DNA of 64,000 nt from Jiella sonneratiae (GTDB lineage Bacteria > Pseudomonadota > Alphaproteobacteria > Rhizobiales > Rhizobiaceae), in NCBI RefSeq assembly GCF_017353515.1, contig NZ_JAFMPY010000001.1, positions 62,001-126,000 on the forward strand. The letters run 5' to 3'. The notes under the pieces were generated by a model. It made no database searches and was not told the DNA's origin. It worked only from the letters and a program-made list of their open reading frames with translations. Each line of letters begins with the position of its first letter. The first letter of the stretch is position 1. Below, piece after piece: positions 1-64,000 of the stretch. The position numbers and the translations under genes were made by a program.

Positions 1-2106
1 GCAGACGAGGTCGGGCGTGAAGCCGATGAACCAGACGTCCTTCTCGTCGTTGGTGGTGCCGGTCTTGCCGGCGATCGGCACGCCGAGCTGCTTGACCACG
101 GTCGCCGTGCCGCGCTGCACGACGCCCTCCATCATCGAGGTGATCTGGTAGGCGGTCATCGGATCGAGCACCTGGTCGCGCTCGTCGACGAGCTGCGGCT
201 CGGCCTGGCCGTCATAGGCGCGGCTGTTGCAGTCGGCGCAGAAGCGCTGGTCGTGCTTGTAGATCGTCCGGCCGTAGCGGTCCTGGACCCGGTCGATCAG
301 CGACGGCTCGATCGACCGGCCGCCATTGGCGATCACCGAATAGGCGGTGACCATCCTCAGAACCGTCGTCTCGCCGGCGCCGAGGGCCATCGGCAGATAG
401 GGCTTCAGGTGGTCGTAGATGCCGAAGCGCTCGGCATATTGCGCCACGAGGTCCATGCCCATGTCGTGGGCGAGGCGGACGGTCATCTGGTTGCGGCTCT
501 GCTCGATGCCGCGCCGCAGCGTCGACGGACCGGCGCTGCCCTCGTTGCCGTAGTTCGAGGGAGACCAGGTGCCGCCATTGCCGTCCGGGAAGGAGATCGG
601 CGCGTCCATGATCACCGAGGCCGGCGTGTAGCCGTTGTCGAGCGCCGTGGCGTAGACGAACGGCTTGAAGGACGAGCCCGGCTGGCGATAGGCTTGGCTG
701 GCGCGGTTGAACTCCGACTGCCCGTAGGAGAAGCCGCCGACCATCGCCCGGACGCGGCCGGTCTCCGGCTCCATGGCGACGAGCGCGCCCTGCACCTTCG
801 GCGGCTGGCGCAGCATGTAGCCCTCGGCGTCGCCCTCCCCGGACTTCTTCTCGACATAGACGACGTCGCCGCGCGACAGGACGTCGTCGGCGCCGCGCAC
901 GCGGCCCTTCTTGTCCTTGGTGTTGAGGGTGAGCGCCCATTTCATGTCGGAAACGTCGATGGTGCCGATCTCGCGTTCGCTCTCCAGCGCGCCGGAGACG
1001 GCGCGGTGCGGCTGGAGGCCGATGCTGACGCGGTCGGCATTCGCCTCGAGTACCACGGCGAGCCGCCATTCCGGCACGTCGGAGAGGGCGTCGACCTTGC
1101 CGAGCTCGGCGCCCCAGTCGCTGCCGATGTCGATGCTGGTGACCGGGCCGCGATAGCCGCGCTGCTCGTCGTATTTGATGAGGCCGTGCTGCAGCGCCGC
1201 CCGCGCCTCGCGCTGCATGGCGGGATCGAGCGTCGTGCGCACCGACAGGCCGCCCTCGTAGAGCGTCTTCGAGCCGTAGCGCTGGACGATCTCGCGGCGC
1301 ACGTCCTCGGTGAAATATTCCGAGGAGGCGAGATAGGTGCCGGACGGCCGCGGCTTCACCTCGATCGGCTTGTCGCGGGCGGTCGTCGCCTCCTCCTCGG
1401 TGATGAAGCCGTTCGCCGCCATCTGCGCGATCACCCAGTTGCGGCGGTCGATGGCGCGGTCGTAGTCGCGGAACGGATTGTAGTTTTCCGGCGCCTTGGG
1501 AAGCGCGGCGAGATAGGCGGCCTCGGCGACGTTCAGCTCGGTCACCGACTTGTCGAAATAGGCGAGCGCCGCGGCGGCGATGCCGTAGGAGCCCATGCCG
1601 AGATAGATCTCGTTCAGATAGAGTTCGAGGATCTTGTCCTTCGAATAGGCCTGCTCGATCCGCAGCGACAGGATCGCCTCCTTGATCTTGCGGTCGAGGG
1701 TGCGTTCGTTGGTGAGGAGGAAGTTCTTCGCGACCTGCTGGGTGATGGTCGAGGCACCCTGCATCCGCCCGCCCTTGGCGAGAACCATGACGGCGCGGCC
1801 GACGCCTTCGAGGTCGATGCCGGGATGGGTGTAGAAGTTCTTGTCCTCGGCCGACAGGAAGGCGTTCTTGACGAGGTCCGGGATCGCCTGGATCGGCAGG
1901 AACAGCCGGCGCTGGGTGGCGTATTCGGCCATCAGCTGGCCGTCGGAGGCCTGGAAGCGCGTCGTCACCGGCGGCTCGTAGTCGGCCAGCACCTGATAGT
2001 CCGGGAGCCCCTCGGCGGTCCGCTCGACGTACCAGGCGACCGCCCCGGCGACGATGATGAAGAGGACGGATCCGATCCCGAAAAAATAGCCGATCAGTCT
2101 GATCAT
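1..2106 (-). CDS. mrcA: Penicillin-binding protein 1A (bifunctional glycosyltransferase/transpeptidase), 3' end cut by window edge
   Basis: Polymerises and cross-links peptidoglycan at the outer face of the inner membrane. The first 702 codons are present; the C-terminus lies off the left edge. A short cytoplasmic tail is followed by a membrane anchor at about residues 7-25. The GT51 glycosyltransferase domain follows, with its catalytic-Glu motif EDKNFYTHPG (Glu near 87), GASTITQQ, RKIKE and ILELYLNEIY motifs. The transpeptidase domain shows SSFK near residue 475, SRN, and KTGTT near residue 675. The start is the ATG after a GGAG-like site; the protein opens MIRLIGYFFG. It is followed upstream by amiC and rne on the divergent side, a common Hyphomicrobiales arrangement. 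Family assignment is secure; only the C-terminal tail is unseen. Confidence 0.97.
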   Translation of the reverse strand, partial: MIRLIGYFFGIGSVLFIIVAGAVAWYVERTAEGLPDYQVLADYEPPVTTRFQASDGQLMAEYATQRRLFLPIQAIPDLVKNAFLSAEDKNFYTHPGIDLEGVGRAVMVLAKGGRMQGASTITQQVAKNFLLTNERTLDRKIKEAILSLRIEQAYSKDKILELYLNEIYLGMGSYGIAAAALAYFDKSVTELNVAEAAYLAALPKAPENYNPFRDYDRAIDRRNWVIAQMAANGFITEEEATTARDKPIEVKPRPSGTYLASSEYFTEDVRREIVQRYGSKTLYEGGLSVRTTLDPAMQREARAALQHGLIKYDEQRGYRGPVTSIDIGSDWGAELGKVDALSDVPEWRLAVVLEANADRVSIGLQPHRAVSGALESEREIGTIDVSDMKWALTLNTKDKKGRVRGADDVLSRGDVVYVEKKSGEGDAEGYMLRQPPKVQGALVAMEPETGRVRAMVGGFSYGQSEFNRASQAYRQPGSSFKPFVYATALDNGYTPASVIMDAPISFPDGNGGTWSPSNYGNEGSAGPSTLRRGIEQSRNQMTVRLAHDMGMDLVAQYAERFGIYDHLKPYLPMALGAGETTVLRMVTAYSVIANGGRSIEPSLIDRVQDRYGRTIYKHDQRFCADCNSRAYDGQAEPQLVDERDQVLDPMTAYQITSMMEGVVQRGTATVVKQLGVPIAGKTGTTNDEKDVWFIGFTPDLVC

Positions 2107-2310
2107 CAAAACTCCGTCCGGGCGAGCGCCGTGCTTCGCGTCCGGTGTCTGCGGGCGATCGCCGACGCGGCCGCCCTGCCCCCTTGGAACGGCAACGACC
2201 GTTCCCGTTCCGCTGTCCATGCCAAGAACCCATGGATCAGTGCCCGCAAATTGCGGCATCGCCATGGATCGCGGCCGATTTTCGGCATTTTCGGGCTCTC
2301 AGCTTGCCGA

Positions 2311-2339
2311 ATTGCCACAACTGCCGTGCCGGCTGTCAA
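2311..2339 (-). promoter_or_regulatory. Candidate mrcA promoter in the mrcA-amiC gap
   Basis: Read on the minus strand, TTGACA is followed after 17 bp by GGCAAT, about 205 bp upstream of the mrcA start. The -35 is a consensus match and the -10 is weak, which is common in Alphaproteobacteria. The 323-bp gap between mrcA and amiC (2107-2429) shows nothing else I can name. Confidence 0.35.
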
Positions 2340-2429
2340 GCTTCCGGCAACCTTTTGCTGTCTGCGCCGCCCGGCACGCGTCTTTTGGCGCGTCGCAGAG
2401 GCGCCCCGAAGCCCTTCCGGTGCGGCGTT

Positions 2430-3659
2430 TCAGTCGTTCTTCTGCGCCGCCTTCAGCGCGTCGGCCTTGCCGCCGCGGAAGAAGCGGATGATCGATTCGG
2501 CGATCGCCGAGGTGATCTTCCGGCGCCAGTCCTCGTTCTTCAGCAGCTTCTCGTCGGCGGTGTTCGACAAAAAGCCCATCTCGACCAGCACCGACGGAAC
2601 GTCCGGCGACTTCAGCACCCGAAAGCCGGCCGAGCGCTTGGGGCGGTTGATCAGGTCGACCTTGTGGGCCGAGAGGTCGGCGACGAGCGCCGCGGCGAAA
2701 TGCTCCGAAAAGCTGACGGTCTCGCGCCGCGTCAGGTCGAGGAGGATGTCGAAGACCTCGGGCGACTTGTCGGTGAGGCCCTCCGGTGCGAAGCGGTCCG
2801 AGGCGTTCTCGTTGGCGGCGATCTGCCGGGCGAGCTCGTCGGAGGCGTCCTCCGAAAGCGTATAGACGGTGGCGCCGCGCAACGACTTGTAGTGGATCGA
2901 GTCGGCATGGATCGACAGGAACAGGTCGGCGCCCAGCTTGCGGGCGATCGCCGCCCGCTCGTCGAGCGGGATGAAGGTGTCGTCGTTGCGGGTCAGCTCG
3001 GCGTCGACGTTCGGATAGGTGTCGAGGATGTCGCGCAGCATCTTGGCGTTGGCGAGGTTGATGGTCTTCTCCATCGTCCCGGACGGCGAGAGCGCGCCCT
3101 GGTCTTCGCCGCCATGGCCGGGATCGATGACGATGACGAGGCGGCGCGGGCCGCCGCCCTTGCCGGGCGTCGGCGGAGCGTCGCCGGACGGTTTGGCGGC
3201 CGTGACCCGGCCTGCGGGAACCGGCTCGGCGGCTCGGCCGGCGTCGCCGGTCGCCGCGATGTCGACCTCGACGACCTCCTTGCCGTCTTCCGCCGTCCTG
3301 TCGATGGTGGCGACGGCGGGCGCCTTCAGCTTGAAGATCACCCGGTAGCGATCCGCCGTCACCATGCCGTGGCGAACCGTCTCGACCAGCGGATTGTCGG
3401 GCAGCGTGTCGAAGGGTACCGCCGGCACGGCATCGTCGAAGTCGACGGCGATCCGGTCGGGGTTTTTCAGCGCGAAGCTGCGCACCGCCGTCTTGCCGGT
3501 CAGGATGAAGCGGACGACGAGGCCGGTCTTGCCGGCGATCGGTTCGATCTGGGTGATCACCCGTTCGTCGCCCGCTTGCGCCGGCCGGCAACCGGCGACG
3601 AGCAGGGCGCCGACGCAGAGATGGAAGGCGATGGCGGCGAGCCGGCGGCCGATGGTCAT
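2430..3659 (-). CDS. amiC: N-acetylmuramoyl-L-alanine amidase with AMIN domain (AmiC-type)
   Basis: Periplasmic zinc amidase that cleaves the bond between N-acetylmuramic acid and L-alanine, normally during septum splitting. The 409-residue protein has a signal peptide ending in a possible lipobox (VAGC, Cys24), though an AQA signal-peptidase I site follows, so lipidation is uncertain. The AMIN domain spans about residues 35-130, then a Pro/Gly-rich linker, then an Amidase_3 domain from about 172. Zinc ligands and catalytic residues are visible: His182 in DPGHGG, Glu197, His251 in SIHAD, and Glu in VEMGFLSN. The start was chosen because GGGAGAG lies just upstream and a signal peptide begins at once. 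It is encoded opposite to rne and upstream of mrcA on the same strand. Confidence 0.95.
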   Translation of the reverse strand: MTIGRRLAAIAFHLCVGALLVAGCRPAQAGDERVITQIEPIAGKTGLVVRFILTGKTAVRSFALKNPDRIAVDFDDAVPAVPFDTLPDNPLVETVRHGMVTADRYRVIFKLKAPAVATIDRTAEDGKEVVEVDIAATGDAGRAAEPVPAGRVTAAKPSGDAPPTPGKGGGPRRLVIVIDPGHGGEDQGALSPSGTMEKTINLANAKMLRDILDTYPNVDAELTRNDDTFIPLDERAAIARKLGADLFLSIHADSIHYKSLRGATVYTLSEDASDELARQIAANENASDRFAPEGLTDKSPEVFDILLDLTRRETVSFSEHFAAALVADLSAHKVDLINRPKRSAGFRVLKSPDVPSVLVEMGFLSNTADEKLLKNEDWRRKITSAIAESIIRFFRGGKADALKAAQKND

Positions 3660-4462
3660 GCGAACATCTCTCCCTCGAACCCACGGACGACACTTGAACC
3701 CGGATGACGGGCCCGCGGCGGCAGGTGGCGGCCGGGATACGGCGCCGCTGCGGCGGGCGCATGGCACGCCGCTCCGGGCAAAGCGCGCGGCGTCCGCAAA
3801 CCATCGATGCCGGACGACGGATCGTCGCCCGGCGCCGGCGGGGCCTCTGCCTTTCCTGCCGGCGGTATCGGACGAGGCTTGCCCGAGGCTCGGCGCTCCT
3901 GCAACTTTTCGCGAGTGAGGGGCGGAACCCGCCTGCCCGAAAGCCTTCCGAACAGGCAGCGCCCTTGTCATGGTCAATATCCCGTCATAAAAGCGGGAGC
4001 GAGGTTGAAGATGGCGGAGAATCGATCGTCGCCGCCGAATGGCTCGGAAGATCGTCGCGGGCGCTGCCGTCCGCTCGGGACGCCGATCCGCCGCATGGCG
4101 ACGCCGCATCCGCCACTTGGCCTCGTGTCGAGGATTTCCGTCGATGCCGCAGCGTGAACTGCGATCGACATACTTCGTCGTTCGACATGCGTGGGTCCGT
4201 CCCACGGCAGCGCAGTCGAGACGTTCCATCGGCCGCCCGCGGGCGGTCATCTGTTGTTGCAAGGTCGTGTTTTTGCCGCCGCTGTCCGATTCGCTCTGTA
4301 TGCCATTGCCTCGCGCCCGCCTCGATGCGGCCGGTCATCAGCGTGAAATCGTCGCGTCGCGGTCGCAAGCCACGGCCCATTCGGGCTCGCGCCCTTCGAA
4401 AGACCGCCAGGCGATGAATTGCCGTCCGCGTGTCCCCTGCGCGAGCGCCGGGGAGTCATCTC
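3660..4462 (+). other. 803-bp divergent spacer between amiC and rne
   Basis: I see no convincing gene here; long open frames lack ribosome sites and family resemblance. The region carries the divergent promoters and probably a long 5' leader of rne. RNase E mRNAs of other bacteria use their leaders for autoregulation, so a structured leader is plausible, but I could not fold it. Confidence 0.5.
3965..3993 (+). promoter_or_regulatory. Candidate rne promoter
   Basis: TTGTCA is followed by an AT-rich stretch, with the best -10-like hexamers (CATAAA or TAAAAG) 15-17 bp downstream, in a locally AT-rich patch of an otherwise GC-rich spacer. If real, the rne leader would be about 470 nt. Confidence 0.25.
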
Positions 4463-7400
4463 ATGGCAAACAAAATGCTGATCGACGCGTCCCACCAGGA
4501 AGAGACGCGCGTCGTCGTCGTCCGCGGTAGCCGGATCGAAGAGTTCGATTTCGAATCGGAACACAAAAAGCAGCTCAAGGGCAACATCTACCTCGCCAAG
4601 GTCACGCGCGTCGAACCGTCGCTGCAGGCGGCCTTCGTCGAATATGGCGGCAACCGCCACGGCTTCCTGGCCTTCTCCGAAATCCATCCGGACTACTATC
4701 AGATCCCCAAGGCCGATCGCGAGGCGCTGATCGCCGAGGAAATGGCGCGTGGCGCGGAAGAGGACGAGGACGACGCCGACGAGGCGAAGCCGCGCGGCCG
4801 CTCCAAGGGCGGTTCCGGCCGCAGGGGCAGCCGGGCTGCGCGCCGCTCCGAAACCGACACGATCGCCGAGACCGTCGACGCTGGCGAGGCGGCTGAAGGC
4901 GCGGATGCGCCGGTGGCGACGGCGGAAGCCGGCACCGGGGCCGACGAAGCGGCGGCGCAGCCGGGCGGCGACGAGGCCGTCGGCGACGCGGATGCGGGTG
5001 CGGAACCCGCACGTGCCGAAGCCGGCATTTCCGAGGACGCCGCCAATCCCGACGCGTCGGACGACGAGGATCGCGCGGCCGCGGCCGCGGACGACGCCGA
5101 CGAAGGCGGCCGCGGCGAGGACGACGGCCGCCGCCGGCGGGGCCGCCGGACGCGCCGTTCGAGCGCCCGTTCGAGGGATTCCGGCGCAGACGGCTCGGAT
5201 GACGACGGCGACGAGGCCGAGGAGATCGACGATCTCGGCTCCGAGGACGCCATGGAGGAGGTTCCGGTCCGCCAGAGCCGCCCGCGCAAGCAGTACAAGA
5301 TCCAGGAGGTCATCAAGCGCCGCCAGATCCTGCTCGTTCAGGTCGTCAAGGAGGAGCGCGGCAACAAGGGCGCGGCGCTCACCACCTATCTGTCGCTCGC
5401 CGGCCGCTACTCGGTGCTGATGCCGAACACGGCGCGCGGCGGCGGCATTTCCCGCAAGATCACCAACGCCGCCGACCGCAAGCGCCTGAAGGAGGTCGTG
5501 CGCGATCTCGACGTTCCGCGCGGCATGGGCATCATCCTGCGGACCGCCGGCGCCAATCGCACCAAGGCCGAGGTCAAGCGCGACTACGAATATCTGATGC
5601 GCCTGTGGGAGACGGTGCGTACCGTCACACTCTCGTCGATCGCCCCTGCCCTCGTCTACGAGGAAGGCAGCCTGATCAAGCGCTCGATCCGCGACCTCTA
5701 CAACAAGGACATCGACCAGATCCTCGTCTCCGGCGAGGCCGGCTACCGCGAAGCCAAGGACTTCATGCGGATGCTGATGCCGAGCCAGGCGAAGGTCGTC
5801 CAGCCCTATCGCGATCCGACGCCGATCTTCGCCCGCCAGGGCATCGAGGCCCAGCTCGACAAGATGCTGCAGCCGCATGTGACGCTGAAGTCCGGCGGCT
5901 ACATCATCATCAACCAGACCGAGGCGCTCGTCGCGATCGACGTCAATTCCGGGCGCTCGACCCGCGAGCACTCGATCGAGGACACGGCGTTCCAGACCAA
6001 TCTCGAGGCGGCCGAGGAAGTCGCCCGGCAGCTGCGCCTGCGCGACCTCGCCGGGCTGATCGTCATCGACTTCATCGACATGGAGGAAAAGCGCAACAAC
6101 CGCTCCGTCGAGAAGAAGCTGAAGGACTGCCTGAAGAACGACCGGGCCCGCATCCAGGTCGGCAAGATCTCGCATTTCGGCCTGATGGAGATGAGCCGCC
6201 AGCGCATCCGCGCCAGCGTCCTCGAATCGACCATGCAGCCCTGCCCGATCTGCGGCGGCGCCGGCCACATCCGTTCCGCCTCCTCGCTCGCGCTGCATGT
6301 CGTGCGGAGCATTGAGGAGCACCTGCAGAAGCACGCCGGCCACGACCTCATCGTCAAGGTGCCGACCGCGACCGCGCTCTACGTCCTCAACGAGAAGCGC
6401 AAGCGCATCGACGAGCTCGAGCAGCATTTCGGCCTGAGGATCACCATCGAGGCCGACGAGAGCGCCGGGCACCAGGCGGTGAGCATCGAGCACGGCGCCC
6501 CGGCGTCGCAGCCGGTGGTCCGGCAGGAAGCCGCGCATCCGGAATCGGTCGCCGCGATCGACGAGGTCGAGGAAGCCGAAGACGAAGCGGTCGCCGAAGA
6601 GGTCGAGACGAAATCCGCCGAGGAAGAGAAGGACGACGGCGACGGCGGCAAGCGCCGCCGGCGTCGGCGCCGCCGGCGGCGCGGCGATCGCGGCCAGGAG
6701 CGCGGCCAGTCGTCCGACGACGGCTGGTCTGCATCCGGCGACGAGGATGACGGCGAGGAGGCCGACAACGAAAGCGACGAGGCCGAAGGCTCGGGCGACG
6801 AGGATTCCGCCTCGGATGCCGACGGCGGCGAGAACGGCGAGAACGGCGACGACGGCGAGAATGGCGACAATGGCGATCGGGGTTCGCGCCGGCGCCGGCG
6901 CGGCCGCCGCGGCGGCCGCCGCCACCGCGACGGCACGGGCGATCTCGAAGGCGGCGATGCCGTTGCCGCCCGCTCCGATGAAGCGGACGAGGTCGGCGGG
7001 AATGCCGCAGCCGCGGCAGACATGTCGCAGCCGGCGACCGGCGACGTCGTCACCGCCGCAGGCGCGGTCGAGACCTCCGGTGCTTCTGACGCGGACACCG
7101 GCTCGACGCTGCTTGGTGCCGGCGAGCAGGAAGAGAGTGGCGAGAACACAGAGACGCCCATCGCGGTGACGTCGACGGTGATCGTGCCGGAAACCGGCGC
7201 CGATCATCTCTCGGCGCCCTCGGCGTCGCCGGCCAGCGAGGACGCTGCGCCCGCCGAAAGCCTCGCTCCTCCTGCCGCACAGGACGCGCCGGCAGCCCTC
7301 GTGGCTGAAATCGAGACCGCGGACGCGGCCACGGAGGCGTCGCAGGCCGAACAGCCGGCGGCCAACGACGACGCGCCGGCCCCGGCCGAACGCACCGAGC

Positions 7401-7492
7401 CGGTCGTCACCTCCACGAGCGCCGAAGAGGCGGCCGGCGAGGACGACAAGCCGCGGCGAACCGGGTGGTGGGCCCGCCGCAGTTTTTTCTGA
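4463..7492 (+). CDS. rne: Ribonuclease E (RNase E/G family)
   Basis: Main endoribonuclease of mRNA decay and rRNA/tRNA maturation and scaffold of the degradosome. The 1009-residue protein begins MANKMLIDAS after GGGGAG; an earlier ATG at 4430 has no such site. An S1 domain starts near residue 36 but is interrupted at about 93-270 by a long acidic and Arg-rich insert, typical of alphaproteobacterial RNase E. The catalytic core shows the two metal-binding aspartates in AIDVNSG (near 493) and VIDFIDM (near 535) and the zinc-link CPIC near 593. From about 650 the tail is low complexity, with alternating acidic blocks, poly-Arg patches and a GENGDDGENGDNGD run, and ends in a GWWARR motif. The tail should bind RNA and degradosome partners; exact partners cannot be read. 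Confidence 0.97.
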   Translation: MANKMLIDASHQEETRVVVVRGSRIEEFDFESEHKKQLKGNIYLAKVTRVEPSLQAAFVEYGGNRHGFLAFSEIHPDYYQIPKADREALIAEEMARGAEEDEDDADEAKPRGRSKGGSGRRGSRAARRSETDTIAETVDAGEAAEGADAPVATAEAGTGADEAAAQPGGDEAVGDADAGAEPARAEAGISEDAANPDASDDEDRAAAAADDADEGGRGEDDGRRRRGRRTRRSSARSRDSGADGSDDDGDEAEEIDDLGSEDAMEEVPVRQSRPRKQYKIQEVIKRRQILLVQVVKEERGNKGAALTTYLSLAGRYSVLMPNTARGGGISRKITNAADRKRLKEVVRDLDVPRGMGIILRTAGANRTKAEVKRDYEYLMRLWETVRTVTLSSIAPALVYEEGSLIKRSIRDLYNKDIDQILVSGEAGYREAKDFMRMLMPSQAKVVQPYRDPTPIFARQGIEAQLDKMLQPHVTLKSGGYIIINQTEALVAIDVNSGRSTREHSIEDTAFQTNLEAAEEVARQLRLRDLAGLIVIDFIDMEEKRNNRSVEKKLKDCLKNDRARIQVGKISHFGLMEMSRQRIRASVLESTMQPCPICGGAGHIRSASSLALHVVRSIEEHLQKHAGHDLIVKVPTATALYVLNEKRKRIDELEQHFGLRITIEADESAGHQAVSIEHGAPASQPVVRQEAAHPESVAAIDEVEEAEDEAVAEEVETKSAEEEKDDGDGGKRRRRRRRRRRGDRGQERGQSSDDGWSASGDEDDGEEADNESDEAEGSGDEDSASDADGGENGENGDDGENGDNGDRGSRRRRRGRRGGRRHRDGTGDLEGGDAVAARSDEADEVGGNAAAAADMSQPATGDVVTAAGAVETSGASDADTGSTLLGAGEQEESGENTETPIAVTSTVIVPETGADHLSAPSASPASEDAAPAESLAPPAAQDAPAALVAEIETADAATEASQAEQPAANDDAPAPAERTEPVVTSTSAEEAAGEDDKPRRTGWWARRSFF

Positions 7493-7496
7493 AACT

Positions 7497-7536
7497 CTTC
7501 GGGCTCGGCCGCTAGGCCGGGCCCGAAGTCCTTTCT
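7497..7536 (+). terminator. rne: Probable rho-independent terminator of rne
   Basis: Arms of 14 bp (one G-T wobble) enclose the loop GCTA at 7511-7514, starting five bases after the rne stop. A pyrimidine-rich TCCTTTCT follows rather than a pure T-run. The remainder of the 362-bp gap to the next gene (to 7790) shows nothing I can name. Confidence 0.65.
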
Positions 7537-7791
7537 GGGGACGGAAGCCTTTTTTTCGGGACCGGATCACGCTGCAGCGGCGCCGGTGCCGACCGCGGCC
7601 GACGACCCGCAGCCGCACGGGCCCGGCCGTTCACTGCGCTCGCAGCGGCGACGGCGCATCGTCAGGTCCCTCCGCTCCGATCCCGACTGCCATCGCCTTC
7701 CCCTCGGCCTGCCGAAGCCGCCCGCGCCCTCGCATGGCGCCCCGCCCCGCCCTGCCGCGCCTCGGCCCGCCGCGCACCACCGACAATGCGA

Positions 7792-7831
7792 TTGACAGCG
7801 CCGCAGCGCGGTGATTGTTTGTATGCGAATG
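7792..7831 (+). promoter_or_regulatory. Promoter and operator site 1 (reductase operon)
   Basis: A consensus -35, TTGACA (7792-7797), is followed by TGTTTGTATGCGAATG at 7816-7831. That 16-mer matches 13 of 16 positions of the operator found upstream of the enamidase and MarR genes (read on its reverse strand). It lies where a -10 element would be, 24 bp before the 6-hydroxynicotinate reductase start, a position suited to repression. Confidence 0.6.
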
Positions 7832-7854
7832 AATTGCGGCGAGCGGAAGCGAAT

Positions 7855-9348
7855 ATGAGCATCACGGGGCAGGACGCCGCCGGGCCGGCCGTCGATGACA
7901 AGATCCGCTGCGATGCCTGCCCGGTCATGTGCTACATCAAGCCCGGCATGACCGGGGCGTGCGACCGCTACGCCAACCGCGCCGGCGAGCTGGTGCGGGT
8001 CGATCCGCACGTGCTCATCGAACGGGCGATCTCGGACGGCGCCGAACTCGTCCCCTTCTCGCAGCCTGCGGACTGGGACGGCACGATCGTCTCCGGCCCG
8101 GAGCGTTTCGTCACCGCGATCGGCGCCGGCACCACCTATCCGGACTACAAGCCCGCCCCCTTCATCGTCTCGTCCGAGATCGACGGCGTCGACATGGTCA
8201 CCGTCGTGACCGAGGGCATCTTCAGCTACTGCGGCGTCAAGGTGAAGATCGACACCGACCGTTTCGTCGGGCCGGAGACCCACGCCGTCAGGGTCGAGGG
8301 CGAGCGGATCGGCCATGTGACGACCGGCGAATACGGCTCGCAGATGCTGTCGCTCGGCGGCGTCCACCACCTCACCGGCGGCTCGAAGAAGGAGGGCCGC
8401 GTCACCTGCCAGGCGCTGCTCGACCTGTCCAACGGCAAGGCCGTGGAAATGACCGTCGACGGCGGCGCGACGCTCGTCGTCGAGGCCGGCAAGCCGCCGA
8501 TCGTCAACGGCCAGGAAGAGACGCGCATGCGCGTCGGCTGCGGCTCGGCGACCATCGGCATCTTCGCGCGGCAATGGCTCGGCAAGGCCGACGAAGTCGT
8601 CGTCGTCGACGATCACATCACCGGCGTGCTCTCCGAACACCAGGCCGGCAAGCTGCTCGACATCCCGCCGACCGGCATCCGCATCAAGGGCCGGCGCTCC
8701 ACCCCCGGCCGCTATTTCCAGGTGGCCGAGCCCGGCACCGGCTGGGGCGGCACCGACATCTTGGACCCGCTGGCGATCCTCGGCGACTTCGACCCGAAGC
8801 ACGCCTATCCGGGCCTTAGGCTGCTGATGGTCTCAACCACCGGCGAACACGCCGCCTATTTCGAGCTCGACGAACGGCTGAAGCCGGTGGAGATGGCGAT
8901 CCCGGAACCGCTGGTCGAACCGGTGGAGCGCATCGCCGAAAACTGCGAGCCGGCGCTCTCCACCGTCCTCTTCGTCGGCGGCGCCGGCGGCTCGCTCAGG
9001 GCCGGCGTCACCGAAAATCCGGTGCGGCTGACGCGCTCGGTCCGCGACGCACTGACCAACGTCACCTGCGGCGGCGCCCCGGTCTATCTCTGGCCGGGCG
9101 GCGGCATCACCTTCATGGTCGACGTCACGCGGCTGCCCGAGAACGCCTTCGGCTACGTTCCGACCCCGGCCCTCGTCGCGCCGCTGGAATTCACGTTGAG
9201 GCTTTCCGACTACGCGGCGCTCGGCGGCCACATGGACCACGTCCGCCCCCTCGCCTCGCTCGCCTCCGGCGACCGCCAGAGCATTCCGGCGCGCCGCGGC
9301 AATCCCTGGCCCTTCGCCCGCCGGATCGCCGGCGAGCTGAACACATAG
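7855..9348 (+). CDS. hnr: 6-hydroxynicotinate reductase homologue
   Basis: Best match by recall is the Eubacterium barkeri iron-sulfur flavoenzyme that reduces 6-hydroxynicotinate to 6-oxo-1,4,5,6-tetrahydronicotinate, with ferredoxin as electron donor. The 497-residue cytoplasmic protein has an N-terminal Cys set, Cys19, Cys22, Cys26 and Cys36 (C-X2-C-X3-C-X9-C), suited to a 4Fe-4S cluster, and further conserved Cys in YCGVK and VGCGSA. The start at 7855 has GGAAG five bases upstream; an earlier in-frame ATG at 7786 would overlap the promoter. It heads a four-gene operon with a UPF0280 protein and two DUF1185 proteins, and shares an operator with the enamidase and the transport/NicAB operon. 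Function is inferred from family plus context; the electron donor here is unknown. Confidence 0.85.
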   Translation: MSITGQDAAGPAVDDKIRCDACPVMCYIKPGMTGACDRYANRAGELVRVDPHVLIERAISDGAELVPFSQPADWDGTIVSGPERFVTAIGAGTTYPDYKPAPFIVSSEIDGVDMVTVVTEGIFSYCGVKVKIDTDRFVGPETHAVRVEGERIGHVTTGEYGSQMLSLGGVHHLTGGSKKEGRVTCQALLDLSNGKAVEMTVDGGATLVVEAGKPPIVNGQEETRMRVGCGSATIGIFARQWLGKADEVVVVDDHITGVLSEHQAGKLLDIPPTGIRIKGRRSTPGRYFQVAEPGTGWGGTDILDPLAILGDFDPKHAYPGLRLLMVSTTGEHAAYFELDERLKPVEMAIPEPLVEPVERIAENCEPALSTVLFVGGAGGSLRAGVTENPVRLTRSVRDALTNVTCGGAPVYLWPGGGITFMVDVTRLPENAFGYVPTPALVAPLEFTLRLSDYAALGGHMDHVRPLASLASGDRQSIPARRGNPWPFARRIAGELNT

Positions 9349-9356
9349 AGGCCCGC

Positions 9357-10211
9357 ATGCGCCGCGAGCCCCAGGTCGCGCTCCTGCCGGACGGCCGCCG
9401 GCTGCACCTGCAGGACGGGCCGATCGACCTGATCGTCGAGGCCACCGGCAGCCGTGAAGCCGTCGTTGCGGCCTATCGCGCGGCAGCGGATCGACTCACC
9501 GGCCTCCTCGACGGTCTCTGCGCCGAGCTGGCGCTGCTGCGCTCGCCTGCCGGAGAGCACCTCCCCGTCGACCCGGTCGGCCGGGCGATGCTGGCCGCGG
9601 TGCGCCCCCATTCGCGGACGGGCTTCATCACGCCGATGGCCGCGGTCGCGGGAGCGGTGGCCGATGCGGTGCTGGCCGCGATGGTCGAGGCGGCGCCGCT
9701 GTCCCGAGCTTTCGTCAACAATGGCGGCGACATCGCACTTCATCTGGCGCCGGGCGAAAGCTTCGCGATCGGCCTCATCGACCGGCCGGACCGGCCCTCG
9801 CTCTTTGCCCGTTCGATCATCCATGCGGCGGACGGCATCCGGGGCATCGCGACCAGCGGCTGCCGCGGACGCAGCTTCTCGCTCGGCATCGCCGATGCGG
9901 TGACGGTGCTCGCCCGCACGGCCGCCGAGGCCGACGCCGCCGCTACCGTCGTCGCCAACGCCGTCGACCTGCCCGGCCATCCCGCCGTCCACCGCGTCGC
10001 AGCCTGCGAACTCCAGCCGGACAGCGACCTTGCGGCGCTGCCGGTGACGCGTGCCGTCGGGCCGCTCGCTCCGGCCGAGGTCCGTCGGGCGCTCGAAGCC
10101 GGGCGCGCGGTCGGCGAGGCGCTGGCCCGCGACGGGCTGATCGTCGCCGCCGCGCTGCATCTTGCCGGGCAAACCGCAACCACGGGCGCCATGGCGCTCG
10201 CCGCCGCCTGA
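9357..10211 (+). CDS. UPF0280 family protein (ApbE-like fold)
   Basis: A 284-residue protein of the UPF0280 group, which is related to the ApbE (FAD:protein FMN transferase) superfamily. Recognisable parts are the central segments SRTGFITPMAAVAGAVAD, FVNNGGDIALHL and GIATSGCRGRSFSLG, which match that family's conserved blocks. It starts 8 bp after the reductase gene with GAGG upstream of the ATG, so the two are surely co-transcribed. Biochemical function of the family is not established to my knowledge. Because the preceding gene encodes a probable flavoenzyme, a role in flavin supply or attachment is a reasonable guess but only a guess. No signal peptide is visible. Confidence 0.8.
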   Translation: MRREPQVALLPDGRRLHLQDGPIDLIVEATGSREAVVAAYRAAADRLTGLLDGLCAELALLRSPAGEHLPVDPVGRAMLAAVRPHSRTGFITPMAAVAGAVADAVLAAMVEAAPLSRAFVNNGGDIALHLAPGESFAIGLIDRPDRPSLFARSIIHAADGIRGIATSGCRGRSFSLGIADAVTVLARTAAEADAAATVVANAVDLPGHPAVHRVAACELQPDSDLAALPVTRAVGPLAPAEVRRALEAGRAVGEALARDGLIVAAALHLAGQTATTGAMALAAA

Positions 10212-10220
10212 GGAGGGACA

Positions 10221-10805
10221 ATGCCTGAAATCGTCATGCGAAAGCGCCTCGTGACCGTCGAGGAGATCTTTCACGAGGGCGGGCCGCCTGCGGCCGCGCC
10301 GCTGCGCAGGGCCGCCGTCCTCGCCGTTGTGAAGAACCCCTATGCCGGGCGGTATGTCGAGGACATCGTCCCGTTCATGGACGACCTCAAGCCCTTCGGC
10401 CTGTCCATGGCGAAGGCGCTGATCGACGTGCTCGGCGGCGATGCCGGCGCCGTCGAAGGCTACGGCAAGGGCGCGATCGTCGGGGCGGCGGGCGAGCTCG
10501 AGCACGGTGCGCTGTGGCACGTGCCGGGCGGCTACGCGATGCGCGAGCTGCTCGGCGACGCCAAGGCGATCGTTCCCTCCGCCAAGAAGGTCGGCGGTCC
10601 GGGCACCCGCCTCGACGTGCCGATCACCCATGTCAACGCCTCCTACGTCCGCAGCCATTTCGACGCGATGGAAGTGGGCGTGCCGGACGGCCCGCGGGCC
10701 GACGAGATCGTCTTCGTCCTCGTCATGACCACCGGGCCGCGCATCCATGCGCGCGTCGGCGGGCTGAAGGCGGCCGAGATCAAGGGAGAGGATGGACTGC
10801 GATGA
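10221..10805 (+). CDS. DUF1185 ('amino acid synthesis') family protein, copy 1
   Basis: A 194-residue protein of family PF06684 (DUF1185), whose known structures have a chorismate-mutase-like fold; its reaction is unknown. Conserved features shared with the next gene are VKNPYAGRYVEDI, the EGYGKGAIVG block, VPSAKK, YVRSHFDAMEV, RADEIVFVLV and the C-terminal AEIKGEDGLR. The ribosome site is strong (GAGGAGGGACA before the ATG). It overlaps the next gene by 4 bp (ATGA), which suggests equimolar expression and perhaps a hetero-oligomer. Placement in a nicotinate locus suggests a step on or after the ring-opened product, 2-formylglutarate, but this is inference. Confidence 0.85.
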   Translation: MPEIVMRKRLVTVEEIFHEGGPPAAAPLRRAAVLAVVKNPYAGRYVEDIVPFMDDLKPFGLSMAKALIDVLGGDAGAVEGYGKGAIVGAAGELEHGALWHVPGGYAMRELLGDAKAIVPSAKKVGGPGTRLDVPITHVNASYVRSHFDAMEVGVPDGPRADEIVFVLVMTTGPRIHARVGGLKAAEIKGEDGLR

Positions 10806-11389
10806 CGAAGGCCGAGATCCGCAAGATCGTCACCATCGTCGAGGAGGTGTCGCGCGAGATGGACCGTCCGGTCGATCCGCCGACGCGGCGGGCTGCGGCG
10901 ATCGCGGTGATCCGCAATCCCTTCGCCGGCGGCTATGTCGAGGATCTGACGCCGCTCGTCGAGATCGGCGAGGAACTCGGCGGCCTGCTCGGCGAGCGGG
11001 CGGTGAAGGCGCTCGGCATCGAGGCAGCGAGCGCCGAGAGCTACGGCAAGGCCGCCGCTGTCGGCGAGAACGGCGAGCTCGAACACGCCGCGGCGATCCT
11101 GCATCCCAAGCTCGGCGCGCCGCTCCGCAAGGCCGTGGAGAAGGGCGCGGCGCTCGTCCCCTCCTCCAAGAAGCGCTGCGGTGTCGGCGGCGTGCTCGAC
11201 GTGCCGCTCGGCCACAAGGACGCCGCCTATGTCCGCAGCCATTTCGACGGCATGGAAGTGCGCGTTGCCGACGCGCCCCGGGCCGACGAGATCATGGTGG
11301 CCATCGTCGTCACCGACAGCGGCCGGCCGCTGCCGCGCGTCGGCGGGCTGACCACCGCCGAGATCAAGGGCGAGGACGGGCTGCGCTGA
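10802..11389 (+). CDS. DUF1185 ('amino acid synthesis') family protein, copy 2
   Basis: A 195-residue paralogue of the preceding protein, in the same PF06684 family. It keeps the blocks IRNPFAGGYVEDL, AESYGKAAAVGENGELEHAA, VPSSKKRCG, YVRSHFDGMEV, RADEIMVAIVV and AEIKGEDGLR. Its Cys in SSKKRCG is absent from copy 1, and copy 1 has a Gly/Trp-rich stretch that this one lacks, so the two have diverged and are unlikely to be redundant. It is translationally coupled through the 4-bp ATGA overlap and ends the operon. Confidence 0.85.
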   Translation: MTKAEIRKIVTIVEEVSREMDRPVDPPTRRAAAIAVIRNPFAGGYVEDLTPLVEIGEELGGLLGERAVKALGIEAASAESYGKAAAVGENGELEHAAAILHPKLGAPLRKAVEKGAALVPSSKKRCGVGGVLDVPLGHKDAAYVRSHFDGMEVRVADAPRADEIMVAIVVTDSGRPLPRVGGLTTAEIKGEDGLR

Positions 11390-11588
11390 GGGCGCGGCTC
11401 CGTTCAGCCCCGCCTCGACGCTCGATTCCGTGGCTCCCCGTCCCGATCGAGGGGCCGCGGGATGGGCGGACCATGTGCAAGCCCGGACGCTTCGGTTGCG
11501 TGCCGATATGCCCTGGAGCCTGCAAAAGCTGCAAGCGAGCAGGGACCAGTGACGACATGGCGAACCGACGTCGCTCCCCTTCGGCGCC

Positions 11589-11716
11589 GTCATCCTCGGC
11601 CTTGTGCCGAGGATCTACTGCCGGCCAATCGACAGAATCCGTGCAGTCTGTCCCTCGACCGCCAAGCGCCCGACAATCAACCCACAGTCGATCCTCGGGA
11701 CAAGCCCGAGGATGAC
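11589..11716. repeat. Intergenic palindromic repeat, family A copy 1 (128 bp)
   Basis: The outer arms form an inverted repeat: GTCATCCTCGG at the left end and its complement-like CCCGAGGATGAC at the right, each arm itself a smaller hairpin (CCTCGG/CCGAGG). A second copy with the same ends and a similar interior lies at 50901-51027. It is the only notable structure in the 464-bp spacer 11390-11853 between two convergent operons. Confidence 0.85.
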
Positions 11717-11853
11717 GGCGTTTCGATCTCGGCGCCGCTTCGGACCGATGGCCTGCAGGAACGATCCGACCCGACGAGATGCAGGCTTCGGGTCGGGCGC
11801 GTCGGTCGGCGACGGCAAGCAAGCCGCATCTGCCCCAGTTCCGGACGGCTCCC

Positions 11854-13053
11854 CTACCCCCCGATCACCGCCGGCAGCTTCTCCGCCGGCGGCGTGTTGC
11901 GGCTGCGGCCGGTCCGCACGACGCCGTCGATGACGGTCATGCCGATGCCCGGGAGATCGCCGAGCTCGATCGAATGCAGGAAGCTCCGACCGGCCGAATG
12001 CTGGGCCTTGTCCATGAAGACGAAGTCCGCCGAGCGGCCGGTCTCGACCAGGCCGCAGTCGAGCGCCCGCATCCGTGCGGTGTTGCCCGTGGCGAAACAG
12101 AAGGCGGTCTCGGCCGGCACCTCGCCGAGCGAGGCGAGCATCGCCACCATGCGCACGATGCCGAGCGGCTGGACGCCGGAACCCGCCGGCCCGTCGGTGC
12201 CGAGGATCACCCGTTCCAGCTGGTTCATCTCCTTGGCGGTGCGCAGCGTGTAGAGCGCGGCGCGCTCGTTGCCGTTGTGGACGAGTTCCAGGCCCCGCCG
12301 GCAGCCCTCGCAGATGCAGCGGATCTCACCGTCCGGCAGCGCGGTATGGCCGCCATTGACGTGGCCGACGACGTCCGGATCGACCTCGAGCACGACGTCG
12401 GCGTCGATCAGGCCGGAGCCCGGGATCGACGGGCCGCCGGTGTGGATCGTCGAGTTGAAGCCGTGCTTGCGGGCCCAGGCCACCATTTCGCGGCCCGTCG
12501 CCCCGTCCTTGACGCCGCCGAGCCCGACCTCGCCGAGCAGCCTGACCCCCTGTTCGGCCATCTCGGCGAAATCTTCTTCTACCATGCCCGGCTCGATCAC
12601 CGGCGCCCCGGCCATCACCTTGACGCCGCTCGGCCGAAAATTCGAGAAGATGCGCTGGGCATAGATCGCCATCGCCTTGACGCCGGCGACGTCGCGCGGC
12701 CGGCCCGGCGTGTGCACCTCGCCGGCGGAGATCATCGTCGTCACCCCGCCGTGCAGCGTCGAATCGATCCAGTTGAGCTGGCTCTGGCGCGGCGTCCAGT
12801 CGCCGGCCACCGGGTGGACGTGGCTGTCGATCAGGCCGGGGGCGACCACCGTGCCGTTCGCGTCGATCTCGGTGTCGGCGCCGTCGAGGTCGAGATCGGC
12901 GGTCTTGCCGATCGCGGCGATGCGGCCGCCGACCGCGACGATCGCGTCGGCGTCGAGGATCGGCCGGGCGATGTCGCCGGACAGCACCAGTCCGATGTTG
13001 CGGATCACCAGCTTCGCGTCCGGCCGTATCGCCTGCTGCACGTCCTGCGCCAT
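11854..13053 (-). CDS. ena: Enamidase-type amidohydrolase
   Basis: Amidohydrolase-superfamily enzyme closest by recall to E. barkeri enamidase, which hydrolyses 6-oxo-1,4,5,6-tetrahydronicotinate to 2-formylglutarate and ammonia. The 399-residue cytoplasmic protein shows the HxH metal motif in IDSHVHP, the bridging Glu in LLGEVGLGG, further His ligands in HTGGPS and GHVNGGHTAL, and the catalytic Asp in LGTDGPAG, in family order. The start ATG lies at 13053. It is transcribed alone, divergently from the MarR gene, and the shared operator lies 64 bp upstream of its start. Together with the reductase this predicts the reductive nicotinate route described for E. barkeri and, chemically, for Azorhizobium. 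Substrate is inferred, not proven. Confidence 0.85.
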   Translation of the reverse strand: MAQDVQQAIRPDAKLVIRNIGLVLSGDIARPILDADAIVAVGGRIAAIGKTADLDLDGADTEIDANGTVVAPGLIDSHVHPVAGDWTPRQSQLNWIDSTLHGGVTTMISAGEVHTPGRPRDVAGVKAMAIYAQRIFSNFRPSGVKVMAGAPVIEPGMVEEDFAEMAEQGVRLLGEVGLGGVKDGATGREMVAWARKHGFNSTIHTGGPSIPGSGLIDADVVLEVDPDVVGHVNGGHTALPDGEIRCICEGCRRGLELVHNGNERAALYTLRTAKEMNQLERVILGTDGPAGSGVQPLGIVRMVAMLASLGEVPAETAFCFATGNTARMRALDCGLVETGRSADFVFMDKAQHSAGRSFLHSIELGDLPGIGMTVIDGVVRTGRSRNTPPAEKLPAVIGG

Positions 13054-13116
13054 GGTCTGCTCCTTGCCCGGGCCACCGGCCGTCGGACCGGGGACCGGCG
13101 ACGGCGATCATCAGAT

Positions 13117-13136
13117 ATCGTTCGCATACGAACGAT
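13117..13136. promoter_or_regulatory. Operator site 2 in the enamidase/MarR divergent spacer
   Basis: ATCGTTCG-CATA-CGAACGAT, 8-bp perfect arms, is the cleanest inverted repeat in the locus. It lies 64 bp from the enamidase start and 100 bp from the MarR start, and would overlap a -35 element paired with TATGAT at 13145-13150 for the MarR gene. It probably governs both genes. Confidence 0.75.
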
Positions 13137-13235
13137 CTTCGGACTATGATCCGGCTTCGGATGTTTGGCAACCGGGGCCGGGACGCGGGCGGATACCGCC
13201 GCCGCCGCGTCGGCCGACCGGAAGGGAACGGTGGT

Positions 13236-13688
13236 TTGAAGACGGCAGGCGACGGCGACGAAGAACCGGTCGGGCGCGACGGCTACGTCCTCGACGAACA
13301 GGTCGGGTTTCTGCTGCGCCAGGCCCAGCAGCGTCATGCGGTGCTGTTCGCCGAGTGTTTCGGCGGCGACCTGACGCCGACGCAATGGGCGGTCCTCGCC
13401 AAGCTGGCGGAGATCGGCGAATGCTCGCAGAACCTCCTCGGCCGCTACACGGCGATGGACGTCGCGACGATCAAGGGTGTCGTGCAGCGCCTCGACGCGC
13501 GGCACCTGGTGCTCAGGCGCCACGATCCCGACGATCGGCGCCAGCTCCTGATCTCGCTGTCGGCCGAGGGCCGCTCGGTCTATACGGCGCGGCTCGCCGA
13601 CGCCCGCCGGGCGAGCGAGGCGACGCTGGCGCCGCTCGGCGAGCGCGAGCGCGCGATCCTTCTGCGCTGCCTGAGGACGCTGCGGTGA
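13236..13688 (+). CDS. MarR family transcriptional regulator
   Basis: A winged-helix DNA-binding protein, probably the local repressor whose ligand is nicotinate or a pathway intermediate. I chose the TTG at 13236 because GAAGGGAA lies 7 bp upstream and the 150-residue product has the usual MarR length; the ATG at 13146 has no ribosome site, falls in the promoter, and adds an Arg-rich stretch unlike the family. The recognition helix region (MDVATIKGVVQRL) and the wing (RRHDPDDRRQLLISLS) fit the family well. It faces the enamidase gene divergently and precedes the importer operon. Three copies of one palindromic site near promoters of this locus are its likely binding sites. Confidence 0.85.
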   Translation: MKTAGDGDEEPVGRDGYVLDEQVGFLLRQAQQRHAVLFAECFGGDLTPTQWAVLAKLAEIGECSQNLLGRYTAMDVATIKGVVQRLDARHLVLRRHDPDDRRQLLISLSAEGRSVYTARLADARRASEATLAPLGERERAILLRCLRTLR

Positions 13689-13754
13689 TCGGCCGGGCGT
13701 ATCCCCGAGATGTCGGACCCCCTGAACAAAATCTGGGCGGGCCCCGGAAGTGGC

Positions 13755-13790
13755 TTGACGCCGCGCAGAAAGATCGTTCGTATACTAACG
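13755..13790 (+). promoter_or_regulatory. Promoter and operator site 3 (importer/NicAB operon)
   Basis: TTGACG (13755-13760) is a good -35. CGTTCGTATACTAACG at 13775-13790 matches 14 of 16 positions of operator site 2 read on its reverse strand. TATACT inside it resembles a -10, though spacing from TTGACG would be 20 bp. It lies about 70 bp upstream of the binding-protein gene. Confidence 0.6.
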
Positions 13791-13861
13791 TCATCGACTG
13801 AAGGGGCCGCTGCCCGAAGGATCGGGCGGGACGGCACGAGCTACGTGGCGAGAGGCTGGAA

Positions 13862-15073
13862 ATGCTGAAGACTTTGTCTCGACTGTTCGCAATCTCGACT
13901 CTCGTCGGCACCGGGCTGGTTGCCTCGGCCCCGGCGGGTCTCGCCGCAGACATCAAGATCGGCGAGATCAACAGCTATTCGGCGCTGCCCGCCTTCACCG
14001 AACCCTACCGCAAGGGCTGGCAGCTCGCCGTCGAGGAGATCAACGCCTCCGGCGGCATCAATGGCGACAAGCTGGTCGTCATCTCCAAGGACGACGGCGG
14101 CAAGCCCGCCGCCGCGGTCACCGCGGCCAACGAGCTCGTCGCCCGCGACGGCGTCGCGCTGATCACCGGCGGGTTCTTCTCCAATGTCGGCCTCGCCATC
14201 GCCGATTACGCCAAGCACAAGAAGGTGCTCTATCTCGCCGGCGAGCCGCTGACCGACGCGATCACCTGGAGCGAGGGCAACAAGTACACCTTCCGCCTGC
14301 GTCCCTCGAACTACATGCAGGCGGCGATGCTCGCCGAACAGGCGGCGAAGCTGCCGGCCAAGCGCTGGGCGACGGTCGCGCCGAATTACGAATACGGCCA
14401 GTCGGCGGTGAAGGTGTTCAAGGAACTGCTCAAGAAGGCCAAGCCCGACGTCGAGTTCGTCGCCGAGCAGTGGCCGCCGCTCGGCAAGATCGACGGCGGC
14501 GCCGTCGCGCAGGCGCTCGCCGCCGCCAAGCCGGACGCGATCCTCAACGTCGAGTTCGGCGCCGATCTCGTCCAGTTCGTGCGCGAGGGCACCACCCGCG
14601 GCCTGTTCAAGGATCGCAGCGTCGTCAGCTTCCTGACCGGCGAGCCGGAATATCTCGAGCCTTTGAAGGCCGAGGCGCCGGAAGGCTGGATCGTCACCGG
14701 CTATCCCTGGTACGCCGTCGACACGCCCGAGCATCAGACCTTCATGAAGGCCTATGAGGCGAAATACGACCAGCATCCCTATCTCGGCTCGGTCGTCGGC
14801 TATGTCGAGTTCAAGACGATCGCCGAGATCTTGAAGAAGGCGAAGTCCACCGAGACCGACGATCTCGTCGCCGCGGCCGAGGGCATCTCGCTCGACACGC
14901 CCTTCGGCAAGATCACCATGCGGGCGATCGACCACCAGTCGACCCTCGGCGCCTTCGTCGGCAAGACGGCGGTCAAGGACGGCAAGGGCGTGATGGTCGA
15001 CTTCAAATACGAGGACGGTGCGAACTACCTGCCCTCGGACGCCGAAGTGAAGAAGCTGCGGCCGCAGGGCTGA
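13862..15073 (+). CDS. ABC transporter substrate-binding protein, LivK/Peripla_BP_6 type
   Basis: Periplasmic ligand-binding component of a branched-chain-amino-acid-type (HAAT) importer. The 403-residue protein has a signal peptide of about 28 residues ending in AGLAA, then a mature domain opening with DIKIGEINSYS, followed by the two-lobe Peripla_BP_6 pattern (INASGGINGDKLVVISKDDG, YEYGQSAVKVFKELL). The start has GAGAGGCTGGAA upstream. It heads a six-gene unit with permease, two ATPases and NicAB, all with overlaps or very short gaps, and has operator site 3 in its promoter. Context predicts nicotinate or a related pyridine carboxylate as ligand; the family also binds amino acids and aromatic acids, so the ligand is inference. 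Confidence 0.9.
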   Translation: MLKTLSRLFAISTLVGTGLVASAPAGLAADIKIGEINSYSALPAFTEPYRKGWQLAVEEINASGGINGDKLVVISKDDGGKPAAAVTAANELVARDGVALITGGFFSNVGLAIADYAKHKKVLYLAGEPLTDAITWSEGNKYTFRLRPSNYMQAAMLAEQAAKLPAKRWATVAPNYEYGQSAVKVFKELLKKAKPDVEFVAEQWPPLGKIDGGAVAQALAAAKPDAILNVEFGADLVQFVREGTTRGLFKDRSVVSFLTGEPEYLEPLKAEAPEGWIVTGYPWYAVDTPEHQTFMKAYEAKYDQHPYLGSVVGYVEFKTIAEILKKAKSTETDDLVAAAEGISLDTPFGKITMRAIDHQSTLGAFVGKTAVKDGKGVMVDFKYEDGANYLPSDAEVKKLRPQG

Positions 15074-15122
15074 CCGTCGGCGGCAGCGCGAAGGCATCGA
15101 ACGGATCGGGGACTGCACACGG

Positions 15123-17021
15123 ATGGCACTCTATGTCGTGCAGTTCCTGACCGGGCTTGCCAATGCGTCGTCGCTGTTCCTGGCGGCCTGCGGCCTGTCG
15201 GTGATCTTCGGCGTCACCCGCATCGTCAACTTCGCCCACGGCGCCTTCTACATGCTCGGCGCCTATGTCGCCTATTCGCTGACCCAGCGGCTGGAGGGCG
15301 GCCTCGGCTTCTGGGCCGGTATCCTCGTCGCTGCGGCGGTCGTCGCGCTGGTCGGCGCGCTCCTCGAAATGTCGCTGCTGCGGCGGATCTACCGGGCGCC
15401 GGAGCTGTTCCAGCTGCTCGCGACCTTCGGCGTCACGCTGATGGTCGAGGATCTCGTCCATCTGATCTGGGGCCCGCAGGATCTCGTCGGGCCGCGCGCG
15501 CCCGGCCTCGATGGCGCCGTCACGGTGCTCGGCCTGCCGGTTCCGACCTACGACCTCTTGCTCATCGTCCTCGGCCCCCTCGTCCTAGGCGCCTTGTGGC
15601 TGCTCATGCACCGCACGCGCTGGGGCGTCCTGGTGCGCGCCGCGACTGAGGACCGCGACATGGTGGCGGCGCTCGGCGTGAACCAGAAATGGCTGTTCAC
15701 CGGGGTCTTCACCCTCGGCATCTTCCTCGCCGCCTTCGGCGGGGCGCTGCAGATCCCGCGCACCGCCGTCACCCACCAGATGGACCTTTCGATCATCGCC
15801 GAGGTGTTCGTCGTCGTCGTCATCGGCGGCCTCGGGTCGATCACCGGCGCCTTCCTCGCCGCCGTGCTGATCGCCGAGCTCAACGCCTTCGGCATCCTCG
15901 TCCTTCCGGGCATCTCGCTGGTCCTGATGTTCCTGGTGATGGCCGTCGTCCTGGTCATCCGGCCCTGGGGCTTCCTCGGAAAGCCGATCCAGACCGGCGT
16001 CAAGACCATCGGCGAGGCGACGCGGCCGTGGCGACCCTGGTCGCCGGCGACGAGTGTCCTCGTCGCGGCGGCGATCCTCCTCGCCGCGCTCATGCCGCTG
16101 CTGCTCGGTTCCTACGGCCTCTCGGTCGGGGCGCAGATCCTGATCGCCGTCGTCTTCGCCGTCAGCCTGCAGTTCCAGATGTCGACCGGCGGGCTCGATT
16201 CCTTCGGCCATGCCGCCTATTTCGGCCTCGGCGCCTATGGCGCGGCCCTCGCCGTCGAGTGGTCGGGACTGCCGATGGAGGCGGCGCTCTTGGTCGGGCC
16301 GTTGGCCGGCCTCGCCGGTGCCCTGGTCTTCGGCTGGTTCTGCGTGCGCCTGTCGGGCGTCTACTTCGCCATGCTCACCCTCGCCTTCGCGCAGATCACC
16401 TGGTCGGTCGCCTTCCAGTGGGTGGAGGTGACCGGCGGCGACAACGGCATTCTCGGCGTCTGGCCCTCGGACTGGGCCTCCAGCCCGGCCGCATTCTACT
16501 GGCTGACGCTCGCCGTCGCCGTGGTGTGCGTCCTCGTCCTTCGCCACCTCGTCTTCTCGCCCTTCGGCTACCGGCTGCGGGCGGTGCGGGATTCGACCGT
16601 GCGGGCCGAGGCGATCGGCATCTCGCGCCAGCGCACCCAGTATGTCGCCTTTGCCGTCTCGGGCACGGCGGCGGGGCTTGCCGGCGCCCTCTTCGCCTTT
16701 CTCAAGGGCAGCATCTTTCCCGACGTCCTGTCGATCCCGACCTCGATCGACGCGCTCGTCATGGTGCTCCTCGGCGGCGTCGCCACGGTTTCGGGCTCGG
16801 TGGTCGGCGCGATCGTCTACACCATGGCCTCGATCTGGCTGATGAGCGCCACCGACCTGTCGCGCCTCGTCCTCGGCGCGGTCATCGTCTTCCTCGTCGT
16901 CGCGTTCCCGCAGGGCATCGTCGGCTCGCTCGCGGGGCTGGTCGCCGGGCCGCTGGAGCGCTGGCGACGGCCCGCAGGGGCGGCCCGGCCGGTCGCCCTT
17001 CCGGCGGAGGGCCGGCAATGA
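15123..17021 (+). CDS. Fused LivH-LivM permease of the HAAT-type importer
   Basis: A 632-residue inner-membrane protein combining both permease halves that are normally separate genes. The N-terminal half (about 1-295) is LivH-like, with the conserved FGVTRIVNFAHGAFYMLGAY block; the C-terminal half (about 310-610) is LivM-like, with STGGLDSFGHAAYFGLGAYG and LGGVATVSGSVVGA. A short Pro/Trp-containing linker (TRPWRPWSPAT) joins them. About 16 membrane segments are apparent. The stop overlaps the next start (ATGA). The fusion would enforce a 1:1 permease ratio. Confidence 0.9.
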   Translation: MALYVVQFLTGLANASSLFLAACGLSVIFGVTRIVNFAHGAFYMLGAYVAYSLTQRLEGGLGFWAGILVAAAVVALVGALLEMSLLRRIYRAPELFQLLATFGVTLMVEDLVHLIWGPQDLVGPRAPGLDGAVTVLGLPVPTYDLLLIVLGPLVLGALWLLMHRTRWGVLVRAATEDRDMVAALGVNQKWLFTGVFTLGIFLAAFGGALQIPRTAVTHQMDLSIIAEVFVVVVIGGLGSITGAFLAAVLIAELNAFGILVLPGISLVLMFLVMAVVLVIRPWGFLGKPIQTGVKTIGEATRPWRPWSPATSVLVAAAILLAALMPLLLGSYGLSVGAQILIAVVFAVSLQFQMSTGGLDSFGHAAYFGLGAYGAALAVEWSGLPMEAALLVGPLAGLAGALVFGWFCVRLSGVYFAMLTLAFAQITWSVAFQWVEVTGGDNGILGVWPSDWASSPAAFYWLTLAVAVVCVLVLRHLVFSPFGYRLRAVRDSTVRAEAIGISRQRTQYVAFAVSGTAAGLAGALFAFLKGSIFPDVLSIPTSIDALVMVLLGGVATVSGSVVGAIVYTMASIWLMSATDLSRLVLGAVIVFLVVAFPQGIVGSLAGLVAGPLERWRRPAGAARPVALPAEGRQ

Positions 17022-17803
17022 CGAACGCCCTCCTCGAGGTCGAACACCTGTCGAAATCCTATGGCGGCGTCCATGCGGTCGAGGACGTCAGCTTCCGACT
17101 TTTCGCCGGCGAGATGCTCGCCCTGATCGGCCCGAACGGCGCCGGCAAGAGCACCTGCTTCAACATGGTCGGCGGACAGATTCCGGTCGGCGCCGGCCGG
17201 ATCCGGATCACCGGCCGCGACACGATCGGCTTGTCGCCGCGCCAGATCTTCCGCCTCGGCGTCGGACGCACCTTCCAGGTCGCGCAGGTGTTCAAGTCGA
17301 TGACCGTGCGCGAGAACGTCGAGACCGTCTTCGCCTCGCGGGACGGCGGCCTCGGCTTCCTCGGCCGCGCCGGCAGCGCCCATCGGACCGCGGCCGAAGA
17401 GGTCCTCGCCCTCACCGGCATGGCGGAATTCGCGAAGCGTCCCTGTGCCGACATGGCCTATGGCGACGTCAAGCGGCTGGAACTCGCCATGGCGCTCGCC
17501 AACGATCCGAAGCTGCTCCTGATGGACGAGCCGGCCGCCGGCATGGCGCCGCTGGAGCGCGTCGAGCTGATGGCGCTGACCGCCCGCATCGCCCGCGAGC
17601 GGCAGATCGGCGTCCTCTTCACCGAACACGACATGGACGTCGTCTTCGCCCATGCCGACCGGATGATGGTCCTGAACCGCGGCCGGCTCATCGCCGAGGG
17701 CGCGCCGGAGACGGTGCGCCGGGATCCGCAGGTCAGGGCCGTCTATCTCGGCGAAGGGCTGGTCTACGACCAGGCGGCCGCGGCGCGGAGGGCGGACGCA
17801 TGA
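17018..17803 (+). CDS. HAAT-type ABC transporter ATPase, LivG-like
   Basis: A 261-residue cytoplasmic ATPase energising the importer. The Walker A is GPNGAGKST, the Q-loop lies in GVGRTFQVAQ, and Walker B is LLLMDEPAAGM. The signature motif is relaxed (MAYGDVKRLE), as is usual for LivG proteins. Segment FTEHDMDVVFAHADRMMVLNRG carries the H-loop. The ATG overlaps the stop of the permease gene, and its own stop overlaps the next start, so the three are translationally coupled. Confidence 0.93.
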   Translation: MTNALLEVEHLSKSYGGVHAVEDVSFRLFAGEMLALIGPNGAGKSTCFNMVGGQIPVGAGRIRITGRDTIGLSPRQIFRLGVGRTFQVAQVFKSMTVRENVETVFASRDGGLGFLGRAGSAHRTAAEEVLALTGMAEFAKRPCADMAYGDVKRLELAMALANDPKLLLMDEPAAGMAPLERVELMALTARIARERQIGVLFTEHDMDVVFAHADRMMVLNRGRLIAEGAPETVRRDPQVRAVYLGEGLVYDQAAAARRADA

Positions 17804-18519
17804 GTGCAGCTTCCGCAAAGCTCGAGGTCGCGGCGCTGAACAGCTTCTACGGCCCGGTGCAGATCCTCTTCGACGTCGGCTTTTCCGTCGGCCGCGGCGA
17901 GGTGGTGGCCCTGCTCGGCCGCAACGGCGCCGGCAAGTCGACCACCTTCAAGTCGCTGATGGGTCTCGTCGACCGGCGCGAGGGCGCGATCCGCTTCGAG
18001 GCGGAGGACATCGCCCGCCTGCCGACCTACGAGATCGCGCGGCGCGGCCTCGGCTACGTGCCGGAGGACCGGCGCGTCTTCGCCGAACTCACCGTCGAGG
18101 AAAACCTCGAGGTCGGCCGCCAGCCGGCTCGCGGCGACGCCGCCACCTGGACGCCGGAGCGGCTCTACGCCCTCTTCCCGAACCTCGCCGAGATGCGCCG
18201 GCGGCCCGGCGGCCAGATGAGCGGCGGCGAGCAGCAGATGCTGACGATCTCCCGCACGCTGATGGGCAATCCCTCCCTCGTTCTTCTCGACGAGCCGTCG
18301 GAGGGTCTGGCGCCGAAGATCATTGAGCAGATGGCGGACGCGATCCTCGCCATGAAGCGCGAAGGCCTCAGCATCCTCCTCTCCGAGCAGAACCTCCACT
18401 TCGCCCGGCTGATCTCAGACCGTGCCTACATTCTCGAAAAGGGCCGCATCCGCTTTTCCGGCACCGTCGCCGAACTCGAGGCGAACACCGCCGTGCGCGA
18501 CCAGTATCTCGCCGTCTGA
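17800..18519 (+). CDS. HAAT-type ABC transporter ATPase, LivF-like
   Basis: A 239-residue second ATPase of the importer. It shows Walker A GRNGAGKST, the LivF-typical GLGYVPEDRRVF block, signature MSGGEQQML and Walker B LVLLDEPSEGLAP, with the H-loop position occupied by Gln-Asn (LLSEQNLHFA), which is normal for LivF. Its start overlaps livG by 4 bp. It ends 7 bp before the nicotinate dehydrogenase small-subunit gene, which ties transport and the first catabolic step into one transcript. Confidence 0.93.
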   Translation: MSAASAKLEVAALNSFYGPVQILFDVGFSVGRGEVVALLGRNGAGKSTTFKSLMGLVDRREGAIRFEAEDIARLPTYEIARRGLGYVPEDRRVFAELTVEENLEVGRQPARGDAATWTPERLYALFPNLAEMRRRPGGQMSGGEQQMLTISRTLMGNPSLVLLDEPSEGLAPKIIEQMADAILAMKREGLSILLSEQNLHFARLISDRAYILEKGRIRFSGTVAELEANTAVRDQYLAV

Positions 18520-18526
18520 GGCCGCA

Positions 18527-19039
18527 ATGACGCCAAAGAGCGACGCCGCGATCTCACTGACGGTCAACGGCACCGACCATCGCCTCGCCGTTCCGCCGGC
18601 CGCGCCGCTTCTCGACGTGCTGCGCAACGACCTTCGCCTCAACGGCCCGAAATTCGGTTGCGGCCTCGGCCAGTGCGGCGCCTGCACGGTGCTGATCGAC
18701 GGGCTTGCCGCCCGCGCCTGCACCATACCCGCCGGATCGGTCGCCGGCCGGCGGATCGTCACCCTCGAAGGGCTTTCGCGGGACGGTCGCCTCGATGCGG
18801 TGCAGGAGGCCTTCGTAGCGGAACAGGCCGTCCAGTGCGGCTACTGTCTCAACGGCATGATCATGACGCTGAAGGCGCTGACCCTGCGCGATCCTGCGCC
18901 GGACGAGCGGGCGATCCGCGAGGCGCTCCGCTACAATCTCTGCCGCTGCGGGACGCATCTGGAGATTCTCGCGGCCGCCCGCCGCGCTTGCGGGCTTCGG
19001 CCTGACGCGCGACTGTCGGCGAGGGACGGGGGCGCATGA
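18527..19039 (+). CDS. nicA: Nicotinate dehydrogenase-type 2Fe-2S subunit (NicA-like)
   Basis: A 170-residue electron-transfer subunit of a molybdenum hydroxylase, carrying two 2Fe-2S clusters. The plant-type cluster motif FGCGLGQCGACTVL with a later Cys occupies about residues 43-65; the second motif, QCGYCLNGMIM with NLCRCGTHLEI, lies near 105-145. The ATG at 18527 follows TGAGGCCGCA; longer upstream frames run into the ATPase gene. The stop overlaps the next start by 4 bp. With the following gene it matches the two-component NicAB of Pseudomonas putida, which hydroxylates nicotinate at C6 without an FAD subunit. Isoquinoline-type (Ior) dehydrogenases share this architecture and are the main alternative. 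Confidence 0.88.
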   Translation: MTPKSDAAISLTVNGTDHRLAVPPAAPLLDVLRNDLRLNGPKFGCGLGQCGACTVLIDGLAARACTIPAGSVAGRRIVTLEGLSRDGRLDAVQEAFVAEQAVQCGYCLNGMIMTLKALTLRDPAPDERAIREALRYNLCRCGTHLEILAAARRACGLRPDARLSARDGGA

Positions 19040-22000
19040 CCGACGCCGCACGCACCGGCGATCAGGAGGAAGCCCGCCTCGTCATCGAGCGCGGCTCCGC
19101 CTCGGGCAGCGCCGAAACCTTCCTTATCGTCCACGCCGACGGCCGCGTCACCGGCCACAACGGCCATGTCGATCTTGGCACCGGCATTGCCACCGCGCTC
19201 GCCCAGATCGTTGCGGAAGAGCTCGACGCCGCGCCCGACCAGGTGGCGATGGTGCTCGGCGACACTGGCCGGACGCCGGACCAGGGCCCGACGATCGCCA
19301 GCGAGACCATCCAGGTCGCCGCCGTGCCGCTCCGCAAGGCCGCGGCCCAGGCGCGGGGGATCCTCCTGTCGCGGGCCGCGCGCCTCCTCGACGCGGCGCC
19401 GGAGGACCTCGCCATCGAGGCCGGCCTCGTCTTCGCGCCGGGCAGCAACCGCCGCCTCGGCTTCGGCGAGATCCTCGCCGGCGCCACCATCCGCGCCGAA
19501 CTCGACCTCGCCACGCCGGTCAAGCCGGCGGAGGCCTACCGGCTGGTCGGCACCTCGCTGCCGCGCGTCGACATTCCGGACAAGGTCAGCGGCCGCGCCA
19601 CCTACGTCCACGACGTCCGGCTTCCCGGCATGCTGCACGGCCGGGTCGTCAGGCCGCCCTATGCCGGGCGCGACAGCGGCGACTTCATCGGCCGCAGCCT
19701 CCTTTTTGTCGACCGCGCATCGGTCGCCTCGCTGCCCGGCTTCGTCGAGCTCGTGGTGATCGCCGATTTCGTCGGCATCGTCTGCGAGCGCGAGGATCAG
19801 GCGGCGGAGGCCGCCCGGCGGCTGAAGATCGCCTGGCGCGAGCCGCCCCCGCTCCCCGGCCTCGACGACCTCGCGGCGGCGTTGACCGCCCATCCCGCGA
19901 CGCCGCGCACCTTGTCCGACCACGGCGACGTCGAGGCGGTCCTGCCCGGGTCCGCCGTTCGTCTCAAGCGGCGTTATGTCTGGCCCTATCAGATGCACGC
20001 CTCGATCGGCCCGTCCTGCGCGGTTGCGGATTTTCGCGACGGGCTGCTGACGCTCTGGTCGGGAACGCAGAACCCGCACATGCTGCGCGGCGACCTCTGC
20101 CGTCTGCTGCAGCTTCCCCCCGAGCGGATCGACATCAGGCGCCACGAGGCGGCGGGCTGCTACGGGCGGAACTGCGCCGACGACGTCAGCGCCGATGCGA
20201 GCCTCCTGTCGCGGGCGGTCGGCCGGCCCGTGCGCGTGCAGCTCACCCGCGCTGAGGAGCATGCCTGGGAGCCGAAGGGCGCCGCCCAGCTCATCGACGT
20301 CGAAGGCGGGCTTTCCGCCGACGGCGGCCTTGCCGCCTACGACTTCGAGACCCGCTATCCCTCCAACCGCGGGCCGAACCTCGCGCTGCTCCTCACCGGT
20401 GCCATTTCACCCGACCCGCAGCCCTCGGACATGGGCGACAGGACGGCGATCCCACCCTATCGCTACGCGGCCGAGCGCATCCGCGTCCACGACATGGCGC
20501 CGATCGTGCGGGCCTCCTGGATGCGCGGCGTCTCGGCCATGCCGAACTCGTTCGCCCATGAGAGCTTCATCGACGAGCTGGCGGCCGCGGCCGTGGAAGA
20601 TCCCGTCGCCTTCCGGCTGCGGCATCTGAAGGATCCGCGCGCCGCCGAGCTCGTCAGGGCGACGGCCGGCCGCGCCGGCTGGGTGGAGCGCAGCGGCCCG
20701 CGCCGTACGGGCGACGGCAGCGGCGAGGGCGGCAAGCTCTACGGTCAGGGCTTCGCCTATGCCGTCTACGTCCACGGCGCCTTTCCCGGCACAGCCGCCG
20801 CCCACGCCGCCTGGATCGCCGAGGTCGCGGTCGACCGCAGGACCGGCGAGGTCGCGCTGGAGCGGGTGGTGGTCGGCCACGACACCGGCCAGATGATCAA
20901 CCCGGCCGGCGTCAGGCACCAGATCCACGGCAACGTCGTGCAGTCCGCGAGCCGCGTCCTCAAGGAGGAGGTGGCGTTCGAGAACTCCACCGTTGCGAGC
21001 CGCGACTGGGGCAGCTATCCGATCGCGCAGTTTCCCGAGATTCCGGACGTCGACGTCCTGATGCTGCCGCGCCCGGCCGATCCGCCGCTCGGCGTCGGCG
21101 AATCCGCGTCGGTGCCGAGCGCCGCGGCGATCGCGAATGCGATCTTCGACGCCACCGGCGTCCGCTTTCGGGAACTCCCCTTCACGCCGGAGAGGATCAA
21201 GGCCGGCCTCGACGCGGCCTGGGGCGCGCCAGCGCCGCCGGCGCGGCTCGAACCCGCGGCGCCGGCCCCCGCCCCGGGGACGGTGTCGCCGCGCCGTCGC
21301 CCGCCGCTGCTGCGCCGGCTTCTCGCTCCCGTCCTCGCCGGTCTCGCCGCGACGATCGGTACCGCCGCCGTCGGCCTCGTTCTCAGGGCGCCGATCGCGC
21401 CCGTCGCGCCGCCGGATCCCGCCACATGGTCGGCCGCCACTCTCGAACGCGGCCGCCAGCTCGCCGCGCTCGGCGACTGCGCCGTCTGCCACACCGTTCC
21501 GGGCGGCAGCGCCAATGCCGGCGGACGGGCGATCGAGACGCCGTTCGGAACGGTCTATTCGACCAACATCACTCCCGACCCCGAAACCGGCATCGGCGCC
21601 TGGTCCTATCCGGCCTTCGCCCGGGCAATGCGCGAGGGGATCTCCCGCGACGGGCGGCATCTCTATCCCGCCTTTCCCTACAGTGCCTTCGCGAAGACCG
21701 GCGAGGCCGACCTCGAGGCGCTCTACGCCCATCTGATGGCGCAGCCGCCGGTGCGCGCGACACCCCCGGCCACCGCCCTCGCCTTTCCCTTCAACCTGCG
21801 GCCGCTGATGGCCGGCTGGAACGCGCTCTACCACAAGGCCGAAGCCCTGCGGCCGGTGGTTTCCCGCAGCGAGGCCTGGAACCGCGGCCGCTATCTCGTC
21901 GAGGGCCTCGGCCATTGCAGCGCCTGCCACTCGCCACGCAACCCGCTCGGAGCCGAAAAGCGCGGCGCGGCGCATCTTTCCGGCGGCATTGCGGACGGCT

Positions 22001-22626
22001 GGCACGCGCCGGCGCTGGACGGTACGGGCGAAGCGCCGCTCGGCTGGACGCAAGACGCGCTCTACGCCTATCTGAGGACCGGCCGTTCGGCCGAACACGG
22101 CGCCGCGGCCGGCTCGATGGCGCCGGTCGTCGCCTCGCTTACGGGGGTGCCGGATACCGACATCCGGGCGATGGCCGTCTACCTCGCCTCGCTCTCGAAA
22201 GCTGCGCCCCAGGGCGACCGGCAGGCCGAGGCGGCGCGGCTCGTTGCCGCGAGCGAGGCCGACATCCGGCCGGCACAGAGCCTCGGTGCGCGGCTCTATG
22301 ACGGGGCATGCGCGGTCTGCCACCGCTCCGGGGCAGAGGCCACGCTGTTCAATGCCGGAACCCCGCTCGCCCTGACGACGGCGGTCAACGCCGCAGCGCC
22401 CGACAATCTGATCCGAACGATCTTCGGCGGCCTCGCCCCGGCGGCGAGCGGCGCCCACAGCGCCATGCCCGGCTTTGCCGAAACCTTCACCGACCGGCAG
22501 GTGGCGGCGCTCGTTAGCTATCTCCGCAGCCGGTTCGCCCGCGGCCGCGCGCCGTGGGACGATGTCGAGGCGCGCGTCGCGAAGATCCGGGCGTCGCTGT
22601 CGGAGGCCTCGACCGCCGGCGGCTGA
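19036..22626 (+). CDS. nicB: Nicotinate dehydrogenase molybdopterin subunit fused to three c-type heme domains (NicB-like)
   Basis: A 1196-residue protein predicted to hydroxylate nicotinate to 6-hydroxynicotinate and pass electrons to the respiratory chain. Residues 1-735 form the molybdopterin-binding part; the GHNGHVDLGTG block sits at the N-terminus, ahead of the hammerhead-like ATYVHDVRLPGMLHG region, an order seen in NicB/IorB proteins. A basic stretch and one membrane segment occupy about 754-785. Three heme-binding motifs follow: CAVCH near 815, CSACH near 960 and CAVCH near 1092. Length and layout match P. putida NicB closely. No signal peptide was seen at the N-terminus, so the topology of the catalytic part versus the hemes is unclear. 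No dedicated maturation factor (XdhC-like) lies nearby. Confidence 0.88.
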   Translation: MTDAARTGDQEEARLVIERGSASGSAETFLIVHADGRVTGHNGHVDLGTGIATALAQIVAEELDAAPDQVAMVLGDTGRTPDQGPTIASETIQVAAVPLRKAAAQARGILLSRAARLLDAAPEDLAIEAGLVFAPGSNRRLGFGEILAGATIRAELDLATPVKPAEAYRLVGTSLPRVDIPDKVSGRATYVHDVRLPGMLHGRVVRPPYAGRDSGDFIGRSLLFVDRASVASLPGFVELVVIADFVGIVCEREDQAAEAARRLKIAWREPPPLPGLDDLAAALTAHPATPRTLSDHGDVEAVLPGSAVRLKRRYVWPYQMHASIGPSCAVADFRDGLLTLWSGTQNPHMLRGDLCRLLQLPPERIDIRRHEAAGCYGRNCADDVSADASLLSRAVGRPVRVQLTRAEEHAWEPKGAAQLIDVEGGLSADGGLAAYDFETRYPSNRGPNLALLLTGAISPDPQPSDMGDRTAIPPYRYAAERIRVHDMAPIVRASWMRGVSAMPNSFAHESFIDELAAAAVEDPVAFRLRHLKDPRAAELVRATAGRAGWVERSGPRRTGDGSGEGGKLYGQGFAYAVYVHGAFPGTAAAHAAWIAEVAVDRRTGEVALERVVVGHDTGQMINPAGVRHQIHGNVVQSASRVLKEEVAFENSTVASRDWGSYPIAQFPEIPDVDVLMLPRPADPPLGVGESASVPSAAAIANAIFDATGVRFRELPFTPERIKAGLDAAWGAPAPPARLEPAAPAPAPGTVSPRRRPPLLRRLLAPVLAGLAATIGTAAVGLVLRAPIAPVAPPDPATWSAATLERGRQLAALGDCAVCHTVPGGSANAGGRAIETPFGTVYSTNITPDPETGIGAWSYPAFARAMREGISRDGRHLYPAFPYSAFAKTGEADLEALYAHLMAQPPVRATPPATALAFPFNLRPLMAGWNALYHKAEALRPVVSRSEAWNRGRYLVEGLGHCSACHSPRNPLGAEKRGAAHLSGGIADGWHAPALDGTGEAPLGWTQDALYAYLRTGRSAEHGAAAGSMAPVVASLTGVPDTDIRAMAVYLASLSKAAPQGDRQAEAARLVAASEADIRPAQSLGARLYDGACAVCHRSGAEATLFNAGTPLALTTAVNAAAPDNLIRTIFGGLAPAASGAHSAMPGFAETFTDRQVAALVSYLRSRFARGRAPWDDVEARVAKIRASLSEASTAGG

Positions 22627-22829
22627 CGGACTGAGCCCGGCGCCGCGTCGTGCGCCAGGGACCTGGCGCGACTTTTCTCACTCAAGGGGTATCGGCGTTC
22701 GACCGTCCCCGCAGGCTTCGAGGGTCCGCCGCTTCGCGGCCCGGGCCGCTCCCGTGGCGCGCGGTGCTGTGGGCTTCACGGACAGGGCAATCGATCGAGG
22801 GGCCAGACGCCGTCGGCGACGCCGCGTCG

Positions 22830-23411
22830 TCAGATCAGGCCGAGGGTCCAGGTCACGATCTCGCCGGTGATCTCGTCGAACGCCCGGTTGAGCGCCGCCA
22901 CATAAGCGCCGTTGCCGCTGCCCGTGACCGGCGCTGCGGCCGAGAACACCCGCGTCTGCCGGACCGTGCCGTTGCGGTCGTTCAGCGCCTTCACCGAGAT
23001 GTCGATCCGCGCCGTCGCGGCGCCCGCCGTATCGATCTCGAAGCGCCGGATCTCCATGATCAGCTGGTAGTCGATCGCCAGCCCCTGCCCCGGCACGCCC
23101 ACCGCGCCGATCCGGCCGGTGTTCTCGAAGGCCTGCAGCAGCCGCAGCTGCACCATGCGCGGCAGCCGGTCGCTCCACTGGCTCTTGGCGAGATACTGGA
23201 CGGCATAGGGCGCCGTCTTGATGACGATCTTGTCGGTGTCGATCGTCTTGATCGCCGTCGGCTCGGGAATGAGGATCTGCGCCCGCGTCGCGCCGCGCAC
23301 CGCGACATTGGCCGGCGAGGACAGCTCGAACGTATCCGGGGGCACGGAGGTGCAGCCGGCCAGAAGCACGCCCGCGAGCATCGCCATCGCTGCTGTCTTC
23401 GTGACGGTCAT
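22830..23411 (-). CDS. ABC-type transport auxiliary lipoprotein (PqiC/MlaD-partner type)
   Basis: A 193-residue outer-membrane-directed lipoprotein of the ABC-transport auxiliary component family that accompanies MCE systems. The signal peptide MTVTKTAAMAMLAGVLLAGC ends in a clear lipobox with lipidated Cys20. The body holds the family pattern of LIPEPTAIKTIDTDKIVI, SQWSDRLPRMVQLRLLQAFE and IDYQLIMEIRRFEI. The start has GAGGGGAA upstream; a longer in-frame extension to 23591 lacks a signal peptide and was rejected. It is the last gene of the mlaE-mlaF-mlaD operon, 243 bp after mlaD. It probably bridges the periplasmic MCE assembly to the outer membrane. Confidence 0.88.
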   Translation of the reverse strand: MTVTKTAAMAMLAGVLLAGCTSVPPDTFELSSPANVAVRGATRAQILIPEPTAIKTIDTDKIVIKTAPYAVQYLAKSQWSDRLPRMVQLRLLQAFENTGRIGAVGVPGQGLAIDYQLIMEIRRFEIDTAGAATARIDISVKALNDRNGTVRQTRVFSAAAPVTGSGNGAYVAALNRAFDEITGEIVTWTLGLI

Positions 23412-23654
23412 CGTCGCGACATTCCCCTCGTCTTTCGGCGCGGCGATCGAAAGCGACTCTCGCGCCGTGAAAGCCCAACGTTTCGCCGGGCTTGCACCGT
23501 TGCTTGCATCCGCAACCGGGCCTGTCAATCGCCCGGGCGCCCGCGCCGTCCGGCAGTCACACAAACTTCGCCGGCGGGGCCCGATTGCCACAAGCGGCCG
23601 GGCGGCCCGGCTTGCAGGGGCCCGGCCCGACGGGAGAGACCGATGCCGCCGCCG

Positions 23655-26180
23655 CTACCGGCGGGTGCGCCCGTCATACTGCTTCACTTCGTCGCCGCCG
23701 TAGATCAGCCGGCTCGGATTGTTGGAGAAGTCGGAGACGGCGTTGTCGATGCGGTTGACCGTGCGGTTGACGTTGCCGATCAGCGACTGGAACTCCCGCA
23801 GCCCCTGGCCCGAGAAGCGCTGCAGATTGGCCGAGATCGGCGCCACCTGCTCCTGGATCGACTGGGCGGCGCCGCGCACCGACTGCAGGGCGCCGGAAAG
23901 ATCGGCGCCGAGCTTGGTGCCGCTTCCCGCCCCGGCGAAGACGTCGTCGATCGACTTGATCACCCCGTCGATCTTGCCGGAGGCGTTCTTCAGGCTTTCG
24001 CTCGTCGCCTGGACGTTGGCGACGATCTCGTCGATCTGCGGCCGCTTCGCGCCGAGGTCGGTGGCGACGCCGGCGATCGAATCGGCGGCCTTGGCGACGT
24101 TGTCGGTCGCCGCCGAGACGTTGTCGACCGCCCGGTTCACCTTGGCCGGATCGATGCTGGCGAGAAGCGTGTCGAGCTGCGCGCGGGTTTCCGAGAATCC
24201 CTTCACGGCTTCGTCGATGGTCAGCACCGCCGAATTGACCCGCTCGACGATCGACTGGATCTCGGGCGTCTTCTCGCGCAGCGCGGTGGTGATCGCGCCG
24301 ACATTGTCGATCGAGCGGTTGATCGCCTTGGTGTCGATCGCGTCGACCATGCCCTTGGCGCCGTCGAGCGTCGAATTCAGCTTGGTCGATGCGGCGCTGA
24401 CGTTCTCGCTGATCGGGCCGAGGCTCGCCATCAGCTTGTCGATGTCGCCCGCCCGCTGCGCCACCGTCGTGGTGATCTGGTTGACGTTCTGGGCGCTGTG
24501 CGAGAAGGCGCTGATCGCCGAGGAGATCGCCTCCTTCTGGTCATTCACCGTGTCGGTCACCGAAGCGACGTTGGTCGCCGTCCTGGTCACCTGGTCGAGG
24601 GTCGTCGCGACCTTCTCCGGGTCCACCGCGGCGATCACCTTGTCGGCGTTCTGCAGCGTCACGTCGAGCCGGTTGGCCACCCGGTTGGCGGTGTCGGAGA
24701 TCGGCGCCAGATTGGCGAGCGTCCGGTCGAGCTCCTCGCGCCGGTCGGCGACGGTCTTGGTCACCGCCTCGACGTTCGACATGGCGTTCGACGCGCCTTG
24801 CACGATCGTGTCGATGGCGCCGGACTGGTCGCTCAGCTTCTGGCTCAGCGCGGCGACGTTGGTCGCGGTCTGCGACGCGGCGTCGATGGTCGAGGAGACC
24901 TTCTTCGGATCGATCGAGGCCACAACCTGGTCGGCCGAGGCGAGCGTCCGGTTGAGCGTCGTCGCGGCCTCGCCGACCTCGTCGGAGATCGGGCCGAGAT
25001 TCTTCAGCAGCCTGTCGATGTCGGCGGAGCGCTCGGCCACCGTCGTCGTCAGCCGGTCGACGTTCTTGGCCGAGTTGGCGAAACCGCTGATCGCCGAGGA
25101 GATCGCCTCCTTCTGCTCATTTACCGTGTCGGTCACCGCGGCGACGTTGGTCGCCGTCCTGGTCACCTGGTCGAGGGTGGTCGCGACCTTCTCAGGGTCC
25201 ACCGCGGCGAGCACCTTGTCGGCGCTGGTCAGCGTCGTGCCGAGCTTCGTCGCGACGTCGGTTGCGGTGTCGGCGAAGGGTCCGAGCGCGCCGACGAAGC
25301 GGTCGATGCCGTCGGCATTGCGGGTGATCACGTCGCCGATCCTGCCGACGCCGTTGGCGGCGGACTGGACGGAATCGACGACGCTGCCGATCCTCTCCGA
25401 CTGGGCGCGGACGTTGTCGCTCACCGCCGTGACGTTGTCGACGATCCGGCCGACCTCGTCGGTGTCGACCGCGGCGAGAATGTCCGTGGCCTTTTTGATG
25501 GCGCTCGGCAGCGCGTCGGCGACGTTGCGGGCGCTGACGGCGAGCTTGGAGATGCTGTCGACGAAATTGTCGATGTTGTCGGTGTTCTTCGCCAGCGCCG
25601 CGGTGAAGGTCTCGACGTTCTCCGAGGTCTTGGCGACGTTGGCGATGGTGGTCTGGACGCCCGGCCCGGCGTCCTTCACGATGCTCTCGAACTGACCGAG
25701 GATGCTGTTCGCGCGGTCGGCGATGTCGCGCGCCGTCGCGAGAATGTCGGTGACGTCGGAGGGATTGGCCCGGATCACCGGCGTCACGCCCTGCTGGCGC
25801 GCCTCCTCCATCAGGTTCGCGCCGCTCGGGTCGCCGCCCTTCAGCTCGATGAAGGCGTAGCCGGTCAGGCCCTGGAAGCCGATGTTCGCCTGGGTGTTCT
25901 CCTTCACCGGGATGGTCGGGTCGACCATCGTCGTCGCGATGACGACGCCGGGATTGTTGTTGTCGATCCTCAGCGCCGTGACCTGGCCGACCGGCAGGCC
26001 GTTGAACAGCACCTGGCTGCCCTGCTGCAGGCCGGTCACCGACCCCTCGATGCGCACGAGCAGCGGCACGCGGCTGTCGCCGCTCGAGGCGAAGACGCTC
26101 CAGTAGGTGAAGCCGAAGGCCAGCGCGAGCACGACGAGCGTGAAGATGCCGACACGGACGTAGTTGGCGTTGGTTTCCAT
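23655..26180 (-). CDS. mlaD: MCE-domain protein MlaD, unusually long
   Basis: Inner-membrane-anchored lipid-binding protein of an Mla-type phospholipid transporter. A membrane segment lies at about residues 10-30 and one MCE domain at about 38-116 (VTGLQQGSQVLFNGLPVGQV). From about 140 to 800 the protein is a long alternating helical region of imperfect repeats, with periodic motifs such as AAVDPEKVATTLDQ, TNVAAVTDTVN and ADIDRLLKNLGPISD. At 841 residues it looks longer than the alphaproteobacterial MlaD proteins I recall. A 140-bp stretch occurs twice within the repeat region. The start overlaps mlaF by ATGA. The helical part probably builds a periplasmic needle or barrel; its length may reflect the span to be crossed. 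Confidence 0.93.
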   Translation of the reverse strand: METNANYVRVGIFTLVVLALAFGFTYWSVFASSGDSRVPLLVRIEGSVTGLQQGSQVLFNGLPVGQVTALRIDNNNPGVVIATTMVDPTIPVKENTQANIGFQGLTGYAFIELKGGDPSGANLMEEARQQGVTPVIRANPSDVTDILATARDIADRANSILGQFESIVKDAGPGVQTTIANVAKTSENVETFTAALAKNTDNIDNFVDSISKLAVSARNVADALPSAIKKATDILAAVDTDEVGRIVDNVTAVSDNVRAQSERIGSVVDSVQSAANGVGRIGDVITRNADGIDRFVGALGPFADTATDVATKLGTTLTSADKVLAAVDPEKVATTLDQVTRTATNVAAVTDTVNEQKEAISSAISGFANSAKNVDRLTTTVAERSADIDRLLKNLGPISDEVGEAATTLNRTLASADQVVASIDPKKVSSTIDAASQTATNVAALSQKLSDQSGAIDTIVQGASNAMSNVEAVTKTVADRREELDRTLANLAPISDTANRVANRLDVTLQNADKVIAAVDPEKVATTLDQVTRTATNVASVTDTVNDQKEAISSAISAFSHSAQNVNQITTTVAQRAGDIDKLMASLGPISENVSAASTKLNSTLDGAKGMVDAIDTKAINRSIDNVGAITTALREKTPEIQSIVERVNSAVLTIDEAVKGFSETRAQLDTLLASIDPAKVNRAVDNVSAATDNVAKAADSIAGVATDLGAKRPQIDEIVANVQATSESLKNASGKIDGVIKSIDDVFAGAGSGTKLGADLSGALQSVRGAAQSIQEQVAPISANLQRFSGQGLREFQSLIGNVNRTVNRIDNAVSDFSNNPSRLIYGGDEVKQYDGRTRR
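24509..24648. repeat. Intragenic direct repeat in mlaD, copy at the 3' side
   Basis: This 140-bp stretch recurs at 25085-25224 with 7 mismatches, offset by 576 bp (192 codons), in the same reading frame. Other repeats of the gene are similar only at protein level, so this pair arose recently or is kept alike by gene conversion. Confidence 0.9.
25085..25224. repeat. Intragenic direct repeat in mlaD, copy at the 5' side
   Basis: Partner of the stretch at 24509-24648. Both encode the segments EKVATTLDQVTRTATNVA and QKEAISSAIS. Confidence 0.9.
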
Positions 26181-27073
26181 CAGGCGGCTCCATCGAACGG
26201 GGTCGGCCGCGCCGGCTTCGCATCATTCGTGACGATGGTGCGGGCGCGCTTGCCGTGGAAATAGGATTTCACCCAGGGGTGGTCGTAGTCGAGCATTTTG
26301 GCGAGCGGCCCCTCGACCAGCACCTTGCGCTCGCCGAGCACGGCGATGCGGTCGCAGGCCTGGAACAGGCTGTCGAGGTCGTGGGTGACCATGTAGACCG
26401 ACAGGCCGAGCGTGTCGCGCAGCGTCATGATGAGCTGGTCGAAGTCGGCCGCGCCGATCGGGTCGAGCCCCGAGGTCGGCTCGTCCAGGAACACGATCTC
26501 CGGATCGAGGGCGAGCGCGCGGGCGAGCGCGGCGCGCTTGATCATGCCGCCCGAGAGTTCGGAGGGGTACTTGTCGGCGGCGTCCGGCGCCAGCCCGACG
26601 AGGTCGATCTTCAGCATCGCCAGCTCGTGCATCAGCTTCGGCGAGAGGTCGAGATACTCCTTCATCGGCACCTCGATGTTCTCGCGCACCGTCAGCGCGG
26701 AAAACAACGCGCCGTGCTGGAAGAGCACGCCCCAGCGCCTTTCGACCGACAGCCGCTCGCGGTCGCTCGCCCGGTCGTAGTCGATGCCGAACACCTCGAT
26801 CGTGCCGGCATCCTTGGCGTTGAGGCCGAGGATGGTGCGCAGCAGCACCGACTTGCCGGCGCCCGAGGGTCCGACGAAGCCGAGGATCTCGCCGCGCCGG
26901 ACGTCGAGCGACAGATCGTCGAGCACCTTCTTGCCGCCGAAGGCGACGGTGACGCCGCGCGCCCGGATGACGACGTCGTCATCCGCCTGCCGGGCGGCGG
27001 CGGGCGCCTTGTCGCGGCCGGTCACCGTGGCGGGGTCTTCGAGCGTGGCGATGTCAGAGTCCGATCGAGGCAT
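26180..27073 (-). CDS. mlaF: Mla-type ABC transporter ATPase
   Basis: A 297-residue cytoplasmic ATPase of the phospholipid transporter. An N-terminal extension of about 35 residues precedes the ATPase domain. Walker A is GPSGAGKS, the signature is ELSGGMIKRAALARAL (the SGGM form is characteristic of MlaF), and Walker B is IVFLDEPTSGLDP; the H-loop is in MVTHDLDS. Its start lies inside the 3' end of mlaE (20-bp overlap) and its stop overlaps the mlaD start, so the three are translationally coupled. Confidence 0.95.
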   Translation of the reverse strand: MPRSDSDIATLEDPATVTGRDKAPAAARQADDDVVIRARGVTVAFGGKKVLDDLSLDVRRGEILGFVGPSGAGKSVLLRTILGLNAKDAGTIEVFGIDYDRASDRERLSVERRWGVLFQHGALFSALTVRENIEVPMKEYLDLSPKLMHELAMLKIDLVGLAPDAADKYPSELSGGMIKRAALARALALDPEIVFLDEPTSGLDPIGAADFDQLIMTLRDTLGLSVYMVTHDLDSLFQACDRIAVLGERKVLVEGPLAKMLDYDHPWVKSYFHGKRARTIVTNDAKPARPTPFDGAA

Positions 27074-28241
27074 AGAAGATCGCGAAAAGTCCGTCCATGA
27101 CGATGACGAGGAAGATCGACTTGACCACCGAGGCGGTGACCCGCAGGCCGAGGCTCTCGGCGCTGCCGCCGACCTTCATTCCCTCCGCCGCTCCGACGAT
27201 GCCGATGACGACGGCCATGAAGGGGGCCTTGATCAAGCCGGAGAAGACGGTGAACAGGTCGACGCTGTTCTGGATGCCCTGCAGGTAGTTGGCGATGGAG
27301 ATGCCGGAATAGAGCTTCAGCGTCAGCATGCCGCCGAGCAGCGCCGAGAGATTGGCGAGGACGGTGAGGAGCGGCAAAGCGATGGCGAGCGCGAGGAGCC
27401 GCGGGAAGACGAGGACGCCGATCGGGTTGAGGCCGATGACGTGCAGCGCGTCGATCTCCTCGCGCATCTTCATCGAGCCGAGCTCGGCGGTGATCGCACT
27501 GCCAGACCGGCCGGCGATCATGATCGCCGTCAGCAGCACGCCGATCTCGCGCAGGACCAGGATGCCGACGAGATTGACGGCATAGACCTCGCCGCCGAAG
27601 CGGCGCAGCTGGAAGGCGCCCTGCTGGGCGATGATGCCGCCGATGAGAAAGGTGATCAGCACGATGATCGGGATCGCCTTGACCCCCATCTGGTCGAGCT
27701 GGTTGAAGATCGCCGCGGGGCGCCGCTGGGTGCGCCCGGCCAGCCGGTTGCCGGCCCCGTAGATCGCGCCGCCGATGATGTTGAGGGCGGAGACCGCCTC
27801 GTCGCGGACGCCGTAGACGCCGCCGCCGACGCTGGCGAAAAGCGCGAGGAGCAGATTGCGCCGCGCCGGACGCTCCGGCGGCTGCTGCTTCGCCATGGCG
27901 GCGCGCACCGCCGAAAAGAGCGCCGCATTGCGGTTCGGGACACCGGCGAGCTCGACCCTGCGGCCGTCTGCCGAAAGGTCCTGCGTCAGGCGCTCGAGGA
28001 CGAAGGCCCCCGCCGTGTCGATGCGGCCGACCTTCGAACAGTCGAGGACGACGCTGCCGCCGAGATTGGAGCGGGCGGTCTCGGCGAGGAGGCCCTCCAT
28101 CTCGCCGACGGTGCGCGACAGCCAGTCGCCGCTGGCGACGAGCCGCACGCCGCCGTCCCGCTTCTCGCCTTCGAGAGCGGGCCTGACGGAAGACAGGCGA
28201 CCGCTGGCGGCGGTCTCGTCGGCCTTCGAAGCCTGCAGCAT
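27054..28241 (-). CDS. mlaE: Mla-type permease with N-terminal STAS-like domain
   Basis: A 395-residue inner-membrane permease. The N-terminal 120 residues resemble a STAS domain (GGSVVLDCSKVGRIDTAGAFVLERL), taking the place of a separate MlaB; the MlaE domain follows with GGIIAQQGAFQLRRFG, VNLVGILVLREIGVLLTAI, the AGRSGSAITAELGSMKMREE block and several membrane helices. I chose the ATG at 28241 because GAGGTAGA precedes it; an in-frame ATG at 28310 has no such site. It is the first gene of the operon. The 149-bp gap to the divergent epimerase gene should hold both promoters, though no clear hexamers stand out. Confidence 0.93.
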   Translation of the reverse strand: MLQASKADETAASGRLSSVRPALEGEKRDGGVRLVASGDWLSRTVGEMEGLLAETARSNLGGSVVLDCSKVGRIDTAGAFVLERLTQDLSADGRRVELAGVPNRNAALFSAVRAAMAKQQPPERPARRNLLLALFASVGGGVYGVRDEAVSALNIIGGAIYGAGNRLAGRTQRRPAAIFNQLDQMGVKAIPIIVLITFLIGGIIAQQGAFQLRRFGGEVYAVNLVGILVLREIGVLLTAIMIAGRSGSAITAELGSMKMREEIDALHVIGLNPIGVLVFPRLLALAIALPLLTVLANLSALLGGMLTLKLYSGISIANYLQGIQNSVDLFTVFSGLIKAPFMAVVIGIVGAAEGMKVGGSAESLGLRVTASVVKSIFLVIVMDGLFAIFYASIGL

Positions 28242-28390
28242 TCTACCTCGATCCGCATCCGGCCGCCGGGCGGGTTCGTCTCGGCCGCGCCCCGGGCGCA
28301 GCGTTCGCAACCCCTTGGCGACCGCCCCCCTTCACTGGCACAGGGCTTCGTGGGAATAAACCGAGGCCAGCCCCGGGGAGATCATTTACC

Positions 28391-29371
28391 ATGCCGCGTC
28401 GACTTTCGGTCACAGTGGAGCGCTTTCCGCTTCGCGAGCCCTTCCGGATCGCCCGCGGCGTCAAGACGGAAGCTGTGGTCGTCACCTGCGCGATCGCCGA
28501 CGAATACGGGCGGGGCTGGGCCGAATGCGTGCCCTATCCCCGCTACGGCGAGAGCATCGACGGCGTCGTCGCAGAGATCGAATCGGTGCGGGCGCTCGTC
28601 GAGGGCGGCGGCTCGCGCGACAGTCTCGCTTCGGCGCTGGCGCCGGGCGCCGCCCGCAACGCCCTCGACTGCGCCCTCTGGGACCTCGAGGCGAAGTCGA
28701 CCGGCGGGCGGGTCGCGGCGATCGTCTGCGGCGAAACGCCCCGGCCGGTGGAGACCGCCTTCACCATCAGCCTCGATTCGGCCGAGGCGATGGCGAGCGC
28801 GGCCCGGGCCAGCGGCCGCCAGCTCCTCAAGGTGAAGCTCGGCACGGCCGACGACCGCGAGCGCATCCGCGCCGTCAGGAGCGCCGCCCGCGGCGCCCGG
28901 CTCATCCTCGACGCCAACGAGGGCTGGAGCGCCGACAACATCAAGGCGCATCTCCTCGCCGCGGCCGCCGCGGGGGCGGTGCTGGTCGAACAGCCGCTGC
29001 CGGCCGGGTCGGACGAGATCCTCGGCACGATCCCGCACCCGGTGCCGATCTGCGCCGACGAGTCCCTGCATGTCGGCGAGGACCTCGACCACGTCGCCGG
29101 GCTCTACGACTACGTCAACGTCAAGCTCGACAAGACCGGCGGGCTCACCGAGGCGGTGCGGCTGATCGAGGCGGCGCGCCGCCACGGCTTCGGCGTCATG
29201 GTGGGCTGCATGGTCGGCTCGTCGCTCGCCATGGCCCCGGCGCTGCTCCTCGCCCAGACGGCGGATTTCGTCGATCTCGACGGACCGCTGCTCCTGGCGA
29301 AGGACCGCCCGCACCCCCTCGCCTATTCGGGCTCGCTGGTCTCGCCACCGGACCCGGAACTCTGGGGCTGA
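28391..29371 (+). CDS. ycjG: L-Ala-D/L-Glu epimerase (dipeptide epimerase, enolase superfamily)
   Basis: Epimerises L-Ala-D-Glu to L-Ala-L-Glu in murein peptide recycling. The 326-residue protein has the enolase-superfamily layout: catalytic Lys pair in LLKVKLG, metal ligands in ILDANEGW, VEQPLP and CADESL, the second catalytic Lys in NVKLDKTGG, and the GCMVGSS and DLDGP elements near the end, the latter a specificity mark of Ala-Glu epimerases. The ATG follows GGGGAGAT at somewhat long spacing. It is a monocistronic gene between the mla operon and a convergent DUF4139 gene. Confidence 0.92.
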   Translation: MPRRLSVTVERFPLREPFRIARGVKTEAVVVTCAIADEYGRGWAECVPYPRYGESIDGVVAEIESVRALVEGGGSRDSLASALAPGAARNALDCALWDLEAKSTGGRVAAIVCGETPRPVETAFTISLDSAEAMASAARASGRQLLKVKLGTADDRERIRAVRSAARGARLILDANEGWSADNIKAHLLAAAAAGAVLVEQPLPAGSDEILGTIPHPVPICADESLHVGEDLDHVAGLYDYVNVKLDKTGGLTEAVRLIEAARRHGFGVMVGCMVGSSLAMAPALLLAQTADFVDLDGPLLLAKDRPHPLAYSGSLVSPPDPELWG

Positions 29372-29410
29372 GCCGCCCGCCCGCTGAAGGCGGCGGCACG
29401 GCAGGCGCCG

Positions 29411-31480
29411 TCACATCGCCTTGATTTCGTCGCGCAGCGTCTTTTCGACCGCCTCGCGCCGCTTCTTCAGCGCCTCGATGTCGCCGTCGATCTTCTTCAG
29501 TTGATCCTCCTGGCCGCGCATCGTCGCGAGATAGCTGTCGCGCAGGTCTCCCGGCCCGACGGCCTTGATGTTCTCGCGGATGCGGTCCTGGGCCGCGTAG
29601 ATGTCCTGCTTGTCGCCGGACAGCCTGTCGATCCGGCGGTCGAGCTCGGTCTTCTCGCCCTGGATCGCGGCGAGTTCGGCAAGATGCAGGGAAAGTTCCT
29701 GGTCGTCGGTCTGCTTGGAGAAGCGCAGGAGCTCCGACTGGGCGGCGTCGACCAGCGCGAAGCCCTCGTCGCGGACGTAGCGATAGGTCGCGCCGACGTC
29801 GCGGGTCGCGCCGGCCGGAATCGTCGTCTCCAGTCGATAGGCCGATTCGGTCTCGCCGGCCTTGAAGTCGGAGATCAGCTGCCAGCCGTCGAGCTTGGGA
29901 TGCTCGATGACCAGCTTGCGCTCCTCCGCGCCGTCGTTGCGGGCGCTGTAGACCGTGCGGCGCTCCGAGACCGACTTGTAGCGCAGGACGCCGTCGACGA
30001 CGCGGATCTCGTTGACGAGATCCTCCGGCCGCTCCTTGCTGTTGATGGTGATCTTGCGGTCGAGGGCGAACTGCACCTGCCGCTCCTCCTTGGCCGGAAC
30101 CGGCAGCAGCGTCGAATCGCCCACATAGCCGGAGGCGTCGTAGACCGTGACGATGCCCGCCGGCAGTGCCGAGCCGGTGGCGTTGTCGAGCCGGACCGCC
30201 GCCGTCGGGTGGGTCTCGCCCCCCGGCACGAAGACCGCGATGCGTTCGGCCGGAACCTCGGCATCGACGACCGGCACCGACAGGGTCGAACCCGCGTCGA
30301 GGGTCACCGGCTGCGGCAGCGGATAGGTCACCGACACGTCCCCCTCGACCGCCGCGCCGACGTCGCTCGCCGCGCCGATCGAGAACTCGGCCGCTTCCGG
30401 CGTCGGCGCCGCCGCCATCAGGCTGTCGGCGAAGGCCGCCGCGCCGTTCAGCGAGCGCGACGCCTTGGCCATCGGCGAAGGGCTCGGCAGGGCGCCGCGA
30501 TCGGGCTCGGGAACCGATTGCCTGTCAACGAAGACAGGGACTTCCGGCCGTTCCTTGAAGAACGGGTCGAACAGATTCTGGCGCAGCGTCACCGGCGAGC
30601 CGGAGGACAGCGCCACCCTGACGTCGTGCCAGTTCTCGCCGGTGGCGTTCTCGATCACCGCCCAGCTCTGCAGCCGGCCCTTGCCGTCCTTGCCGAGGAC
30701 GAGACGGTGCGACGACTTCCACACCGGCGCGGCGACCACATAGTCGAACTCGACGGTCCGCGCGCCGGTACCGTCGACCTTCACCGAGACGAGGCGGTTG
30801 TCGTCGGAAAGACTGCGTGCCAGCGAGGCCGCCGCCTTCTTCAGCTCCTCGGCCGTCTTCTCGTCGAGAATCTCGACCGAGGTGTCGGCGAAGACCGGCA
30901 GCGAACGCACCTCGCCGGTCTCGGCGAGGATCGCGACGATGGCGATCGGCGTCTCGGAGCGGCCTTCGCCCTCCTGCGCCTTCGGCTGCGCGGTCCCGAG
31001 GACCGTTCCGGTTACCGACCGGTCGCCCTCGATGCGCACCCGCGCGCCCTTGAGCTTGGAGAGAAGCAGCGGCAGCGAGTTGAGGTCGGCCGGCCGGAAA
31101 AGGGCGGCGCGGGAGAGCTCGCGGGCGTTTTTCGACCCTTCGAGCGAGACCTGGCCGACCCCGCCGCCGGGATTGCGCACCACGAGGCTCTTCAGGACGT
31201 CGTTGACCTGGTCGAGCGGCACGTCCATGCCGACCGTCGCCTCGCCGACGACGTCGGCGGACCGGACGATCTCGGCGACGCCGCCCGAATAGAGCACGAT
31301 CGAGCGGATGTCGCCGGTGCGGGCCGGCGCGTCGGCTCCGCCCGCCGCGGCCGCGCTGCCCGCGTCGGCGCCGAGGGCGGCTGCCGGACGCGACGTGTCC
31401 GGGGACTGGGCTGCCGCGAGCGCCGTCGACGCCAGGAGGGCGGAGAGGGTCGCGAGTGCTTTCAGGGGCGTGTTCCGCAT
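29411..31480 (-). CDS. Secreted DUF4139 domain protein
   Basis: A 689-residue exported protein with a signal peptide (ALLASTALAAAQ), then an Ala/Gly-rich stretch and an N-terminal DUF4140-like region starting IRSIVLYSGGVAEI. The C-terminal half is DUF4139 (RQVQFALDRKITINSKERP, YRLETTIPAGATRDV), ending in a coiled coil of about 80 residues (LDRRIDRLSGDKQDI onward). The start follows GGGAGA at 5 bp. No function is established for the family. It stands alone, convergent with the epimerase gene. Confidence 0.85.
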   Translation of the reverse strand: MRNTPLKALATLSALLASTALAAAQSPDTSRPAAALGADAGSAAAAGGADAPARTGDIRSIVLYSGGVAEIVRSADVVGEATVGMDVPLDQVNDVLKSLVVRNPGGGVGQVSLEGSKNARELSRAALFRPADLNSLPLLLSKLKGARVRIEGDRSVTGTVLGTAQPKAQEGEGRSETPIAIVAILAETGEVRSLPVFADTSVEILDEKTAEELKKAAASLARSLSDDNRLVSVKVDGTGARTVEFDYVVAAPVWKSSHRLVLGKDGKGRLQSWAVIENATGENWHDVRVALSSGSPVTLRQNLFDPFFKERPEVPVFVDRQSVPEPDRGALPSPSPMAKASRSLNGAAAFADSLMAAAPTPEAAEFSIGAASDVGAAVEGDVSVTYPLPQPVTLDAGSTLSVPVVDAEVPAERIAVFVPGGETHPTAAVRLDNATGSALPAGIVTVYDASGYVGDSTLLPVPAKEERQVQFALDRKITINSKERPEDLVNEIRVVDGVLRYKSVSERRTVYSARNDGAEERKLVIEHPKLDGWQLISDFKAGETESAYRLETTIPAGATRDVGATYRYVRDEGFALVDAAQSELLRFSKQTDDQELSLHLAELAAIQGEKTELDRRIDRLSGDKQDIYAAQDRIRENIKAVGPGDLRDSYLATMRGQEDQLKKIDGDIEALKKRREAVEKTLRDEIKAM

Positions 31481-31671
31481 GAATTCTCCCGATGATTGCA
31501 ATCGACGCGCCGCCGAGGGCACGTCTCCGAAGACGCCCCTCGATTGCCGACGGCATCGCGAGCCCCGTTCCCCTCTTGCCCGCCATTCGTGGCAAGTTGA
31601 AGAAGGATGCCGTCGTCGGGGCCGGACCGGCGAAACGCTTGCCTTCGCCGGCAAACGCACGATTTGGAACG

Positions 31672-31944
31672 ATGAAGCAACCAGACGGAACGGCTGAGAA
31701 GATGCCCGCGGAAAACGACCGATCGACCAAGGACGTTCTCGCAAGGGCGAAGGCGGCGGCCGACGCGCTGAACCTTGCCCTGCGCGATGCGGCCGAACGG
31801 AACATCGCTCTTTCCGTCGCAGTCTCGAACGAGCCGCTGCATCCCCACGGTCCGGGGCCGGAGGTGGCTGTGGTCGAGCTGCTCCACCACGCCCATCAGG
31901 AGGGCCGACGGCCGCAGGACCTCAATTCCGCCAACGACGACTGA
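31672..31944 (+). CDS. Small hypothetical protein
   Basis: A 90-residue acidic-to-neutral soluble protein with one predicted helix (VLARAKAAADALNLALRDAAE) followed by a more conserved-looking patch (VAVVELLHHAHQEGRRPQDLN). GGAA lies just upstream of the ATG; an alternative ATG at 31702 would remove ten residues. Codon use fits the genome and no better frame exists here. I do not recognise it. Confidence 0.5.
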   Translation: MKQPDGTAEKMPAENDRSTKDVLARAKAAADALNLALRDAAERNIALSVAVSNEPLHPHGPGPEVAVVELLHHAHQEGRRPQDLNSANDD

Positions 31945-32095
31945 GCCGCCGCCCGTCTTAAAGACCGCCCCTGCCGCGGCCGGATCTTCCGCCGGGTCCG
32001 GTCGCGATCACGCGCAATTGACCCGGCCCGCGGTTTCCCTCGACGCCATGGCAGCGAACCTTCGGGAATTTCTGAGCCAACCGGGAGACCTGCCG

Positions 32096-32512
32096 ATGCG
32101 ACCCGCCGTCCTCTTCGCCTTCGCCGCAACGATGCTGCTCGCGACGCCGGTCGCTGCCCGCGCGGACGATGCAGGCGACATCCGCGCGGCCATTTCGGCG
32201 CAGCTTCAGGCGTTCAACGCCGACGACGGCGGCACGGCCTATTCCTACGCCGCGCCGAACATCAAGGCGATGTTTCCCTCGCCCGACGTCTTCATGACCA
32301 TGGTCCGGTCAGCCTACGATCCGGTCTACCATTCGAGCGGCGCGGCCTTCGGCACCCTGAAGCCGGAAGGCACCGGCTTCCGCCAGGAAGTCCATCTGAC
32401 CGACCGCGACGGCAGGAGCTGGATCGCCAGCTACACGTTGGAGCGCCAGCCCGACGGCTCGATGAAGATCACCGGCTGCTCGCTGCGCAAGGGCGACGAC
32501 GTCGCGGTGTAG
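32096..32512 (+). CDS. Secreted DUF4864 domain protein
   Basis: A 138-residue exported protein with a signal peptide ending ARA and a SnoaL/NTF2-like pattern. Visible family features are IRAAISAQLQAFNADDGGTA, YSYAAPNIKAMFPSPDVFM and the final GCSLRKG. The ATG at 32096 follows GGGAGA and starts the signal peptide directly; an in-frame ATG at 32048 would bury it. Function unknown. Confidence 0.82.
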   Translation: MRPAVLFAFAATMLLATPVAARADDAGDIRAAISAQLQAFNADDGGTAYSYAAPNIKAMFPSPDVFMTMVRSAYDPVYHSSGAAFGTLKPEGTGFRQEVHLTDRDGRSWIASYTLERQPDGSMKITGCSLRKGDDVAV

Positions 32513-32712
32513 GCTTTACGCCCAGAGCGTCCCGCCGGACGGTCCCGGCTGGGCACCGCCGGTCGCATGCCGGTGCCGCCCCGCGCCGTCCAGCGCCGGA
32601 CGGCGAACGGGCAGCGCAACCGGTGGCTGACGTTTCGGTGAAGCGGTTTCATCGGCCCCGGGGATGCCGTAAGGGAATACCGGGGCGCATTCATACCGAC
32701 GAGATCGACACG

Positions 32713-33150
32713 ATGACCTCACGCATCGCCAGGACCTCCTGCGCAACGCTCGCACTTGCCCTCGCCTTTTGTCTCGGCACCGGTACTGCCCTCGCCTTCG
32801 ACCTTTACGAGCACAACGGGTCGCTGGTCCGGCTCACCGAACGCAACGGCCTGGTGACGATCAGCTACCAGAATCCGAAGTCGAGCCTCAGGAAGCTCGG
32901 GGTGCGGAACGGCACGGTGCTGTTTACGGGCCGCTTCAAGGGCCGCGGCCTCGCCGGCACGGCCTACGTCTTCCGCAAGGGCTGCCAGCCGGCGCCCTAC
33001 GACGTCGCCGGGCCGGCCACCGGCGGCGGGTCGATCTATCTCTCGGGCGCCGCGCCGGTACGCGCACGGGGAAGCTGCGCCGTCACCGGCTATTCGGAAA
33101 GGAGCGGCAACGCCCGCCTCGTCTTCGACGCCTTCCAGGGCGACGACTGA
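32713..33150 (+). CDS. Small secreted hypothetical protein
   Basis: A 145-residue exported protein: a signal peptide of about 28 residues ending GTALA, then FDLYEHNGSLVRL and mostly beta-rich sequence with two Cys (RKGCQPAP and GSCAVTG) that may form a disulfide. I do not recognise the family. It lies between the DUF4864 gene and a convergent prolyl aminopeptidase gene. Confidence 0.65.
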   Translation: MTSRIARTSCATLALALAFCLGTGTALAFDLYEHNGSLVRLTERNGLVTISYQNPKSSLRKLGVRNGTVLFTGRFKGRGLAGTAYVFRKGCQPAPYDVAGPATGGGSIYLSGAAPVRARGSCAVTGYSERSGNARLVFDAFQGDD

Positions 33151-33185
33151 CGGCCGACGCCCGGCGTCCGACGTCCGACGCGCTT

Positions 33186-34606
<1,421 letters not shown>

Positions 34607-34952
34607 CGCGCATCCCTCCGGCCGTGATCGGCTCCGGCCTGCCGGAACCCCTACGGGACACATGGTATCGCCCGGAGGACGGTGACGGAAGCTCGGGCTC
34701 TTCCGCGAGCCGACATTCGCTTCGCCGGCGGCCGCCGCACGGGACCTTCGACGCCGGATCGGCGATCGCCGCCGTGGTTTTTTGGAGCCGACAGCGTTCG
34801 TCACTGCAACGATTGTGCTTCAGACGGTCAGTCTACTTCAACCGTTTCAGCAACCAGAAATTAAAGTATCATAATGTTTTTGCTCTCAATGCGTGCATAT
34901 GCCATCATGCCACAACGTCAATTAGTCGCGTTTTCAAACCGAGTGACTGACG
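34607..34952 (+). other. 346-bp spacer with AT-rich promoter region of the peptide locus
   Basis: From about 34790 the base composition falls well below the genome norm, including ATTAAAGTATCATAATG near 34858-34876, where TATCAT could serve as a -10 with GTTTCA 17 bp upstream. No gene is evident. It separates the GFA gene (minus strand) from the PatG-like protease gene. Confidence 0.4.
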
Positions 34953-37070
34953 ATGCCGCTTCCGCTCGAACATCTCGGCCGGCTCGGCCCGGGTGACCCC
35001 CGGGTGAAGATCGGCGTCGTCGACGGCCCGCCGGACCTTGCGATCGCAGCGCTGCGGGATGCGCCGATCGCGGTGGAGGCGACGATGCGGATCGCCGAGG
35101 CGCACCGCCCGGATGCGCACGGCACCGAGATCTGCAGCCTGCTGTTCGACGCGGCAAATGGCATCGCCGCCGGTTGTTCCGGGCTGGTCCTGCCGGTGTT
35201 CTTCCCGGATCCCCGGCCCTCGCACGAAGCGCCGCGGGCGACGCAGACCGACATCGCCCGGGCGATCTACATGGCGGTCGAGCGGGGCGTCTCGATCGTC
35301 AATGTCAGTGCCGGCCAGCTGTCGTCCACGGCCGAGGCGTCGCGGCATCTGGAGGATGCGCTGAAGCTCTGCGAACGCAGCGGCGTCCTCGTCGTGGCGG
35401 CGGCCGGCAACGACGGCTGCGCCTGCCTGCACGTGCCCGCCGCGGTGGCGACGGTGCTCGCCGTCGGCGCGATGGACGAGGACGGGCGGCCGCTCGCCAG
35501 TTCCAATTACGGTGCCGGCTACGGCGTCAACGGCGTCCTCGCCCCCGGCGTCGTGGCAGATCTCGCCACCGTCGGCGGCGAGCGGGTGAGCCGCAGCGGG
35601 TCGAGCTTCGCCACCGCCGTGGTCAGCGGCGTCGCGGCGCGGATGCTCTCGGCGGCGCGCCGGGCGGGCGCAGGCGTCGGCCCGCTCGACATCCGCGACA
35701 TCATCATCGGGACGGCCCGCCCCTGCGATCCGCAGGCGGACGGCGAATGCGCCCGCGTGCTCGCCGGGCGGCTGGACGTTGCGGCGGCGATCGCCCGCCT
35801 GCGCGAGACCACGGATGCGGCACGGGACGAACGGCCGCCGCCCGGGCGGGAAGGACAGGACCAGGAAACAGGGAGAGAGCCGATGATCAGGGACCCGATG
35901 TCGATCAGGCCGTCGACGGCGGCCATGCTGCCCCCCGGCAGGAGCCCGGGGCTCGCCGCCGTCGTCCAGTCGGACTGCGGCTGCGGCTGCGGCGGCAAGA
36001 AGAAGAAGGCGCGCCAGCAGCAGGACCCTGAGGACGGGGTGGACGACATGTCCGAGGCAGGCGTCTCAGCCGAGGCCTTGGAAGCCCTCGGCGGGCTCGG
36101 CGGGCTCGGCGACGACGCGGTGGACGATGACGACGACGAGACGGCCGGCGCGGCAGCCGCGCTGCAGTCGGCGCGGCCGCGGCTCCCGGCGAGCGGCCGC
36201 CTCCCGGGCCGCATCGTCCAGGCGGCGGAGCGGGCGGCCGTCACCCAGCAGGCCTGCGGCTGCGGCGGCTCCAGGGAGCCGCAGAAGGTCTATGCCCTCG
36301 GCTCGGTGTGGTTCGATTTCGGCAACGAGGCGCGCTACGACGCCATCGTCCAGCGCATGGGCGACCCCGTCGCGGCGAACACGCCGACCGCGCTGATCGA
36401 CATGCTGTCGAACGACCTCTCCTTCGCCACCGGCATCACCTTCATCCTGATGCAGGACCAAATTCCGATCTACGCGATCACGCCGGCCGGACCGTTCGCC
36501 CAGGAGGTCTACCGCGACCTTCTCGACGCGATGCGCACCAGCCTCGACAACACCGGCGACCTGCAGCGGGTGGCCTTGCCCGGCTACGTCCACGGCTCCA
36601 CCCGGCTGATGAACGGCATGATCCTGCCGGTGATCTATCCTGACCCCCGCGGCATGGCGAAATGGACCGCGCCGCAGCTCGTCACCGCCGCGAAGGCGGC
36701 GATCGGCGAGGAGAGCATCGACGAGGAGCCGATCTTCAACTTCCTCGTCCGGGTCTACGACGAGCTCCGCAATCTCGGCATCAGCCCCGAGGAGCGGGCG
36801 ATCAACTTCGCCGCGACCAACGCCTATCAGGGTGCCAGCGTCTTTGCCGACGGCATGCGGCGGGGCCTCGAACTCTACGGCATCCGCGTCACCAAGAGCC
36901 CGATCTGCCGGCCGGATTCCGACTGCTGGGACGTGCAGGTCTCGATGTTCGACGCCGAGAACGAGCGGCGCGCCGGCCGGGTCTACCGCTTCACCGTCGA
37001 CGTCAGCGAGGTGCTGCCGGTCACCGTCGGTGCCGGCCGCAGCTGGAGCGTGCCGCTCTCAGCGCTCTGA
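34953..37070 (+). CDS. Subtilisin-like protease fused to PatG-type (cyanobactin maturase) C-terminal domain
   Basis: A 705-residue, signal-less protein. Residues 15-270 are an S8 subtilase with catalytic Asp24 (GVVDGPPD), His56 (DAHGTEI), oxyanion Asn153 (AAGND) and Ser218 (GSSFAT), in the PatA/PatG manner. Residues 445-700 match the PatG C-terminal domain: VYALGSVWFDFGNEARYD, IPIYAITPAGPFA, INFAATNAYQ, KSPICRPDSDCWDVQVSMFD and FTVDVSEVLPVTVG. In cyanobactin pathways PatA cleaves and PatG cleaves and macrocyclises precursor peptides. The linker holds a precursor-like piece, residues 311-352, with VVQSDC and a Cys-Gly run, and a second Cys-Gly run near 432. A good ribosome site before the internal ATG at 35883 could also allow separate production of the C-terminal part. 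Two Cys-rich peptide genes follow. Confidence 0.88.
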   Translation: MPLPLEHLGRLGPGDPRVKIGVVDGPPDLAIAALRDAPIAVEATMRIAEAHRPDAHGTEICSLLFDAANGIAAGCSGLVLPVFFPDPRPSHEAPRATQTDIARAIYMAVERGVSIVNVSAGQLSSTAEASRHLEDALKLCERSGVLVVAAAGNDGCACLHVPAAVATVLAVGAMDEDGRPLASSNYGAGYGVNGVLAPGVVADLATVGGERVSRSGSSFATAVVSGVAARMLSAARRAGAGVGPLDIRDIIIGTARPCDPQADGECARVLAGRLDVAAAIARLRETTDAARDERPPPGREGQDQETGREPMIRDPMSIRPSTAAMLPPGRSPGLAAVVQSDCGCGCGGKKKKARQQQDPEDGVDDMSEAGVSAEALEALGGLGGLGDDAVDDDDDETAGAAAALQSARPRLPASGRLPGRIVQAAERAAVTQQACGCGGSREPQKVYALGSVWFDFGNEARYDAIVQRMGDPVAANTPTALIDMLSNDLSFATGITFILMQDQIPIYAITPAGPFAQEVYRDLLDAMRTSLDNTGDLQRVALPGYVHGSTRLMNGMILPVIYPDPRGMAKWTAPQLVTAAKAAIGEESIDEEPIFNFLVRVYDELRNLGISPEERAINFAATNAYQGASVFADGMRRGLELYGIRVTKSPICRPDSDCWDVQVSMFDAENERRAGRVYRFTVDVSEVLPVTVGAGRSWSVPLSAL

Positions 37071-37274
37071 GCGGCGGCCGCGGAACGCCGCGGGAGGCTC
37101 CGGCGCGCTGCGCCGCTGCCGCCCCGGGCTTTCAAGGCAAAGGCCCGCGGCGCCCACACGGGCTCGAATGGCCGGCGCACGGTGCGCCGGTCCGCAGGGA
37201 CCCGGCCATTCGCCGGGTGGAAGGCGCCGGACGCACGCACGTGTCCGGCCATCATCGAAGGAGGAGACCGAAGC

Positions 37275-37451
37275 ATGAGAACACCCAATCTCGCCCGTCC
37301 GGTGGAGCGCCGGCCGGCCGGCATGGCGCGGTCCGCGTCGGGCGTGGGCCAGTCCGATTGCTGCGGCAGCGGACAATGCTGCGTCGGCGCCTGTATTCCG
37401 TTCGTCAACAAATGCGCCGGCATCTGCGTCCCGAACATCGGCCAGTGCTGA
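37275..37451 (+). CDS. Putative Cys-rich precursor peptide 1 (RiPP-like)
   Basis: A 58-residue peptide with the strongest ribosome site in the area (GAAGGAGGAGACC before the ATG). The first 27 residues form a charged leader (MRTPNLARPVERRPAG) ending in GVGQS; the rest holds eight Cys at 29, 30, 35, 36, 40, 47, 51 and 58, with Gly, Pro and Asn between. The leader end resembles precursor 2 and a segment inside the PatG-like protease (VVQSDC). Gene position, 204 bp after the maturase, supports a maturase-substrate relation. It could instead be a disulfide-rich secreted peptide, but it has no Sec signal. Confidence 0.7.
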   Translation: MRTPNLARPVERRPAGMARSASGVGQSDCCGSGQCCVGACIPFVNKCAGICVPNIGQC

Positions 37452-37475
37452 ATCGCCAATCCCAAGGAGGAATCC

Positions 37476-37484
37476 ATGCGTTGA
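37476..37484 (+). other. Three-codon frame ATG-CGT-TGA at the expected start of precursor 2
   Basis: The excellent ribosome site AAGGAGGAATCC leads to this ATG, which is in frame with precursor 2 but meets TGA at codon 3. Translated through, the codons read MR-stop-PTIAAPV, which aligns with MRTPNLARPV of precursor 1, so the TGA replaces the Thr codon. Confidence 0.75.
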
Positions 37485-37505
37485 CCCACCATCGCGGCGC
37501 CCGTC

Positions 37506-37688
37506 ATGCGCGGCCACGTCGTCGCTTCCGCGCCGGGCGGCGTCGGACAGTCCTTCAGCTGGTCGTGCCTGCTGAAATGCGGCGCCAAGCTGATCCGCTG
37601 CGCCCCGCAATGCATCCCGAACCCGCTCAATCCGGGCTGCATCAGCTGCCTCGGCTCGTCCTGGAGCACCTGCAAGAGCTGCTTCTGA
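37506..37688 (+). CDS. Putative Cys-rich precursor peptide 2 (start disrupted by TGA, possible reinitiation)
   Basis: A 60-residue frame from the ATG at 37506, with leader-like MRGHVVASAPGGVGQS and then eight Cys at 21, 25, 32, 36, 45, 48, 56 and 59, ending SCF. The same number of Cys and the shared GVGQS with precursor 1 indicate a family. The natural start is probably 37476, but codon 3 there is TGA. Either the gene is a fresh pseudogene, or ribosomes terminate and restart at 37506, 22 nt downstream, or the base call is wrong. The reading frame downstream shows no other damage, which argues against long-standing decay. Confidence 0.6.
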   Translation: MRGHVVASAPGGVGQSFSWSCLLKCGAKLIRCAPQCIPNPLNPGCISCLGSSWSTCKSCF

Positions 37689-37814
37689 ACGCTCCCCGGG
37701 CCGCCGCCCGAAGACAGAGTCGCAGGGTCCGGCGGCCCGTCGCCCGGCATTTACCGCGCCGGAGGGCGTCCGACCCCGGCGGACGGCGCAACGGCGACGC
37801 GAATGCGTCACCTC

Positions 37815-37849
37815 ATACGAGATCCGCTCGATCAGAGCGGGGCTCGTAT
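37815..37849. repeat. Inverted repeat (hairpin) downstream of the peptide genes, first
   Basis: Nested arms ATACGAG/CTCGTAT and CCGCTC/GAGCGG surround the loop GATCA. No T-run follows. It may end or protect the peptide transcript. Confidence 0.7.
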
Positions 37850-37869
37850 CAAGCCCGTGCGGCGAATGA

Positions 37870-37922
37870 GCGTCTTTGTTTCCGGCATCACGAAGTGATC
37901 TGCCGGAAACCGGTTGAGACGC
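37870..37922. repeat. Inverted repeat (hairpin) downstream of the peptide genes, second
   Basis: Arms GTTTCCGGCA and TGCCGGAAAC enclose an inner TCAC-GAA-GTGA hairpin; outside them GCGTCT pairs with AGACGC. The 345-bp spacer 37689-38033 otherwise holds nothing clear. Confidence 0.75.
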
Positions 37923-38033
37923 GTCTGCGGCTGCCTTCTCTGCTGCGCGCCAAGCGTGACAAAAAACACCGACGACCGCGCGCCACGGCCGGCCCGGGTC
38001 ATCGAAACGCTCGTCGACAAGGAGGGTCGTCTG

Positions 38034-38237
38034 ATGGACATGCCCCGCCAGGTGAAGCCGCAGCCGCGCCTGTTCATGCAGGAGATCGTCGGACGCGAGT
38101 GGGTGCCCGAGGCCGAGGCGCGGAGCGTTCCCAAGGATCTCCTCGTCGCCAAAACCGCCAAGCCGAAGCGCCGCGGCAGGAAGAGCGCCTCCTCGGCATG
38201 CCTGCACCGGCTGACGACCTTCTCCGTCGCCGGCTGA
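38034..38237 (+). CDS. Small basic hypothetical protein
   Basis: A 67-residue protein beginning MDMPRQVKPQPRLFMQEI after an AAGGAGGG site at good spacing. It has a basic patch (AKPKRRGRKS) in the C-terminal third and one Cys. A GTG at 37956 would extend it by 26 residues but lacks a ribosome site and overlaps the hairpin region. I do not recognise it; its place just after the peptide genes makes a link possible. Confidence 0.5.
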   Translation: MDMPRQVKPQPRLFMQEIVGREWVPEAEARSVPKDLLVAKTAKPKRRGRKSASSACLHRLTTFSVAG

Positions 38238-38273
38238 ACCGGTCGGCATCCGCAGCGCGGCGATCGTCGCGCG

Positions 38274-39233
38274 TCAGGCCGCCGGTTCGAAGCGATCGGT
38301 CGCCTCGACGAGTTCGTGCAGGATCGGCGGCTCGGCGAATGCGTGACCGGCCCCTTCCGCCAGCCGGAAGATTGCCTTCGGCCAGGCCTGGGCGAACTGC
38401 CAGGCGGTGATCGCCGGGGTCACCACGTCGTAGCGGCCCTGGACGATGACGCCCGGGATCGCTTCGAGGCGGCCCATGTTGGCCAGCAGCTGCCCCTCCT
38501 CCAGCCACAGGTCGTGAAAGAAGAAGTGGTTCTCGATCCGCGCGAAGGCGATCTGCCCGTCGCTGACGCCGATGCCCGTCGAGCGCGTCGGCGGGTTGCT
38601 GGTCCGCATCATCACGGTGGCCGCTTCCCAGGCGGTCCAGGCCTGGGCGGCCTTGGCGCGCACGCTGCGGTCGGGGTCGGTCAACCGTCGCCGGTAGGCC
38701 GCGATCAGGTCGTCCTGCTCGGCGACCGGGACCTCGGCCACGAGATCCTCCCAGTGGTCGGGAAACAGCCGGTTGGCGCCGCCCTCGTAGAACCAGTCGA
38801 GCTCCGAGCGCCGACCCGAGAAGATGCCGCGCAGGATCAGGCCGAGCACCCGCCCCGGATGCGCCTGGGCGTAGGCGAGCGCCAGCGTCGCGCCCCATGA
38901 GCCGCCGAACAGCAGCCAGCGTTCGACGCCGAGATGCCGGCGCAGCCGCTCCATGTCGTCGACGAGGTGCCAGGTCGTGTTGGCCTCGAGCGATCCGAGC
39001 GGCGTCGACCGGCCGCTGCCGCGCTGATCGAACAGGACGATGTGGTATTTCGCCGGGTCGAACAGCCGGCGATGCTGCGTCGAGCTGCCGCTGCCCGGCC
39101 CGCCGTGCAGGAAGACCACCGGCAGACCGCTGCGGTTTCCGCACTCCTCGAAGTAGATCTCGTGGCCGTCGCCGACGTCGAGGCGGCCGATGCGGAACGG
39201 ATCGATCGGCGGATAGGGTTTGCGCGGTGCCAT
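38274..39233 (-). CDS. pip: Prolyl aminopeptidase, copy 2
   Basis: A 319-residue S33 peptidase paralogous to the copy at 33186-34127. It shows HGGPGSGSS, LFDQRGSGRSTP, nucleophile elbow GGSWGA and catalytic His in EGAGHAF. Sequence differs throughout, so this is not a recent duplication. AAGG precedes the ATG at 8 bp. Two such genes within 6 kb, bracketing a peptide locus, is unusual; Pro residues are frequent in the peptides' leaders and cores. Confidence 0.93.
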   Translation of the reverse strand: MAPRKPYPPIDPFRIGRLDVGDGHEIYFEECGNRSGLPVVFLHGGPGSGSSTQHRRLFDPAKYHIVLFDQRGSGRSTPLGSLEANTTWHLVDDMERLRRHLGVERWLLFGGSWGATLALAYAQAHPGRVLGLILRGIFSGRRSELDWFYEGGANRLFPDHWEDLVAEVPVAEQDDLIAAYRRRLTDPDRSVRAKAAQAWTAWEAATVMMRTSNPPTRSTGIGVSDGQIAFARIENHFFFHDLWLEEGQLLANMGRLEAIPGVIVQGRYDVVTPAITAWQFAQAWPKAIFRLAEGAGHAFAEPPILHELVEATDRFEPAA

Positions 39234-39417
39234 CGACGCGCCTTACACCGAACGCCGGCGCTTCTGAACCCGGGCCGGCAAAATTCTCCGCTGCCGCCCG
39301 GCCAGTCGCGCGGGCTCGCCGATCCGACCCGGCGCTGCCGGCCCGTATGCCGCGTGGCCGTCGCCGGCCGGAAGAGCCGGACGCACCAACCGGGGCTCCA
39401 CCGGCACCGGCCGCCGC

Positions 39418-39630
39418 TCAGAAGAACGGCTGGCGCTCGGCCTCGGTGTCGCGTTCGTAGTTGAAGCCCTCTTCCCAGAGACCGAACAGCCGGTCTTCCT
39501 CCGGTCTGTCCGGCTTGTACGGATTGGCCGCCCCGAGCCCCTGCGCCCGGAACGCCTGCCGACCCCGCAGCCAGATCGCCTTCTCGCCGGCGGCGGACAG
39601 GATCGCTTCGGACAAAGTTGTGGTATTCAT
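39418..39630 (-). CDS. Small Rmf/CrpP-like protein
   Basis: A 70-residue protein beginning MNTTTLSEAILSAAG with AAGGAGGGG just upstream (an adjacent ATG at 39633 is an equal alternative). The pattern G-R-x-A-F-x-x-x-G, then NPY, then LWEEGFNYE resembles ribosome modulation factor/CrpP-type small proteins, which bind ribosomes or act in stress. Similarity is by pattern only. Confidence 0.55.
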   Translation of the reverse strand: MNTTTLSEAILSAAGEKAIWLRGRQAFRAQGLGAANPYKPDRPEEDRLFGLWEEGFNYERDTEAERQPFF

Positions 39631-39901
39631 CATCCCCTCCTTCTTCGCCTTCCCCTGAGTAATTCTTAAAAGCTCACTCGCAGGAGAGTCCAGAGGGCGC
39701 GTGCCGCCGCTCTCATAGACGGCCACGCATTTGCCGGCAGAAACGGCCTTTCTGCCACGCCGGGTCGGTGCATGTGGAGGCATGTGACGCCGTGGCGCGG
39801 AGGCTTCAGCGGGCGTTGGCCGGCAGCCGCCTCGCGGCGGCCGGCGAATGGCGGAGGGCGAAGGGTGTCTTCCCCGAGCGGAACAGGATAAAGGCCGGTC
39901 C

Positions 39902-40645
39902 ATGCTCCGCGTCGCATCCTACAACATCCGCAAGAGCGTCGGCACCGACTGGCGGCGTCGCCCGCTGGAGATCCTGGCGGTCCTCAACGAGATCGACGCC
40001 GACGTCGTCGCCCTGCAGGAGGTGGACCGGCGCTTCGGAACGCGCACGTCCTCGCTGCCGCCGAAGGCGATCCGCGAGGCGACGCGCTATCATCCCGTGG
40101 CGCTTGGCGCCCGGCCGGGCGGTCTCGGCTTTCACGGCAACGCCATTCTGGTGCGCGAGGGCATCGAGGTCCTCTCGGCCACCTGTCTGACGCTGCCGGC
40201 GCTGGAGCCGCGCGGCGCGGCCATCGCCGACCTTCGCATCGGCAAGGCGCGGCTGCGGATCGTCGGGATGCATCTCGGCCTGCTCGGCCTCTGGCGCCGC
40301 CGCCAGGCCGAAGCCATCCTTGCCTGTCTCGAAGGGCTCGAACCGTCCTTGCCGACGGTGATGATGGGCGATCTGAACGAATGGAACCCCGAGGGCCGGT
40401 GCCTAGCGCATTTCGCCCGCCGGCATCGCGTCGTCATGCCCGGGCGCTCGTTTCCCTCGCGCATGCCGCTCGGCGCGCTCGACCGCTTCGTCCTCTCCCG
40501 CGACGTCTCGCTGATCGACGCGGGGGTGCATCTTTCCAACCGATCGCGCGGCGCCTCGGATCATCTGCCGGTCTTCGCCGACATCGCCTTTGCCGGCAGC
40601 GCGGCCGAGGCCCGCCACCCGCATCCGCTGGTCTCCCATCCCTGA
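39902..40645 (+). CDS. Endonuclease/exonuclease/phosphatase (EEP) family protein
   Basis: A 247-residue protein of the EEP fold. Metal and catalytic residues are visible: Asn in SYNIRKSVG, Glu in ALQEVD, Asp/Asn in MGDLNEWN and the final SDHLPVFADI. No signal peptide, so a cytoplasmic phosphodiesterase or nuclease is likely; substrate unknown. The start at the ATG opening MLRVASYNI fits the family N-terminus; an earlier ATG at 39848 adds residues with no family match. Confidence 0.87.
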   Translation: MLRVASYNIRKSVGTDWRRRPLEILAVLNEIDADVVALQEVDRRFGTRTSSLPPKAIREATRYHPVALGARPGGLGFHGNAILVREGIEVLSATCLTLPALEPRGAAIADLRIGKARLRIVGMHLGLLGLWRRRQAEAILACLEGLEPSLPTVMMGDLNEWNPEGRCLAHFARRHRVVMPGRSFPSRMPLGALDRFVLSRDVSLIDAGVHLSNRSRGASDHLPVFADIAFAGSAAEARHPHPLVSHP

Positions 40646-40806
40646 CCGCGTCGCCCCGCGGCGACGGGCATCCCCCCGCGAAAATGGCCGCGAGGTCCGG
40701 CGTCGCCGGCCCGGTGAAAGCGCGCGGCGGTCGACGCCTGCCATTGCGCTCCGCGGCAAGACTAATAAGATGCCCCCCGCAGCGTATACGTTAGGGAGGA
40801 AACGCG

Positions 40807-41787
40807 ATGGCATACGCGAAGATGACGGCGTCGTTGGGAGCGGCGTTGTTCGCATCCGCAGCACTCGTCCAGCCGGCGACGGCCGAGACCGTCCTGAAAT
40901 GGGCGCATGTCTACGAGGCGAGCGAACCGTACAACACCTGTGCCGTCGCCGCGTCCGACAAGCTCAAGCAGGCAACCGACGGGCGCTACGCGATCGAGGT
41001 CTATCCGGCCTCCTCGCTCGGCAAGGAAACCGACATCAACGAGGGGCTCAGCCTCGGCACCGTCGACATCATCTACACCGGCCAGCTGTTTGCCGGCCGC
41101 GCCTACGGACCGATCGCCATCGGCGGCGCACCCTACATGTTCCGGGACTTCGACCACTGGGACAAGTATCGCAACTCCGACCTCTTCCAGGAGCTGTCGA
41201 AGGGCTACGAGGAGGCGACGGGCAACCATATCACCTCGATGACCTATTACGGCGAGCGGCACGTCACCTCGAACAAGCCGATCCTGAAGCCGGAAGACAT
41301 GGCCGGGCTGAAGATCCGCGTTCCCGATGCGGCGCTCTACCAGATGTTCCCCAAGGCCGTCGGCGCCAACCCGACGCCGATCGCCTTCGCCGAGGTATAC
41401 CTTGCACTGCAGCAAGGCACCGTCGACGCCCAGGAAAACCCCCTGCCGACCATCCAGGCCAAGAAGTTCTACGAGGTCCAGAAGGACATCAACCTGACCG
41501 GCCACATCACCGACGCGCTCCTCACCATCGTCTCCGGCTCGGTGTGGAACTCCCTGTCGGACGAGGACAAGCAGGCCTTCGAGACGGTGCTCGACGACAC
41601 CGCCAAATGCGCCACCGAGCAGGTCATCAAGAACGAGAAGGACCTCGTCCAGTGGTTCAAGGACCAGGGCGTCAAGGTCAACGAGGTCGACCGCACGCCC
41701 TTCCGCGACGCGACGGTGAAGCTTCACAACGGCCCCGACGCGACCTGGGACCAGGCGACCTACGACCGGCTGCAGGCGATCAAGTGA
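40807..41787 (+). CDS. dctP: TRAP transporter substrate-binding protein DctP
   Basis: Periplasmic binding protein of a TRAP importer, 326 residues. A signal peptide ends at PATA, and the mature protein opens with ETVLKWAHVYEASEPYN. The conserved Arg that contacts the carboxylate of ligands lies in GLKIRVPDA, and VDAQENPLPTI is the other family block. The ribosome site is strong (TTAGGGAGGAAACGCG). Ligand is probably a carboxylic acid; which one cannot be told. Confidence 0.93.
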   Translation: MAYAKMTASLGAALFASAALVQPATAETVLKWAHVYEASEPYNTCAVAASDKLKQATDGRYAIEVYPASSLGKETDINEGLSLGTVDIIYTGQLFAGRAYGPIAIGGAPYMFRDFDHWDKYRNSDLFQELSKGYEEATGNHITSMTYYGERHVTSNKPILKPEDMAGLKIRVPDAALYQMFPKAVGANPTPIAFAEVYLALQQGTVDAQENPLPTIQAKKFYEVQKDINLTGHITDALLTIVSGSVWNSLSDEDKQAFETVLDDTAKCATEQVIKNEKDLVQWFKDQGVKVNEVDRTPFRDATVKLHNGPDATWDQATYDRLQAIK

Positions 41788-41810
41788 TCGCCTGACCGCC
41801 TGAGCGCCAA

Positions 41811-41832
41811 GGGGGCGGCCGTCGCCGCCCCC
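41811..41832 (+). other. Intercistronic stem-loop between dctP and dctQ
   Basis: GGGGGCGGC and GCCGCCCCC form a perfect 9-bp stem around CGTC, 24 bp after the dctP stop. Without a T-run it is more likely an RNA-stabilising or attenuating element giving more DctP than permease. Confidence 0.65.
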
Positions 41833-41888
41833 GTCGCAACGCCCGCCTGCCGCAATCTCGTTTCCCATATGCCGTGGAGTGCCCGCCG

Positions 41889-42458
41889 ATGACCCGCGAC
41901 CCCTCGCCCGTGCCCGGCGTCGAGCCGTCTCCGCCGCCCACCGACGCGCAGGACGAGGACATTTCCGACATCAGGGCCGTCGACATCCCGGTGATGATCG
42001 TCTTCTGGGCCCTCGCCATCGTCGTGTTCCTGCAGTTCTTCACCCGCTACGTCCTCAACGACTCCCTCGGCTGGACCGAGGAGATCGCCCGCTACCTGCT
42101 GATCGGCGTGACCTTCATCGGCGCGATCTCGGCGGTGCGGCGCGAGAGCCACATCGCCGTCGAACTGCTCTACACGCGGCTGCCGCGCGGCGCCCGCCTC
42201 GGCCTGCAGTATTTCGTCGACGTCGTCTCGCTGGCCTTCTACGCCACGCTCGCCTGGCTCAGCGTGCATCTCGCCCAGCGCACCTTCCAGAAGATGACCT
42301 CGATCGACGTGCCGAAGTCGCTGGTCTACTGGATCGTCGCCGTCTGCTTCGCCGCCATGGCGATCTACCAGCTCCTCGTCCTCGTCCGGCACGCCCGCAG
42401 CGGCACGAGCCGCCTCATCGACCCCGACTCCGTGACCTCCACGGGTCCCAGCCTCTGA
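41889..42458 (+). CDS. dctQ: TRAP transporter small permease subunit DctQ
   Basis: A 189-residue inner-membrane protein with four predicted helices. Family blocks are RYVLNDSLGWTEEIARYLL and GAISAVRRESHIAVELL. I chose the ATG at 41889 (TGGAG upstream); a GTG at 41874 in frame is an alternative. A Pro/Asp-rich N-terminal tail of about 35 residues is longer than usual. Confidence 0.92.
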   Translation: MTRDPSPVPGVEPSPPPTDAQDEDISDIRAVDIPVMIVFWALAIVVFLQFFTRYVLNDSLGWTEEIARYLLIGVTFIGAISAVRRESHIAVELLYTRLPRGARLGLQYFVDVVSLAFYATLAWLSVHLAQRTFQKMTSIDVPKSLVYWIVAVCFAAMAIYQLLVLVRHARSGTSRLIDPDSVTSTGPSL

Positions 42459-42473
42459 ACGGCGGCCCCTTCC

Positions 42474-43754
42474 ATGCTTCTCGCGCTCCTCTTCGTCGTC
42501 CTGTTCGGGCTGATCATCCTCGGTGCGCCGGTGGCCATCGCCCTCGCCGGCTCGTCGCTGGTCTTCCTTCTCGTCGACGGACACGTGCCGGCGGTGGTCG
42601 TCGCCCACCGCATGGTCAACGGCGTCGATTCCTTTCCGCTGCTTGCCGTGCCGTTCTTCATCCTCGCCGGCAACCTGATGAACACCGCCGGCATCACCGA
42701 GCGGATCTTCGACTTCGCCAAGGCGCTGGTCGGCTGGATGCGCGGCGGCCTCGGCCACGTGAACATCGGCGCCTCGGTGATCTTCGCCGGCATGTCGGGC
42801 GCCGCCGTCGCCGATGCCGGGGGCCTCGGCGCCATCGAGATCAAGGCGATGCGCGACGCCAACTACGATCCGGGCTTTTCCGTCGGCATAACCGCCGCCT
42901 CCTCGACCATCGGCCCGATCATCCCGCCGTCGCTGCCGATGGTGATCTACGGCGTCGTCGCCGGCGCCTCGATCGGCCAGCTCTTCGCCGCCGGCTTCGT
43001 GCCCGGCCTTCTGATGGCCGTCGCCCTGATGATCATGGTGGCGATCTACGCCCGCCGCCGCGGCTATCCGCGCGACCAGGCGTTCCGCCTTTCCAACCTC
43101 GCCCGCGCCTTCGTGCGGGCCTTCCTGGCGCTGCTGACGCCGGTGATCATCGTCGGCGGCATCCTCACCGGCGCCTTCACGCCCACCGAAGCGGCGATCG
43201 CCGCCTGCGCCTGGGCGATGTTCCTCGGCGTCGTCGTCTACCGCACGCTCAACTTCCGGCGCTTCCTCAGGGTCTCGATGGACACGATCGAGACCACCGC
43301 CGTCGTGCTGTTCATCGTCGGGGCGGCGGCGATCTTCGCCTGGATCCTCACCTCCAACCGCGTGCCGGAGCATTTCGCCGGGCTGATCCTGTCGGTGTCG
43401 GAGAACTGGATCGTCGTCCTCCTCCTGATCAACCTCATCCTCCTCGTCGTCGGCTGCTTCATGGAGACGGTGGCGGCGATCACCATCCTCGTGCCGGTGC
43501 TCCTGCCCGTCGCCGAGAAGGTCGGCGTCGACCCGGTGCATTTCGGCGTGATCCTCGTGCTCAACCTGATGATCGGCCTCCTGACGCCGCCGGTCGGCAT
43601 GGTGCTCTACGTGCTGTCGCGGGTCTCCAAGGTGCCGTTCGAGCGCTGCGTCGCGGCCACCGCGCCGTTCCTCGTCCCGCTGTTCGTGGTGCTCGCCCTC
43701 GTCACCTTCGTGCCGGCGATCACCCTCTGGCTGCCGACGCTGATCTATCGCTGA
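42474..43754 (+). CDS. dctM: TRAP transporter large permease subunit DctM
   Basis: A 426-residue inner-membrane protein with about twelve helices, the ion-coupled translocation channel of the TRAP system. The family blocks PFFILAGNLMNTAGITERI, GMSGAAVADAGGLGAIEI, SSTIGPIIPPSLPMVIYG and GLLTPPVGMVLYVLSR are intact. It starts 15 bp after dctQ. Confidence 0.95.
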   Translation: MLLALLFVVLFGLIILGAPVAIALAGSSLVFLLVDGHVPAVVVAHRMVNGVDSFPLLAVPFFILAGNLMNTAGITERIFDFAKALVGWMRGGLGHVNIGASVIFAGMSGAAVADAGGLGAIEIKAMRDANYDPGFSVGITAASSTIGPIIPPSLPMVIYGVVAGASIGQLFAAGFVPGLLMAVALMIMVAIYARRRGYPRDQAFRLSNLARAFVRAFLALLTPVIIVGGILTGAFTPTEAAIAACAWAMFLGVVVYRTLNFRRFLRVSMDTIETTAVVLFIVGAAAIFAWILTSNRVPEHFAGLILSVSENWIVVLLLINLILLVVGCFMETVAAITILVPVLLPVAEKVGVDPVHFGVILVLNLMIGLLTPPVGMVLYVLSRVSKVPFERCVAATAPFLVPLFVVLALVTFVPAITLWLPTLIYR

Positions 43755-43854
43755 CGCCGCCGGGCGGGCTGCCGCGCTCACGGGAAGGCAGAGGTTCTGC
43801 CGCGGGGCCGGGCGCGGCGTTGGTCTTCGACGGGCGATTGCTTACATTCCGCCC

Positions 43855-46710
43855 ATGAGCGATTTCGACGAATCAGCCCCCGCGACCGCACCCCGTCCGG
43901 GCGGCATCGCGGCGCGGGCGATGGCCGCCCGCGGCACCGCGACACCGGACTATCTCGCCGGCCTCAACCCCGAGCAGCGCGCCGCGGTCGAGACCACCGA
44001 GGGCCCCGTCCTCGTCCTTGCCGGCGCCGGCACCGGCAAGACGCGGGTGCTGACGACGCGCATCGCCCACATCCTGTCGACCGGCAAGGCATGGCCCAGC
44101 CAGATCCTCGCCGTGACCTTCACCAACAAGGCGGCGCGCGAGATGAAGACGCGCATCGGCATGCTGGTCGGCGGCCAGGTCGAGGGCATGCCCTGGCTCG
44201 GCACCTTCCATTCGATCGGCGTCAAGATCCTCAGGCGCCATGCCGAACTCGTCGGGCTGAAGCCGAACTTCACCATCCTCGACACCGACGACCAGATCCG
44301 GCTGATCAAGCAGCTGATCCAGGCGGAGAACCTCGACGACAAGCGCTGGCCGGCCCGCACCTTCGCCACCATGCTCGACGGCTGGAAGAACAAGGGGCTT
44401 CTGCCGAAGGACATTCCGGAGGGCGACGCGCGGGCCTTCGCCGGCAAGGGCCGGCGGCTCTACGAGGCCTATCAGGCGCGGCTCTCGACGCTGAATGCCT
44501 GCGACTTCGGCGACCTGCTGATGCATCCGATCGCGCTGTTCAGGGCCAATCCGGACGTCCTCGCCGACTACCACCGCCGGTTCAAATACATCCTCGTCGA
44601 CGAGTACCAGGACACCAACGTCGCCCAGTATCTCTGGCTGCGGCTCCTGGCACAGCGGCCATCGAGAGGGCGGGAGGCCGAAACTGCGATCTCCCCCCTT
44701 GCGGGGGAGATCAGCGCTTCATCCGCGGCACGCATCCCGGCCGAAGGCCGCAAGGGCGACCGCCCGTCGGCCGGTCAGGCCGCGCCCCCGCGGAGCGAGC
44801 CGCGCAGCGGCGACAGCGCGAGCGAAAACAGACAGCAGCAAATTAATATTTGCTGCGTCGGCGACGACGACCAGTCGATCTATGGCTGGCGCGGCGCCGA
44901 GGTCGACAACATCCTCCGCTTCGACAAGGACTTTCCCGGCGCCACGGTGATCAGGCTCGAGCGCAACTACCGCTCCACCGGCCACATCCTCGGCGCCGCC
45001 TCGCACCTCATCGCCCACAACGAGGACCGGCTCGGCAAGACGCTGTTCACCGACAGGGCAGACCCCGAGGATCCGAAGGTCGAGGTCAATGCCGGCTGGG
45101 ACTCCGAGGAGGAGGCGCGGGCGATCGGCGAGGCGATCGAGGACCTGCAGCGGCGCGAGGACCACGACCTCAACGACATGGCGATCCTGGTGCGCGCCTC
45201 GTTCCAGATGCGCTCCTTCGAGGACCGCTTCGTGACGATGGGGCTGCCCTACCGCGTCATCGGCGGCCCGCGCTTCTACGAGCGCATGGAGATCCGCGAC
45301 GCCCTCGCCTATTTCCGCTGCGTCTCGCAGCCCGCCGACGACCTCGCCTTCGAGCGCATCGTCAACACCCCGAAGCGCGGCCTCGGCGACGCGACGGTGC
45401 GGCTCCTCCACGACTACGGCCGCGAGCGCGGCATCCCGCTGATCGCCGCCGCCGGCGAGATGACCGAGACCGAGGAGCTGAAGCCCAAGCCGCGCAACAC
45501 GCTGCGCTCGCTCGTCGCCGACTTCCGCCGCTGGTCGGACCTTTTGCCGACCATGAAGCACACCGAGCTCGCCGAGCAGATCCTCGAGGAGTCCGGCTAT
45601 ACCGAGATGTGGCAGAACGACCGCTCGGCCGAGGCGCCGGGGCGGCTGGAAAACCTCAAGGAGCTGATTCGCTCGATGGAGGAGTACGAGTCGCTTCCCT
45701 CCTTCCTCGAGCACGTCGCTCTGGTCATGGACGCCGAACAGGACGCCGAGCTCGACGCCGTCTCGATCATGACGCTGCATTCGGCCAAGGGGCTGGAATT
45801 CCAGACGGTCTTCCTGCCCGGCTGGGAGGAACGCCTGTTCCCCCACCAGCGGGCGCTCGACGAGGGCGGCAGATCGGGTTTGGAGGAAGAGCGCCGCCTC
45901 GCCTATGTCGGGCTGACGCGCGGCAAGCGGCGGGTGAAGATCTGGTTCGTCTCCAACCGCCGCATCCACGGCCTGTGGCAGTCGACCATCCCGTCGCGCT
46001 TCCTCGACGAACTGCCCGAGGCGCATGTCGAGGTGATGGAGGCGAACACCTCCTATGGCGGGTACGGGGCGTCCGGCTTCGGCGGCTACGGCGCCTCGCG
46101 CTGGGACGGGGCGAGCGCCTTCCGCGAGAGCGCCTATTCCACCCCCGGCTGGAAACGCGCCCAGGCGGCGCAGGCCGGCTTTGCCTCCGGCGCCGGCTTT
46201 GCCGAAAGCGGCCGCCAGCGCGGCGGCCCCTCGCGCGGCGGAGACGGCTGGTCGGGCGGCCGCACGCGCGAGATCACCTACGACGCCGAGCCCGGCTCCC
46301 GCGGCTCGGGGGGCCATCGGCAGGGCGGCAACGGTTCGCCTGACAACGCGTCCGGTTTTGCGGGGCGCATGCCTGATCCTCATCCTGAGGTGCGAGCGGA
46401 GCGAGCCTCGAAGGGCGAGGATCACGCGCAACCCTTCAGCCCCACTCCGGGCCGCGGCCACAACCAGCCTCCGAAGAAGGGCTTCGGCCTCTATTCCTCC
46501 GCCAAGCGCGGCGGCCCGCGCGAGATCCAGGGGGAGCTCGTCGCCAAATCCGTCGCCGCCGAGGACAGCCGTTTCGCCAAGGGCGACCGGGTCTTTCATC
46601 TCAAATTCGGCAACGGCACCGTCGCCTCCGTCGACGGCAACAAGCTCACCGTCGACTTCGACAAGGCCGGGCAGAAACGCGTGCTGGAGGGATTCGTCGA
46701 GGCAGTGTGA
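43855..46710 (+). CDS. uvrD: UvrD/PcrA-type DNA helicase with in-frame repeat insertions
   Basis: Superfamily 1 3'-5' DNA helicase for excision and mismatch repair, 951 residues. Walker A is AGAGTGKT near 58, followed by TFTNKAAREMK, DEYQDTN near 249, QSIYGWRGA, LERNYRST, LHSAKGLEF and AYVGLTRGK. The C-terminus ends in a Tudor/KOW-like FAKGDRVFHLKFGNGTV segment. About 62 residues (268-329) interrupt the normally short link between AQYLWLRLLAQ and NICCVGDDDQ; this DNA contains a perfect palindrome of the intergenic repeat type. A second repeat-like stretch falls in the disordered C-terminal part near 841-857. Motifs are otherwise intact, so the enzyme is probably active. Confidence 0.95.
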   Translation: MSDFDESAPATAPRPGGIAARAMAARGTATPDYLAGLNPEQRAAVETTEGPVLVLAGAGTGKTRVLTTRIAHILSTGKAWPSQILAVTFTNKAAREMKTRIGMLVGGQVEGMPWLGTFHSIGVKILRRHAELVGLKPNFTILDTDDQIRLIKQLIQAENLDDKRWPARTFATMLDGWKNKGLLPKDIPEGDARAFAGKGRRLYEAYQARLSTLNACDFGDLLMHPIALFRANPDVLADYHRRFKYILVDEYQDTNVAQYLWLRLLAQRPSRGREAETAISPLAGEISASSAARIPAEGRKGDRPSAGQAAPPRSEPRSGDSASENRQQQINICCVGDDDQSIYGWRGAEVDNILRFDKDFPGATVIRLERNYRSTGHILGAASHLIAHNEDRLGKTLFTDRADPEDPKVEVNAGWDSEEEARAIGEAIEDLQRREDHDLNDMAILVRASFQMRSFEDRFVTMGLPYRVIGGPRFYERMEIRDALAYFRCVSQPADDLAFERIVNTPKRGLGDATVRLLHDYGRERGIPLIAAAGEMTETEELKPKPRNTLRSLVADFRRWSDLLPTMKHTELAEQILEESGYTEMWQNDRSAEAPGRLENLKELIRSMEEYESLPSFLEHVALVMDAEQDAELDAVSIMTLHSAKGLEFQTVFLPGWEERLFPHQRALDEGGRSGLEEERRLAYVGLTRGKRRVKIWFVSNRRIHGLWQSTIPSRFLDELPEAHVEVMEANTSYGGYGASGFGGYGASRWDGASAFRESAYSTPGWKRAQAAQAGFASGAGFAESGRQRGGPSRGGDGWSGGRTREITYDAEPGSRGSGGHRQGGNGSPDNASGFAGRMPDPHPEVRAERASKGEDHAQPFSPTPGRGHNQPPKKGFGLYSSAKRGGPREIQGELVAKSVAAEDSRFAKGDRVFHLKFGNGTVASVDGNKLTVDFDKAGQKRVLEGFVEAV
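44656..44842. repeat. Palindromic-repeat insertion inside uvrD
   Basis: About 187 bp with no counterpart in typical UvrD. It includes GATCTCCCCC-CTTGC-GGGGGAGATC at 44688-44712, 10-bp perfect arms, the same core as intergenic repeats at 46770, 46881 and 47012. It is read in frame without a stop. Edges are approximate. Confidence 0.8.
46375..46423. repeat. Second palindromic repeat inside uvrD (C-terminal part)
   Basis: GATCCTC and GAGGATC end an imperfect hairpin containing GAGCGGAGCGAGCCTCGAAG. From memory, very similar elements are scattered between genes in many Hyphomicrobiales. Here it is translated as HPEVRAERASKGED. Confidence 0.7.
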
Positions 46711-47211
46711 GGCGCGCCCCGCGCGCCGGCCGACGTCGGCGGCATGCGCCCCCCTCTGGGCTGCCGCCCATCTCCCCCGCAAGGGGGGAGATCGACCCTT
46801 CGCCGGCACTCTCGCCCACTCTCCCCGCCGTCCGGATCGCGCAACGGCCCGAACCACCCAGGCGCCGCCAAAAGCCGCCCATCTCCCCCGCAAGGGGGGA
46901 GATCGACCCTTCGCCGGCACCCTCGCCCACTGCCCGCCGTCAATATCGCGAAACGGCCCGCGGCGCCCGATGCGCAGCGCCGAAGCCGCGCCCGGGCACG
47001 GCGATTGGCCTGATCTCCCCCCTTGTGGGGGAGATGCCCGGCAGGGCAGAGGGGGGTGTCTCGGCACCGCCCTCGCCGCTGCGTCATCCCCGGCCTTGCG
47101 CCGGGAACCATGCCGAACCGCCGGCCGCCGCTCGCTTGCGGGCCCCCGTCAGCCGTCAGATCGCCGCGAACACGGCCTCCTCGACGGCCACCTGCTCGAC
47201 CATGCGGACCG
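46711..47211. repeat. Repeat-rich spacer downstream of uvrD
   Basis: A 47-bp sequence at 46763-46809 recurs exactly at 46874-46920, and similarity continues about 40 bp further, giving a 111-bp tandem period. Each has the palindromic core ATCTCCCCC-gcaag-GGGGGGAGAT. A third related core is at 47012-47035 and a different CATCCCCGGC/GCCGGG element follows near 47084-47104. No gene is present in these 501 bp. Confidence 0.8.
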
Positions 47212-50200
47212 TCACGCCGCGCGCCGCGCGGCGAAGCGGCCGTCGCCGAGCGCCGTCACATGGCCGTAGCGGGCCAGCACGCTCAGCGCGTTCACGACGC
47301 GCGGCTCGATGCGCTTGCCGCCGCGCTTGAAGCTCCGCGCGATCTCTTCCGGCCCCATCGGCCGACCGCTGGCGATGAGCACCGCGTCGACGGCGAGCGG
47401 CTGTTCGGTGCGCTCGGTCGGGAAGGCCGGCTTGCCGGCGTCGATCGCCACCACCTGGTCTTCCAGTGCCAGCTCGCCGCTTTTCGCCGCCTTGCCCTTG
47501 GCAAAGCGCGGGATCTGGTAGTCCGGCCGCAGCCAGCGCACGTGCCCCGCCGCCTCCTCCTTCGCCCGCTCGGCGTTGAGCGCCACCAGACGCTCCAGAA
47601 TTTCCTCGTCGGAAAGGTCCGCCGGCCAGCCATAGGCCTCGGCGGTCAAGGCATCGATGGTCTCGTGAAGCTCTTTCAAAATCAGCACCAGCCCGCGCCG
47701 CTTGACGTCCTCCTCCTTCTCGCTCAGCGCCTCGCCGGATTTCAGCTTTTCCAGAACATTGTAGAGCCCGGTCAGGGTCAGGTCGGCATGCTCGGCCAGC
47801 ACCCGCTTGCGCGTTTCGTCCAGCTCCTCGCCGGCGGCGCGGAGTTTTTCGCGCAAGGGCTCGGAGGGATCGGGGAAGGGAAAGGGGTCGAAGCAGCGGG
47901 ATTTGACGTAGACAGGGTCGTTGCCGTAGCCAATCCAGCCGCCTGCCGTAACTGCCCAATACGTATGAACCCGAGAAGATAACATTGCTAAATGGCTTGC
48001 TTCAGAAGAGGCGATGATAAGTAACTTATTATCCGGAAGCACCGAGCCCTCTAAAAACTGGAAGACGCGGTGCTTCGCGGTCTCGACCGCAGCGATAAAC
48101 CGCCGCAGACCTGCCCAAGCGTCGCGAGCATCAGGGACATTCTCGCCGAACAACCACCAATTCTTTCGCCTGTATTCGCGCGGGTTTAGATCTCGCTCCG
48201 GCTTAACAGTTTCTATTACATGTTGATATACGGCTGGGTATCGCGTCCGGACTTCTTGATCAGTTAGTTCGAACAGATCGATGGCAAAGACGCCACGCGA
48301 GCGACCCGTGAGATCACGCCCGTTGCGATAGGGCCGAACCACCCGGTCAATATTTGGCGTATCGTCCTTCCCAAGCAACTTGGCTTGAGCGGACGTTAAT
48401 ATGAATCCCTTGCCATGCAGAACAACGCCACGCGAAGAGAGCCCCTTGTTTGCATCGAGTTTTGTTAGGGAAGATAGATCAACGCCAACGCTCAAATCCG
48501 AATTGACGCTTCCCTCCCGCCGCGCGAACACGATCTCCGGCTCATCCGTATCCAGCCCCTTCTCCGACACCGTCTCCAGCAGCACCCCGTCCCGCTTGCC
48601 CGCCTCCGCCACGGTCATGGCGATCCGCACCGCCGCGCTGTCCCGCGTCGCTTTCGTCCAGGGATGGTCGGGAATGGCGTAGACGAGGCTCGCCGGCGCC
48701 TTGGCGTTCAGGTGCTTCTCCATCACCCGGCGCTGGAACACCTGGGTGATCGAATTGGTGGTGACGAAGCCGAAGCGTTTCAGCTTCGTCTTCTTGCGGG
48801 TCAGGATATCCGCCGCCCGGTCCCACCAATACATGACGAAGTCCGCGCTCTCGTTCATCTTCACCGGCTTGTGCGCCTTCCACAGCGCCTCGGCATAAAG
48901 GGAGCCGAGCCGCGAGCGGATGTCCTTGCCGCCGATGAACGGCGGGTTTCCCACGATGAATTCCGCCTCCGGCCAGTCCGGCCGGCGCGGGTTGGGAAAC
49001 GTCTCCACCCGCTTGCCGTCCCGCTCCTCGACGGTCGGTAGCGGATATCCGTCCCAGGTCAGCACCGCGTCATAGCCTTCGGGACGGCCGAAATTGATGT
49101 TGCGGAACGCCTTCAGGATCGGCTCGGCGGGGTGGCCGTCTTTCGAGCGGTAATGCTGCTGGAGATAGCCGATCCAGACGACGAGTTCGGCGATGGCGGC
49201 GGCGCGCGGGTTGAGCTCCAGCCCGAGAAACTGGTGCGGGTCCACGGTCTCGCGTTCGAGGCCAAGGCTTTCCGTCGCGCCGAGGCGGGCGAGCGTCTCC
49301 AGCACCTCGCCCTCCAGCCGCTTCATCAGTTCGAGGCTGACATAGAGAAAATTGCCGGTGCCGCAGGCCGGATCGAGGACGCGGGTCTCGCACAGCCGGT
49401 GGAGAAAGCCGCGGACGATTTCGGCGGCCTTCTTCTCCTCGCCCTCCTCCTTGGCCGATTCCGCCCGCGTCAGCGCCTTGCGCCAGTCCTCGCGCAGCGG
49501 CTCCATGACGGTCACCTCGACCAGCCGCTGCACATAGGCGCGGGGCGTATAATGGGCGCCGAGGCGCTTCCTCTCGGTCTTTTCCAGCGCCTGTTCGAGA
49601 AGCGTGCCGAAGATTGCCGGGTCGACCTCGGTCCACTTCGCCTTCGCCGCCGCCAGAAGCTCGCCGATTTCCTCACGGCCGAGCGGAAAGGCGCGGGCAT
49701 CCTTGAAGAGATTGCCGTTGAAGTGGCGCAGATGCGTGCGGAAGGCCGAGTAGAAGCGCTTGTCGCGGACGGGCTCGTCCATCTTCGCCCACAGCTCTTC
49801 GAGAAGCGGAACGAAGGAGCCGGGGCTCTCCACGCAATCAGAGAGAAGTTCGGTGAACTTTCCCTTCGGGATCAGGTCGACGTCTTCGGCGAACATCGTG
49901 AAGATGCAGCGCATGAGGAAATGCGCCACGTCCTCGGCCGGGTGATCGGCCTCCAGCGCCTTCGAGACCTCCGCCAGCCTTTTGGCGATCTCGCGGGTGA
50001 CGCGGGCGGATTCCCTCGCCGGATCGAGGCTCTTCGGGTCGGTCCAGATCGTCGCGAGCCGTTGGCGGATCTCCGGCTTTTTCAGGTCTTCCAGATAGAT
50101 CCGAAACCCCTTGCGGTCGGGGAACTGGCCGTAGGCCCGGCCGGTGCCGGAGAAATCGGCGAAGATCTCCAGCGCGTTGCCGACGTCGCAGGTGATGAGG

Positions 50201-50634
50201 AAGGGCGGCGCCGGGTGGCTCGCATCGAGCAGGAAGACGTAGGTCTCCGCCTGTCGCCGGGCGTTCTGCATCATCACGTCCCAGCCCTTGGCCGCCGTGC
50301 GCCGGCCGAGCCGTTCGGGCTCCTCGCCGAACAGCGAAACCTGACCGGGAATGGCGTTCTTCATGCCCGGCAGGCGCGACTGCTTGGCTTCGAGGATGAA
50401 GCAGCCCTTCTTGTAGAGGTCGATGCGCTTGGGGGCCGTCGCGCCCTCGCTCTCGCGCGGGCGGACCGCCCGCTCGAACACGTAGTCGTTGAAGCCCTTC
50501 TCCGCCCCCGCCGGATCGGGCCGGGGAACGTCGAGGACGTCGCAGAGCTCGGCGAGAAACATCTGGTAGTTGGCACGCTCGGCCCCGCCCTCCCGCGCGG
50601 TCCAGCGTTCGATGAATGCGTCGATGTCGCCCAT
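47212..50634 (-). CDS. MmeI-like (type IIL) single-chain restriction-modification enzyme
   Basis: An 1140-residue protein combining nuclease, adenine-N6 methyltransferase and target recognition in one chain, a defence module. The N-terminus has the MmeI-type nuclease pattern Asp72-X9-Glu82-X-Lys84 (RIDLYKKGCFILEAK). Then comes an alpha-helical connector, the methyltransferase with SAM motif DPACGTGNF near 420 and catalytic NPPF near 560, and a recognition domain from about 690. The C-terminal 100 residues look winged-helix-like (PMGPEEIARSFKRGGKRIEP). G+C falls to 46 % over 47941-48060, within the presumed recognition part, against the GC-rich flanks. MmeI itself is about 920 residues, so this one is longer. 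No separate R, M or S gene is nearby. Solitary methylase function is an alternative, but the nuclease residues are intact. Confidence 0.85.
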   Translation of the reverse strand: MGDIDAFIERWTAREGGAERANYQMFLAELCDVLDVPRPDPAGAEKGFNDYVFERAVRPRESEGATAPKRIDLYKKGCFILEAKQSRLPGMKNAIPGQVSLFGEEPERLGRRTAAKGWDVMMQNARRQAETYVFLLDASHPAPPFLITCDVGNALEIFADFSGTGRAYGQFPDRKGFRIYLEDLKKPEIRQRLATIWTDPKSLDPARESARVTREIAKRLAEVSKALEADHPAEDVAHFLMRCIFTMFAEDVDLIPKGKFTELLSDCVESPGSFVPLLEELWAKMDEPVRDKRFYSAFRTHLRHFNGNLFKDARAFPLGREEIGELLAAAKAKWTEVDPAIFGTLLEQALEKTERKRLGAHYTPRAYVQRLVEVTVMEPLREDWRKALTRAESAKEEGEEKKAAEIVRGFLHRLCETRVLDPACGTGNFLYVSLELMKRLEGEVLETLARLGATESLGLERETVDPHQFLGLELNPRAAAIAELVVWIGYLQQHYRSKDGHPAEPILKAFRNINFGRPEGYDAVLTWDGYPLPTVEERDGKRVETFPNPRRPDWPEAEFIVGNPPFIGGKDIRSRLGSLYAEALWKAHKPVKMNESADFVMYWWDRAADILTRKKTKLKRFGFVTTNSITQVFQRRVMEKHLNAKAPASLVYAIPDHPWTKATRDSAAVRIAMTVAEAGKRDGVLLETVSEKGLDTDEPEIVFARREGSVNSDLSVGVDLSSLTKLDANKGLSSRGVVLHGKGFILTSAQAKLLGKDDTPNIDRVVRPYRNGRDLTGRSRGVFAIDLFELTDQEVRTRYPAVYQHVIETVKPERDLNPREYRRKNWWLFGENVPDARDAWAGLRRFIAAVETAKHRVFQFLEGSVLPDNKLLIIASSEASHLAMLSSRVHTYWAVTAGGWIGYGNDPVYVKSRCFDPFPFPDPSEPLREKLRAAGEELDETRKRVLAEHADLTLTGLYNVLEKLKSGEALSEKEEDVKRRGLVLILKELHETIDALTAEAYGWPADLSDEEILERLVALNAERAKEEAAGHVRWLRPDYQIPRFAKGKAAKSGELALEDQVVAIDAGKPAFPTERTEQPLAVDAVLIASGRPMGPEEIARSFKRGGKRIEPRVVNALSVLARYGHVTALGDGRFAARRAA

Positions 50635-50900
50635 GCCCGGCCCTGTGCTCCCCCGCCCGCTTCAAGCCGCCTGCCGCGACTCCCCCCTGCGCGTATAGGT
50701 TGGATGTCCAAAGGAGCCGATAATGCGGTTGATGACAAGTGACGCCTCCCGCAGGCAGGACAATCGCTCGAAGCCGGGGGCGCGCAGGGCGATTGGGCTG
50801 ATTTCCCCCCTTGCGGGGGATATGCCGGCAGGCAGAGGGGCGCGCGCCGGATATTGACCCGTCAGGGGGCACGCCAGGGGCACGAAAACGTTGAAAATGC

Positions 50901-51027
50901 GTCATCCTCGGGCTTGTCCCGAGGATCTGCTGCCGGCTCGGCGACAGAATCGCTGCCGTTTGGCCCCGGACCGCGAAGTGCCAAAAATCAACCCGCAGTA
51001 GATCCTGGGGACAAGCCCGAGGATGAC
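50901..51027. repeat. Intergenic palindromic repeat, family A copy 2 (127 bp)
   Basis: Begins GTCATCCTCGGGCTTGTCCC and ends CCCGAGGATGAC, in the same order and spacing as the copy at 11589-11716, with a shared interior CAGAATC and AATCAACCC. Confidence 0.85.
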
Positions 51028-51813
51028 GACGTGGCGATGTCAGCGCCCGAATGTCATCCGTCTTGGCAAATCGTTTTTGTTGAAGCCGGCATCCGCATCG
51101 AATGATCCGGCGAGATGAGTGCAGCTCGCAGTGCCCCGTCCTGAGAATGACGAAGCGTCGAGGCCGGCGCCGACATGCGCACTGAGGCCCGCTGAAGGAC
51201 GCCCTCTCTCCCCCTTGCGGGAGAGAAAGCGATTTCATCGGCTTAGGCGCGAAGCGGCTAAACGATAGAAATCGCAAGAGAGGGGTTTCACCCTGGCCGC
51301 GCATGCACCGTGGCATCGCCAATGCGCCCTCTTCTCGGTCGCGGCGGCTGAAGCGGGGATACCCCTCTCTTGCCATTCTCAAGGTTTGGACGACGCTGCG
51401 CGCCGCCCAACTCCTTGGAATGGCTTTCTCTCCCACGACGGGGAGAGAGGGCGCCTCCGGGAAAACCGCTGCCTTCGAAATAAAGATATCCCCACCCCCG
51501 CACCCCTCCCGTATCATCCCCCGACCGCCGGCCCACGGAACGGGCACGAATGATCACCGGGATCGTTCGGGGGTTCGGCGGGCGGTGTCCGCGGCGGTGC
51601 GCTCTTCCGGAGAGTGCCCGTCCCGGACGGTTGCGAGGCGCCGCTGGCCCCTCCTCGACTATGCGGGGGGTGCGGATCGGTCCGCTTGACCGGAGGCATC
51701 CGGGAAGCGCCAGCCGCCATCGCGACCACCCGTCCCCGTCGCGGCAGCGGCGGGGTGGCCCTAAAAGGCAGCGGGTGGAAGCGATGCATTCGCAAGGCCG
51801 TGAGCGCACCGCG

Positions 51814-51873
51814 CGGGATGCCGGAGGCGGACCGTAGACAAAAAAGTTCGGAGGGTCTGCCTCCGGCATCCCG
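51814..51873. repeat. Long inverted repeat with A-rich loop
   Basis: CGGGATGCCGGAGGC and GCCTCCGGCATCCCG are perfect complements, extended by GGACC/GGGTC, around a 20-nt loop containing AAAAAA. Could be a bidirectional terminator or a remnant of a mobile repeat. Confidence 0.75.
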
Positions 51874-51986
51874 TTGCCCGCCGTGTCAGGCGGGTAAAGC
51901 ATGGCGCCATCCCTTCGCGGCTTTTCGCCGGCGGGGCGGTCTTCGCGCGTCCCTGCCCCTGCCGGCCTTGCCGCGCGGCCCGCCGC

Positions 51987-52000
51987 TTGACCCAGATCAA
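51987..52000 (+). promoter_or_regulatory. FNR/FixK-type box
   Basis: TTGACCCAGATCAA differs by one base from the consensus TTGAT-N4-ATCAA. Its centre lies 65 bp before the ATG at 52058, a fitting place for activation by a CRP/FNR-family oxygen regulator. Confidence 0.6.
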
Positions 52001-52057
52001 CGCCGCCGGCGCCGGGCCGCGACACTCTGCCGGGAGCCATTTCCACAGGAGGGTACG

Positions 52058-52465
52058 ATGCCGAAACTGAAGGACTATCCCCTATCGTTCCGCCATGTCC
52101 GGCTGGAACTTGCCCGCGAAAAGGCCCGCTCGGACGCCGGCTATCTGACCGAGGGCCACCACGACGGCTACGACCTCGTGGTGCCGCTCGCCGAAGACGG
52201 CAGGCTCGACGCCGAGGCCTGGCAGAAGGCCAACGACAAATGCCGGGTGCGCCGCTTCGACGACGACGTGACCGACGCGGTCGGCATCCTCACCCGCGAC
52301 GAGGCGGGCCACTGGGTGTTCGACTACGACCGGGCGATCGATTCCGACGACGAGATCGGCTTCCGCTTCGAGGACGAGCGCTTCGTGCCGGGAGAATACG
52401 TCTCGGTGCTGCATGGCGGGGCCGAGCACACCTATCGCGTCGCCTTCGTGCGGGCCCTCGGCTGA
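52058..52465 (+). CDS. Conserved hypothetical acidic protein under a probable FNR/FixK box
   Basis: A 135-residue acidic soluble protein with no signal peptide or Cys, preceded by AGGAGGGTACG. Segments such as RLELAREKARSDAGYLTEGH, DGYDLVVPLAEDGRLD and FRFEDERFVPGEYVSVLHG look like a compact alpha/beta fold. I recall similar unnamed proteins in Alphaproteobacteria but no function. The upstream oxygen-regulator box suggests a role under low oxygen. Confidence 0.75.
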   Translation: MPKLKDYPLSFRHVRLELAREKARSDAGYLTEGHHDGYDLVVPLAEDGRLDAEAWQKANDKCRVRRFDDDVTDAVGILTRDEAGHWVFDYDRAIDSDDEIGFRFEDERFVPGEYVSVLHGGAEHTYRVAFVRALG

Positions 52466-52596
52466 GCCTCGCCGGCACCGGCTGAAGGTCGGGCGCCGGC
52501 ACCCGCGAGGCGATGCAAATCTTTCCGCCCTGCGCTTTCCACTGCGCCTGCCGGCACGATAAACTCGTCTGCCCGCAACCGAAGGGGGAAATTCTC

Positions 52597-53037
52597 GTGG
52601 CGATCCTGCTCCAGCCCTATCAGCGCTACTTCCAGTTTTCCGGCCGCGCCCGCCGCAAGGAATACTGGCTCTACATGCTGCTCTTCTACGTCGCGATGTT
52701 CGTCCTCGCCTTCGTCGATTCGGCGATCGGTCTCGGCGGCGAGACGCAGACGGCGGTCGACACGACCAACGGCTTTTCCGCCAGCGCCAATGCCGAGGGC
52801 GGCATCCTCACCGGCATCTGGGCGATCCTCAACATCGTGCCGCTGCTTTCCTGCGCCGTGCGCCGGCTGCACGACACCGACCGCACGGGCTGGTGGGTGT
52901 TCATCACCATCATCCCGCTGATCGGTTCGATCTGGTTCCTGGTGCTGATGTGCCTCGACGGAACGCCCGGCCGCAACCGCTTCGGGCCGGACCCGAAGGA
53001 CCGACTGGGCCGCAGCGCCGAGGCGGTGTTCGAATAG
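52597..53037 (+). CDS. DUF805 family membrane protein
   Basis: A 146-residue inner-membrane protein with about four helices. Diagnostic DUF805 blocks are YFQFSGRARRKEYWLYML, AVRRLHDTDRTGWW and GTPGRNRFGPDP. The start is GTG after GAAGGGGGAA. Function of the family is unknown. Confidence 0.9.
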   Translation: MAILLQPYQRYFQFSGRARRKEYWLYMLLFYVAMFVLAFVDSAIGLGGETQTAVDTTNGFSASANAEGGILTGIWAILNIVPLLSCAVRRLHDTDRTGWWVFITIIPLIGSIWFLVLMCLDGTPGRNRFGPDPKDRLGRSAEAVFE

Positions 53038-53117
53038 CGGGACCCTGATCGGGCTTGCCGGACAGGCGCCCGGCCCGTCGGGCGCTGCCGGCAGGAGGCG
53101 CGGCAGGCGCGCGCGGC

Positions 53118-53534
53118 TCACTCGTCGCGATAGACCTTTTCCCGGCGCTCGTGGCGTTCCTGCGCCTCGAGGGAAAGCGTCGCGATAGGCCGGGCGTCGA
53201 GCCGCTTCAGGCTGATCGGCTCGCCGGTCTCCTCGCAATAGCCGTAGGAGCCGTCGTCGATCCGGTCGAGCGCCGCGTCGATCTTGGCGATCAGCTTGCG
53301 CTGGCGGTCGCGGGCTCTGAGCTCGATCGCCCGGTCGGTCTCGGAAGAGGCGCGGTCGGCGATGTCGGCGAGATTGCTGTTGTCGTTGGCGAGAGCCTCG
53401 AGGGTCTCCCGCGCCTCGCGCAGGATCTCGGCCTTCCAGGCGAGCAGCTTGCGCCGGAAGTATTCCTTCTGGCGATCGTTCATGAAGGGGCCGTCTTCGG
53501 ACAGCGTCAGATCGGCATTGAGTGTTTCGCTCAT
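53118..53534 (-). CDS. dksA: RNA polymerase-binding regulator DksA
   Basis: A 138-residue transcription factor that acts with ppGpp in the RNA polymerase secondary channel. The coiled coil (about 20-85) is followed by YGYCEETGEPISLKRLDARP, where only one of the four zinc Cys of E. coli DksA remains, and by SLEAQERHERREKVYRDE; alphaproteobacterial DksA proteins commonly look like this. The ribosome site GGAGGTGCGTA precedes the ATG. Confidence 0.93.
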   Translation of the reverse strand: MSETLNADLTLSEDGPFMNDRQKEYFRRKLLAWKAEILREARETLEALANDNSNLADIADRASSETDRAIELRARDRQRKLIAKIDAALDRIDDGSYGYCEETGEPISLKRLDARPIATLSLEAQERHERREKVYRDE

Positions 53535-53560
53535 TACGCACCTCCATTCCCGCTGGCGCG

Positions 53561-53589
53561 CTTATAGCGGCGGTTTGTCAGGCGAACAA
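53561..53589 (-). promoter_or_regulatory. Probable dksA promoter
   Basis: On the minus strand TTGTTC and TATAAG are 17 bp apart, 27 bp upstream of the dksA start codon, a near-consensus housekeeping promoter with a short leader. Confidence 0.55.
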
Positions 53590-53774
53590 GTTATGTTTGT
53601 GCAACAGAGGCTTACCGATCGTCGCCGGTAAAGTGCCGTTTTGGCTGGCGTTTTGGGAAACCCCGCGACATGCTGTGGTGTCCGGCCGCGCGCCGATCCA
53701 GCGTCGCGCAGGCTTGCGATCCGCCGAATGCGTCCGATTTCGGCAAAATATGCGGCCGCCCGGCGGTCCGCCGA

Positions 53775-53814
53775 CCGCCCCGGGGCCGCCCCGGGGCCGC
53801 CCCGGGCCGCCCGG
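53775..53814. repeat. Short GC tandem repeat
   Basis: An 11-bp unit CCGCCCCGGGG is repeated three to four times in the 342-bp spacer between dksA and the phosphatase gene. Nothing else stands out in that spacer besides the dksA promoter. Confidence 0.7.
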
Positions 53815-53876
53815 TTTCGAGAGGCTTTGAAGGCGCGAAGATTGCCCGATGAAAGCTTTCGTCCTATCGAGGTCGG

Positions 53877-54392
53877 ATGACGGCAAGCTTCGGCCACCAT
53901 CTCTATATCCTGCGCCACGCCCATTCCTCCTGGGCGCGACCGGGTGAGCGCGACCATCAGCGCCCGCTCGACGAGCGCGGCGCGCGCGACGCCGACCGGC
54001 TGGCGGAGATCCTCGGCGAGGAATCCGTGAAGATCGACGCCGTCGCCTGCTCGACGGCGCGGCGGGCGGTCGACACGCTGACGCCGCTTCGCGCCGCCCT
54101 CGGCAACGACGTCGCGATCGATTATTCCGACGATCTCTACGCGCTCGGGGCGGAGGCCTATTTCGCCGCCGCGGCCCGCGCCCCGGCGAATGTCTCGGCA
54201 CTTCTGATCGTCGGCCACAATCCGATGGTCGAGGAATTCACCGCCCAGCTCGCCGGCGACGGCGATGAGGCGGCGCGTGCGGCGCTCGCCGGGGGATTTC
54301 CGACCTGCGCCCTGGCGATCGTCGGTCTGCCGCGGCCGCTCGCCGAGGTCGCTCCCGGCAGCGGCAGGCTGCTGCGCGTCGTCCGCCCCTGA
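53877..54392 (+). CDS. SixA-type histidine phosphatase family protein
   Basis: A 171-residue member of the histidine phosphatase superfamily. The catalytic motif is LYILRHAHSS near residue 14, the partner Arg is in STARRAVDT and the second His in IVGHNPMVEEF. SixA in E. coli removes phosphate from Hpt or NPr proteins; the substrate here is unknown. It lies upstream of ycjX, an order I recall from related genomes. Confidence 0.88.
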   Translation: MTASFGHHLYILRHAHSSWARPGERDHQRPLDERGARDADRLAEILGEESVKIDAVACSTARRAVDTLTPLRAALGNDVAIDYSDDLYALGAEAYFAAAARAPANVSALLIVGHNPMVEEFTAQLAGDGDEAARAALAGGFPTCALAIVGLPRPLAEVAPGSGRLLRVVRP

Positions 54393-54570
54393 CCTTCAGC
54401 GGCGCCTTTCGCCCGCCCCCTTTCGCCCGCTCCCTTTCACCGGACGATTGCCGCCGCCCCTACGAAGCCGGGTCCGGCCTGCCTATATCGGCAGCGTGGG
54501 AACCCCGCATCCCGCGCATCGCCACCGCCCCGCCCGCCTCGATCGACCCGCGCTGCCCCGTGAACGCCCC

Positions 54571-56022
54571 ATGACATCGCTTGCCGACGAGGCTCGCCTC
54601 GTTCTCGACAATTTCGCCGACCGGACGACCTCGATCTTCCAGCCGACCCTGCGTCTCGGCGTCACCGGGCTGTCGCGCGCCGGCAAGACGGTGTTCATCA
54701 CCGCCCTCGTCCACAATCTTCTGTCCGGCGGGCGGCTGCCGCTGTTCAAGGCGCAGGCCGGCGGCCGCATTCTCGGGGCCGACCTGCGCGAGCAGCCGGA
54801 CGACGCGGTGCCGCGCTTCCAGTACGAGGACCACGTGCGCCGCATCGTCGAGGAGCGGGTCTGGCCGGAATCGACGCGGGCGATCTCCGAACTGCGGCTG
54901 ACGGTCGCCTACGAATCCGCCGAACTCTGGCGGCGGGTGCTGCCCGGCGGACGCCTGACCATCGACATCGTCGACTATCCGGGCGAGTGGCTGCTCGATC
55001 TGCCGCTGATCGACAAGGACTTCGCCACCTTCTCGGCCGAAGCGATCGAACGGGCGCGCCTGCCGTCGCGCGCCGCGGAGGCCGGGCCCTTCCTTGAGAA
55101 GCTTTCCGGGATCGACCTTGCTGCCCCCGCCGACGAAGTGACGGCGCGCGACCTCTCCGCCGCCTTCGCCGCCTATCTGAAGGCGTGCCGGGCCGACAAG
55201 GCGGCGCTGTCGACGCTGCCGCCCGGGCGCTTCCTGATGCCGGGCGACCTCGACGGATCGCCGGCGCTGACCTTCGCGCCACTGCCGGTCGAGAGCGGCA
55301 GGACCTATCCCAAGGGATCGATGGCGGCGCATCTCGCGCGGCGCTACGAGGCCTACAAGACCGTCGTGGTCAAACCGTTCTTCCGCAACCACTTCGCCCG
55401 GCTCGACCGGCAGATCCTGCTCGTCGACGCGCTGCAGGCGATCAATGCCGGGCCCGAGGCGGTGGCCGACCTCGAGACCGCCCTCACCGACATCCTCGCA
55501 TGCTTCCGCCCGGGCCGCTCCACCTGGCTCGGCTCTTTCCTCACCCGCAGGATCGACCGCATCCTCGTCGCCGCCACCAAAGCCGACCACCTCCACCGCG
55601 AGAGCCACCGCCGCCTCGAGGCGATCGTCCGCCGCCTCGTCGACGAGGCGATCGGCCGGGCGAAGTTCTCCGGCGCGAAGACCGAGGTGCTGGCGATCGC
55701 CGCCGTGCGGGCGACGCGCGAGGCGACGGTCAGCGACGGCGGCGAGGACCTGCCCGTCATCGTCGGAACGCCCGCCGAAGGCGAGACGATCGGCGAGCGG
55801 CGCTTCGACGGCAAGACCGAGACGGCGGTCTTCCCCGGCGACCTGCCTGAGGATCCCCGCCGTCTCTTCGATCCGGTGGACGGCGTCGCCGCCGGCTCGC
55901 TGCGCTTCGTGCGCTTCCGGCCGCCGCGCCTGCAGCAGACCGCCGAGGGGCTGACGCTGTCTTTGCCGCACATCCGCCTCGACCGCGCGCTGGAGTTCCT
56001 TCTCGGAGACAGGCTGCAATGA
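54571..56022 (+). CDS. ycjX: YcjX family P-loop GTPase-like protein
   Basis: A 483-residue stress-related P-loop protein (DUF463). The P-loop is GLSRAGKT near residue 34, and IDIVDYPGEWLLDLPLI and VAATKADHLHRE correspond to the switch and NKxD-like positions. It starts at ATG 54571; longer frames upstream lack support. Its stop overlaps the next gene by 4 bp. Confidence 0.93.
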   Translation: MTSLADEARLVLDNFADRTTSIFQPTLRLGVTGLSRAGKTVFITALVHNLLSGGRLPLFKAQAGGRILGADLREQPDDAVPRFQYEDHVRRIVEERVWPESTRAISELRLTVAYESAELWRRVLPGGRLTIDIVDYPGEWLLDLPLIDKDFATFSAEAIERARLPSRAAEAGPFLEKLSGIDLAAPADEVTARDLSAAFAAYLKACRADKAALSTLPPGRFLMPGDLDGSPALTFAPLPVESGRTYPKGSMAAHLARRYEAYKTVVVKPFFRNHFARLDRQILLVDALQAINAGPEAVADLETALTDILACFRPGRSTWLGSFLTRRIDRILVAATKADHLHRESHRRLEAIVRRLVDEAIGRAKFSGAKTEVLAIAAVRATREATVSDGGEDLPVIVGTPAEGETIGERRFDGKTETAVFPGDLPEDPRRLFDPVDGVAAGSLRFVRFRPPRLQQTAEGLTLSLPHIRLDRALEFLLGDRLQ

Positions 56023-57140
56023 GCGAAGACCGCGACGCCCGCCGCCGGAGGCCCGGGGCCTTCGATCTGCCCGGCAGCCCGGCGGCCCGGCGGCCCGGCG
56101 AAGACGAATATCCCGGCGCGGCGGCGCCGGCCGCGTCCGACCCGGCCGCCGCCCCGCCGCCGCGCATGCCCCGGTCGATCACGACCGTCGCGCCGATCGA
56201 CCTCGATCCCGAGGACGCCGTCGACGCGGACGTTGCATCCGACGACGATCCCGACATCGGAACCCGCCGCGGCTTTTCCTTCGGCAAGCTCTTCGCCGCG
56301 ACGCTCGGCCTGCTCGTCTCGATCGCCGGGGGCCTCGCCGTCGACGCCATCGTACGCGAGGTGTTCCAGCGGTCCGAATGGCTCGGCTGGGCGGTGCTCG
56401 GCCTCGCCGTGCTGGCGCTGGTCGCGCTGCTCGGCATCGTCGTGCGGGAGACGGTCGGGCTGATGCGGCTCGCCGCGGTCGACCGCGAACGCCAGCGGGC
56501 GCTGGCCGCCTATCGCGCCGATTCGCTTGCGGATGCGCGGCTTGCCGTCGCGACGCTGGAGACGCTTTTGAGTTCGCGCGCCGAGACCGCCCGCGGCCGC
56601 GCCGCGATGGCCTCGCTCCGGGACGAGGTGATCGACGGCGCCGACCTCGTCGCACTCGCCGAGGAACACATGCTCGGCCCGCTCGACGCCAAGGCGCGCG
56701 CGCTCGTCCTCGCCTCGGCCAAGCGGGTTTCGGTGGTGACCGCCGTCAGCCCGAAGGCGATCGTCGACGTGTCATACGTCGTGTTCGAGAACGTCAAGCT
56801 GATCCGCCGGATGTCGGAGCTCTACGGCGCCCGACCCGGCACGCTGGGGCTATTGCGGCTGGTCCGCGACGTCCTCGCCCATCTCGCCGTCACCGGCTCG
56901 ATCGCGATCGGAGACGGCCTCGCCCAGCAGGTGATCGGACACGGTCTCGCCGCGCGGCTGTCGCAGCGGCTCGGCGAAGGGGTGGTCAACGGCCTGCTGA
57001 CGGCGCGCGTCGGCCTCGCCGCCATGGATCTCTGCCGCCCGCTGCCGTTCCTGAGGCTGAAGCGTCCGCGCCTCGGCGCGATCCTCGCCGAGATTTCGGG
57101 CCAGCCCGGCGGGGAGACCGGAACGCCGGGCGGGCGCTGA
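56019..57140 (+). CDS. ycjF: YcjF family (TIGR01620/DUF697) membrane protein
   Basis: A 373-residue inner-membrane protein. The N-terminal 80 residues are Pro/Ala-rich, two membrane segments lie at about 88-150 (LFAATLGLLVSIAGGLAVD and WLGWAVLGLAVLALVALLG), and a cytosolic DUF697 part follows (VSVVTAVSPKAIVDVSYVVF). The ATGA overlap with ycjX shows a coupled pair, as elsewhere in Proteobacteria. Confidence 0.92.
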   Translation: MSEDRDARRRRPGAFDLPGSPAARRPGEDEYPGAAAPAASDPAAAPPPRMPRSITTVAPIDLDPEDAVDADVASDDDPDIGTRRGFSFGKLFAATLGLLVSIAGGLAVDAIVREVFQRSEWLGWAVLGLAVLALVALLGIVVRETVGLMRLAAVDRERQRALAAYRADSLADARLAVATLETLLSSRAETARGRAAMASLRDEVIDGADLVALAEEHMLGPLDAKARALVLASAKRVSVVTAVSPKAIVDVSYVVFENVKLIRRMSELYGARPGTLGLLRLVRDVLAHLAVTGSIAIGDGLAQQVIGHGLAARLSQRLGEGVVNGLLTARVGLAAMDLCRPLPFLRLKRPRLGAILAEISGQPGGETGTPGGR

Positions 57141-57252
57141 TCCACGGCCGACGGGGCGCCGCGACCGAACGGCGACGGCCCCGGAAAGGCTTGGTTAACC
57201 CTTTGACGCGACAATGACATGGTAAACGGTCTCTACCGAGGAAGCTTTGTCC

Positions 57253-57786
57253 ATGTCGCGTCTTTCGACAACCGGTCTCGCCCTGACACTCGCGCTTTCG
57301 GCCGCGACTGCCCTTCCGGCGAAGGCCGCCGACGACGAGGCCTTCTTCCGCCGTGTCAGCGGCCAGTGGTCGGGCCCGGGCGAGATCGTCGCCGGAAAGT
57401 ACAAGGGCACGAAGTTCGTCTGCAATTTCGCCGGCAACCAGAGCCGCAAGCAGGTCGGCGTCGAACTCGAGGGCTCGTGCCGGGTCGGGTTGTTCTCGCA
57501 GCCGATGCGGGCCGAGGTCGTGCGCGCCGGTTCGTCCTATCGCGGCGCCTTCCAGGATGGCGCGGCGGGCAAGGGCCTCGACATCGTCTCCGGCGAGGTC
57601 GGCAGCGACCGGATCGTCGTCGGCCTCGACCGCAAGCAGCTCAAGGGCGCGATGATCGCCCGGCTGAGGGACGATGATTCCCTCGCCATCACCGTTTCCG
57701 TGCGGGTCGCCTCGCAGCTCGTCCCGGTCATCGGCATGAACCTCAAGCGCGAGGCCGGCACCCGGCAGAGCGCGCTCTCGGACTGA
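57253..57786 (+). CDS. Secreted hypothetical protein
   Basis: A 177-residue exported protein: signal peptide ending PAKAA, then a beta-rich domain with RVSGQWSGPGEIVAGKYKG and two Cys (FVCNFAG and GSCRVGL) spaced for a disulfide. A TTG two codons earlier is possible, but the ATG has better spacing from GAGGAAG. I recall similar unnamed proteins in Hyphomicrobiales. Confidence 0.75.
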   Translation: MSRLSTTGLALTLALSAATALPAKAADDEAFFRRVSGQWSGPGEIVAGKYKGTKFVCNFAGNQSRKQVGVELEGSCRVGLFSQPMRAEVVRAGSSYRGAFQDGAAGKGLDIVSGEVGSDRIVVGLDRKQLKGAMIARLRDDDSLAITVSVRVASQLVPVIGMNLKREAGTRQSALSD

Positions 57787-57937
57787 CCTTCCCGTCAGGG
57801 GCGCGTTCCCACCGCGTCGCGGCCGCCGAAAGGCCAGCCCCGTCCATCCGGTGCAGGAGATCTGCGGCAGCTTTCGGTGCCGCGCGAAGGTGGCATTCGA
57901 CCTCCACCGACCGCGCGCATGTGGATCTCGGCTCGTT

Positions 57938-58336
57938 TCAGGACAAAGGCCCGGCGGCAACGGACCCGCGCGGGGCCATCCCCACGGCCCTGCGAAGATC
58001 CGCCTCGACCACCGGCTTGATCAGCACGCGATGCGGATGATCCTGGCTGATGCGCGACAGCGAGGCCGGCTCGTTCGATCCGGTGATGTAGACGATCTTC
58101 GTCTCGGGAAGCCTGGCCTGGATCGCCATCGCCACGTCGACACCCTCACCCTCTCCCCGCAGCCGGAGGTCCATAAAGACGTAATCCGGATGCAACGCCT
58201 GGATCTGTTCGACCGCCTCCTCGGCGACGTCGCAGGTGCCCGTGACGCCGAGACCGATCTCCTCGGAGAGTTCCCGCAGATATTCCATGATCAGGAAATC
58301 GTCTTCGACGATGAAGACCGTCTGCCGTGCGTCCAT
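57938..58336 (-). CDS. Single-domain response regulator
   Basis: A 132-residue receiver domain without an output domain. Acidic residues 11-13 (VEDD), phospho-acceptor Asp56 (FMDLRL), Thr85 and Lys107 (LIKP) are in place. It starts 6 bp after the histidine kinase gene on the same strand, so the two form a pair; the receiver probably acts by protein contact or phosphotransfer. Confidence 0.92.
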   Translation of the reverse strand: MDARQTVFIVEDDFLIMEYLRELSEEIGLGVTGTCDVAEEAVEQIQALHPDYVFMDLRLRGEGEGVDVAMAIQARLPETKIVYITGSNEPASLSRISQDHPHRVLIKPVVEADLRRAVGMAPRGSVAAGPLS

Positions 58337-58342
58337 TCTCGT

Positions 58343-59842
58343 CTACCTCCCCACCGGCATGCGGATCAGGTAGTGCGTCCCGATCCCATGCGAAACTTCC
58401 ATGCTGCCGCGCAGCTGCGCGACGAGGGCATTGATGATTTTCGTGCCGAGGCCGCCGTCGGCCTCGGGATGTTCATCGGCAGGGCTCGCCTCGCCCTGCC
58501 GGGGCCGTTTCAGCCCACAGCCGTCGTCGGCGACGCTCAACTCGCAGGACAGCGCGTCCGTCGACGCGAAGCGCACGTCGACCGTGCCGCCCTGCGCAGC
58601 CGAAAAGGCGTGCTTGACGGCGTTGCTCGCCAGCTCGTTGACGAGCATCCCGGTCGAGATGGCAAAGTCGAGCTGCAGCGGGATCCTGTCCGCCTCGACG
58701 CGGATCCTGATGCCGCGTCCCTCAGCGTCGAACGCCTCCTCGATCTTGCGGCAGAGTTCGGTCAGATAGTCGTCGGCGAGCAGCGTGCTCGGATTGTTCT
58801 TGGCAAGCAGGATGCGGTGCAGCGTGCTGAGTGCCTCGATCCGTCCCCGCATGTCGCCGAGTGCCTGCCGGGCGGCGGGATCGGCGATCCGCCGCGCCTG
58901 CAGGCCGAGCATCGAGTGGATCTGCGCCAGATTGTTCTTCACCCGGTGGTTGACCTCGCGCAGCAGCAGGTCCCGGTCGCGCGCGTAGATCTCGAGCTCC
59001 GTCGTCACGCGCGCGATCTCCGCCTCGCGCTCGTTGAGCCGCCGGCCCGCCCACAGGACGCTCGCACCGAGGAGGAGCGCGGTCAGCGCGGCGATGATGC
59101 TGACGACGAGCGCCAAGGGCAGGAGGCCCTGCGCGATCATCCGATAGCCGGCATAGCAGACGCCCACCACGACGCAGATCATCAGCGGGAGCAGCCTGCG
59201 CGCGGCGATACTGCCTGCGCCGGTATCCAGCAGGATCGAGACCCAGCCGCGCTTCGGCTCGAGCAAAAGCAGGCCCACGAAGCACAGGAGGAACGCCAGC
59301 CCGGACGACAGGGCATGACCGACGAAGAACGTGACGGAGTAGATCGACCGGACGTCGAAGAGGATGCCGACGAGCGAGACCGCGATGATCACCAGTCCTG
59401 CCGATGCGGCGACCGTCGCTACCGTCGACAGGACCCCTTTCTCGGCATCCGCGCACAGCAAGCTGATGGCGGCAAGCGCGAAGCAGAGGCTTGTCGCCCA
59501 GGACATGACGGCATGGCGGCTGCGTGCATCGCCGACCAGCCATTCGGCCGGCAATCCTTCCGCATTGAGGGCGTGAAGGCCGAGATTGCACAGAACGAGG
59601 ACGACGAGCAGCGCGGCGAGCACCCTGGCGATCAGCCGCCTTCGGGAGGCTGCGGAGGCGATGCCGATTCCCGCAAGGACGAAGCAGAGCGCGGCGAGCG
59701 GTGCCGTCGCGAGATTCTGCGACCAACCGACGAGCCGGCCCCGGCCGCTCAGCCAGTCGAGGCCGTCGATCGTTCCGAAGGATGCTGCGAGCAGACCGCA
59801 GCCGAGGGCGACGCTTCCGCTCGACGTCAAGCGACGATGCAT
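58343..59842 (-). CDS. Membrane sensor histidine kinase, HisKA_2/HWE type
   Basis: A 499-residue kinase. The N-terminal 280 residues hold about eight membrane helices with no recognisable periplasmic domain. The dimerisation/His segment is LLLREVNHRVKNNLAQIHS and the ATP-binding part has NELASNAVKHAF, SVADDGCGL and GLGTKIINALVAQL, of the HisKA_2 kind common in this order. I chose the ATG at 59842; frames running further upstream are Arg/Pro-rich and not membrane-like. Signal sensed is unknown. Confidence 0.88.
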   Translation of the reverse strand: MHRRLTSSGSVALGCGLLAASFGTIDGLDWLSGRGRLVGWSQNLATAPLAALCFVLAGIGIASAASRRRLIARVLAALLVVLVLCNLGLHALNAEGLPAEWLVGDARSRHAVMSWATSLCFALAAISLLCADAEKGVLSTVATVAASAGLVIIAVSLVGILFDVRSIYSVTFFVGHALSSGLAFLLCFVGLLLLEPKRGWVSILLDTGAGSIAARRLLPLMICVVVGVCYAGYRMIAQGLLPLALVVSIIAALTALLLGASVLWAGRRLNEREAEIARVTTELEIYARDRDLLLREVNHRVKNNLAQIHSMLGLQARRIADPAARQALGDMRGRIEALSTLHRILLAKNNPSTLLADDYLTELCRKIEEAFDAEGRGIRIRVEADRIPLQLDFAISTGMLVNELASNAVKHAFSAAQGGTVDVRFASTDALSCELSVADDGCGLKRPRQGEASPADEHPEADGGLGTKIINALVAQLRGSMEVSHGIGTHYLIRMPVGR

Positions 59843-60026
59843 CGTCCGTGCCGCCCGCTGCAGTTTCTTTAGCCACCTGTTTTGAGCGAATTCCCGCAGG
59901 CCGTGCAAGCATGTCCAGGTAGCCTGCGACAAAACTGCGCAGCGGCGCGGCGCCGCGGATCGCAGGGTGGCGTGCTTCAGCCGGGTCGGCCGCAAAGCCG
60001 CCTGACAGTCTATCCGGGCCGGCCGT

Positions 60027-60527
60027 TCAGCCCCGCCACCAGTCGCCGGATGCGGTGACGGCGACGATGCCGCCGGCATCCACCGCGCCCGCCAGGTCCG
60101 CCACCCGGGCGCCGCCGACGACGAGGCCGGGCGCGATGTCGGCGAGCGGCACGAGCACGAAGGCGCGCTCGCCGATGCGCGGATGCGGCAGCGTCAGATC
60201 CGCATCGTTCCAGGTCTCGCCGGCATAGTCGAGAACGTCGATGTCGAGGGTGCGCGGCCCCCACCGCTCGGCGCGCACCCGGTTGAAGTCCCGTTCGGTG
60301 GCGAGCGCCAGATCGAGGAGCCGGCGCGGCGACAGCGTCGTGTCGAGCGCCGCACAGGCGTTGATGAAGTCCGGCTGGTCGGTGTTTCCCCATGGCGGCG
60401 TCCTGAACAGCCGCGAGACGGCGACCACCGCGCAGTCGTCGCGCGCGTCGATCGCCCGCAGCGCCGCCGCCATCGTCGCGCCCGGATCGCCGAGATTGCC
60501 GCCGAGGCCGAGATGCGCCCTCACCAT
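60027..60527 (-). CDS. folK: 2-amino-4-hydroxy-6-hydroxymethyldihydropteridine pyrophosphokinase
   Basis: Pyrophosphorylates the pterin in folate synthesis; 166 residues. Family blocks are LGLGGNLGDP, FRTPPWGNTDQPDFINA, RWGPRTLDIDVL and LPHPRIGERAFVLVPLAD. Its ATG lies within the last codons of folP (7-bp overlap), so the two are coupled. folB, often between folP and folK, is absent here. Confidence 0.94.
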   Translation of the reverse strand: MVRAHLGLGGNLGDPGATMAAALRAIDARDDCAVVAVSRLFRTPPWGNTDQPDFINACAALDTTLSPRRLLDLALATERDFNRVRAERWGPRTLDIDVLDYAGETWNDADLTLPHPRIGERAFVLVPLADIAPGLVVGGARVADLAGAVDAGGIVAVTASGDWWRG

Positions 60528-61381
60528 CGCTCGCCCTTCAGGGCGCGCCGCATGGCGTCGGCGATCGCCAGCGCATCGCGGTTGGCGGGAACGTTGTGGA
60601 CGCGGATGATGTCGGCGCCCCGCTCGCGCAAAAGGACGCTCGTCGCGGCCGAGGCGATGTCCGGCTCGGGATCCTGCCGACCGATCGCGCCGCGGACGAA
60701 GCGCTTGCGCGAGGTCCCGACGAGCAGCGGAAAGCCGAGGGCCATGACCTCCGGCAGACGCGCCAGGAGGACGAGGTTCTCCGGCCCGTCCTTCTCGAAG
60801 CCGAAGCCGGGATCGAGGACGATCGCCGCCTCCGCCACGCCGGCGCTCCGGGCGATCTCCAGCGACCGGCGCAGGAACAGGAACTGGTCCTCGACGACGT
60901 CGGCAAGCTTTTCGCGCCCGCGCCCGGTGTGCATCAGGCAGAGCCCTGCCCCGGTCTCGGCCGCGACCGTGGCGATCGCCGGATCCCGCTGCGCGCCATG
61001 GACGTCGTTGATGATGTGCGCACCTGCGAGGACGGCCGCGCGGGCGGTCTCGGAACGGTAGGTGTCGACGGAAACCAGACAGTCGGAACGCCGCACCAGT
61101 TCCTCGATGACCGGCATGATGCGCCGCTGTTCCTCCGCCGCGTCCACCGGCGTCGCGCCGGGCCGGGTGGATTCGCCGCCGATGTCGACGATCGCTGCCC
61201 CCTGCTCGACCATGCGCAGGGACTCGGCGACCGCCGCCTCCACCGAGGCGTAGCGGCCGCCGTCGGAAAAGGAATCCGGCGTCGCGTTGAGGATGCCCAT
61301 GATCGCCGCGGTCTCGCCGAGCACGAGTTCGCGCCCGTGCGCCAGCTTCCATGTCCCGCCGCGCGGTTGAATGACGTCCAT
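60521..61381 (-). CDS. folP: Dihydropteroate synthase
   Basis: Joins the pterin pyrophosphate to p-aminobenzoate; 286 residues. It shows MGILNATPDSFSDGG, DIGGESTRPGA, SVDTYR, INDVHG, LDPGFGFEK and GTSRKRFV in order. The ATG at 61381 follows AAGGAGACACGCG, a strong site; frames further upstream are rejected. It heads the folP-folK unit. Confidence 0.95.
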   Translation of the reverse strand: MDVIQPRGGTWKLAHGRELVLGETAAIMGILNATPDSFSDGGRYASVEAAVAESLRMVEQGAAIVDIGGESTRPGATPVDAAEEQRRIMPVIEELVRRSDCLVSVDTYRSETARAAVLAGAHIINDVHGAQRDPAIATVAAETGAGLCLMHTGRGREKLADVVEDQFLFLRRSLEIARSAGVAEAAIVLDPGFGFEKDGPENLVLLARLPEVMALGFPLLVGTSRKRFVRGAIGRQDPEPDIASAATSVLLRERGADIIRVHNVPANRDALAIADAMRRALKGERW

Positions 61382-61573
61382 CGCGTGTCTCCTTGCGGCC
61401 CGGCCGCGGGTCTCGCCGGCAGCGTCGCGGATGCCGCGCGCCGACGGGGCCGACGCCATTGCGTTAGCCCTCCGGGACGTTCGGCGCAATTATCTCCGCC
61501 GCCGCGCTTGCTTCCGTTCCGGGTTCAGGTACCGTTGGCAATCGTTCAATCGACCTTTCCCGGAGCGGCGAAG

Positions 61574-62182
61574 ATGGCATCGAGGTTCGGGTTGTTGATG
61601 GTTGCGGCGGGTCTCGCCCTTCCGACCGTCGCGGACGCAGCATCGATCCACGAGAAGACCACCTATTTCGCGGTGCGCGGCGCGACGCTCGGCGAGCTCG
61701 ACCGGGACCTCAACAATCACGGCCCCTTCGTCGCCGACACCGGCATCCGCCATCCCGGCGCGACGGAGGTGAAGTTCGACGGCAAGGTCACCTACAAGGC
61801 GACGCCCGAGGGCTGCGCCGTCGACCGGACGAACCTCAGCCTGCAGCTCGAGACGACGCTGCCGCGATGGATCGAGCCGAAGCGCGTCTCGCCCCGCACC
61901 AAGCTGATCTGGGAGACGCTGGAAAAGGACATCCGCCGCCACGAGGCGCGCCATTCGGCGATCGCCAAGCACTGGCTGAAGCGGATGGAATCGGCGATCC
62001 GCAACCTGCGGCCGGAGCGCACCTGCCAGAGCATGGAGGCGATGGTGAACACCGTCACCCGCCGCTATCTCGCCGGCCACGAACGCGCCCAGATCGAGTT
62101 CGACACGATCGAGGGACGCGAGGTGAATTTCCGCCTGCGAAAGGCGTTCTCGCGGGCGATCAGCGAACAGGCCAGCAACTGA
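61574..62182 (+). CDS. DUF922 family secreted putative zinc protease
   Basis: A 202-residue exported protein with signal peptide ending ADAAS. The zinc-protease signature HEARH lies near residue 122 in DIRRHEARHSAIAKHW, and the family block FVADTGIRHPGATEVKFD precedes it. GGAG sits 8 bp before the ATG. Physiological substrate unknown. Confidence 0.87.
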   Translation: MASRFGLLMVAAGLALPTVADAASIHEKTTYFAVRGATLGELDRDLNNHGPFVADTGIRHPGATEVKFDGKVTYKATPEGCAVDRTNLSLQLETTLPRWIEPKRVSPRTKLIWETLEKDIRRHEARHSAIAKHWLKRMESAIRNLRPERTCQSMEAMVNTVTRRYLAGHERAQIEFDTIEGREVNFRLRKAFSRAISEQASN

Positions 62183-62195
62183 CCCGCAAGAGCGG

Positions 62196-62516
62196 TCAGC
62201 CCTGGCGTTCCGGGACGTAGAGGACGAGGCCGTCGAGTTCCGGCCGGATCTTGATCTGGCAGGAGAGCCGCGAATTCGGCTGCGGCTCGTAGGCGAAGTC
62301 CAGCATGTCCTCTTCCATCGGCTCGGGCTCGCCGACCACGTCGCGAAACGCCTCGTCGACATAGACGTGGCAGGTCGCGCAGGCGCAGGCCCCGCCGCAT
62401 TCCGCCTCGATCCCCGGCACGTCGTTGCGCACCGCGTTCTCCATCGCGGTCGTCCCGTCCCGCGCGTCGATGTCGTAGCGGGTCTGATCGACGGTCTGGA
62501 AAATGATCTTGGTCAT
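62196..62516 (-). CDS. 2Fe-2S ferredoxin, adrenodoxin type
   Basis: A 106-residue electron carrier. Cluster ligands are Cys40, Cys46, Cys49 and Cys86 (C-X5-C-X2-C-X36-C), in [15 protein letters not shown] and RLSCQIKI. It is convergent with the DUF922 gene, 13 bp apart. In this order such ferredoxins serve Fe-S assembly or P450-type partners; none is adjacent. Confidence 0.94.
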
Positions 62517-62757
62517 GCCTGGAGAGCCTCGTATCACGGGGAGGACGGCGCGGCGCCGTGGCCGCATCCGCCGAAGGCGCCGGCCAAGGCCCGCCCCGGG
62601 ATGCGGCGTGACGCTGCGCCGGAATGCCGGTGTTAGAGAGGCTCCAGGCCTCAAGTCAATCGAAACGATCAACCGGCCGCGCGATGGCCGCACCGCCGGG
62701 AGGCCGGATCGCGCGTCGCCGCCGCCGCGCCCGGCCCCGACGCGCCCGGACCGCCGG

Positions 62758-63141
62758 TCAGGCGATCTCGCGCGCGAAGCGGCCGGTCCGGTCGAGCTCG
62801 TCGAGGAATGCCCGGACCACCGAGGGCAGCGCCGGATCGCGCTCGAGGTCTTCCGCCGCCTCGGCGAGGCGGAAGGCGCCGAGATTGCGGGCCGCGCCCT
62901 TCAGCGCATGGGCGAGCCGCGAGCGCTCCGTCGGTCCCGCCCGCTCGATCGCCGGGCGCGCCCGGTCGATCTGCGCGATGAGAAGCCCGATCACTTCGGC
63001 CTCCAGCGCCCGGTCGCCCGCCGTCTGATGCGCCAGATGCACGAGGTCGATCGGCGAAAGCCGCGACGGAAGCCGCGGCCCGGCGGAAGCACGGCGGGTT
63101 TCGCCGTCGCGCTCGCCGCCCGATTCGAGGGATTGCGTCAT
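62758..63141 (-). CDS. Hpt (histidine phosphotransfer) domain protein
   Basis: A 127-residue phosphotransfer protein. The phospho-His lies in [14 protein letters not shown], and the flanking helices fit the Hpt fold. AAGGAGG precedes the ATG at 63141. Partners cannot be told; the histidine kinase at 58.3-59.8 kb and other kinases are candidates. Confidence 0.82.
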
Positions 63142-63570
63142 GCCATCCTCCTTCGCCCGCCGCACACGCGCGGCCCTGCCGCGATTTCCGGCATCCTCTC
63201 CGAAATCGTCTCGCGGTTCGGTGTGCGATTGGTTAAGCTCTGAGGGAAAATCCGCGGCGCGGGACCGCCGCGGGCTTGCATGAACTTCGTCTGCGGGGCC
63301 TTGTCCCGCAGGGCCGGCGCCGAAAAAATTCGCAATTCTCCCGCCGGTGTTAACCTTATGTTTAAACTTGCAGGGATCGGCCGGCTTTACGGTTTCTTTC
63401 AGACCGCCGTCCCACTAACATTCTAGAGCAGGGAATTGCCGCCTTTGCGTGCCCCCGACCGCTGTCCGGCGGCGGGCGGGCGCGCCGGGGAAGAGGCCTG
63501 CGGAAGCGCCGGAAAAAACCGGGCTCCGCGTTCTCGGGGCAAATGTAGAGAGTATCGGGGCGCGACGGCC
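63142..63570. promoter_or_regulatory. 429-bp divergent spacer with a CtrA-like site
   Basis: GTTAA-N7-TTTAA at 63349-63365 is one base from the CtrA consensus (TTAA-N7-TTAAC read on the other strand), in an AT-rich patch about 205 bp upstream of the alanine-rich protein gene. The rest shows nothing I can name. Confidence 0.35.
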
Positions 63571-64000
63571 ATGTCCAAGACGAAACCCTTCGACCAGCTT
63601 TCCGACGATCAGGTCAACGAGCTGGAAGAGGCGCTGGCGGATCTCTCGATCGAGGAGGCCGAAGCCGCCGATGCGGCGAAGCCCGCGACCGGCCACCTGG
63701 AGGAGACGGCGAGCGAGGAGAATCTCGACGTCGTCCTGTCGCTCGAGGACTTCGAACGCCAGATCAGCGAGACCGCCGGCCAGTTGCGCGACGAGGAGGG
63801 AGAGGCCGCCGCGGCGAGCGCCGAGGCGACTCCCGAAAGATCGGCCGCCGATGCGGCGGCAGCCGGTGCAGCCGGTGCCGCCGCCGCGGGAGCAGCCGCC
63901 GGCGCTGCCGCCGCGGCGAAGGCCGCCCCGGACGCCGAGCGTGCGAAAACAGGGCCTGAGGAGGCCCGTTCCCGTCCCCAGGCCGACGACGCCCGTGCGC
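63571..64000 (+). CDS. Alanine-rich acidic hypothetical protein, 3' end cut by window edge
   Basis: The first 143 residues of a longer protein. The N-terminus (MSKTKPFDQLSDDQVNELEE) is an acidic amphipathic helix, then a second acidic helix (VVLSLEDFERQISETAGQL), then a run of Ala/Gly-rich sequence that looks disordered. No signal peptide is seen. I do not recognise it; large alanine-rich coiled-coil proteins linked to cell division or polarity are possible, but the visible part cannot decide. Confidence 0.7.
   Translation, partial: MSKTKPFDQLSDDQVNELEEALADLSIEEAEAADAAKPATGHLEETASEENLDVVLSLEDFERQISETAGQLRDEEGEAAAASAEATPERSAADAAAAGAAGAAAAGAAAGAAAAAKAAPDAERAKTGPEEARSRPQADDARA

Follow-up and report, generated by a model that had tools for sequence, protein, structure and literature searches.

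The patellamide-type cyanobactin system comprises PatA, PatE, PatG and PatD, and cyanobactin enzymes serve as tools for making cyclic peptides. Cyanobactins themselves are short, modified and mostly macrocyclic, and their precursors carry a recognition sequence of the AYDG type behind the core. Azoline cyanobactins have a YcaO heterocyclase, and some cyanobactins lack one. We know of no role for the conserved start of the cyanobactin-type leader. A passage of PMC10885120 places the PatA cut after G(L/V)E(A/P)S, and one of PMC4663559 gives a two-helix macrocyclisation insert as a feature of PatG. Passages of PMC4259220 report that the protease domains of PatA and PatG retain activity on their own, that the C-terminal domain found in both has no settled role and that the isolated PatG C-terminal domain gave no PatE binding by NMR.

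Here we analyse a locus in a stretch of 64 kb from Jiella sonneratiae (the window, meaning the whole of that DNA). We propose, at a probability of about 0.72, that it is a minimal maturase-plus-precursor locus in which the leader is cut off and a linear, disulfide-paired peptide is freed, with neither heterocyclisation nor N-to-C macrocyclisation.

The window encodes a PatA-like maturase

The first gene of the locus (Table 1) encodes a protein with S8, PatG_D and PatG_C domains (Pfam PF00082, PF18047 and PF18065) that matches TIGR03895 over model positions 1-606 with 732.9 bits, against a cut-off of 421. By its domains it is a PatA/PatG-family maturation protease, and copies in Jiella, Aurantimonas and Fulvimarina are 73-74% identical to it. 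It is the single maturase match of the window genome; one extra TIGR03895 match scores 34 bits and covers part of the subtilase region only. The catalytic columns are kept in 17 other aligned maturases, except that the Ser region is missing from a truncated Nostoc copy. A structure prediction from a five-sequence alignment gave a mean pLDDT of 36, and no conclusion was drawn from it.

Table 1. Features of the maturase locus in window coordinates
Feature	Position	Strand	Basis
Maturase (PatA-type subtilase, Cys-containing linker, PatG_D/PatG_C domain)	34953..37070	+	705-aa open frame
Protease domain, residues 13-284	34989..35804	+	phmmer to PatA 4h6v, E 7e-60
Asp24	35022-35024	+	subtilase motif columns
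His56	35118-35120	+	subtilase motif columns
Asn153	35409-35411	+	subtilase motif columns
Ser218	35604-35606	+	subtilase motif columns
Linker copy of precursor junction, QS-DCGCGCGG, residues 339-348	35967..35996	+	linker alignment
Second linker Cys motif, QQACGCGG, residues 432-439	36246..36269	+	alignment, linker list
C-terminal domain of PatA/PatG type, residues 445-701	36285..37055	+	phmmer to PatG-DUF crystal structure 4uvq, E 1.7e-55
Ribosome-binding site AAGGAGG, precursor 1	37258..37264	+	sequence
Precursor 1 (type B), 58 aa, 8 Cys	37275..37451	+	open frame, type-B profile
Ribosome-binding site AAGGAGG, precursor 2	37464..37470	+	sequence
Precursor 2 (type A), 70 codons, 8 core Cys	37476..37688	+	TGA at codon 3 (37482-37484)
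Precursor 2, uninterrupted part, 60 aa, without first part of leader	37506..37688	+	internal ATG
Third conserved small gene, 67 aa, start MDMPRQVKPQPR, without Cys-rich core	38034..38237	+	tblastn

The preliminary description had presented this protein as PatG-type, with an intact subtilase triad and a possible macrocyclising activity. Motif columns and the PatA alignment agree in placing a presumptive Asp-His-Ser triad at Asp24, His56 and Ser218, as described. The PatG-type label is loose: the C-terminal domain is of the kind common to PatA and PatG, and the protease domain, by alignment, is PatA-like throughout. If the maturase instead acted as PatG does, it would cut on the C-terminal side and macrocyclise the Cys-rich core into a cyclic product. 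The C-terminal domain does match that of PatG, and the NCBIfam model spans both proteins, but the alignment of the protease domain with PatA is full-length and shows no insertion longer than about 6 residues, whereas its alignment with PatG macrocyclase structures (4h6x) is restricted to residues 97-280. The two-helix insert is, in the passage cited above (PMC4663559), a PatG feature. Precursors of the rhizobial loci (see below) run for 0-5 residues past the last Cys in all 31 cases and so carry no AYDG-like tail. We consider a cyclic product highly improbable, and the suggestion of macrocyclisation is not upheld.

Conserved small genes follow the maturase

Precursor 1 consists of a 27-residue leader ending in GVGQS and a 31-residue core, DCCGSGQCCVGAC...NIGQC, that holds its eight Cys; the type-B profile, in which precursor 1 is itself included, matches it at E 7.4e-29. 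The leader of precursor 2 also ends in GVGQS, and the type-A profile matches this frame at E 7.8e-26 with one TGA inside the match. Among open reading frames of 40-130 aa in the 64-kb window, precursors 1 and 2 are the only ones with at least eight Cys within 45 aa, and the pairing of two such frames is therefore more than chance. No Pfam matches were found for the precursors scanned, and when the type-B and type-A profiles were run against solved structures, no match rose above chance level (E 0.93 to 4.1). A third small gene lies within the span covered by the preliminary description, which does not describe it. It has tblastn matches in four other Aurantimonadaceae loci (59-66% identity) and none in Pfam or NCBIfam at E up to 1.

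Only precursor 1 is clearly expressed as written, because the ribosome site of precursor 2 leads to the ATG at 37476, with TGA at codon 3. In four relatives that codon is a serine codon and the frame is uninterrupted. We saw no ribosome site ahead of the mid-leader ATG at 37506. Precursor 2 is thus probably silent in the window genome, and precursor 1 is likely to be the product of the window locus. Decay of the locus in this group is conceivable: besides the interruption of precursor 2, precursor 1 of Jiella endophytica is a frameshifted remnant. Taken further, the window genome might hold a remnant that makes no product, a reading with which these two lesions agree, as does the absence of the locus from the three further genomes of this genus in our sample. 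Against it, both the maturase and precursor 1 are unbroken and have ribosome sites. Beyond its stop, precursor 2 still has all eight Cys and shows a low dN/dS (type A, window versus Jiella: dN 0.127, dS 0.525), so that any loss is recent or an assembly error. We regard a productless remnant as unlikely, with a small but real chance of being correct.

Precursors lie just downstream of the maturase in all 12 rhizobial loci examined, 31 precursors in total, the first beginning 0 to about 400 bases after the maturase. By a loose pattern, all but one of the 31 carry the leader motif, xPx(Q/L/I)xxPVxR. Counted from residue 16 to the end, every precursor has an even number of Cys (8 in 20, 6 in nine, 4 in two), as would be expected of a disulfide-rich, leader-cleaved bacteriocin. 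The 8-Cys cores are 31-45 residues long, conserved across genera and present once per precursor. A stricter leader pattern, written after the peptides had been seen, picked out 30 distinct open reading frames (32 starts) within the 46.7 kb that lie downstream of 18 maturases, and none in 594.7 kb-strands from other parts of those loci. One of the 30 is PatB of Gloeothece, which is no precursor.

The preliminary description expected its reading of a peptide-maturation locus to fail if related maturases lacked such peptides or the frames were not conserved; the opposite was found, and that reading gains support. Its two precursors hold up in their eight Cys, leader ends and strong ribosome sites, and need correction for the early stop in the second. 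Its remark that no YcaO lies nearby extends to the whole window genome, in which no YcaO match was found.

Enzymes encoded elsewhere could still modify the Cys residues, to thiazolines or thioethers, with the maturase merely removing the leader. Cys-rich cores are the usual substrates of such enzymes, and YcaO occurs in three of ten maturase genomes, on contigs other than that of the maturase. The remaining seven, the window's included, have no YcaO match, and the even Cys counts likewise speak against modification. Besides the maturase, no neighbouring gene recurs in more than four of 18 loci, in a comparison that used a simple open-reading-frame caller on GC-rich DNA, missed the maturases of L005, L037 and L038, and may contain several shared clusters that are wrong-frame artefacts. 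The same comparison of 18 loci revealed no recurring exporter or immunity gene close by. Such modification seems to us improbable.

The start of the rhizobial leaders resembles NILPQQGQPVIR, which we take to be the PatE leader. The same sequence is printed as a cyanobactin peptide in a passage of PMC5108345. Their junctions with the core read GVGQS in the window, GVEPS in L041, GVTPS in L037 and GIAPS in L035; L041 matches the printed PatA consensus exactly. Three observations count against our proposal: the window leaders carry L or I at a position that is Q in most others, GVGQS falls outside the G(L/V)E(A/P)S consensus, and NCBIfam cyanobactin leader models match weakly (in three of ten peptides, at E 0.04-0.06, and in one of 12 type-A peptides, the window's own being unmatched), while at E up to 10 such a model also matches 9 of 14 control genomes.

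The maturase linker repeats the precursor junction

A precursor-like junction site is present in the linker of all 12 rhizobial maturases. The residue preceding its Ser is Q in all five Aurantimonadaceae, and P in six and A in one of the seven others. Because the linker bears the same junction as the precursors, the maturase may cleave itself between the protease and C-terminal domains; the motif suggests this less surely than it does precursor cutting. The CGC motifs of the linker might act as a disulfide isomerase. That idea is weakened by Streptomyces maturases, which accompany mostly Cys-free peptides and have CGC motifs too.

Related loci in other genomes

At E < 1e-20 the type-A profile matched nine of 199 family genomes, exactly the nine with a full maturase; the other 190 gave no such match. 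Since these loci went into building the profile, the positives follow by construction and the absences do not. Weak matches occurred in 26 family genomes. Class-wide, at E up to 0.001, TIGR03895 matched 142 of 385 genomes, and among the matches listed most covered the subtilase part only; two genomes, G000 and G445, passed the cut-off. A further class sample centred on G445, with many genomes overlapping, gave one match in 385, G445 itself. PF18065 was found in two of 398 genomes of a phylum sample. Among plasmid records, 71 matched, and six of the 40 listed were inspected. The maturase tree omits the truncated Nostoc maturase, and the joining of G445 with Aurantimonadaceae, both long branches, was not used.

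These loci bear on a further alternative, in which the products bind metal inside the cell and the protease either controls them or is under their control. The cores contain CC and CxxC pairs and the maturase linker CGCGCGG. Among six full-length type-B copies, core identity averages 91% and leader identity 44%, a pattern closer to that of a fixed function than to that of a variable toxin. Yet similar maturases in Streptomyces and in G445, another alphaproteobacterium, adjoin leader-bearing peptides with hydrophobic cores; because those cores are Cys-free, metal binding cannot account for the family as a whole. We judge it very unlikely. No leader-bearing open reading frame was found at the Acaryochloris maturase locus.

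Proposed maturation

In our preferred reading of a linear, disulfide-paired product, the small genes would yield precursors made of a cyanobactin-like leader, a spacer, a junction (GVGQS, GVEPS or GIAPS) and a core of paired Cys. The adjacent PatA-type subtilase would cut after the junction Ser, between leader and core, releasing a linear peptide, which in the 8-Cys types would be 31 to 45 residues long. The freed peptide would then fold with three or four disulfides, and might be secreted and have an antibacterial or signalling role.

The PatG-type C-terminal domain would be an attractive leader reader, since the two features stay together; the NMR result with PatE counts against this, and we keep it as a lead only. 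A system reduced to protease, C-terminal domain and leader with similar motifs makes this domain and the leader start testable with almost nothing else present. Looking for a maturase with leader-bearing small open reading frames is also an easy way to find peptides that may escape annotation.

Comparison with known systems

Outside cyanobacteria, a Streptomyces scabies protein with a PatG C-terminal domain (SCAB_66631) stands beside four short peptides; the relevant passages of PMC7369419 report homology for the C-terminal domain only and describe neither a leader motif nor a cut site nor a Cys-rich core. Streptomyces plasmids (NZ_CP109590 and NZ_CP108040) have PatA-like loci in which protease and C-terminal domain are likewise followed by tandem short open reading frames, with PxQxPP(I/V)xR and GVEA, but most cores lack Cys and look hydrophobic or amphipathic. 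Cyanobactin-type maturation logic thus reaches into alphaproteobacteria and actinobacteria and takes in cores that are disulfide-rich or Cys-free. More tentatively, and with the odds somewhat against it, there may be a phylum-spanning class of maturase-only peptides in Alphaproteobacteria, Streptomyces and cyanobacteria, with cyanobactins as a derived branch bearing additional modifications, or as a sister. Its members would share one PatA-type protease and the xPxQxxPVxR leader and differ widely in their cores (8-Cys, 6-Cys or Cys-free), and the protease would cleave itself at its own substrate site, coupling activation to processing.

The whole protease domain aligns with PatA of Prochloron (PDB 4h6v and 3zxx) and with the cyanobactin protease 4h6w, triad motifs included, whereas the precursor-like QS-DCGCGCGG of the linker and the position of the precursors directly behind the maturase set the window system apart. 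With the patellamide-type cyanobactins it shares a PatA-family protease with the common C-terminal domain, a leader start resembling xPxQxxPVxR and a junction ending in Ser before the core. Unlike them, it is alphaproteobacterial and has no YcaO, no PatG-type second protease and no follower sequence, and the rhizobial precursors each carry a single core, conserved across genera in the 8-Cys types. The window system is probably a simpler, non-cyclic relative of this known natural-product pathway.

The maturase and precursors of the window

The subtilase and PatG-type C-terminal domains that the preliminary description had claimed for the maturase were both recovered by domain search, and the PatA/PatG maturation-protease model, which has a cut-off of 421 bits, gave the protein 732.9 bits. 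Among solved structures, residues 13-284 matched PatA (4h6v, E 7e-60; 3zxx) and 4h6w with insertions all of at most about 6 residues, whereas alignment to PatG macrocyclase structures was limited to residues 97-280. Residues 445-701 matched 4uvq (E 1.7e-55), the C-terminal domain of PatG, of a kind described as common to PatA and PatG (PMC4259220).

The 64-kb window holds exactly two Cys-dense small ORFs (40-130 aa with at least 8 Cys inside 45 residues), both downstream of the maturase. These are the two eight-Cys precursors with ribosome sites described earlier, but only the first is intact: in the second, the ribosome site points to ATG 37476 and codon 3, serine in four relatives, is TGA. 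In the window, type A is thus interrupted and type B intact, the opposite of the pattern in Jiella endophytica. Because each has one precursor disrupted, partial decay of the locus in the window's lineage is possible, and neither of the two peptide types may strictly require the other.

Features of the locus and of related loci (L-numbers, maturase loci; positions without a prefix are in the window)
Feature	Position	Strand	Remarks
Prolyl aminopeptidase gene	33186-34127	minus	Flanks locus; paralogous to the gene at 38274; relatives of the two on both sides of L002 (J. endophytica) and L004 (Aurantimonas manganoxydans)
Maturase	34953-37070	plus	705 aa; PF00082, PatG_D, PatG_C
Precursor 1	37275-37451	plus	Type B
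Precursor 2	37476-37688	plus	Type A
Third small gene	38034-38237		Also in four other Aurantimonadaceae loci; leader-like start MDMPRQxxPQPR, basic middle, no Cys-rich core
Prolyl aminopeptidase gene	38274-39233	minus	Flanks locus
J. endophytica type-B precursor	L002:10280-10510		Frameshifted remnant; type A intact
Gloeocapsa plasmid Cys-rich ORF	L075:10864 onwards		Contains MKLPVQAAPVQRGG and SGIKPS; adjoins standalone maturase; no entry in plasmid collection's gene table
PatB/AcyB/McaB family protein (TIGR04220), Gloeothece verrucosa plasmid	L077:13388-13603		Starts MRLPKLAPPVKR, a motif of the same kind as precursor leaders
Streptomyces tandem short peptides	L078:11580-12979; L079:11764-12750		Several near-identical; beside PatA-like proteases; GVEA then hydrophobic Cys-free core in most; annotated hypothetical proteins

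Conservation among rhizobial relatives

Of 199 family genomes searched at the protein level, 19 gave matches: nine have the full maturase with its C-terminal domain and ten a subtilase match only. A scan of genome contigs supplied four loci (J. endophytica, two Aurantimonas and one Fulvimarina MAG). Counting genome G137 as the A. manganoxydans locus (identical downstream peptides), we obtained 12 distinct rhizobial loci, window included. The comparison with related genomes proposed for the locus came out in its favor: leader-bearing Cys-rich ORFs lie within 2.2 kb downstream of the maturase in all 12, and their leader pattern, xPx(Q/L/I)xxPVxR, recurs. At the position where most other leaders have Q, one of the window's two carries L and the other I.

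The 31 precursors from these loci (the interrupted window copy included, the Jiella remnant left out) comprise three recurrent core types: A (for example SGCNVFK...), B (DCCGxGxCCxGAC...CVPNIGQC) and C (CxxCxxxC...CxxxC...C). Cys columns are mostly invariant in alignments, with much of the remaining sequence variable. From residue 16 to the end, 20 precursors have 8 Cys, nine have 6 and two have 4, an even number in every case, and at most 5 residues follow the last Cys. Six full-length 58-aa type-B copies average 91% identity in the core and 44% in the leader. The type-B cores of the window and rhizobial locus L035 have 6 differences in 31 residues (81% identity), whereas their maturases share 37-45% over aligned pieces. 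Substitution counts point to purifying selection, with dN/dS values of 0.24 to 0.49 for type A (ten pairs), 0.39 for type B (a single pair) and 0.21 to 0.67 for the third small gene.

Strong type-A profile matches (E < 1e-20) occurred in exactly the nine family genomes with a full maturase, each match lying no farther than about 2.5 kb from it, and in none of the 190 without; 26 further family genomes gave weak matches (E 0.003 to 0.1). For the type-B profile, 20 genomes were selected (the nine, ten without maturase, and G445, an alphaproteobacterium of another family). It was strong in six of the nine (G000, G086, G080, G177, G165 and G067), weak in G137 (E 0.004) and without match in G031, G130 or G445; among the ten, none was strong and three were weak (E 0.02 to 0.08). 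Both profiles were built from the same loci, so these positives weigh little and the absences count.

A copy of the precursor junction lies between the protease and C-terminal domains of all 12 rhizobial maturases. It reads QS-DCGCG in five Aurantimonadaceae, PS-DCGC in six others and AS-DCGC in one. Precursor junctions end in QS in 10/10 Aurantimonadaceae precursors (type A, type B and short 4-Cys) and in PS in 10/13 type-A and type-B precursors of the other seven loci. That the residue before Ser in the linker tracks the same group's precursors suggests that the protease reads both sites, although the Q/P match is a single change between two groups and counts as one event. The maturase may also cleave itself at the linker copy.

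Maturases beyond the family

We inspected 6 of 71 matching plasmid records. In Gloeocapsa and Nostoc a standalone maturase is followed, after about 130 bases, by a single Cys-rich ORF that bears a leader, and two Streptomyces plasmids have tandem, mostly Cys-free ORFs with PxQxPP(I/V)xR and GVEA. The Gloeothece plasmid carries a cyanobactin cluster with annotated PatB and PatC and a leader motif at the PatB start. The PatB/AcyB/McaB family is reported as non-essential (PMC4259220); PatB may be a leader-bearing decoy, an accessory or a former precursor. No leader-bearing ORF was found at the Acaryochloris locus. G445 encodes a tandem pair of peptides (MRKPxQxxxVERG) whose cores are hydrophobic and lack Cys.

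A strict leader pattern, drawn up after seeing the peptides and thus a background measure rather than a blind test, found 30 distinct ORFs downstream of the maturase in 16 of 18 loci (none in L076 or L079, the latter having five by a looser pattern) and nothing in 594.7 kb-strands elsewhere in the 18 loci. Over the whole window it gave two additional, unrelated matches.

Neighbors and proposed maturation

The reported lack of a nearby YcaO extends to the entire window genome, which gave no match; three of ten maturase genomes have YcaO, on contigs other than that of the maturase. In flanking sequence of no more than about 10 kb, genes other than the maturase are shared by 4 of the 18 loci at most; judged by eye, recurring neighbors are an apparent translation GTPase (4 loci), TetR-type regulator (3) and cytochrome-oxidase-like protein (3). 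An apparent ABC-transporter ATPase in three Aurantimonadaceae loci was rejected as a shared exporter, being too distant (7-9 kb upstream) and too narrowly distributed.

The best-supported reading is that the PatA-type protease would remove the precursor leader, and that the released product would be a linear peptide with paired disulfides. What the sequences show directly is the linkage of the genes, their conservation and the motifs; the cleavage, the disulfide bonds, export and a role for the peptide are presumed.

Comparison with cyanobactins

We take NILPQQGQPVIR to be part of the leader of the precursor PatE. It is printed as a cyanobactin peptide (PMC5108345), and the described cleavage sites lie after G(L/V)E(A/P)S for PatA-like enzymes and before AYDG for PatG-like ones (PMC10885120). 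Rhizobial precursors have GVEPS, GVTPS, GIAPS, GIHPS or GVGQS before the core, although some junctions are less similar (for example GAVGLS and NVTAS). NCBIfam cyanobactin leader models matched 3 of 10 peptides scanned, weakly and below cut-off: TIGR03678 in a type-A peptide of G080 (E 0.042) and in Nostoc (E 0.059), and TIGR04446 in the Gloeocapsa peptide (E 0.044). On their own these would prove nothing, because, at E up to 10, TIGR03678 also matches 9 of the 14 genomes used as controls. Among the literature matches listed (titles and abstract openings, few subscription journals), none reports an alphaproteobacterial PatA-type maturase with Cys-rich precursors; the nearest case in print is a Streptomyces scabies protein with a PatG C-terminal domain, described beside four short peptides (PMC7369419).
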